IMG/VR virus record: IMGVR_UViG_3300021378_000120
Span: 1-28,323 of that record
DNA from: a virus
DNA length: 28,323 nucleotides
Direction: 5' to 3' (one strand)
Shown here: positions 1 to 28,323 of the stretch, piece by piece
How the letters are laid out: every line of letters starts with the position of its first letter
Numbering within the stretch: the stretch's first letter is position 1
Notes under the pieces: generated by a model
Seen by the model: only the letters and a program-made list of their open reading frames with translations
Told to the model about the DNA's origin: nothing
Database searches by the model: none
Made by a program: the position numbers and the translations under genes

Positions 1-136
1 AGGTATTGAGATTTGCAATTGGGGGTACCTTACAGAACGCGACGGTAAATATTATAATTATGTAAACGGCGAAGTACCAAAAGACGAGGTTACAATATTA
101 GACAAAGCGTATAAAGGCAAAACATATTGGCACCGA
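1..136. repeat. terminal direct overlap, left copy
   Basis: Matches 28188-28323 over its whole length with one difference (G at 10, A at 28197), which changes a Glu codon GAG to GAA. The amidase reading frame continues through it. This shows the contig is circular, or that packaged DNA is terminally redundant or circularly permuted. The unit length would be 28,187 bp. Confidence 0.95.
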
Positions 137-352
137 TACACCGACGCGCAAATTGAAAGCGTCCGGCAATTACTTGTTTTTTGGAATGAACGATACAACA
201 TTAGTATAACGTATAATGAATGCGATTTTTGGGAAGTTTCAAAACGCGCATTGCGGGGCGAAAACGGAACGTTTACCCATAATTCAGTACGGCCGGACAA
301 ATTGGATATTTACCCATGCCCGAGAATGATTAAAATGTTTAAAAAGTTATGA
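1..352 (+). CDS. N-acetylmuramoyl-L-alanine amidase (endolysin), C-terminal part
   Basis: The frame starting at base 2 is open to the TGA at 350-352 and is in phase with the frame that leaves the window at 28323, so the two pieces form one 227-aa gene across the circle join. This half holds the conserved THNSVRPDKLDIYP block, with the probable second and third zinc ligands H204 and D213 (numbered in the joined protein). The aromatic GIEICNWG strand is also typical of Amidase_2. Its stop overlaps the ATG of the next small gene at 349. Taken alone it looks like a 5'-truncated gene; that is an artefact of where the circle was opened. Confidence 0.9.
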   Translation, partial: GIEICNWGYLTERDGKYYNYVNGEVPKDEVTILDKAYKGKTYWHRYTDAQIESVRQLLVFWNERYNISITYNECDFWEVSKRALRGENGTFTHNSVRPDKLDIYPCPRMIKMFKKL

Positions 353-609
353 GCGAAAAGAAAAAAAGAAAACCCAGGAAAAGCATAAAAGATAAAAAAG
401 ATCTTGACGTAAGTTTTGACGGCCAAAATATTGATTTTGACGTTGACCGAAAAGACGGTAAATTTACGGCCGATATTGACACAAAGAATTTGGACGTACA
501 AATTGAGCGTACGGACGAGGGAACCAAAGTTGACGTACAAAGTACGAACAAATTTTGGGGTTGGGTTGGTAACATCTTAAAAAAAATACTACTAAAAAAG
601 CGTAAATAA
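349..609 (+). CDS. small basic protein of the lysis cassette, unknown function
   Basis: 86 aa. The first 17 residues are very Lys/Arg-rich. Residues about 18-65 alternate charged and hydrophobic residues with repeated D-x-D and FD/VD pairs (VSFDGQNIDFDVDRKDG), suggesting short beta strands. The C-terminus (FWGWVGNILKKILLKKRK) can form an amphipathic, strongly positive helix. The ATG lies inside the amidase stop (ATGA), so it is co-translated with the endolysin. A membrane-active or lysis-accessory role is possible from position and tail, but I do not recognise a family. Confidence 0.75.
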   Translation: MSEKKKRKPRKSIKDKKDLDVSFDGQNIDFDVDRKDGKFTADIDTKNLDVQIERTDEGTKVDVQSTNKFWGWVGNILKKILLKKRK

Positions 610-610
610 C

Positions 611-651
611 CAACGTTTTTTAACGAATGTTCAACGGACGTTTGTTTTTTT
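611..651 (+). terminator. possible intrinsic terminator after the lysis operon
   Basis: CAACGT (611-616) can pair with ACGTTTG (638-644) with one bulged T, and seven T residues follow directly (645-651). The stem is weak, but the position fits, between the last lysis gene and an early promoter-like element. Confidence 0.4.
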
Positions 652-663
652 GTAACCTTTTTA

Positions 664-677
664 TTATATTGCCGTAT
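664..677 (+). promoter_or_regulatory. early-operon element, copy 1
   Basis: TTATATTGCCGTAT lies 31 bases before the ATG at 708. The same word with one change (TTATATTGCGGTAT) lies before the recombination operon at 4727. It includes TATATTGC, close to the Bacteroidetes -7 box TAnnTTTG, but no well-spaced -33 TTG is obvious. Promoter or operator is inferred from the repeat and its place. Confidence 0.5.
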
Positions 678-707
678 AATCATTTAATAATAACCTAAAA
701 AATACAC

Positions 708-1007
708 ATGAAAAAAGCAATTTTAAACAGAATTAACAAAATTAACGATATGATTTCGGACATTAAAAATTTGGACGAGACACCCTCGACATACGACGGC
801 GGGACATGGCCGTATTCAATTGATATTAACGGAATATCAATAAAAAACCAATTTGTATATATTGACGAAAACAAATCTAGGTTTTCATATAATTTTGAAA
901 AACGTTATAACGTAAACAAAGAAGAGGGAATGGGAAGCCAAGAAGAGTTAAAATGGGCTTTAAGTCTTATTTTACGAACATTTAAAAAAGCATTAAAAAA
1001 TAAATAA
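708..1007 (+). CDS. early protein, unknown
   Basis: 99 aa, first gene after the lysis operon and the early-operon element. The N-terminus (MKKAILNRINKINDMISDIKNL) is a likely amphipathic helix. The middle contains a strand-like YDGGTWPYSIDINGISIKNQF block, and the C-terminus (LKWALSLILRTFKKALK) is a second amphipathic helix. There is no Shine-Dalgarno; the leader is the A-rich AAAAAATACAC. It is probably a small early accessory or host-takeover protein by position only; I recognise no family. Confidence 0.75.
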   Translation: MKKAILNRINKINDMISDIKNLDETPSTYDGGTWPYSIDINGISIKNQFVYIDENKSRFSYNFEKRYNVNKEEGMGSQEELKWALSLILRTFKKALKNK

Positions 1008-1008
1008 T

Positions 1009-1191
1009 ATGACAAAAAGATTAAACGATATTGAAACCGCCATGGCGACCGAAGACAACGAAACAATTTTGGTAGGCCAAGACGAAAACGGCCAAGAATT
1101 TACAATGGTATTTAACACCCTTGAATTGTTAGAATGGTTAGACATTGACCACATGAAACAAATGTCAACAAAATATATTAGTAACCTATAA
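1009..1191 (+). CDS. early protein, unknown
   Basis: 60 aa, acidic, starting one base after the preceding stop codon. ILVGQDENGQEFTMVFNTLELLEWLDIDHMKQMS suggests a beta hairpin followed by a helix. Tight packing with its neighbours supports a real gene. No family recognised. Confidence 0.7.
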   Translation: MTKRLNDIETAMATEDNETILVGQDENGQEFTMVFNTLELLEWLDIDHMKQMSTKYISNL

Positions 1192-1200
1192 AAAATACAA

Positions 1201-1572
1201 ATGAGAATTAAAGAAACAATTAAAATTTCGGTTAAATTGGAAAACCAAAGAATTGAAAAAGTAGTAAACGTTGAGCATGACGGCATAGAACCATTTAAAG
1301 AATGGCCAAACGAAAGTAAACAAACATTAAAAGAATGGGTACAAAGTGGAATTAATAAGGGCAAAAAAAACGATTGGTTGCCCTTTGCCAATTTTGAATC
1401 AAGCGTACAATATAATATTAATACAGAACGCGACAAAAACATTGATTATTTAATTAATAAATATGTTAAAGATAAATTTGATGAAGACGAGTTAAAAAAA
1501 TTACCATATTTAACCGACCTGGAATTGGAACAATTAGTAAACGAACGAAAAGATTTTTACAATGAAAAATAA
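1201..1572 (+). CDS. early protein, unknown
   Basis: 123 aa, 9 bases after the previous gene with the standard A-rich leader AAAAAATACAA before ATG. It is a charged, mostly helical protein. Residues 1-25 look like a beta strand pair (IKISVKLENQRIEKVVNVEH), and the C-terminal 45 residues are Lys/Glu-rich helix. No zinc, nucleotide-binding or membrane motif is visible. The start of a membrane miniprotein at 1562 overlaps its last codons. Confidence 0.75.
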   Translation: MRIKETIKISVKLENQRIEKVVNVEHDGIEPFKEWPNESKQTLKEWVQSGINKGKKNDWLPFANFESSVQYNINTERDKNIDYLINKYVKDKFDEDELKKLPYLTDLELEQLVNERKDFYNEK

Positions 1573-1660
1573 AGAAATAATAAAAGACGCAATATATAGT
1601 ATTGCATTTTTAACGACAATAGGTTTTATTTACTATTATGTAAGTTGGATCTTTATATAA
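1562..1660 (+). CDS. 32-aa single-span membrane miniprotein
   Basis: Starts inside the end of the previous gene (the ATG lies in its last codons) and runs 32 codons to TAA at 1658-1660. The sequence begins MKNKEIIKDAIYS, then a continuous hydrophobic stretch (IAFLTTIGFIYYYVSWIFI), so a single membrane span with a Lys-rich N-terminus inside the cell is predicted. A hairpin follows immediately, consistent with the 3' end of an early transcript. Function is unknown; small early membrane proteins in phages can act in superinfection exclusion or host interference, but nothing here proves that. Confidence 0.55.
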   Translation: MKNKEIIKDAIYSIAFLTTIGFIYYYVSWIFI

Positions 1661-1663
1661 AAA

Positions 1664-1690
1664 CAAAAGGGACTTTTAACGGTCCCTTTG
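1664..1690 (+). terminator. hairpin, possible terminator or attenuator
   Basis: AAAGGGAC (1666-1673) pairs perfectly with GTCCCTTT (1682-1689) around an 8-base loop, and C1664/G1690 can extend it past a bulged A. Only three T residues end the stem, so termination may be partial. It separates the membrane miniprotein from the zinc-finger gene starting at 1753. Confidence 0.5.
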
Positions 1691-1752
1691 TCAGATTAAA
1701 AAATACAAATGGTTTATGGATAACCAATTTTAACAAATATAACGAAAATAAT

Positions 1753-2166
1753 ATGGATTGGAAAACAATAAAATGTTTTGAATGCGACGGTTCCGGGCAA
1801 ATTGACGGTACATTGCCCGAATGTAGTAAACCCGCGAGCGCATGTTGTGGGGGTTGTTACGAAAAATACGATTGTAATTTATGCGACGGTACCGGGAATT
1901 TATACGCGTCCGAAGCCGAAGATTTTGAATTGTACGACTATTTTTTAATGATTGAAGCGTACGAAAAAATGACCGTTGGGTACCGAAAAACTTTAAAAGA
2001 CTTTAACGAAATGATTAAGGGCGTTTCGGAAAACGGATTGTTGGAAATGGAGTTGTTATTGGATAGTGACCATAAAGTGCAATTAGGGCTTATTAGGGAC
2101 CAATTAGAACGAATTGAAAAGCATACGGAAGTTTTGCAAAACGAAATACGCAAAGAGTATGAGTAA
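1753..2166 (+). CDS. DnaJ-type zinc-finger protein
   Basis: 137 aa from the ATG at 1753. The same frame is open upstream to a TTG at 1645, but that extension would run through the hairpin at 1664-1690 and overlap the previous gene, so the ATG is preferred. Two CxxCxGxG modules, C8-G15 and C41-G48, with further cysteines C24, C31, C32 and C35 between them, match the cysteine-rich zinc domain of DnaJ. The J domain and substrate-binding domain are absent. The rest (about residues 55-137) is a Glu/Lys/Leu-rich helix, probably a coiled coil. It may bind zinc and interact with a protein partner; no specific role can be assigned. Confidence 0.75.
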   Translation: MDWKTIKCFECDGSGQIDGTLPECSKPASACCGGCYEKYDCNLCDGTGNLYASEAEDFELYDYFLMIEAYEKMTVGYRKTLKDFNEMIKGVSENGLLEMELLLDSDHKVQLGLIRDQLERIEKHTEVLQNEIRKEYE

Positions 2167-2365
2167 AGAGTATAAACATTCGGAACAAAACGCGCCGGAT
2201 CATTTGGGCCAAAAGCGTTTTAAAATAAGTTATTGGGCCTATCAAAATTCAAAAAGTAAAGAGAGGTTAAGGGCATATAAGATAATATATGCCGAAAACG
2301 AAGAGGACGCAAAAGAACGCGCGGACCTTTACAAACCGCTAATTTATGACATTAGCGAATTATAA
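2159..2365 (+). CDS. small protein, unknown
   Basis: 68 aa from the ATG at 2159, which overlaps the end of the zinc-finger gene by 8 bases. An in-frame TTG at 2114 would overlap much more and was not used. FKISYWAYQNSKSKERLRAYKIIYAENEEDAKERADLYKP reads as strand-strand-helix, resembling small nucleic-acid-associated folds, but there is no diagnostic motif. Confidence 0.65.
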   Translation: MSKEYKHSEQNAPDHLGQKRFKISYWAYQNSKSKERLRAYKIIYAENEEDAKERADLYKPLIYDISEL

Positions 2366-2399
2366 AAATTTTATTAATTTTAAAATCAAAATACAAATT

Positions 2400-3020
2400 A
2401 TGGATAAATTACAATGGTTTAAATTTCGGCCGTCCGATTGGATAATGGGCCGAATCTCAAAAACAAACAAGACAACCCAAGCGGAATTTTTAAATTTTTG
2501 TTGTACCTATTGGAACAAACAATGCGACGTTTCAGTAAAGCAATGTAAATTTGAGTTTACCCCAAACGTTTATAAAAAATTGGTTGACCTTGAAATACTA
2601 AAAATAGACGGCGAACGCGTTTATATTGAATTTTTAGACGAGCAAATGGACGGTATAAATGACATGCGCGAAAAGGCAAGTAAAGCCGGAAAAGCGAGCG
2701 CAAAGAAACGCAACGAAATTAAACAACCGTCAACGAGCGTTCAACGAAAAGCAACAGATAAGAGAAGAGAAGAGAAGAGGAAAAACATATACCGCGAGTT
2801 TGACCATTTAGCATTGACAAATGAAGAGTTTGAAAAGTTAAAAACGGAATACGACGCCCGAACGATTGATTTTGTATTGGACCAAATACAGAATTACAAA
2901 AAAAACACCGCGTACAAAAATTTATATTTGACATGTAAAAGTTGGTTAAAACGAGAACCCAAAAAAGCCGAACAAAAAAATGATTTTTATACTAATGTAA
3001 TGAACCAAGTAAAAAAATGA
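2400..3020 (+). CDS. replisome organizer / DnaD-like helicase loader
   Basis: 206 aa from the ATG at 2400, which carries the phage's usual leader (CAAAATACAAATT); an earlier in-frame ATG at 2346 lies inside the previous gene. The N-terminal 85 residues (WFKFRPSDWIMGRISKT, then a winged-helix-like block) resemble phage replisome-organizer domains. A Lys/Arg-rich linker at about residues 100-135 includes RREEKRK, encoded by a short AAGAG repeat (2759-2780). The C-terminus (YDARTIDFVLDQIQNYKKN, then YKNLYLTCKSWLKR) is the DnaD-like helical segment with the conserved W. Such proteins bind the origin and load the replicative helicase, and the ATPase is encoded next, with an ATGA overlap. Family level is fairly sure; the origin is not located. 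Confidence 0.7.
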   Translation: MDKLQWFKFRPSDWIMGRISKTNKTTQAEFLNFCCTYWNKQCDVSVKQCKFEFTPNVYKKLVDLEILKIDGERVYIEFLDEQMDGINDMREKASKAGKASAKKRNEIKQPSTSVQRKATDKRREEKRKNIYREFDHLALTNEEFEKLKTEYDARTIDFVLDQIQNYKKNTAYKNLYLTCKSWLKREPKKAEQKNDFYTNVMNQVKK

Positions 3021-3904
3021 TTTTAAGCAAAGGAACAACATTACCGTATTTATACGATTATAGAGACGGCAAAATAAAAAAAGGTTTGACCATTGGTTGC
3101 GAATTGGATAATTGGTACCGGTACAAACAAGGAAGTTTCGATTGTTGGGTTGGCCATGACAATATCGGTAAAACATTTTTTGCCACATGGTTTCAATTAG
3201 TGTTAAGCGTACAACATGGTATAAAATGGTGCGTTTGGTCCGGGGAAAACCAAGCCGGCCAATTGGTCCGGGACATGGTGCAAATGTTAGCGGGTACGGA
3301 CTTTTGCGATTTAAGCCATGAGGAAATACGCCGGCACCAAACAAGAATTGAACAATACTTTGAGTTTGTAGATAACAGAAAACAATATAAGCCGGACGAC
3401 ATTTTAAAAGTTTTCCAGGACACCGAGGCGGACGCATGCGTAATTGATCCAATAACCGGTCTTGATCGGTCCATGAATTATGCGGATAGTTACAAATTTT
3501 TAAATGATTGTAGGCATTTTTGCAATGCTACCGGCAAAAGTTTATTTATCAATACGCACCCAATAAGCGAAACCGGGCGGGCCGGTAACGTTTACCCGCC
3601 GGGCCACAATTGGGCCGGAATGATTAAGGCCCCAAAAAAAAGTGATATTGAGGGCGGAAAAATGACCGCAAATCGAGTGGACCAAATTTTGGTTATGCAC
3701 CGTTTAGTTAGTAGTAAAGAAATGCAATTTTATACAATGGTAACGGTTGAAAAGATCCGGGACAAAGAAACCGGGGGCAAACCAACCTTTCACGAGGAAC
3801 CTATTTTATTTGAATACAATTTCGGTAATGGTTTTAAATGTCAAAACGTGGATTGCCTAAAACAATATAGAAACGAAAAACAAAATACAATATGGAAAAA
3901 TTAG
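3017..3904 (+). CDS. RecA/DnaB-like replicative ATPase (helicase)
   Basis: 295 aa. The Walker A motif GHDNIGKT is at residues 46-53, and Walker B (ACVIDPITG) has its Asp at residue 144. The later INTHPISETGRAG block fits the sensor/L1 region of RecA-fold SF4 ATPases. It is shorter than full DnaB and lacks an N-terminal primase-binding domain, so it may be a helicase core or a Twinkle/RepA-like phage ATPase. It overlaps the loader gene by 4 bases and the next gene by 13, consistent with a replication operon. An alternative is a recombination ATPase of the AAA_25 (RepA-like) group; ATP hydrolysis in DNA replication is the safe call. Confidence 0.75.
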   Translation: MILSKGTTLPYLYDYRDGKIKKGLTIGCELDNWYRYKQGSFDCWVGHDNIGKTFFATWFQLVLSVQHGIKWCVWSGENQAGQLVRDMVQMLAGTDFCDLSHEEIRRHQTRIEQYFEFVDNRKQYKPDDILKVFQDTEADACVIDPITGLDRSMNYADSYKFLNDCRHFCNATGKSLFINTHPISETGRAGNVYPPGHNWAGMIKAPKKSDIEGGKMTANRVDQILVMHRLVSSKEMQFYTMVTVEKIRDKETGGKPTFHEEPILFEYNFGNGFKCQNVDCLKQYRNEKQNTIWKN

Positions 3905-4197
3905 AATTTAAAATAATCGAAGCCGGGGTTGCGCTTGAAACAACCAAATTAAAAGTAAAGGCAAGTTTGGAAGACATCGAAAAAAAACACCCCGGACGCG
4001 AGGACATTATAAAAAGCATGACCGAAACATTAAACGACCTTTGGGACGTACAAGCGGTTTTTAATTGGTTACGCGAAAAACGCGAAACAAACGAATTAGA
4101 AAAATATAGGGTTGAAAGCGAAAATACAGATTTAAAAGCGGAGGTTGCAAAGCTTAAAAAAGAATTAAACAAAATAAAAAGTAACTTAAAATTGTAA
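3892..4197 (+). CDS. coiled-coil protein, unknown
   Basis: 101 aa. Long charged heptad-like stretches, especially residues 65-101 (ENTDLKAEVAKLKKELNKIKSNL), predict a coiled coil and oligomerisation. It starts 13 bases inside the helicase gene and abuts ninG with no gap (TAA at 4195-4197, ATG at 4198), so it belongs to the replication operon. No enzymatic motif. Confidence 0.7.
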   Translation: MEKLEFKIIEAGVALETTKLKVKASLEDIEKKHPGREDIIKSMTETLNDLWDVQAVFNWLREKRETNELEKYRVESENTDLKAEVAKLKKELNKIKSNLKL

Positions 4198-4716
4198 ATG
4201 CCAAGGTGTAAAAATTGTAAAGAAAAATTTGACGCAAAGCATTTTAACCAAAAGTTTTGTTTTCGGTCCGAATGCGTCAAAGTATGGGTTGAGACGGCCA
4301 AGGTTAAGAATTGGAAAAAAACGAAAAAAGAATGGAAACAGAAAAACGAAAGTATTAGTTCTTTAATGAAAAAAGCCCAAAAGGTTTTTAACGCGTACAT
4401 ACGCAAAAGGGACCATGGCAAGGAGTGCGCGAGTTGCGACACAATTTTAACAACCGAATACGACGCCGGACATTATTTTTCAAGTGGGGGTTTTAAAAGC
4501 GTTACATACAACGAGGCCAATTGTTGGGGGCAATGTCGAAAGTGCAACCATTTTTTAAGCGGAAATTTAATTGAGTATCAAATAAAAATACAACAAAGAA
4601 TTGGCGCGGATCATTTGTTGGAATTATACACCGAGGCCCACAAAGAAAAAAAATATACAAGGGACGAATTAAACGAAATTGTTGAAAAGTACAAAAAGAA
4701 AATAAAAGAATTGTAA
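4198..4716 (+). CDS. ninG: NinG recombination protein (Rap-like nuclease)
   Basis: 172 aa, near the usual length of the lambda NinG/Rap family. The N-terminus is a zinc knuckle (C4, C7, C21, C26). The core carries the family signature: KVFNAYIRKRDHGKECASC, DAGHYFSSGG, YNEANCWGQCRKCNHFLSGN, an HNH-type metal site. In lambda, Rap is a structure-specific nuclease acting on D-loops and Holliday junctions. Here it sits between replication genes and a recombination operon, suggesting junction processing of replicating phage DNA. Family identity is secure; activity is by homology. Confidence 0.9.
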   Translation: MPRCKNCKEKFDAKHFNQKFCFRSECVKVWVETAKVKNWKKTKKEWKQKNESISSLMKKAQKVFNAYIRKRDHGKECASCDTILTTEYDAGHYFSSGGFKSVTYNEANCWGQCRKCNHFLSGNLIEYQIKIQQRIGADHLLELYTEAHKEKKYTRDELNEIVEKYKKKIKEL

Positions 4717-4726
4717 TATAAAATAG

Positions 4727-4740
4727 TTATATTGCGGTAT
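4727..4740 (+). promoter_or_regulatory. early-operon element, copy 2
   Basis: TTATATTGCGGTAT, 21 bases before the ATG at 4761 and just after ninG stops. It differs by one base from the word at 664-677, and flanking bases (T-A before, AT-rich after) also resemble each other. Probably a shared promoter or operator for the recombination operon. Confidence 0.5.
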
Positions 4741-4760
4741 TATAAACAAATACATAAATT

Positions 4761-5012
4761 ATGGAAAATGTAAAAACAGACGGTTTGGCGTCTCAAAAAC
4801 CAAAAAAAGAAATTGTCGAATTAATAAAATATATTAAAAGAGGCGAGGTTTGGTATAAGATAACAATAGACGGAGTTTACGTTGACAATTCATGTACCCA
4901 AGATTTAAAACAAGCCAACGAAATGTACGAAACGGTTTTACAATACGGAAGTTTAGTAATTGAAACGGTTTTACGTTCGCATTCAATACAAAAAGGGGGA
5001 CAAAATGGATAA
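4761..5012 (+). CDS. small protein, first gene of the recombination operon, unknown
   Basis: 83 aa. The core (YIKRGEVWYKITIDGVYVDNSCTQDLKQANEMYETVLQYGS) looks like a beta hairpin followed by a helix, somewhat like small phage proteins that modulate partners, but I do not recognise it. It overlaps the ERF gene by 8 bases. Its 3' end contains AAAAAGGGGGACAAA, a purine-rich stretch 3 bases before the next ATG that could act as an unusual Shine-Dalgarno in this otherwise SD-poor genome. Confidence 0.65.
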   Translation: MENVKTDGLASQKPKKEIVELIKYIKRGEVWYKITIDGVYVDNSCTQDLKQANEMYETVLQYGSLVIETVLRSHSIQKGGQNG

Positions 5013-5550
5013 GCCAACACCGAAAAAACGAACCGCAGTAAAAAACCAAAAAAGTATTTACGAGGCAATAGCAAATTTTCAATACGAGGTACCAATACTT
5101 TATAAAAAAAGTGAGGGTTACGGATATAAATATACAGATCTTGCCGAAATAATGCGCGTTATAACACCAATACTTAAAAAGCATGACTTGTTTGTAATGC
5201 AACCATTGGCCGGAACCGGTTTAAAAACTATTGTATGCCATTGGCCAACCAAAGAAACATTAGAAGAGTTTACAGAAATACCCCAAGACATAGCATTGGC
5301 AAAAATGAATCCATTTCAAGCCCAGGGTGCGGGGATATCTTATTGGCGTCGTTATGCGTTGTCTTCATTTTTCGGCCTTGTTTCGGACAAAGATATTGAC
5401 ATGGCCGGAAAAGCGGAACCGCAAAAACCAAGTTTAACAAACGAAAAATTTGAGCATGCGTTGGACGCAATAAGCAACGGTAAATACACCGTTGAAGAGT
5501 TAAAAGCAAATTTTAAATTGAGTACGAACCAATTAAAAAAATTGGCATGA
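5005..5550 (+). CDS. ERF-family single-strand annealing protein
   Basis: 181 aa from the ATG at 5005. An in-frame TTG at 4960 would overlap the previous gene by 50 bases and lacks homologous-looking sequence. The ERF core is clear: SIYEAIANFQYEVP near the start, a central helix-strand block (YTDLAEIMRVITPILKKHDL), and the hallmark GISYWRRYALSSFFGL at residues 110-125 followed by an acidic DKDID. ERF proteins anneal complementary single strands after end resection. The partner exonuclease is the next gene, with overlapping start and stop, and an SSB-like gene follows, making a complete Red-like recombination set. Confidence 0.88.
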   Translation: MDKPTPKKRTAVKNQKSIYEAIANFQYEVPILYKKSEGYGYKYTDLAEIMRVITPILKKHDLFVMQPLAGTGLKTIVCHWPTKETLEEFTEIPQDIALAKMNPFQAQGAGISYWRRYALSSFFGLVSDKDIDMAGKAEPQKPSLTNEKFEHALDAISNGKYTVEELKANFKLSTNQLKKLA

Positions 5551-6245
5551 GCGAATTAAAAATACGTTGTTCGTCAATTGGCAAAATAATGACCAACCCA
5601 AGATCAAAAAAAGAAACGTTGAGTAAAACATGCAAAACGTATATACAAGACATTTTTAAGGAAAACGAATTTGGTATTGTACGCGAGTTTAGAAGCCGTT
5701 ATATTGACAAAGGCAACGATTGCGAAACGCAAAGCATTGAATTGGCCAACGAGGTTTTGGAATGGAAATTGCCTTTTGACGTTATACATGGAAAACAACA
5801 TGCGTTTGAAAATGAATATTTAACCGGACATACAGACGTTTTAAGTAAAACGGTATTGGCAGACGTCAAGACAAGTTGGGACGGTACAACGTTTCCAATG
5901 TTTGACGAGGAAATACCAAATAAAGATTATTATTTTCAATGTATGGGGTATCTTGCTTTGACCGGTTACGATAAATGCGATCTTGCATATTGTTTAATTA
6001 ACACCCCGGAAAATATGGTATTGGACCAAATACGACGCGAGCATTGGTTAAACGATAGCGTATGGGACGGCGACGAAAACCCGGATATTGTGGCCATGGT
6101 TCGTTCGCGACATGAGTTTGACCATATACCAAAAGAAAAACGAGTAAAAAACTTTGTAATTGAAAGAGACGACGACGTAATAAAAAGCATATACGAACGC
6201 GTTGAGCAATGCCGAGAATATTATAAACAATTAAAAACAAAATAA
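5547..6245 (+). CDS. PD-(D/E)XK exonuclease (YqaJ/lambda-exo-like)
   Basis: 232 aa. Active-site layout of the PD-(D/E)XK fold: E60 in the helix after YIDKGNDCE, D97 in YLTGHTDVL, and D106-V-K108 in LADVKTSW, followed by the conserved Gln Q131 in YYFQCMGYL. The usual E-x-K is D-V-K here, an accepted variant. It would resect dsDNA ends 5' to 3' so that the ERF protein encoded just upstream (4-base overlap) can anneal strands. Alternatives such as a Cas4-like or RecB-like nuclease are less likely because there is no iron-sulfur cysteine cluster. Confidence 0.82.
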   Translation: MSELKIRCSSIGKIMTNPRSKKETLSKTCKTYIQDIFKENEFGIVREFRSRYIDKGNDCETQSIELANEVLEWKLPFDVIHGKQHAFENEYLTGHTDVLSKTVLADVKTSWDGTTFPMFDEEIPNKDYYFQCMGYLALTGYDKCDLAYCLINTPENMVLDQIRREHWLNDSVWDGDENPDIVAMVRSRHEFDHIPKEKRVKNFVIERDDDVIKSIYERVEQCREYYKQLKTK

Positions 6246-6247
6246 AC

Positions 6248-6607
6248 ATGAACGTAAAAGGAAAACTACACGTTAAAGGGGAAACCCAAAAAGTAAGTGA
6301 AAAATTTAGTAAGCGCGAATTTGTAATTGAGACGGCGGACAAGTACCCGCAATTAATTTTAATACAATTGACGCAAGATAAATGCGGTTTATTGGATCTT
6401 TGGGACGTTGGGGAACAAATGGACGTTGACATAAATTTAAGGGGCCGAGAATGGACCGCGCCCGACGGCAAAGTAAAATATTTCAATACGGTTGAGGCCT
6501 GGAGATTAAATAATACAAAAAGCGAGCGCGACGGCATAGAACAAAATTTTGTTGAGGACAAGTTACAAGCCGAACAAAACGAATTGGAAGACGATTTACC
6601 CTTTTAA
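6248..6607 (+). CDS. DUF3127 protein, probable ssDNA-binding protein
   Basis: 119 aa. The N-terminal 80 residues (GKLHVKGETQKVSEKFSKREFVIET, then LWDVGEQMDVDINLRGREW) match the DUF3127 OB-like fold found mainly in Bacteroidetes and their phages. The C-terminus is acidic and ends in EDDLPF, strikingly like the DDDIPF tip that SSB uses to recruit partners. It sits two bases after the exonuclease gene, so it probably coats single strands made by the nuclease and exchanges with ERF. DUF3127 assignment is confident; the SSB role is inference from the tail and the operon. Confidence 0.8.
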   Translation: MNVKGKLHVKGETQKVSEKFSKREFVIETADKYPQLILIQLTQDKCGLLDLWDVGEQMDVDINLRGREWTAPDGKVKYFNTVEAWRLNNTKSERDGIEQNFVEDKLQAEQNELEDDLPF

Positions 6608-6617
6608 CAAATACGAA

Positions 6618-6818
6618 ATGCCATATATAAAGGACCGGGAATTGCGAAACGCAATGTTGGAAATTCTCAAATACAAAACCCGAAACAAGGTTGTACGCGA
6701 AATTCAAGACAAAGGCGAAAAAATGCACCAATACCATATTGACCGGTTCATGGCCGGAGACGATGTTAAATTGAGTACGTTAAGAAAATTAAATGCGTAT
6801 ATTAAGGACCAAAAATAA
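6618..6818 (+). CDS. small HTH-like DNA-binding protein
   Basis: 66 aa from the ATG at 6618, preceded by the usual AAATACGA leader; the open frame upstream to 6549 is overlap with the DUF3127 gene. The sequence reads as a compact all-helical HTH: RNKVVREIQDKGEKMHQYHIDRFMAGDDVKLSTLRKLNAYIK, where HQYHIDRF would be the recognition helix and L-STLRKLNAYI the last helix, as in small Cro/XRE-like regulators. It ends the recombination operon just before a strong terminator, and the sigma-like gene follows, so a regulatory role is plausible. Confidence 0.65.
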   Translation: MPYIKDRELRNAMLEILKYKTRNKVVREIQDKGEKMHQYHIDRFMAGDDVKLSTLRKLNAYIKDQK

Positions 6819-6823
6819 AGCAT

Positions 6824-6845
6824 GCCCCGACACCGGGGCTTTTTT
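6824..6845 (+). terminator. strong intrinsic terminator after the recombination operon
   Basis: GCCCCG (6824-6829), loop ACAC, CGGGGC (6834-6839), then six T residues. It lies 5 bases after the HTH gene stops and 8 bases before the sigma-like gene starts, so expression of that gene would need read-through or another promoter. Confidence 0.9.
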
Positions 6846-6852
6846 ATATTCA

Positions 6853-7392
6853 ATGGGTAAACATTGGTTGGAAATATTAAATACAAAGCATGCCGAATGG
6901 GTTGATATGGTGCGCACATTTGGCGAGTACACATATTGCGAAGATTTAGTACAAGAAACCTATTTAAGAATACACCAAGCCAACGCCCAAGACCGCGCAG
7001 TAATTAACGGAAAAGCGAATAAAGGTTTTATGTATATCGCATTAAGGAACAACCATATAAATTTCGCAAAACAAAAGGCCAAAGTAAAAAAATACCAAAT
7101 TGAAGACTTTAAAATGACAAGCCGGGACGAGGCACCAACCGAATGGTATATTGCCAACGATATTTTAGAGGCCAAAATAAGATCCGTAATGGAAAATTGG
7201 CATTGGTACGACCGACAATTGTTTATTTTGGTTGCAACCGGCCCGGATAGCATGCGCAAAATTTCGCGCGATAGTCGCATATCTTTATCGAGTATAAGCA
7301 ATACCATTAAGAAATGCCGAAAGCGTCTTAAAGACGAATTAAACGAGGAATTTGAGGACTATTTTAATAAAGATTATAAGCAAATTAAATAA
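6853..7392 (+). CDS. RNA polymerase sigma-factor-like protein
   Basis: 179 aa from ATG 6853. The frame is open 20 codons further upstream, but those codons run through the terminator. Region 2 is recognisable (residues about 20-45: YCEDLVQETYLRIHQA, matching the ECF-type EDLVQETFLR). Region 4 HTH is near the C-terminus (DSMRKISRDSRISLSSISNTIKKCRKRLKDEL), with RISLSSISNTIKKC as recognition helix. It would redirect host RNA polymerase to phage promoters; the 26-bp element repeated before two structural operons is the natural candidate target. The two sigma domains are visible; the target is inference. Confidence 0.8.
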   Translation: MGKHWLEILNTKHAEWVDMVRTFGEYTYCEDLVQETYLRIHQANAQDRAVINGKANKGFMYIALRNNHINFAKQKAKVKKYQIEDFKMTSRDEAPTEWYIANDILEAKIRSVMENWHWYDRQLFILVATGPDSMRKISRDSRISLSSISNTIKKCRKRLKDELNEEFEDYFNKDYKQIK

Positions 7393-7410
7393 TGTTATGC
7401 AGATAGGTTG

Positions 7411-7433
7411 CACATATATAATTTATATTTGTG
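7411..7433. promoter_or_regulatory. near-perfect 23-bp dyad, probable operator
   Basis: CACATATATAA / TTATATTTGTG arms of 11 bases flank one central T, with a single mismatched pair. The right arm contains TATATTTG (7424-7431), which matches the Bacteroidetes -7 box TAnnTTTG, and another TATATTTG sits at 7456-7463. A dimeric regulator binding here would cover a promoter for the gene at 7485. Confidence 0.55.
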
Positions 7434-7455
7434 TATAATAATTAAAGAAAAATAC

Positions 7456-7463
7456 TATATTTG
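7456..7463 (+). promoter_or_regulatory. -7 promoter box TATATTTG
   Basis: Exact match to the Bacteroidetes TAnnTTTG consensus, 21 bases before the ATG at 7485. The nearest TTTG upstream (7428-7431) gives a spacer of 24, longer than the usual 19-21, so the -33 element is uncertain. Confidence 0.45.
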
Positions 7464-7484
7464 TTAAACTTTCAAAACGATATT

Positions 7485-7691
7485 ATGAGCGCAGACTATA
7501 AGATTTACGAAACCTTTAAGGTTTTTAAAGGCCCACAAAGCCAACAAATTATTGACCAAAACTTGACCGAGGACGAGGCCAACGAGTTGGTACAAAAAGA
7601 TATTTTAATTAACCCGGATTGCGAGGAATACATGTTATGCAGGCGTAAAATGAGCGCGTTTCGCGAACCGGTAACTTTAAAAAATAGATAA
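7485..7691 (+). CDS. small protein, unknown
   Basis: 68 aa from ATG 7485 (MSADYKIYETFKVFKG); the upstream in-frame TTG lies in the promoter box and was not used. LTEDEANELVQKDILINPDCEEYMLCRRKMSAF contains a helix with an acidic face and two cysteines. It is the first gene after the dyad and -7 box, and its stop shares one base with the next start (TAATG). No family recognised. Confidence 0.65.
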   Translation: MSADYKIYETFKVFKGPQSQQIIDQNLTEDEANELVQKDILINPDCEEYMLCRRKMSAFREPVTLKNR

Positions 7692-7906
7692 TGGAGGGAC
7701 CAACAAAAGATCAAATAAAAGCCGTTCAAAGCATGAAACGCAAAACGTACCATGTTGAAAACAAAACAATAAGCGAAACGTACGTTTGGCCATGTTGCGG
7801 GGTTGAGGTATTGAATACCCCAATAATTGAAAACGCCGGCGAAGACTTAACACAAATTCGGTGCCTTTATGGTTGCGGTTTTATTTACGTTGAACATTGG
7901 TTGTAA
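7691..7906 (+). CDS. small zinc-ribbon-like protein
   Basis: 71 aa. Two cysteine pairs, C35-C36-G and C58-x3-C62-G (WPCCGVEV and RCLYGCGF), look like the knuckles of a zinc ribbon, so metal binding is likely. The protein ends in an aromatic tail (FIYVEHWL). It shares its start with the upstream stop. Position before terminase and after the sigma gene suggests a regulatory role, but that is a guess. Confidence 0.6.
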   Translation: MEGPTKDQIKAVQSMKRKTYHVENKTISETYVWPCCGVEVLNTPIIENAGEDLTQIRCLYGCGFIYVEHWL

Positions 7907-7967
7907 TGTATAAAACAATATTTAGGTTAAACATTTTTAAATATAAAATAAGAATATACAAAAGAAC

Positions 7968-8420
7968 ATGATCGAACAAAAAGACGAGGCATATTATAAC
8001 GCCCTTGACAAAAGAACAAAAGAGTACAAAGAATGGAAGAGTAAACAACCATTAAAAGGAGTTGGGGACGTTGTGGAAAAGGTATTGGAAAAAACCGGCG
8101 TTTCCAGGATAGCCAAATTTATAATGGGGGACGATTGCGGGTGTGACAAAAGGCGCGATACCTTAAATAAATTATTCCCATTTAAAAACCCGAAATGCCT
8201 AAACGAAGACGAATACAATTTTTTGCATTTATGGTTCCAAAAGACAAGGCACCAAATTACGCATAATGAACAAACAAAAATGTTATCGATTTACAATAGA
8301 GTATTTAACACCAAATATAAAACGTCAAGTTGTGGCGGTTGTATAAAATGGAAAGTACAAGAATTAAATAAATTGTATTTAGAATATAACCCAAAACAAA
8401 ATGACAACAATATTATTTAG
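7968..8420 (+). CDS. conserved Bacteroidetes-phage protein, unknown
   Basis: 150 aa. VGDVVEKVLEKTGVSRIAKFIMGDDCGCDKRRDTLNKLFPF is a block I recognise as recurrent upstream of terminase genes in Bacteroidetes phages, with a second cysteine cluster CGGC near the C-terminus. The four cysteines could bind a metal. The 61-base gap before it is AT-rich with a long A-rich leader but no clear -7 box. It overlaps the following membrane miniprotein start at 8401. It is sometimes placed among virion or packaging genes; role unproven. Confidence 0.7.
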   Translation: MIEQKDEAYYNALDKRTKEYKEWKSKQPLKGVGDVVEKVLEKTGVSRIAKFIMGDDCGCDKRRDTLNKLFPFKNPKCLNEDEYNFLHLWFQKTRHQITHNEQTKMLSIYNRVFNTKYKTSSCGGCIKWKVQELNKLYLEYNPKQNDNNII

Positions 8421-8493
8421 TTACGGCGCAATACTTTTTATTCTGTTTTGTTGGTTATACATATTTTTAAATTACGGAAACAATGACAAATAA
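8401..8493 (+). CDS. 30-aa single-span membrane miniprotein
   Basis: ATG at 8401 inside the end of the previous gene, TAA at 8491-8493 inside the start of the terminase gene. MTTILFSYGAILFILFCWLYIFLNYGNNDK is one uninterrupted hydrophobic span with a charged C-terminus. The double overlap with neighbours favours a translated gene. Function unknown. Confidence 0.5.
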   Translation: MTTILFSYGAILFILFCWLYIFLNYGNNDK

Positions 8494-8839
8494 AACAACG
8501 GACAAAACGAACACTAAAAAAAGGGACATGCTCAAAGCCCTAAATTTGACATGCGGTAACGTGAGCGAAGCATGCAAAAAAGCCAAGGCAAGCCGAACCC
8601 AACATTACGAATGGTTAAAGATTGACGAAGACTATAAACGCGCAGTCAAAGAAATTGAAGAGGCGAACAAGGATTGGGTTGAGGGTAAAATAAGACAACA
8701 CATTGAAAACGACAACCCGACGGTAACAATATTTTACGCCAAAACAAAAATGCGGGACCGGGGGTATATTGAAACAAATGACCACAACGTGAGCATATCA
8801 AAGGGAACGTTGCCCGAATGGTTTACAAATGACGAATAA
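8483..8839 (+). CDS. terS: terminase small subunit
   Basis: 118 aa. An N-terminal HTH (MLKALNLTCGNVSEACKKAKASRTQHYEWLKIDEDYKRAV), as in phBC6A51-type small terminases, is followed by a helical oligomerisation segment (VEGKIRQHIENDNPTVTIFYAKTKMRDRGY) typical of phage TerS. It would recognise the packaging site and recruit the large subunit, whose gene overlaps it by 11 bases. It is shorter than many TerS proteins but complete. Confidence 0.8.
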   Translation: MTNKTTDKTNTKKRDMLKALNLTCGNVSEACKKAKASRTQHYEWLKIDEDYKRAVKEIEEANKDWVEGKIRQHIENDNPTVTIFYAKTKMRDRGYIETNDHNVSISKGTLPEWFTNDE

Positions 8840-9977
8840 AGCCAACCCAAATTTTACATATTTAAAAGAGGCCGTACCCAAACAACGCGTAACTTTATTA
8901 CAAGGGGGTACAAGATCCGGCAAAACGTGGGCCGTTATTTATTACATAATTTGGTTGTGTAAAGAACACCCCAACGCCGGAATGGAAATTGACATTTGCC
9001 GAGACACATTTACGGCCCTAAAAAATACGGCATGGAAAGACTTTAAAGACATTCTTATAAAGCATGAATTGTACGACCGATTAAGCCACAACATGACCAA
9101 CGGTAAATATATTTTGTTTGGCAATACTATAAACTATTATGGGGCGGACGATAGCAAAAAAATACATGGACGGTCCCGCGATATATTATGGTTGAATGAA
9201 GCAAACCATTTGCCCGAGGACACCGTAAACCAATTGTTTCCAAGGACGAGACACAAAGTAATTGCCGATTACAACCCGGCGTTACCGGTTGAGCATTGGT
9301 TGGATCATTATATACCAAAGTACAAACCGTTTATTTCGACGTACCGGGACAACCCGCATTTGACACAAAGCCAAGTTGAGGACATTGAGGAAAAAATAAG
9401 CAACCCCTATTGGTGGACCGTTTACGGAACCGGCCAACGTTCACAACCAACCGGCGCGGTATTTTCCCATTGGTCAACCGGACCATTTGAGCAAACCGAT
9501 TTAATGGGGTTCGGCCAGGATTATGGATTTAGTCAAGACGCGACAACGTTAATTGAATGTAGTATAAACCGCAAAAAAAAGACGATACATTTAAGGGAAT
9601 GTTTTTACGAGGTGGGGTTAAGTACCGGGAGTATATACGAATTAAATATGCAACATGCCGGGCGCGAAAATTTAATTGTTGGGGATAGTGCCGAACCGCG
9701 TTTAATAAGTGAGTTAAAAGGCCGGGGCCTAAATATAGTTAGTGCGGTAAAAGGCCAAGGGAGTATTACAAGCGGTATTAGCTTAATGTTGGAATACAAA
9801 ATAATCATTGAACCAAAAAGCGAGAATTTAATAAAGGAGTTTAATAATTACCAATGGATCAGTAAAACCAATAAGACGGTGCCAAAGGACGAATGGAACC
9901 ATTGCATTGACGCATGCCGGTATTTTATTTCACAAGTTTTAGAGAACCCGCACCGGGGTAAATACTATCTTTATTAG
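8829..9977 (+). CDS. terL: terminase large subunit
   Basis: 382 aa, Terminase_3-like. ATPase: Walker A GGTRSGKT at residues 26-33; Walker B ILWLNE with D118 upstream and catalytic E124. The nuclease RNase-H-like triad is visible as D231 (FGQDYGF), D286 (VGDSAEP) and D361 (CIDACRY). It pumps DNA into the procapsid and cuts the concatemer. No feature decides between headful and cos packaging. The circularly closing assembly is compatible with headful, circularly permuted DNA, but does not prove it. Confidence 0.93.
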   Translation: MTNKANPNFTYLKEAVPKQRVTLLQGGTRSGKTWAVIYYIIWLCKEHPNAGMEIDICRDTFTALKNTAWKDFKDILIKHELYDRLSHNMTNGKYILFGNTINYYGADDSKKIHGRSRDILWLNEANHLPEDTVNQLFPRTRHKVIADYNPALPVEHWLDHYIPKYKPFISTYRDNPHLTQSQVEDIEEKISNPYWWTVYGTGQRSQPTGAVFSHWSTGPFEQTDLMGFGQDYGFSQDATTLIECSINRKKKTIHLRECFYEVGLSTGSIYELNMQHAGRENLIVGDSAEPRLISELKGRGLNIVSAVKGQGSITSGISLMLEYKIIIEPKSENLIKEFNNYQWISKTNKTVPKDEWNHCIDACRYFISQVLENPHRGKYYLY

Positions 9978-10002
9978 GTACAAAAAGGCGAGTTATTGTT
10001 AT
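9977..10002 (+). promoter_or_regulatory. 26-bp repeated element before the tail operon
   Basis: GGTACAAAAAGGCGAG followed by TTATTGTTAT; 24 of 26 bases match the element at 23061-23086. It begins at the terL stop codon and ends 18 bases before the ATG at 10021. Two copies, each right upstream of a structural operon, suggest a phage-specific late promoter. Confidence 0.6.
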
Positions 10003-10020
10003 TAAATAAAAAGACATATT

Positions 10021-10206
10021 ATGGACACATGGGGACAAGGCGCAGTAAATAATAGAATTAGTTGGGGACAAGCCCCGCTATTAAATACCAAGGTTGGAAA
10101 TTGGGGCAAAATTTGTTTTACGAGTTATGCCGGAAAAACAAGTTTAACCGGTCAAAGTTCTCGTTTGGTTGAAAAAGAGGTTGAGGCAAAAAGCGATATT
10201 AAATGA
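10021..10206 (+). CDS. small WG-repeat virion-associated protein
   Basis: 61 aa. WGQGAVNNRISWGQAPLLNTKVGNWG contains three WG turns in the pattern seen in short structural proteins of Bacteroidetes phages. It is the first gene after the 26-bp element and overlaps the next start by 4 bases. Probably a minor virion or assembly component; no defined function. Confidence 0.65.
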   Translation: MDTWGQGAVNNRISWGQAPLLNTKVGNWGKICFTSYAGKTSLTGQSSRLVEKEVEAKSDIK

Positions 10207-10978
10207 ATATAAACATAAAATACCCAACGCATTTACAAGAAATACCTTTGAGCGCGTACCAAAAATGGTTAAAGGTTGAAGAGACCACAAACGATGATGA
10301 AATATTGGCCTTTAAATTTGTGTCAATATTTTGCGGTTTGGAAATGCGGACCGTTTCGAGAATGGCCGTAAAGGACGTATATTTTTTAATTGGTAAAATC
10401 AAAGAAGTATTGGGCCAAGAGGCAAAATTTAACAAGCGTTGGAAATTTAACGGCGTTGAATTTGGTTTGGTTCCGGACCTGGAAAATATGAGTTTCGGCG
10501 AGTATATAGACGTTGAAAGCCATTTGACAAAATGGGACGGTTTGCACAAAGCAATGGCCGTTTTATACCGTCCGATTACTCAAACATATAAGGACACATA
10601 CGAAGTTGAAGAGTACGAACCCAACGAAAAGTATATGGAAATTATGCAAAACCTACCGTTAAATATTGTATTAGGAACGTCCCTTTTTTTTTGCAATTTA
10701 GAAAAGGAATTGTTGCGCAATTTAACACAATTTTTAAAGGAGGAAACGAAGAGAATGAACAACAAAACGATTATAGCGAATGGGCGCAATTCAACAAAAA
10801 CTGGAAATGGTACCATTCCATTTATAGAATTAGCAATGGAAATTTGCTCGAGTTCGACCGAGTTACAAAGATACCCATTTATAAAGCCCTTACCTACCTT
10901 GAATATATTGCGCAAAAAGACAAGGCCGAAACAAGCGAACGTAAAAAACAAATTAGACAAGCCAAAGCAAAAAATTAA
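10203..10978 (+). CDS. tail assembly chaperone, -1 frameshifted product
   Basis: Two reading frames. The first (from ATG 10203) carries a block typical of Bacteroidetes-phage tail chaperones: RWKFNGVEFGLVPDLENMSFGEYIDVE, then LHKAMAVLYRPI, then LFFCNLEKELLRNLTQFLK. The second frame is -1 relative to it and ends at 10978. It carries the downstream chaperone domain KWYHSIYRISNGNLLEFDRVTKIPIYKALTYLEY. A canonical slippery heptamer T-TTA-AAG is at 10733-10739, exactly where the first conserved block ends. Slipping there gives about 258 aa. The unshifted frame also stays open to 10985, but its tail looks like an out-of-frame reading. This mirrors the G/GT chaperone pair of lambda-like tails, although the tape-measure gene is five genes downstream. 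Confidence 0.72.
10733..10739 (+). other. slippery heptamer for -1 frameshifting
   Basis: TTTAAAG read as T-TTA-AAG in the zero frame, fitting X-XXY-YYZ. A slip back by one base puts the ribosome in the frame that encodes the second chaperone domain. GGAGG follows immediately. A second candidate, the T run at 10684-10692, lies upstream but would destroy the conserved LFFCNLEKELL block. Confidence 0.65.
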
Positions 10979-10981
10979 AAT

Positions 10982-11419
10982 ATGAGCAACGAGGGGTATT
11001 CATTAGTTTACAATACTATAAAAGACACATTAGAGGCCAACCCATTGGTAAACCAATTTGGCGAGGGTATGGGGGACGAAATAGACTTGTCAAAGCAAAC
11101 GCTATTTCCGCTTTCATACATGGTAATGGAGACGGCAACGCCCGACGGAAACGCGGTACAATTTACGTTTACACTTTATGCCATGGATATTGTCGACATT
11201 TCAGACGACGGCGTAAACAACAAACATTCAGTTATGAATACTCAATACAATGTTTTGTTGAGGTTGTACGAAGACTTAAGGCGCGGGGATCTTTGGGACA
11301 ACAAAGTACAATTAGTTGGTTTTACAATGCAAGCGTTCGAGCAAAGTTATTCTAACTTGTTGGCCGGTTGGTCCGCGAGCGTTTCCCTTTATGTACCTAA
11401 TCACATGACAATATGCTAA
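10982..11419 (+). CDS. tail completion/terminator-like protein
   Basis: 145 aa. It begins with a helix (YSLVYNTIKDTLEANPLVNQFGEG), followed by a beta-rich body (FPLSYMVMETATPDGNAVQFTFTLYAMDIV, then QLVGFTMQAF, then WSASVSLYVP). Such a helix-plus-sheet arrangement of this length resembles gpU/tail-terminator proteins that cap tail tubes. It is encoded between the chaperone and a neck-like gene, overlapping the latter by 7 bases. Role from position and fold impression only. Confidence 0.5.
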   Translation: MSNEGYSLVYNTIKDTLEANPLVNQFGEGMGDEIDLSKQTLFPLSYMVMETATPDGNAVQFTFTLYAMDIVDISDDGVNNKHSVMNTQYNVLLRLYEDLRRGDLWDNKVQLVGFTMQAFEQSYSNLLAGWSASVSLYVPNHMTIC

Positions 11420-11976
11420 ACGAGGTTTTAAAAGAAATAGAAACCTTTGGCGACGTATTAGTAAGGCGAACGCGCAAAAACTTAAAGAACGAAAAAATGA
11501 TTAGTTCGGGGGTTTTATTTGATAGTATTGGGTACAACGTAGACCAAACAATGGACGGTTTTATTTTTGAGTTTATAATGGTTGAGTATGGTTTTTATCA
11601 AGACGAGGGGGTACAAGGTGCCAACCCGGGGGCGGTAAATATTCAACAACCGGACGGTACAAAAAAGCCCGGAATACAAAAGGCACCCGGAAGCCGTTTT
11701 AAATTTGGTTCGGGTAAAAGCCAAGGAAGTTTATTTAAAGGTTTGGACCCATGGATTGTAAAAAAGAAAATTAAAGGAACGCGAAACAATGGCCGTTTTG
11801 TTTCGAGGGCGTCAATAAAAAGCGCGATGTCAAAAAGTATATTTTACCAAGGTTTACCGCCAAGGAAATTTTTTACCCGAGCATGGGACCAAACAACCCG
11901 GGACATTGACAACCAATTGGCCATTGCGTATATAAAAGACGTTGAAGCAATATTTTTAGAATTAATAAAACAATGA
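11413..11976 (+). CDS. HK97 gp10-like neck / tail-completion protein
   Basis: 187 aa. Features of the gp10-like family: VRRTRKNLKNEKMISSGVLFDSIGY near the start, VEYGFYQDEGVQG in the middle, and a C-terminal part with NNGRFVSRAS and YQGLPPRKFFTRAW, which is the usual 'GIPPR-F' motif. The family member in HK97-like phages sits at the head-tail joint. An insert of Gly/Pro/Lys-rich sequence at about residues 75-115 makes it longer than the typical 120-150 aa. It overlaps the next gene by 4 bases. Confidence 0.65.
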   Translation: MLNEVLKEIETFGDVLVRRTRKNLKNEKMISSGVLFDSIGYNVDQTMDGFIFEFIMVEYGFYQDEGVQGANPGAVNIQQPDGTKKPGIQKAPGSRFKFGSGKSQGSLFKGLDPWIVKKKIKGTRNNGRFVSRASIKSAMSKSIFYQGLPPRKFFTRAWDQTTRDIDNQLAIAYIKDVEAIFLELIKQ

Positions 11977-13088
11977 GCATAGTTAATTTACAAAACGAAC
12001 CAATATACGTTCGTAGCCCCTACATTATAGAAGTAGACCAACCCAACATTTTAGGTTCAAAGGTTGAATTGTTTATATGGAATAATGGTACAACCCCGCC
12101 AACGTCCCCGACGTACACATTGGAAAAATTGATACCGTCCCCGAGTAGTACGGAAATGGTTTACAACGTATCAAATTACGTTCGGGAGTATATAAATTTT
12201 ATTGAAAGTACAATTGTTGAGACGGCAACGCCAACGGTTCCGCCAAATAACGAATGGGCCTACATTAAAGTAATACGATATACTTTGACAATTACCGGTT
12301 ACGAGGCAATTGATACAAAAACGTATTATGCGTTTGACGGTTTCGGATATTATGAAGAGGGTTTTAACCCGGAATTGGGGACCATACATTTAACCCCTGG
12401 AAATTACGAATATTGGTACGATCCAAATAACCCCGGTTCGGTATTCCCGCAACCCTTTTTAAACAGATACGGCGAAATACACATTGTACCAAAACTAAAT
12501 TACGAGGTTGTTTATACGAGTTTGTCCGACGGTACAACGCAAAGTTTCACATTCAACCCGGCCGTTATTGGACCGGTACAAAAATTTTATACGGTGTTTC
12601 CTACTTATAGCGACGTTGGAAATATTGTTGAGTACAAAACAGACACCGGAACGGTTCTTGCAACGTGGACTTTTAAACCAAAAAGCGAGTGCAAATATAC
12701 CCCGGTTGTATGCGATTTTGTAAACAAATACGGTGTATGGCAACGGATCATATTTTATAAAGTAAGCAAAACGAGTATTGCAGTAACTAAAAAGAATTAC
12801 AATTTATTAGCCCGGGACCTTGTAAATTATAACCCGGCCCTTGAGCAAACCAAAGTATTTAATTTAAACGCAACGCAAAGTATTAAAGTAAATACGGATT
12901 GGGTAAAAGAAGAGTATAATGAGCGCATATTAAAACCGTTAATGTTGAGCGAAATTATAAGAATAAACGGCAAGCCGGCAACGTTAAAAACAAGCGCAAC
13001 CGAATTATTCGAGCATATAAATAAAAAACAAATCAATTACGAATTAGAGTTTACATTTGCAAACGCAACAATTAACAACGTTGTTTAA
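11973..13088 (+). CDS. tail/virion structural protein, Bacteroidetes phage type
   Basis: 371 aa, beta-rich and Thr/Tyr/Asn-rich, with no signal peptide or membrane span. The C-terminal part (KYGVWQRIIFYKVSKTSI, then NPALEQTKVFNLNATQSIKVNT, then ILKPLMLSEIIRINGKP) is a block I know from tail regions of Bacteroidetes phages without a named function. The gene touches the next start (the final A of TAA is the A of ATG), so both large proteins are probably made in fixed ratio and act in the tail tip or baseplate. Confidence 0.65.
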   Translation: MSIVNLQNEPIYVRSPYIIEVDQPNILGSKVELFIWNNGTTPPTSPTYTLEKLIPSPSSTEMVYNVSNYVREYINFIESTIVETATPTVPPNNEWAYIKVIRYTLTITGYEAIDTKTYYAFDGFGYYEEGFNPELGTIHLTPGNYEYWYDPNNPGSVFPQPFLNRYGEIHIVPKLNYEVVYTSLSDGTTQSFTFNPAVIGPVQKFYTVFPTYSDVGNIVEYKTDTGTVLATWTFKPKSECKYTPVVCDFVNKYGVWQRIIFYKVSKTSIAVTKKNYNLLARDLVNYNPALEQTKVFNLNATQSIKVNTDWVKEEYNERILKPLMLSEIIRINGKPATLKTSATELFEHINKKQINYELEFTFANATINNVV

Positions 13089-15580
13089 TGAAAAGACAAG
13101 TACAATTATTTATTGAGGGCCAACGCGTTGACTTGTTTAAGGACGAACAAATAAGTATTAATTCAACAATACAAAATTTAACCGATTTAAGTAAAACTTT
13201 TACCGATTTTACGCAAAGTTTTTCGGTTCCGGCAAGTTCAAATAACAACCAAATATTCAAGCATTTTTATAATAGCGACGTTTCATTGGTCAACGGCAAT
13301 TATACAAACCCAAGTATAAGACGGTTTGCAACCCTGGAAATAGACAATACATTTTTTCGGCGCGGTTCCGTTTCATTGGAAAAGTCGAATATTGAAAACA
13401 ACGAACCATATAGTTATACAATTACATTTTACGGAGACCTTGTAAGTCTAAAAGATACATTCGGCGAAACAAAATTTATTGAGTTAGATTGGTCAAGTTT
13501 GGCGTTTGACTACACGTTTAACAACGTAAAAGAACGCGTGGAAAATGGGGCCGTAGATTACGACGTACGTTTTCCTTTAATTTCCGGGAGTAGGTATTGG
13601 CAATATAACAACCCACAGACACCCGACGAAAATATTGATACGGCGAACGGCCAAATACTATATACTGAATTGTTCCCGGCGGTTAAATTAAGTGCGATTT
13701 TATCAGTCATTGAAACCAATTTTGGAATTACTTTTCAAGGCGGTTTTTTACAAGATGATAAATTTTTAAAAGCGTTTATGTTGTTTAAAAGTACAATTGC
13801 AACGGCGTTTATTACACCGCCAAAACCAATTGAATTTTCAACAATTACCCCAAATTCGGGAACCCCTAATTTAGCCCCGCCGTTTCCTTATGTATTTGAT
13901 TATGGAACAAACGCCGTAAACGGTGCAACGGCAATTTTTGACGACACCAACAACACAATACAATTAGAATACGTTCAATACGAATACGAACCCCAACAAG
14001 GCCAAGGAAATTTCCAAATTATAGATACCGGAAACCATGTTATTGAGGCCATATTTACAAACCTTAACGTTAACGCGGTTATATATGTTGACGTTTATTT
14101 GAGTATTCCTGGAACCAACCAAGAAAGTTTTAATGGTACAATAGAAATAAATAACGCGTTTGGAAGTAGTCAAAATGTAAATTTATGGGTTGAGGCCAAC
14201 GGAAATAACCCAAATATAAATACCCGGGTACGTTTTGAAACGCGAACGTCAATACCCGCGTCATTTAATGTCGAATTACAATACCGGTTTACTACTTTAA
14301 ATAGTGGGGCATTGGGCGGAATACGGCGAATATTTACAACGGCAATTTCGACGGTTGGCCAATTAGATTTAACAACCCAAGCCCCGGATCTTTCAGTACA
14401 ACAATTTATAAGCGACCTTTTAAGTCTATATAATTTAACGGTTTACGGCGTAAAACAAAACGTTTACGAAATACAAACGGTTGAGGAGTGGTACAACGAG
14501 GGCCAAATATGGAATATAACGGAATATACAGACACAAAAAAAATAGATGTTGCGCGTATTAAATTATTTAACAACATAAATTTTAAATATGAGCAAAGTT
14601 CAAGTATTACAAACCGTCAATTTGCAAGTACATTTTTAAGGGAGTATGGGGACTTGTCAGAAAGTTTTAATTATGACGGCGGGGACTTTAATATTGAGGT
14701 TGGTTTTGAGAATATATTGTTTAGTAAATTTGACAATGTACCGTTACAAGTTGGCTATTGTTTGGACGAAAATTTGGCGGGTTATGTACCCAAGCCAATT
14801 ATAATTTATGAGAACGGCGAACAAAACGCCAATTTTTATTTAGGAGATGGCACCGTAACGCCAACGCAATTAACAAACTATATGTTATTTGGTCAAGACG
14901 TAACCGTAATAAATGAAGACTTTAGTTTGAATTTTGGAACCGAAAATAGTTCGTTTACATTAACACCAAACCAAGGCGGTTTATACAACACTTATTATAA
15001 GGCATACATTCAAAATTTATACAACCCAAAAAACCGGGAATATACGGCAATGGCCGTTTTACCATTGAGCATTTTAACACAATTTAAACTTAATGACCGT
15101 TTTGTGATCCGAGATCGTCGATATATTCCAAACAATGTTAAAATTAATTTAACGACCGGGGAGGCAACATTGACATTAACGAACGATTTTAGGCAAATGA
15201 TAGCGGACCAAGTACCGCCAATTGTACCGCCAATACGGCCCGATGAAACGGCCCAATGTATAGCGCAATATATACCATTTGTAAACGGTGCCGTTCAAGT
15301 CGATTTAACGCAATGCGGTACAATAGTTCCAGGAGTAACAATAAACCCGACAACATTAACCGAACCCGGATTTGTGGAAATTTGCATACCGGAAAACGAG
15401 GGGGCCGAAAATTGGTTGGTTACGGAAACGTTCCCGGTTGAACCAATAGCAACCGAAACCAACGAAATATTGATGTTGGAAAGTAGCGCGGACAACGCGC
15501 AAATAATAACTATTTGTTTAACCTACACATTAACAAACGGAAGTCAAGTTGCAAACCAAATATTTATACAAAGACCATGA
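13088..15580 (+). CDS. large tail-tip / tail-associated protein
   Basis: 830 aa, the largest protein of the genome. The N-terminus (VQLFIEGQRVDLFKDEQISINSTIQNLTDLSKTFTDFTQSFSVPAS) is a conserved start seen in tail proteins of Bacteroidetes phages. The middle has repeated strand-rich segments (about residues 250-420), compatible with carbohydrate-binding or Ig-like modules. The C-terminal 120 residues hold a short proline-rich linker (VPPIVPPIRPDE) and a separate small beta domain with two cysteines. Located just upstream of tape measure; probably the tip or baseplate hub, but no enzymatic motif is visible. Confidence 0.6.
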   Translation: MKRQVQLFIEGQRVDLFKDEQISINSTIQNLTDLSKTFTDFTQSFSVPASSNNNQIFKHFYNSDVSLVNGNYTNPSIRRFATLEIDNTFFRRGSVSLEKSNIENNEPYSYTITFYGDLVSLKDTFGETKFIELDWSSLAFDYTFNNVKERVENGAVDYDVRFPLISGSRYWQYNNPQTPDENIDTANGQILYTELFPAVKLSAILSVIETNFGITFQGGFLQDDKFLKAFMLFKSTIATAFITPPKPIEFSTITPNSGTPNLAPPFPYVFDYGTNAVNGATAIFDDTNNTIQLEYVQYEYEPQQGQGNFQIIDTGNHVIEAIFTNLNVNAVIYVDVYLSIPGTNQESFNGTIEINNAFGSSQNVNLWVEANGNNPNINTRVRFETRTSIPASFNVELQYRFTTLNSGALGGIRRIFTTAISTVGQLDLTTQAPDLSVQQFISDLLSLYNLTVYGVKQNVYEIQTVEEWYNEGQIWNITEYTDTKKIDVARIKLFNNINFKYEQSSSITNRQFASTFLREYGDLSESFNYDGGDFNIEVGFENILFSKFDNVPLQVGYCLDENLAGYVPKPIIIYENGEQNANFYLGDGTVTPTQLTNYMLFGQDVTVINEDFSLNFGTENSSFTLTPNQGGLYNTYYKAYIQNLYNPKNREYTAMAVLPLSILTQFKLNDRFVIRDRRYIPNNVKINLTTGEATLTLTNDFRQMIADQVPPIVPPIRPDETAQCIAQYIPFVNGAVQVDLTQCGTIVPGVTINPTTLTEPGFVEICIPENEGAENWLVTETFPVEPIATETNEILMLESSADNAQIITICLTYTLTNGSQVANQIFIQRP

Positions 15581-15744
15581 GTAATTTAAAAAACATTATT
15601 GACATGTTGGGTTTTATGGACGAAAACCAAACCAACGAAAACGTATTAATTGCCAAGGGTAAATACAAAATGCCCCGGTCCGTTCGAGGCATTTATAAAG
15701 TACAAAAAAGACATTTAAAATATAGAAACAATGGCGGAAAATAA
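15577..15744 (+). CDS. small basic protein, unknown
   Basis: 55 aa from the ATG at 15577, which overlaps the previous stop (ATGA); the open frame to 15514 is overlap only. The N-terminus is acidic (MSNLKNIIDMLGFMDENQTNE) and the C-terminus strongly basic (KGKYKMPRSVRGIYKVQKRHLKYRNNGGK). It overlaps the tape-measure gene by 14 bases, so it is coupled to it. Possibly an assembly accessory. Confidence 0.55.
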   Translation: MSNLKNIIDMLGFMDENQTNENVLIAKGKYKMPRSVRGIYKVQKRHLKYRNNGGK

Positions 15745-17815
15745 AACGGTAAAATTACAAGTTGAAAGTAACGTTGACGAAGTAACGGCCGGGTTTGAAA
15801 AAACCGGGAGTGCCATTAATACGGCGACAAAAGACGTTAAAAATTTTAACAAGGAAACGACCAAGGGAACGGACGAAATAGTAGCCGGACAAAAAAAGAT
15901 CCAAAAGAGTTTTAAGAAAACCGGAACCGAGGTTAAAAAAGCCGGGGATAATTTTAAAAAGTTTAAGGGGGCCGGGGCCGGAGTAAAAAGCGGGTTTGAA
16001 ACGGCCGAGGGTGCAATGGCTTTATTTGGTGCCGAATCTGAAGCATTAGAGGAAAAAATGCAAACGTTGGGCGAAGTGATGAATTTGGGCCAAAGTATAA
16101 AAGGTTTAAAAGAGGGTGCCGGGGTTTTTAAAACGTTCGGAAAGTCTGCAATAACCGCTTTACAAGGAATGGGAAAAGCCGTTATTGCAACCGGTATTGG
16201 GGCGTTGGTTGTGGGCGTTGCATTGTTGGTTACTTATTGGGAAGACATAACCGCATTAATGGGCGGGGCCGAAGCCGAGGGCCAAAAGATTTTGGACCAA
16301 AGCATTGAACAAGCCGAATTACAAGAGGAAAAATATAACGCGTCCGTTAAATATGAAGACATATTACGCGCCCAAGGTAAAAGCGAAAAATTTATACGCG
16401 ATTTACAAATGGAAGAGTTGAATTTGGCAATTGAAAAAGCAAAGGTTGCCGTTGAAAACGCGAAACAACAAAAGAAACTTTCACTTGAAGCGGTCAAGTT
16501 TAACCAAAAAGTATTAGACGGCGTTTTAAAGGTTATTTTATTCCCGCTTGACATGATTGTACGGACGTATAATAAAATTGCAAAATACGTTCCCGGATTG
16601 TCTCCAATGGGCCTTTTAAGTTCGTCAATTGCCAAGGCGGTATTTAATGTTGAGGACGCGTCCGCCGAAGCCGATCAAAAAATTAAGGACGCCGAAAAGT
16701 CGTTAAAAGACCTTGAATTGCAAAAAGCAAAAATTGTTTTAAAAGAAAAAGCCGAAGCGTCAAGCCGTTATAAAGAAAGAAAGAAAAAAGAAAAAGAGGC
16801 CCAAGACAAATTAGAAAAACAACAAAAAGAACATGAGCAAAGATTAATTGACCAATACAACGCGTATTTAAAAGCAATAGAAGACGCGGACGAAAAGGAA
16901 TACCAAAGAAAATTAACGGACCAAGGACGAGACGAGGACGCCGTAAACAAATATTATTTCAATTTAAAGGGCCAAGCCGAACAACATTTGGCCAATTTAA
17001 AGGAAACAGACGAAAACTATTTAGAACAAAAAAAATTACTCGAGGACCAAATTTTAAATTTAGACCGTCAACAAAAAGAAGAGTTGGCCGAAATAGAAAA
17101 ACAATACCAGGACGAGGCAACCGCAAACGCATTAAGCAACGAAAAGGAATTACAAGACCTTAAATATTTCTTAATGGCCGAGGGCATTGAAAAGGAAAAA
17201 TTGTTATTAGAAGAAAGTTATAAAGAAAAATTTAAGTTGGCCGAGGGTAACGCCGAAATGACATTGGCATTAGAGGAAAAATTAGCCAAAGAAAAAAAGG
17301 CCATTGACCGAGAAGCAAACCGGGCCAAAGTTGACATGGCGTTAAGAGGTTTTGAGGCAATAGGCGACATAATAGGGGCATTTAATACACAAAACGAAGA
17401 GGACGCCAAAAAACAATTTCAAATACAAAAGGCGTTTAATTTAGCGAGCGCAATTACTAATACGGCATTGGCCGTAACCGGCGCATTAACGGCCGGGGGG
17501 AATCCTATAAAGTTGGCAACCGGTGCGCAGTTTGTCGAAGCCGGTATTGCCGGGGCGGTTGGTTTAGCAAATATTGTAAAAATTGCGTCAAGTCAATTTG
17601 GGGGCGGGGGAACCGGCGGAGACGACGGTACGGACCAATTAGCCGGGGCCGGCGAGGGCATAGTAAGCCCGGAATTTAATATTGTAGGAGACACCGGAAT
17701 AAACGATTTAGAGGGGTTGGGACAACCCGCACCAATACAAGCGTACGTTACAAGTCAAGACGTAACGACGGCCCAAGGTTTAGACCGGGCGCGCGTCGAA
17801 AATGCGACAATTTAA
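15731..17815 (+). CDS. tail tape measure protein
   Basis: 694 aa. Long charged helices with coiled-coil character cover residues about 30-120 and 330-560 (Lys/Glu/Gln-rich). A hydrophobic segment at about residues 148-168 (AVIATGIGALVVGVALLVTYW) is typical of tape measures that enter the host membrane, as is a second Ala/Gly-rich hydrophobic stretch at 570-630. A Gly-rich linker (FGGGGTGGDDG) precedes the C-terminus. Such proteins set tail length and pass with DNA. Length would suggest a siphovirus tail on the order of 100 nm by the usual 0.15 nm per residue rule. Confidence 0.85.
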   Translation: MAENKTVKLQVESNVDEVTAGFEKTGSAINTATKDVKNFNKETTKGTDEIVAGQKKIQKSFKKTGTEVKKAGDNFKKFKGAGAGVKSGFETAEGAMALFGAESEALEEKMQTLGEVMNLGQSIKGLKEGAGVFKTFGKSAITALQGMGKAVIATGIGALVVGVALLVTYWEDITALMGGAEAEGQKILDQSIEQAELQEEKYNASVKYEDILRAQGKSEKFIRDLQMEELNLAIEKAKVAVENAKQQKKLSLEAVKFNQKVLDGVLKVILFPLDMIVRTYNKIAKYVPGLSPMGLLSSSIAKAVFNVEDASAEADQKIKDAEKSLKDLELQKAKIVLKEKAEASSRYKERKKKEKEAQDKLEKQQKEHEQRLIDQYNAYLKAIEDADEKEYQRKLTDQGRDEDAVNKYYFNLKGQAEQHLANLKETDENYLEQKKLLEDQILNLDRQQKEELAEIEKQYQDEATANALSNEKELQDLKYFLMAEGIEKEKLLLEESYKEKFKLAEGNAEMTLALEEKLAKEKKAIDREANRAKVDMALRGFEAIGDIIGAFNTQNEEDAKKQFQIQKAFNLASAITNTALAVTGALTAGGNPIKLATGAQFVEAGIAGAVGLANIVKIASSQFGGGGTGGDDGTDQLAGAGEGIVSPEFNIVGDTGINDLEGLGQPAPIQAYVTSQDVTTAQGLDRARVENATI

Positions 17816-17821
17816 CAAAAT

Positions 17822-17840
17822 TAGGTTTTTATAATATGAG
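17822..17840 (+). promoter_or_regulatory. repeated leader TAGGTTTTTATA before ATG, copy 1
   Basis: TAGGTTTTTATAATATGAG spans the leader and start of the protease gene. It matches 18849-18867 at 18 of 19 bases. It may be a translation enhancer or weak promoter; it differs from the AAATACA leaders used elsewhere. Confidence 0.4.
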
Positions 17841-18429
17841 CATGAAAATTATTGAATTGGTCATTGACGAGGACGCAGAACACGTTGCCGTAGACGCGGT
17901 GAGTTTAGTTCGCGAACCGGCCATTGAGCAAAATTGGTACGCCCTTAATAAGCAAAAAAAATATGCTTTAAAATTAAACGAGGACAAGCGAATTATCTGT
18001 GGTCCGGCCTTAATTCCCCAAAAACAAATCTTCCGTTCAGACCGCGAGAATGGGGACTATTATATATGGTTTTCCAAATCGACGGTTGCAAAATGTAACG
18101 AGTTGTTTTTTAAGAATTACAACCAAAAAAACGTAACGTTCGAGCATGAGTACGCCGTTGACGGCAATTTTATTTTTGAAAGTTGGATAAAAGAGGACAA
18201 CGAAAACGATAAAAGTAACCTATATAATTTTGACGCCCCGGTTGGTACATGGTTTATTTCAATGAAAATTGAAAACGATGAAGTATGGAACGCCATTAAG
18301 GACGGTTCCGTACGCGGTTATTCAATTGAGGGACATTTTGCGGACGCCCTGGACTTAAGCAAAACAGAAACAACGGACCAAAAATTGCTCAATACAATTA
18401 AACAAATAATTTCGGAAAATGCCAAGTAA
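17836..18429 (+). CDS. prohead protease, XkdF-like
   Basis: 197 aa. The start block (IIELVIDEDAEHVAVDAVSLVREPAIEQNW) and RIICGPALIPQKQIFR are characteristic of the XkdF-type putative serine proteases. H104 in TFEHEYAVDG and S163 in VRGYSIEG are the probable catalytic pair. It would process scaffold and capsid precursors. Placed first in the head module, ahead of the scaffold-like and capsid genes. A second ATG at 17842 is also possible as start. Codon use in residues about 52-72 (ATC, TGT, TTC, CGT) is less AT-biased than around it. Confidence 0.75.
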   Translation: MSMKIIELVIDEDAEHVAVDAVSLVREPAIEQNWYALNKQKKYALKLNEDKRIICGPALIPQKQIFRSDRENGDYYIWFSKSTVAKCNELFFKNYNQKNVTFEHEYAVDGNFIFESWIKEDNENDKSNLYNFDAPVGTWFISMKIENDEVWNAIKDGSVRGYSIEGHFADALDLSKTETTDQKLLNTIKQIISENAK

Positions 18430-18562
18430 GGAAAAATTTGTAACACCAAGTAAAACAAGCCCAAAAGGCGGGAAACGCGGTTGTTTATGTAAAGACAAAA
18501 AAACGTACAATTCAAAATGTTGCGACGGATCATTGCAAGCCCAAGGCATAGGACAAATTTAA
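18419..18562 (+). CDS. 47-aa cysteine-rich protein (GCLCKD family)
   Basis: ATG 18419 to TAA 18562, overlapping the protease gene end by 11 bases. The sequence reads MPSKEKFVTPSKTSPKGG, then KRGCLCKDKKTYNSKCCDG, then SLQAQGIGQI. I recognise this miniprotein as recurrent in head regions of Bacteroidetes phages and prophages, always with the pattern GCLCKD...CCDGSL-AQGIG. Four cysteines could bind a metal or form disulfides. No known function; it is commonly missed by gene callers because of its size. Confidence 0.8.
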   Translation: MPSKEKFVTPSKTSPKGGKRGCLCKDKKTYNSKCCDGSLQAQGIGQI

Positions 18563-18566
18563 ACGA

Positions 18567-18851
18567 ATGATAAATACAATAAGACAATACCAAGCCAAAA
18601 CGCGTAAAGCATTTTTAATGGCAAATCGAATTGAACAAATGGTTAAAGAAGTTGAGTTTTTTTTAAAAGACGAAAACGATGAATTGACGAGTTTAAAAAA
18701 AGACATAAACAAGTCTATTAAAAACAAACCCAACGGAATACAAGCCGAGGGTTTAAGACTTTTAAACGAAATTGAAAAGTTAAGATCCGGAAGTTTGGCC
18801 AAATATATTAAGGCCCCGGAAACCAAAAAGACGACAAAAAGTAAAAAATAG
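18567..18851 (+). CDS. helical protein of the head module, unknown
   Basis: 94 aa, almost entirely charged helix (VKEVEFFLKDENDELTSLKKDINKSIKNK) with a Lys-rich C-terminus (TKKTTKSKK). Likely coiled coil. It lies between the protease and the helical paralog set, so a head assembly accessory role is plausible but unproven. Confidence 0.65.
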   Translation: MINTIRQYQAKTRKAFLMANRIEQMVKEVEFFLKDENDELTSLKKDINKSIKNKPNGIQAEGLRLLNEIEKLRSGSLAKYIKAPETKKTTKSKK

Positions 18852-18867
18852 GTTTTTATATTATGAG
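18849..18867 (+). promoter_or_regulatory. repeated leader TAGGTTTTTATA before ATG, copy 2
   Basis: TAGGTTTTTATATTATGAG before the gene at 18863, 18 of 19 bases equal to the leader at 17822-17840. Both copies are immediately before ATG-AG. Confidence 0.4.
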
Positions 18868-19336
18868 ACGACAACAAAACATTTACGACAAGTTGGCCAA
18901 GTTTTCAAAGGCCCAAGACAAGCCAAAAACGGCGTTGTCAAAAACAAAAAAAATGAAATTAGCGAAAACGGTTAAAACTTTTCGTTTAAAAACGGCATAT
19001 AAAAAATACGTTGTTACTTTAAATGCAGTTGCCGATTTATTAGAACAAGCGCAAATAAGCGGTTCAAATTATCAATACGCAATTGATGAATTTGTATTGC
19101 CGGGCCGAGAATTGTTAATACAAGGCCGGGACGTTATACGTTTTGAGGAACCAAACCCAACATTTGTTCAAGACGAATTAGACTTAATAAAAGAAAAATT
19201 AGACGAATTAGGCGTTGATTACCCGGACCAAGTAACCGAGGTTCAAGAAGCCATTGATTATGCAGTTGAAAGCCACAACGAGTTATACCGCGAAATTGAA
19301 AATATTGGCATGAACCCCATGACAGATTATATTTAA
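18863..19336 (+). CDS. helical head-module protein, paralog set member 1
   Basis: 157 aa. The N-terminal 55 residues are basic (KLAKFSKAQDKPKTALSKTKKMKLAKTVK), the rest acidic helix. The C-terminal half (LIKEKLDELGVDYPDQVTEVQEAIDYAVESHNELYREI) resembles the same zone of the next two proteins, which read TDLGIDVPQELENLDTFIEDI and NEIGLEPSDVIENIIVANE. This suggests ancient duplication. Function unknown; position points to capsid assembly or a minor virion protein. Confidence 0.65.
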   Translation: MRRQQNIYDKLAKFSKAQDKPKTALSKTKKMKLAKTVKTFRLKTAYKKYVVTLNAVADLLEQAQISGSNYQYAIDEFVLPGRELLIQGRDVIRFEEPNPTFVQDELDLIKEKLDELGVDYPDQVTEVQEAIDYAVESHNELYREIENIGMNPMTDYI

Positions 19337-19339
19337 AAC

Positions 19340-19732
19340 ATGAAAGCAATTTTAAATAAACTTTGGGGTAAAAAAACAAACCTAAAAACAGATTTACGCG
19401 CAGTTAAGTTGTCATTAATGGAAGACCTAAAAACGGAAGTTGAGGACATATTTGATAATATGCAAGACGCCGGAAACGAGGCCATGGACGGTTTAAATAA
19501 AGCCGAACAAAGTTTGGGTTATTTACAAGGGAACATCGACCGAGCAAAAACCGCGAGACAAGTTAAAGATGATTTAATTCAACAAGTTACAGATTTAGGA
19601 ATTGACGTACCGCAAGAATTAGAAAATTTAGATACGTTTATTGAAGACATTTTATTGACCGATGATTTTACCGGACAAAACGATAAATTACAAGAAATAA
19701 AAAGCTATGTAGATAAAGTATTTTTTACCTAA
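19340..19732 (+). CDS. helical head-module protein, paralog set member 2
   Basis: 130 aa starting MKAILNKLWGKK. The first 29 bases of this gene are identical to those of the next gene, and KLSLMEDLKTEVEDI aligns with KLSLANDLQDNFNSL there. It is an acidic, all-helical protein with no nucleotide or metal motif. It starts 3 bases after the previous gene, so it is co-transcribed with the scaffold-like and capsid genes. A tandem duplication product; function unknown. Confidence 0.7.
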   Translation: MKAILNKLWGKKTNLKTDLRAVKLSLMEDLKTEVEDIFDNMQDAGNEAMDGLNKAEQSLGYLQGNIDRAKTARQVKDDLIQQVTDLGIDVPQELENLDTFIEDILLTDDFTGQNDKLQEIKSYVDKVFFT

Positions 19733-19741
19733 ATAAAAAAA

Positions 19742-20128
19742 ATGAAAGCAATTTTAAATAAACTTTGGGGAAACAACAAGCGTTCAACGAGCGTTAAAGC
19801 CGAGTTACGCGAGGTTAAGTTAAGTTTGGCTAATGATTTACAAGACAATTTTAATAGTTTAGAAATTTTAAACGAAAATTGGATAAACAAATGGACCGAA
19901 ACAAACAATTTAATTGACGATTTAATAAACGAGGCAAAAACAATTTTTGAGGAGGGCCAAGTTGTTCAAGACCAATTAGACCAATTAGTAAATAGTTTAA
20001 ATGAAATTGGTTTGGAACCGAGCGACGTTATAGAAAATATAATTGTTGCAAATGAAAACTTTATTGTAAATAAAAATGATTTACAAGAATACGCAAACGA
20101 GTTAAAAAGTAAAATTGATAACATTTAA
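19742..20128 (+). CDS. helical head-module protein, paralog set member 3
   Basis: 128 aa, MKAILNKLWGNN start, clearly paralogous to the gene at 19340 at the N-terminus and in overall length and helix pattern. The middle has diverged (NENWINKWTETNNLIDDLINEAKTIFEE). Its stop is three bases before the scaffold-like gene, which also begins MKA---LNK. Function unknown. Confidence 0.7.
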   Translation: MKAILNKLWGNNKRSTSVKAELREVKLSLANDLQDNFNSLEILNENWINKWTETNNLIDDLINEAKTIFEEGQVVQDQLDQLVNSLNEIGLEPSDVIENIIVANENFIVNKNDLQEYANELKSKIDNI

Positions 20129-20131
20129 AAA

Positions 20132-21136
20132 ATGAAAGCAACCGAAGTATTAAATAAAATCAAAACCGCATTAAACATGGAGGTAAAATTGGAAACCGCA
20201 AAATTAGCGGACGGCGTAACGGTCATTGAGGCCGAAACATTTGAACCGGAAAACGAAGTATTTATTGTAATGGACGAGGACCGCGTACCGTTGGCCCCTG
20301 GAGAATACGAAATGGAAGACGGCCGAGTTTTGGTTGTGGAAATTGAGGGTATTATAGCGCAAATTGGCGAAAAGGCCGAAGACGTAGTGGCCGAAGAGGA
20401 AGAGGAAGTTGTGGAAGAGGATCTTAAAAAAGACGACAAGCCAAAAACGATTGTTGAAACAAAAGTAAAAGAAACGTACTTTGAGGAAGAGACACCGGCG
20501 GAAGTAGTCGAAACGGTTGAGGCGGTTGAAGAGGAAGTATTGGGCGAAGTGAGCGCAATTATAGAAGACTTGACACCGGAAACAATAACCGAGGCCGACG
20601 CGTCCGAAATGGCGGTTGCCGTAGTTGAAGCCGTAACCGAGACATTAGAGGCAATGCCGGAAGAGTTGAAAGACAAGTACATGACCAAGCGTAAAAAGTA
20701 CGGTAAAAACAAATTGACTGAAGACGAGGCAAGCGTAATTCAAGACGCCGAAGCGGAAATTGTAAGCGCAGTTGCGGACGTTGTAAACGCGGAAACACCC
20801 GAAGAGGTAACCCCGGAAATTGCGGAAACAATTGCCGAAGTTGTAACGGAAGCCGTACAAGAAATTGTAGCCGAGGCACCCGAGGAGTTGAAAAAACAAG
20901 TTTTTAAGAAAACAAAGCTTTCAAAAGTAAAAAGCAAAAACAAAAAGCGTATTGATTTAGCAAAAGAAAAAATCGAAAAATTGCACAAATTAAACGCAAC
21001 GAAAAAAGCAAAGACAACGGCCAAGCCGTTAAGACATAACCCGGAAAAAAAGACCGCTAAAAAGGTAGATTTTAAGATTGCAAATAAGCGACCTAAAAAC
21101 ACTTTGGACCGAGTAATGGAAAAATTATATAAATAG
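20132..21136 (+). CDS. scaffold-like protein upstream of the capsid gene
   Basis: 334 aa. The N-terminal 70 residues (MKATEVLNKIKTALNMEVKLE, then NEVFIVMDEDRVPLAPGEYEMEDGRVLVVEIEG) match a domain that regularly precedes the capsid gene in Bacteroidetes phages. Residues about 80-140 are Glu/Val-rich and very acidic. Residues about 137-270 contain two similar units, each ending PEELK followed by a basic stretch (PEEL at 176 and 251), about 74 residues apart. The last 75 residues are highly basic. Acidic middle plus basic end and the position fit a capsid scaffold or decoration precursor, cut by the nearby protease; this is inference. Confidence 0.65.
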   Translation: MKATEVLNKIKTALNMEVKLETAKLADGVTVIEAETFEPENEVFIVMDEDRVPLAPGEYEMEDGRVLVVEIEGIIAQIGEKAEDVVAEEEEEVVEEDLKKDDKPKTIVETKVKETYFEEETPAEVVETVEAVEEEVLGEVSAIIEDLTPETITEADASEMAVAVVEAVTETLEAMPEELKDKYMTKRKKYGKNKLTEDEASVIQDAEAEIVSAVADVVNAETPEEVTPEIAETIAEVVTEAVQEIVAEAPEELKKQVFKKTKLSKVKSKNKKRIDLAKEKIEKLHKLNATKKAKTTAKPLRHNPEKKTAKKVDFKIANKRPKNTLDRVMEKLYK

Positions 21137-21176
21137 AAATAAAGCCAAAATATTAACCAAAAAAAAATTAGAAAAA

Positions 21177-22130
21177 ATGGCAGCAAATCCTAGTATAACT
21201 ACATCTTATGTAGGAGAAAGCGCGGGGAAATATATCGCAAGTTCCCTTTTAAGCGCAAACACAATTGAGAACGGAGGACTTACAGTTGTTCCAAATATCA
21301 AATTTCGTCAAACAATGAAAATAGCCGACCTTGAAGCGGGTATTGCCGACGCCACATGCAATTACGAGGCGACCGGTACTACAACATTGACTGAACGAAT
21401 TTTAGAACCAAAAGAGTTACAAAGTCTGCAAACCCTTTGTATTGACGAGTTCAGAAAAGATTGGGACGCAGTTTCCATGGGGTATTCAGTACATGACAAT
21501 TTACCGCCTAATTTCCAGGAATGGGTTATTGCATACGTTTTAGGTAAAATTTCGGCAAAAACCGAAGTTGATATTTGGAACGGTAAAAAAGCAACAAACG
21601 GAGAATTTGACGGTTTATTGCCACAAATTGCAAACGCAATAACGGCGGGAGAAATTCCGGCGGGACAACAAGTACCATTAGTTGCCGGCGGTTTAAATGC
21701 CGGAAATATTGTTACGGAATTAGGCCTTTTGGTAGACGCAACACCCGACACCCTTTATGGTAACGAAAATTCGTTTATCTATATGGGAATCGGGGCATAC
21801 AAAGCATATACGCGCGCATTGGGCGGTTTTGGTGCAAACGGTTTAGGTGCCAACGGTTACGAAAATAGAGGTAACAACCAAAGTTTTGATACCGGTTTAA
21901 TGTTTGACGGCATGCGGATCTTTTGCGCACATGGAATGCCAAAAGACAAAATGATTGTAACGCATACGGAAAACCTATTTTTTGGGTGCGGTCTGATGAA
22001 TGACATGCTAGAATGTACACTTTTGGACATGCGACCAACAACGGGCGCACAAGAAATGAGACTAATCGTAAGGTATACGGCCGGGACGACATACGGAGTT
22101 GGTGCGGACATTGCAACGTACGGAGTATAA
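21177..22130 (+). CDS. major capsid protein
   Basis: 317 aa. The sequence (MAANPSITTSYVGESAGKYIASSLLSANTIENGGLTVVPNIKFRQTMKIAD start, EVDIWNGKK, ALGGFGANGLGANGYENRG loop, and FFGCGLMNDMLECTLLDM near the end) is the capsid type found in Bacteroidetes siphoviruses, probably HK97 fold. It shows less AT-biased codons (CCT, ACT, TCT, TTC, ATC) than neighbours, as expected for the most abundant virion protein. A 40-base A-rich leader precedes it and a GC-rich hairpin follows. No long N-terminal scaffold domain is present, in line with the separate scaffold-like gene. Confidence 0.82.
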   Translation: MAANPSITTSYVGESAGKYIASSLLSANTIENGGLTVVPNIKFRQTMKIADLEAGIADATCNYEATGTTTLTERILEPKELQSLQTLCIDEFRKDWDAVSMGYSVHDNLPPNFQEWVIAYVLGKISAKTEVDIWNGKKATNGEFDGLLPQIANAITAGEIPAGQQVPLVAGGLNAGNIVTELGLLVDATPDTLYGNENSFIYMGIGAYKAYTRALGGFGANGLGANGYENRGNNQSFDTGLMFDGMRIFCAHGMPKDKMIVTHTENLFFGCGLMNDMLECTLLDMRPTTGAQEMRLIVRYTAGTTYGVGADIATYGV

Positions 22131-22145
22131 AGAAGAAACAAAACG

Positions 22146-22168
22146 AACCCCTACTTAAAGTGGGGGTT
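22146..22168 (+). terminator. hairpin after the capsid gene
   Basis: AACCCCTAC pairs with GTGGGGGTT (one G-T wobble) around TTAAA, a 9-bp stem. Only a short T stretch follows, so it is probably a partial terminator or an mRNA 3'-end protector that lets capsid mRNA accumulate. Confidence 0.7.
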
Positions 22169-22195
22169 TAAGTAATAACATTTAAAACACTAAAT

Positions 22196-22786
22196 ATGAG
22201 TTGTTTAATAGGAAATGGTCGTCTCGAAGCTTGCAAAGATAGCATAAGCGGAATTTCAAATATTTTTTTCATAAATTTCGGCGAAATTGACACCGTTACA
22301 TATAGCGGAACCGCGCCCGATTTAGGAGACGACATACAAGGAATAACCGGAGTTACAAAATTATACAAGTACGAATTAAAGGGGGCTAATGGGTTCGATC
22401 AGAATATTTTGTCGTCCAGGGCAAATGGAACAACGGTTTTTGAGCAAATGTTGACGGTTCAATTTAAACGTCAAGACATTAAGACACACAAAAATATAAA
22501 ATTCATCGCATACGGCAGACCATACGTTGTGGTGCAAAGCCGAACAAATGAGTTCTTTTTAATGGGCTTAAATGAGGGGGCCGATGTTGAATCGGGTTCC
22601 GTAAATTCGGGAGTTGAGTACACAGACTACAATGGGTATAATTTGGTGCTAAAAAGTACCGAACAAAGGCCGGCCAATTACTTGTCAGTTACGGACGCCA
22701 CAACCGGCGAAGACCGTCCAATAAAAGACGAAACCGAATTGGTTGACATTTTTGGGTTGACAATTTCGGACATTGTAACGACATAA
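22196..22786 (+). CDS. probable major tail (tube) protein
   Basis: 196 aa. The start MSCLIGNGRLEACKDSISGISNIFFINFGEID is a conserved N-terminus of an abundant virion protein in Bacteroidetes phages. The body is beta-rich (FEQMLTVQFKRQDIKTHKNIKFIAYGRPYVVVQ, then FFLMGLNEGADVESGSVNSGVEY), as in tail-tube folds. Codons such as CGT, CTC, GCT, TTC and CAG appear here as in the capsid gene, suggesting high expression. It lies between two terminators, as a monocistronic unit downstream of the capsid gene. The tail-tube role is inferred; a decoration protein is the alternative. Confidence 0.55.
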   Translation: MSCLIGNGRLEACKDSISGISNIFFINFGEIDTVTYSGTAPDLGDDIQGITGVTKLYKYELKGANGFDQNILSSRANGTTVFEQMLTVQFKRQDIKTHKNIKFIAYGRPYVVVQSRTNEFFLMGLNEGADVESGSVNSGVEYTDYNGYNLVLKSTEQRPANYLSVTDATTGEDRPIKDETELVDIFGLTISDIVTT

Positions 22787-22810
22787 AAAAACTTTGTTTA
22801 TATATCGTTT

Positions 22811-22848
22811 AAAAGGCCTTTGACGTAATTTTTAGGGGCCTTTTTTTT
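22811..22848 (+). terminator. intrinsic terminator after the tail-tube gene
   Basis: AAAAGGCC (22811-22818) pairs with GGCCTTTT (22837-22844) around an 18-base loop; eight T residues end it (22841-22848). It closes the head operon. Confidence 0.88.
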
Positions 22849-22870
22849 GATTAGTTTTTAAACAAAAATC

Positions 22871-23048
22871 TTGGTTAAGAACATGGCTTTTTAGTTTAAT
22901 CGCACATCTCGAGTTTTTAATATGTAGATGTACGAGAGTATAAATAAAGCCCTTAAACATGCCTTAAAATGCGTAATTGACCATTTGGAAATGTCAAATA
23001 TTTTTTGTATGTAATATAAGCCAAAACCCAAAACCTGGGTTTTTTTCT
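22871..23048 (+). other. possible small transcription unit between two terminators
   Basis: The 306 bases from 22787 to 23092 hold no long gene. After the terminator at 22811 comes a -33-like TTG (22871-22873), an 18-base spacer and TAGTTTAA (22892-22899), six of eight with TAnnTTTG. A transcript would begin near 22906, contain ACATCT/AGATGT inverted arms (22911 to about 22930), a 28-codon ORF, and end at the terminator at 23023. It may be a small RNA or a miniprotein mRNA. Confidence 0.35.
22928..23014 (+). CDS. possible 28-aa miniprotein
   Basis: ATG 22928 to TAA 23014: MYESINKALKHALKCVID, then HLEMSNIFCM. It is predicted helical with two cysteines. It fills the space between two terminators; coding is unproven and the leader is not the usual A-rich type. 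Confidence 0.25.
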   Translation: MYESINKALKHALKCVIDHLEMSNIFCM

Positions 23049-23050
23049 TT
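23023..23050 (+). terminator. intrinsic terminator before the portal operon
   Basis: AAAACCC (23023-23029), 7-base loop AAAACCT, GGGTTTT (23037-23043), then more T residues to 23046 and beyond. It ends 10 bases before the second 26-bp element. Confidence 0.85.
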
Positions 23051-23060
23051 TTAACACTTT

Positions 23061-23086
23061 GGTACAAAAAAGCGAATTATTGTTAT
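23061..23086 (+). promoter_or_regulatory. 26-bp repeated element before the portal operon
   Basis: GGTACAAAAAAGCGAA followed by TTATTGTTAT; differs from 9977-10002 at two positions (both G to A). It lies between a terminator and the ATG at 23093, only 6 bases from it, so a transcript started here would be nearly leaderless unless initiation is further upstream. Confidence 0.65.
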
Positions 23087-23092
23087 ATAAGT

Positions 23093-23449
23093 ATGACCGT
23101 ATTATTGCCCGATACCGCAACCGAACAAACGTATAAATTTATTCCATTTATACAACCTACCGAAAATCTAAACATAACGAAAATTGATTTTTTGGACGAG
23201 CAAACAAACACAAACGCCGAGGCGGTATTGGGTACCTTTTCAACGGTTTCATTTTACAACGAAGTTAATTTAACAATACCATTAATTGAGGGCCGTTTTT
23301 ACATGGCCATTTTTTACGACGGTACAACCGAAATTTTCCGAGACAAAGTTTTTGCGACCGCGCAACCAATAGAAACATTTAGCGTAAATGCCGGGGTTTA
23401 TGAATACGGACCAAGTACGCCAAACGAATATATTTTATATGAGCAATAA
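23093..23449 (+). CDS. small virion protein upstream of the portal gene, unknown
   Basis: 118 aa, beta-rich (YKFIPFIQPTENLNITKIDFLDEQ, then VSFYNEVNLTIPLIEGRFYMAIFYDGTTEIFRDKVFAT, and the C-terminal PSTPNEYILYE). I recognise this as a conserved small protein near tail or portal genes of Bacteroidetes phages, without assigned role. It starts 6 bases after the 26-bp element and overlaps the portal start by 11 bases. Confidence 0.65.
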   Translation: MTVLLPDTATEQTYKFIPFIQPTENLNITKIDFLDEQTNTNAEAVLGTFSTVSFYNEVNLTIPLIEGRFYMAIFYDGTTEIFRDKVFATAQPIETFSVNAGVYEYGPSTPNEYILYEQ

Positions 23450-25250
23450 AGAAAATAACGTACATGTTATAAATTTGAATAGTTACGAACCGCCGGTAAT
23501 TGTTGAAAGCAAAAAAGACGAGTTCGTTTTTTTCGGCGAGGACAATTTATATTTTGATTACCTTATTGAACGTTATATACAAAGCCCAACGAACCATGCA
23601 GTTATAAACAATATTGTTAAGTTAATATACGGCAAAGGTTTAATGGCTTCGGACGCGTCAAAACGTCCCGAGCAATACGCCCAAATGAAAATGCTTTTTT
23701 CAAAAGATTGTACCCGCCGGTTGGCGTCCGATCTTAAAATGTTGGGACAATGCGCAATACAAGTTTTATATAATAAGGACCGTTCAAAAATTGTTGAAAC
23801 AAACCATGTACCAATACAATTATTAAGGGCCGAAAAATGTAGTATTGAAACCGGCGAAATTGAAGCATATTATTTTAGCAATGATTGGTCCGATTTACGA
23901 AACCATGAACCGCAAAGAATTAGCGCGTTTGGCATGTCAAAAGACGATACCGAAATTTTATACATTCGGCCTTATAGCGTAAATATGCGTTATTATTCGT
24001 ACCCGGATTGGCAAGGCGTTGTAAGTTATTCGCAATTAGAAACTGAAATATCGCATTTTTTAGTAAATGATACACAAAATGGGTTCTCCGGAACCCGGAT
24101 TGTAAATCTCAATTCGGGGGTGCCGGACATTGAAAAAAGAGAGGAAATAAAGCATGAAATTTTACAAAAGTTAAGCGGGGCGCGGGGCCAAAAAACAATT
24201 GTAAGTTTCAACCATGATAGCACAAACCAAACGGACATACAAGACATTAGTTTAAATAATGCGCCGTCCCATTATGAATATTTGTCCGACGAGTGCATGC
24301 ACAAGATACTCACTGGCCATGGCGTCGTGAATTCTGCTATCTTCGGGATAGCAACGGCAAGCGGTTTTAGTTCGGCAAGTGATGAGTTAATGACGTCGTT
24401 TCAATTGTATATGAACATGACGGTACGACCGTTCCAGGACTTGTTAATTGACGGCCTACAAAAAATATTAACGTACAACGAGGTTAATTTAAACTTGTAT
24501 TTTGAGACTTTAAACCCTTTTGACAAATACGACGCCAACGGAAACGTAATTGTTGACGAAGAGGAAAAACAAGAGTTAAAAAAAGAAACGCCAGAAATTG
24601 ATTTAAGCATGTACGGCGAAAAGCCAAACAAGGAATGGATATTAATTGACGAGTTCGACGCGGACATTGAAAAGGAGAACGAGTACGACCAAGAAATTGA
24701 ATTGGCGCAAAAAAAAGCAAATGAGAACAAGCCCGAAAAATTGAGCATGTACCAAAGATTGCGTAAAGCAATGTTAGTAAGTACCGGAAACCCACAACCG
24801 GCCGAAGTGAGCGAGCAAGATTGGATCATAAACGGCATGTATTTTATAACAAGGTACCGATACGTTGAAACTGACTATTTAAGCAAACCAAGTAAGGGGG
24901 GCGAAAGCCGGCCATTTTGTAGGGCAATGATGAGACAAAACGATAATGTTTACCGTAAAGAGGACCTTGACGCCATGAGTAAAAACCCAAGTATAAACCC
25001 CGGGTTTGGTCCAAATGGTTCTAATACATACGATATAATGGCATACAAGGGCGGGCCTAACTGCAAACATTTGTTTCGTCGTCAAGTATGGGTTGGCGTA
25101 GATTTTGGCGTACCCCTGGACCCGACAAGCCAATTAGCAAATCAAATAAGCGTTTACCGAGCGCGTCAATACGGATATAGAGTAAAAGGCAACCCAAGCG
25201 AAACGGCGGTTGCACCAATAAACCAACCAAACCAAGGTTATTTAAAGTAA
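23439..25250 (+). CDS. portal protein with C-terminal extension
   Basis: 603 aa from ATG 23439; in-frame ATGs at 23388 and 23400 lie inside the upstream gene. Residues about 15-400 have portal character: FFGEDNLYFDYLIERYIQSPTNHAVINNIVKLIYGKGL, then long helices, then HKILTGHGVVNSAIFGIATASGFSSASDELMTSFQLY, the conserved stem region. An acidic linker (about 375-440) leads to a C-terminal domain of about 130 residues with GGESRPFCRAMM, VYRKEDLDAMS, NPGFGPNG and YDIMAYKGGPNCKHLFRRQVW. That block recurs in Bacteroidetes phages and vaguely recalls MuF-type minor head proteins. Residues 291-304 are encoded by unusual codons; see findings. Confidence 0.75.
   Translation: MSNKENNVHVINLNSYEPPVIVESKKDEFVFFGEDNLYFDYLIERYIQSPTNHAVINNIVKLIYGKGLMASDASKRPEQYAQMKMLFSKDCTRRLASDLKMLGQCAIQVLYNKDRSKIVETNHVPIQLLRAEKCSIETGEIEAYYFSNDWSDLRNHEPQRISAFGMSKDDTEILYIRPYSVNMRYYSYPDWQGVVSYSQLETEISHFLVNDTQNGFSGTRIVNLNSGVPDIEKREEIKHEILQKLSGARGQKTIVSFNHDSTNQTDIQDISLNNAPSHYEYLSDECMHKILTGHGVVNSAIFGIATASGFSSASDELMTSFQLYMNMTVRPFQDLLIDGLQKILTYNEVNLNLYFETLNPFDKYDANGNVIVDEEEKQELKKETPEIDLSMYGEKPNKEWILIDEFDADIEKENEYDQEIELAQKKANENKPEKLSMYQRLRKAMLVSTGNPQPAEVSEQDWIINGMYFITRYRYVETDYLSKPSKGGESRPFCRAMMRQNDNVYRKEDLDAMSKNPSINPGFGPNGSNTYDIMAYKGGPNCKHLFRRQVWVGVDFGVPLDPTSQLANQISVYRARQYGYRVKGNPSETAVAPINQPNQGYLK
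24293..24352 (+). other. codon-atypical patch with palindromes and UUCG hairpin inside the portal gene
   Basis: The patch opens with the palindrome GTGCATGCAC (24293-24302). Codons CTC ACT GGC CAT GGC GTC (24309-24326) and then GTG AAT TCT GCT ATC TTC (24327-24344) are rare elsewhere in the genome. TGGCCA, CCATGG and GAATTC also lie inside. GCTATC-TTCGG-GATAGC (24336-24352) can fold into a hairpin whose tip can be the stable C(UUCG)G tetraloop. This suggests a nucleic-acid-level function or an imported segment. Confidence 0.55.
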
Positions 25251-25254
25251 GATT

Positions 25255-25758
25255 ATGGCGGAATATGTATTGTTTGTAACCCGAAAAGACATTGTAAGAT
25301 TTACGGCCATGAATGGCAACGTTGACGTTGACCGTTATTTGCAATTTTGTAAGATTGCCCAAGATCGACAATTGCAACCGTTATTAGGTACAAAATTATT
25401 TGAAAAAATACAAGACGAAATAAAAGCCGGTACGTTGGCAACCCCTTATTTGGAGTTATTAGAGGACAAAATAAAGGACGTTGTTTTATTTTATACAATG
25501 GTTGAATACTTACCATGGGGAAACATTCAAGTTAGCAACAAAGGAATTTTTAAATTTACCCAAGAAAATGGCCAAGTCGTAGATAAAAGCGAGGTTGACG
25601 ATTTAGTTGAGGAAACGCGCAGTACCGCCGAATTTTACGCCCAAAGACTTATAGACCATTTATGCCAATTTTCGAGTAAATACCCCGAATACAACCAAAA
25701 TACGAACGATGATATTAACCCCACAACACAAAACTATTGGGGGGGTTGGGTATTGTGA
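25255..25758 (+). CDS. head-tail connector (adaptor) protein
   Basis: 167 aa, mainly helical: the start MAEYVLFVTRKDIVRFTAMNGNVDVDRYLQFCKIAQDRQLQPLLGTKLFEKIQDEI is typical of DUF6712/gp6-like connectors in Bacteroidetes phages. The helix-loop pattern continues to about residue 145, followed by a flexible Asn-rich tail ending GGWVL. It directly follows the portal gene, as connectors normally do. It would bind under the portal ring and join head to neck. Confidence 0.65.
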   Translation: MAEYVLFVTRKDIVRFTAMNGNVDVDRYLQFCKIAQDRQLQPLLGTKLFEKIQDEIKAGTLATPYLELLEDKIKDVVLFYTMVEYLPWGNIQVSNKGIFKFTQENGQVVDKSEVDDLVEETRSTAEFYAQRLIDHLCQFSSKYPEYNQNTNDDINPTTQNYWGGWVL

Positions 25759-25818
25759 AAAACTACAAACCTAAACCGGTTAATTTAAAAAAACTTTTAA
25801 CCTATTTAAAAACAAAAA

Positions 25819-27321
25819 ATGGCAATAACGACAAAAATAAGTGAATTACCGGCAAAAGGGGCCAATTTAGGTTCGGGAGATTTAGTACCAATTGCCGAAG
25901 TTGACGCCGGAAGCCCAACCGGTTATTCGACAAAATATGTAACCGGTGCCGAAATAGGCGGAGGCGGAGGCGGAGGAAATACCATATATAGCGCGGACGA
26001 TACAATAAGTACACCGCGTACCGTAACCATTGGAACGTCTTTAAAATTTGACGCCGGCAAATTGGACCGTATAGACGCCAACGGACGAAATATTGTTGAG
26101 GTTATAAGAAATACAGATTTACCCACAACATTATTGGCGGACACAACATATATAATAAGGGGCCAAATAACCTTTACAAGTGCAATAACAATAAGCGCGG
26201 ACAATTGCGAAATTATAGGTTTAGACCGAAATAGCGACCACATGGTTTGGGGCGGTTCCGGAAGTTTTTTACGAATACAAGACGTAGATTTTAATTTGTC
26301 AAATTTAAAATTTAGCGCAACCAATAGTTCGAGTTCAATTATAAGAGGCGTAAACGTTGACGGCGTAAGTTATAACGACGGCCGAAACAAAATATTGTCA
26401 ATATTCAATTGTCAATTTAGGGGGACATACGACGTAATGCTAATAAAAGGTTTTGATTTAGTAGACATAAACCAATGCTTGTTTTTTTATATTAAAGCAA
26501 CCGCCAACGGTTGTTCGTTTGAGGACGTAAGCAAATTACAAATTACAAGTTGTGAATTTATACGTTGGTTTGACGAAGCCACATTGCCAACGCCAAGCGG
26601 TTTTAGTACGGCGTCTATGATTAAATTAGAGGCCAACAATTTATCGGAATTTGGCGCGGTAAATATTAATGGTTGTATTATACACCCTCAAGAAACACAA
26701 ATTGGCGTTGACATAGATACAAATAGTACAACCGGTTTTGGTACGGTTAGTTCAAATACATTTGTTGAAACCGGGTTGACGTCCGGTACCGTATTTTCCC
26801 CGCTACAAGGTGGGTTGCCCGATTATTCACAAACGGCAACGCAAAATTATGACGTATTTACAAACCAAGGTTTATTAAATAGCCGGGCCGGTATTTTGTC
26901 AACAATGCAAGGTAACACCGGAGCCGGAAGCGAAACCGTAATATCGACAATAAACACCCCGGTTAAAATAGAAACAAACAATAATAACGTACAAAAGGAC
27001 CGCGTACGGTGGACCGGGAGTTCAGACGGTACATTTACATATTTAGCAAAAAAACAAATTTTTGTTTCAATACATGCTACAATAAATTACGAAAAAATTG
27101 GGGGCGGTTCCGGACAAAATTATACGTTTTACGTTTATAAAAATAACGTACAAATTGCGTTTAGTGCCATTCAAACAAATGCGGTAAATGACATCGATAG
27201 TTTAACGATGAGTTTTGCAACATTAATAGACAATACGAACCAATTGACATTTTACGTTGAAAATAATAGCGGAACATCTAACATAGCAATACGCGATTGG
27301 CAAATAGTAATTAGAGAATAA
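25819..27321 (+). CDS. tail fiber / tailspike, receptor-binding protein
   Basis: 500 aa. The N-terminus (TTKISELPAKGANLGSGDLVPIAEV) is the short virion-attachment motif common in phage fibers. A 7-Gly linker follows at about residues 48-54. Residues about 95-340 look like a right-handed beta helix, with repeated short strands and N/G turns (CEIIGLDRNSD, VDFNLSNLKFSATNSSS, LQITSCEFIRWF, VNINGCIIHPQ). The last 120 residues form a separate beta domain (TYLAKKQIFVSIHATINYEK, then NYTFYVYKNNVQIAFSA, then NQLTFYVENNSG), like C1q/TNF jelly-roll tips. It probably binds, and may cleave, host surface glycan. No catalytic residues can be assigned. Confidence 0.75.
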   Translation: MAITTKISELPAKGANLGSGDLVPIAEVDAGSPTGYSTKYVTGAEIGGGGGGGNTIYSADDTISTPRTVTIGTSLKFDAGKLDRIDANGRNIVEVIRNTDLPTTLLADTTYIIRGQITFTSAITISADNCEIIGLDRNSDHMVWGGSGSFLRIQDVDFNLSNLKFSATNSSSSIIRGVNVDGVSYNDGRNKILSIFNCQFRGTYDVMLIKGFDLVDINQCLFFYIKATANGCSFEDVSKLQITSCEFIRWFDEATLPTPSGFSTASMIKLEANNLSEFGAVNINGCIIHPQETQIGVDIDTNSTTGFGTVSSNTFVETGLTSGTVFSPLQGGLPDYSQTATQNYDVFTNQGLLNSRAGILSTMQGNTGAGSETVISTINTPVKIETNNNNVQKDRVRWTGSSDGTFTYLAKKQIFVSIHATINYEKIGGGSGQNYTFYVYKNNVQIAFSAIQTNAVNDIDSLTMSFATLIDNTNQLTFYVENNSGTSNIAIRDWQIVIRE

Positions 27322-27629
27322 TGAAAGGACTTGAACAATTTACGGATCTTATAGCCGTATTGGTGGGAATGATTGGCGCAATGGCCAAGGGAATGAAAAA
27401 ACGAGCGAAGTTGAAAACTATAATTATAGGAATGACGGTTGCCGGTATTTTGTCATTTAGTTTAATTGGAGTATTGGAAATTTTTTATACTGAATTGACG
27501 CCCCGATTGATTATTTTAGTTTCGTTTATTGTTGGTTGGGTTGCAAATGAATTAACGGAAAAAATAGATTTAGTCTTTGAGGACGTTTTTAACTACTTTG
27601 CGGACAAAATTAAAAAACTGATAAAATGA
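27321..27629 (+). CDS. holin
   Basis: 102 aa with three predicted membrane spans: about residues 9-24 (LIAVLVGMIGAMAKGM, weaker), 33-55 (KTIIIGMTVAGILSFSLIGVLEIFY) and 62-78 (RLIILVSFIVGWVANEL). The C-terminus is Lys-rich (FADKIKKLIK). Size, topology and position immediately upstream of the lysis genes identify a holin that permeabilises the inner membrane for the amidase. It shares one base with the fiber stop and overlaps the next gene by 4 bases. Confidence 0.75.
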   Translation: MKGLEQFTDLIAVLVGMIGAMAKGMKKRAKLKTIIIGMTVAGILSFSLIGVLEIFYTELTPRLIILVSFIVGWVANELTEKIDLVFEDVFNYFADKIKKLIK

Positions 27630-27859
27630 GCGACACAATAGTACATACCGGACATTGCGATACGGTTATTGAAAACAAACATATTGTAATTGATACGTTT
27701 GTAAAACAAGACACCGTTTTTATTGAAACGCAAACATTTGACAAGGAAATACAAATACTTGAAAAATTAATTGAAAAACCGGACTTTGGAAAATCGGTTG
27801 TTTCTGTTTTGATCCTGGTTTTTGTCTGTTATACATTGTTAAAAAAACGAAAAAAATGA
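27626..27859 (+). CDS. small tail-anchored protein of the lysis cassette
   Basis: 77 aa. Residues 1-50 are soluble with strand-like repeats (TVIENKHIVIDTFVKQDTVFIETQTF) and a helix (KEIQILEKLIEK). Residues about 55-71 form a single membrane span (KSVVSVLILVFVCYTLL), followed by KKRKK. The positive-inside rule puts the C-terminus in the cytoplasm and the N-terminus outside, the reverse of a lambda Rz spanin. Between holin and endolysin genes, it could be a spanin-like or antiholin factor; unproven. The membrane span is encoded with unusual codons (TCT, ATC, CTG, GTC, TGT). Confidence 0.65.
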   Translation: MSDTIVHTGHCDTVIENKHIVIDTFVKQDTVFIETQTFDKEIQILEKLIEKPDFGKSVVSVLILVFVCYTLLKKRKK

Positions 27860-28323
27860 GCGAACCAAAATTGGACCTATCAAAAATAAATTTTGTTGGC
27901 ATGGACGACAACGAGTATTTGCGCGTTGACACCGAAAAGAAACAAATATATTTACACCATACCGCCGGCAATAGTTCCGGCGTACGTTGTATTCAACATT
28001 GGAACAATGATAAACGAGGCCGGGTTGCTACATGCGTTGTGATAAGCGGTAAAGACGCAAAGATGAGCGCAGACGGCGAAATATGCCAAGCGTATAGTTC
28101 CAAGTATTGGGCGTATCATTTAGGCGTTAAAAGCGATATATTTAAGGCATACGGCGTCCCTTATAAATTACTTGACAAAAATTCAATAGGTATTGAAATT
28201 TGCAATTGGGGGTACCTTACAGAACGCGACGGTAAATATTATAATTATGTAAACGGCGAAGTACCAAAAGACGAGGTTACAATATTAGACAAAGCGTATA
28301 AAGGCAAAACATATTGGCACCGA
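27856..28323 (+). CDS. N-acetylmuramoyl-L-alanine amidase (endolysin), N-terminal part
   Basis: First 156 codons of an amidase that continues at position 2 of the window when the circle is closed; joined length is 227 aa. The protein would cleave the amide bond between muramic acid and the peptide stem at lysis. The Amidase_2 signature HHTAGN begins at residue 34, giving the first zinc ligand, H34. The start ATG overlaps the TGA of the upstream membrane-protein gene (ATGA), typical translational coupling. No signal peptide is visible, which fits export through the holin encoded two genes upstream. Family assignment is from recognisable motifs and is firm; substrate chemistry is family knowledge. 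Confidence 0.9.
   Translation, partial: MSEPKLDLSKINFVGMDDNEYLRVDTEKKQIYLHHTAGNSSGVRCIQHWNNDKRGRVATCVVISGKDAKMSADGEICQAYSSKYWAYHLGVKSDIFKAYGVPYKLLDKNSIGIEICNWGYLTERDGKYYNYVNGEVPKDEVTILDKAYKGKTYWHR
28188..28323. repeat. terminal direct overlap, right copy
   Basis: Second copy of bases 1-136; see that entry. The single mismatch is silent, which points to a population variant or read error rather than two separately evolving genes. Confidence 0.95.

Follow-up and report, generated by a model that had tools for sequence, protein, structure and literature searches.

Our analyses indicate that the portal protein gene of this phage contains a short patch of foreign codons, which it probably acquired as a homologous-recombination import from an unsampled phage. 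The window, that is, the whole stretch of 28,323 nucleotides analyzed here, is a phage genome represented by one virus record, and its 38 genes were scanned for codon use. The strongest rare-codon run of the genome lies inside the portal gene at 24303-24347 (Table 1), where the first-pass annotation had placed an abrupt change of codon choice. The best 14-codon window (24303-24344) scored z = -8.9, and the second best anywhere in the genome scored -6.4. Seven of these 14 codons are rare, defined as a usage below 7% in this genome, whereas windows without patch overlap contain at most three. The smoothed codon score of the patch, -8.4, is far beyond chance, as none of 300 genome-wide synonymous-codon shuffles went below -7.3. 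Also the codon preferences proposed in the first-pass annotation were correct, with CTC at 1%, GCT at 3%, GTC and TCT at 4%, ATC at 5% and ACT at 6% of genome usage. The genome does not hold many similar patches; this one is its clear extreme. No tRNA genes that might account for the rare codons were found.

Table 1. Positions of the patch, its surroundings and related features; coordinates refer to the window unless a relative is named.
Feature	Coordinates	Strand	Remarks
NinG gene	4198-4716		
Erf-like single-strand annealing protein	4960..5550	+	PHROG 155, E 3.5e-24; candidate agent of short-tract recombination
Phage recombination exonuclease	5547..6245	+	PHROG 5715, E 1.3e-50; likely partner of the annealing protein
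TerL gene	8829-9977		
Portal protein gene, 620 aa	23388..25250	+	PHROG 33693 portal, E 9e-84
Site A	24069-24131		conserved portal motif with foreign-codon patches in homologues
Left flank of tract	24210..24247	+	38 nt identical in window and G002, from the difference list
Whole divergent tract against G002	24260..24347	+	18 of 90 nt differ in the 30 codons 24261-24350, no amino-acid changes
Perfect 10-bp palindrome GTGCATGCAC	24293..24302	.	also in G002, there amid native codons; incidental
Foreign-codon patch	24303..24347	+	AAG ATA CTC ACT GGC CAT GGC GTC GTG AAT TCT GCT ATC TTC GGG
Site B	present patch site		conserved portal motif with foreign-codon patches in homologues
Hairpin, 7-bp stem, UUCG-containing loop	24335..24353	+	in window and L001, not in G002; incidental
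Right flank of tract	24348..24385	+	38 nt identical in window and G002, from the difference list
Site C	25023-25058		conserved portal motif with foreign-codon patches in homologues
NUMOD4/HNH-type endonuclease gene	L049 8324-8737		directly after the 166-aa gene that follows the portal
NUMOD4/HNH-type endonuclease gene	L026 about 6069-6185		downstream of the portal

The portal gene starts at 23388 or 23400. A Pfam search with its protein gave no match, no homologous solved structure was found by sequence, and an AlphaFold model from 10 sequences had a mean pLDDT of 40 and was set aside. At the ends of the window, positions 1-136 are near-identical to the last ~136 bases, an end repeat of ~136 bases. 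A lysis-type gene at 27856 is interrupted by the window end and resumes at the beginning, the pattern of a circularly closed assembly. Next to the patch, the 25 nt at 24352-24376 recur as a near-repeat at 26588-26612, where gene 25819-27321 encodes a similar short peptide.

The portal gene was compared with that of the sister genome G002. The G002 portal protein is 98% identical to that of the window and has the same peptide at the patch, encoded by native codons. Within 24303-24347, nine codons and ten bases differ, all synonymously, and in this genome each of the nine patch codons is rarer than its G002 counterpart. The other 72 synonymous differences between the two portal genes are unbiased in this respect (mean +0.02 versus -1.68 in the patch, p = 2.5e-5). 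Divergence extends upstream of the rare codons: over 24255-24347, 16 of 31 codons differ synonymously, a density that none of 20,000 permutations reached, and our tract criterion called the pair at 24261-24348, where 20% of the bases diverge, compared with 2.9% and 3.8% in the two flanks. Upstream of 24303, codon use in the tract does not look foreign, and either lineage may have changed in that half. What we observe is hence a local, purely synonymous allele replacement with foreign composition between near-identical flanks.

Two further segments were noted in the comparison with G002. The second strongest rare-codon run, at 22367-22420, lies over a conserved motif (KGANGFDQNILSSR) of gene 22196-22786, and the differences from G002 at 22367-22411 are likewise synonymous; it is probably a second short import. 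In the G002 region matching 21801-21845 (gene 21177-22130), the rarer codons are those of G002, over ALGGFGANG, and in the relative L027 a rare-codon run lies at an apparently homologous motif.

Contig L001, from a different metagenome, carries the window's patch allele with one difference. Assembly can merge mixed strains, and the genomes compared here are single metagenome-derived contigs. However, the presence of the allele in an independent metagenome contig argues against an assembly artefact, and the rare-codon run lies beyond every permutation at window sizes of 10, 14 and 20 codons. We therefore regard chance or an artefact of assembly as extremely improbable.

The dinucleotide composition of the clade shows why the patch stands out. 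In the window, CpT and TpC occur at 0.28 and 0.39 of their expected frequencies. This suppression is common to the window, G002 (L098+L099) and L001 at all codon positions, and it goes along with an excess of CpG, CpC and TpT. The codon-codon junction is affected too, so the suppression acts on dinucleotides and goes beyond codon choice. Most other members of the portal family are without it, with a median CpT of about 1.0. The patch contains 10 CT/TC steps per 45 bases, the genome maximum, and the homologous 45 bases of G002 only two. The patch thus stands out because the clade suppresses CpT/TpC genome-wide and the patch does not. CT/TC-rich islands occur also at 5338-5382 in the Erf gene (SYWRRYALSSFFGLV) and at 17995-18039 in a head-protease gene. 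Both are common to G002 and hence older than the portal patch. CpT depletion together with CpG excess has been reported for large DNA viruses that infect invertebrates (PMC4219779).

The first-pass annotation had considered that the patch acts as nucleic acid, i.e. as a packaging signal, an RNA element or a ribosome-pausing site, and had pointed to a palindrome, a UUCG hairpin and rare words around it. Palindrome and hairpin are indeed present, but neither is unusual: perfect 10-bp palindromes number 29 in the genome, where 53 are expected, and comparable hairpins number 59, where 58 are expected. GAATTC at 24329 is, as had been noted, the sole copy in the window, where 4.6 are expected. The reported scarcity of CTGG outside CCTGG was confirmed as well, with 24 CTGG versus 68 expected in the window and 11 of 13 plus-strand copies within CCTGG. 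Among other words, CAG is scarce in the window (72 versus 221 expected), as is CTG (30 versus 61), and CCTGG, CCAGG and GATC are over-represented (GATC 35 versus 11 expected).

A lineage-specific selection on the nucleic acid would agree with the occurrence of the hairpin in both the window and L001. In addition, the frequency of rare codons is somewhat raised in the conserved portal motifs of the family (Spearman -0.38 after smoothing, from strongly autocorrelated windows). Against such selection, G002 encodes the same peptide with neither the hairpin, nor GAATTC, nor the rare codons. The RNA folding proposed in the first-pass annotation did not help either: the entire 76-nt region folds no better than its shuffled versions (z 0.06), a low folding z (-3.1) was obtained only for a hand-picked 23-nt hairpin, and an Rfam search gave no match. 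Beyond the sister pair, we sampled 231 portal homologues, and apart from the window and L001 none of them keeps the patch sequence; over 93 homologues, the mean z at site B was -0.3. The free synonymous variation against G002, which the first-pass annotation had named as grounds for refuting its reading, is unlike a conserved signal and looks like an imported allele. A packaging signal, an RNA hairpin or a ribosome-pausing cluster is hence unsupported and very unlikely, and of the options initially put forward, the last one, a recent recombination import, is favored by the G002 comparison.

Similar tracts recur in the portal family. Called independently of codon use, short tracts (60-180 nt) with high divergence between near-identical flanks were found 51 times in 1,012 close pairs, although the same sequence enters many pairs and the calls are thus not independent. 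The called tracts are distributed throughout the conserved portion of the portal gene. The clearest case lies at site B itself, where L123 and L149 of an unrelated clade differ over 24255-24432 in 17 residues and at 55 of 180 bases, with almost identical sides. For several family tracts, a donor-like third sequence was present that is close in the tract and distant elsewhere, as in the pairs L174/L034 (3.3% in the tract, 23% in the rest) and L194/L130 (0% and 14%). Dividing the site A alleles of the L025 clade into two discrete haplotypes proved too strong, as L114, L218, L051 and L164 are intermediate.

Foreign-codon patches at p <= 0.005 were found in 14 of 230 homologues, mostly at few conserved motifs (sites A to C in Table 1). 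Counting roughly one event per clade, these patches are clustered beyond a uniform distribution, six pairs of events being no more than 36 nt apart (p 0.003; 0.014 when one related event is left out). The simplest reason for this preference would be that homology to diverged partners is best at conserved motifs. A nuclease targeting conserved portal motifs would give the same preference. In such a scenario a homing endonuclease, an intron, an intein or a different sequence-specific nuclease, for example CRISPR, targets the motif, and the recoded allele is resistant to cleavage and spreads by break repair. The clustering of events and the replacement of site B in an unrelated clade could be read in this way, and in two relatives, L049 and L026, NUMOD4-HNH genes lie ~0.5-0.6 kb downstream of the portal. 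Mobile introns are moreover known to increase polymorphism in the exons next to their sites, as described for mitochondrial introns, and the portal patch resembles such co-conversion footprints in that its changes are dense, largely synonymous and restricted to one conserved coding motif (PMC5378118). Unlike in these footprints, however, neither the window phage nor G002 has an endonuclease gene, an intein or an intron at the site or next to it, and searches for HNH_3, NUMOD4, GIY-YIG and group I introns gave no match in the window or in G002. Furthermore, tracts are found throughout the conserved part of the portal gene and not at site B alone, and none of the gathered loci, whose gathering selects against interrupted genes, has an interrupted portal gene. 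Nuclease-driven co-conversion thus seems unlikely to us. A broader variant, in which conserved portal motifs are attacked by a sequence-specific nuclease and interchangeable, protein-neutral recoded alleles of ~50-180 bases serve as resistance cassettes, we consider quite unlikely.

The donor of the patch was not found in the collections searched. Scans of IMG/VR with the peptide patterns GHGVVN.AIFG, KILTGHGV and NSAIFGIA located the peptide in a portal only within the window clade and in no other contig; matches to NSAIFGIA elsewhere were dismissed as donors, being in unrelated reading frames. A distant portal family of ~455 aa (L100, L102, L104-L111) was rejected as a donor, as it shares KILTGHGVV but not the codons. 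The nearer relatives of the window clade, unlike that family, have KILLSHNVTSP. A DNA search of phage and plasmid records yielded nothing relevant, and a search of bacterial and archaeal genomes with the portal alignment yielded a single, distant relative from a Bacteroidota MAG. Among the sampled relatives, none has a codon use that favors the patch over the native version (best log-ratio -1.2; -15 for the window itself).

For the import by homologous recombination, we envisage that a segment of ~45-90 bases entered from a diverged co-infecting phage or prophage. Such a donor segment would have encoded the same conserved portal motif with ordinary codons and would not have been CpT/TpC-poor. 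It probably then took the place of the resident segment, in an ancestor shared by the window phage and L001. A donor encoding exactly the same residues would have to be assumed, which is a demanding condition, though the segment is functionally constrained. Judging from the genes present, the phage's own Erf-type annealing protein and exonuclease would be the likely agents. The direction of transfer is our inference, as are the nature of the donor and the choice of enzyme, whose role is deduced from gene content.

In experiments, Rad52-like recombinases including Erf act on short, diverged segments (PMC3945230). The portal patch agrees with the phage mosaicism ascribed to relaxed homologous recombination by Red beta/Erf/RecT (De Paepe et al. 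2014, PMC3945230) in that a segment is replaced between similar flanks. As in mosaicism by Rad52-like proteins (PMC3945230), an Erf-type annealing protein and an exonuclease are encoded in the window, and tracts are frequent in relatives. In contrast to the homology regions described there, the portal tract is much shorter (about 45-90 nt) and purely synonymous; as no donor is known, it was recognized by its codon and dinucleotide composition. The probable cause is an ordinary, familiar kind of phage mosaicism, of which this patch is a clear example.

In a phage with a strong dinucleotide bias, imports of ~45 bases become visible even when they leave the amino-acid sequence unchanged. Composition can hence detect micro-recombination that is missed by protein comparison. 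What causes CpT depletion together with CpG excess in a phage is worth study. Where patches of odd codons are encountered in conserved phage genes, a sister genome should be compared before a regulatory role is proposed.
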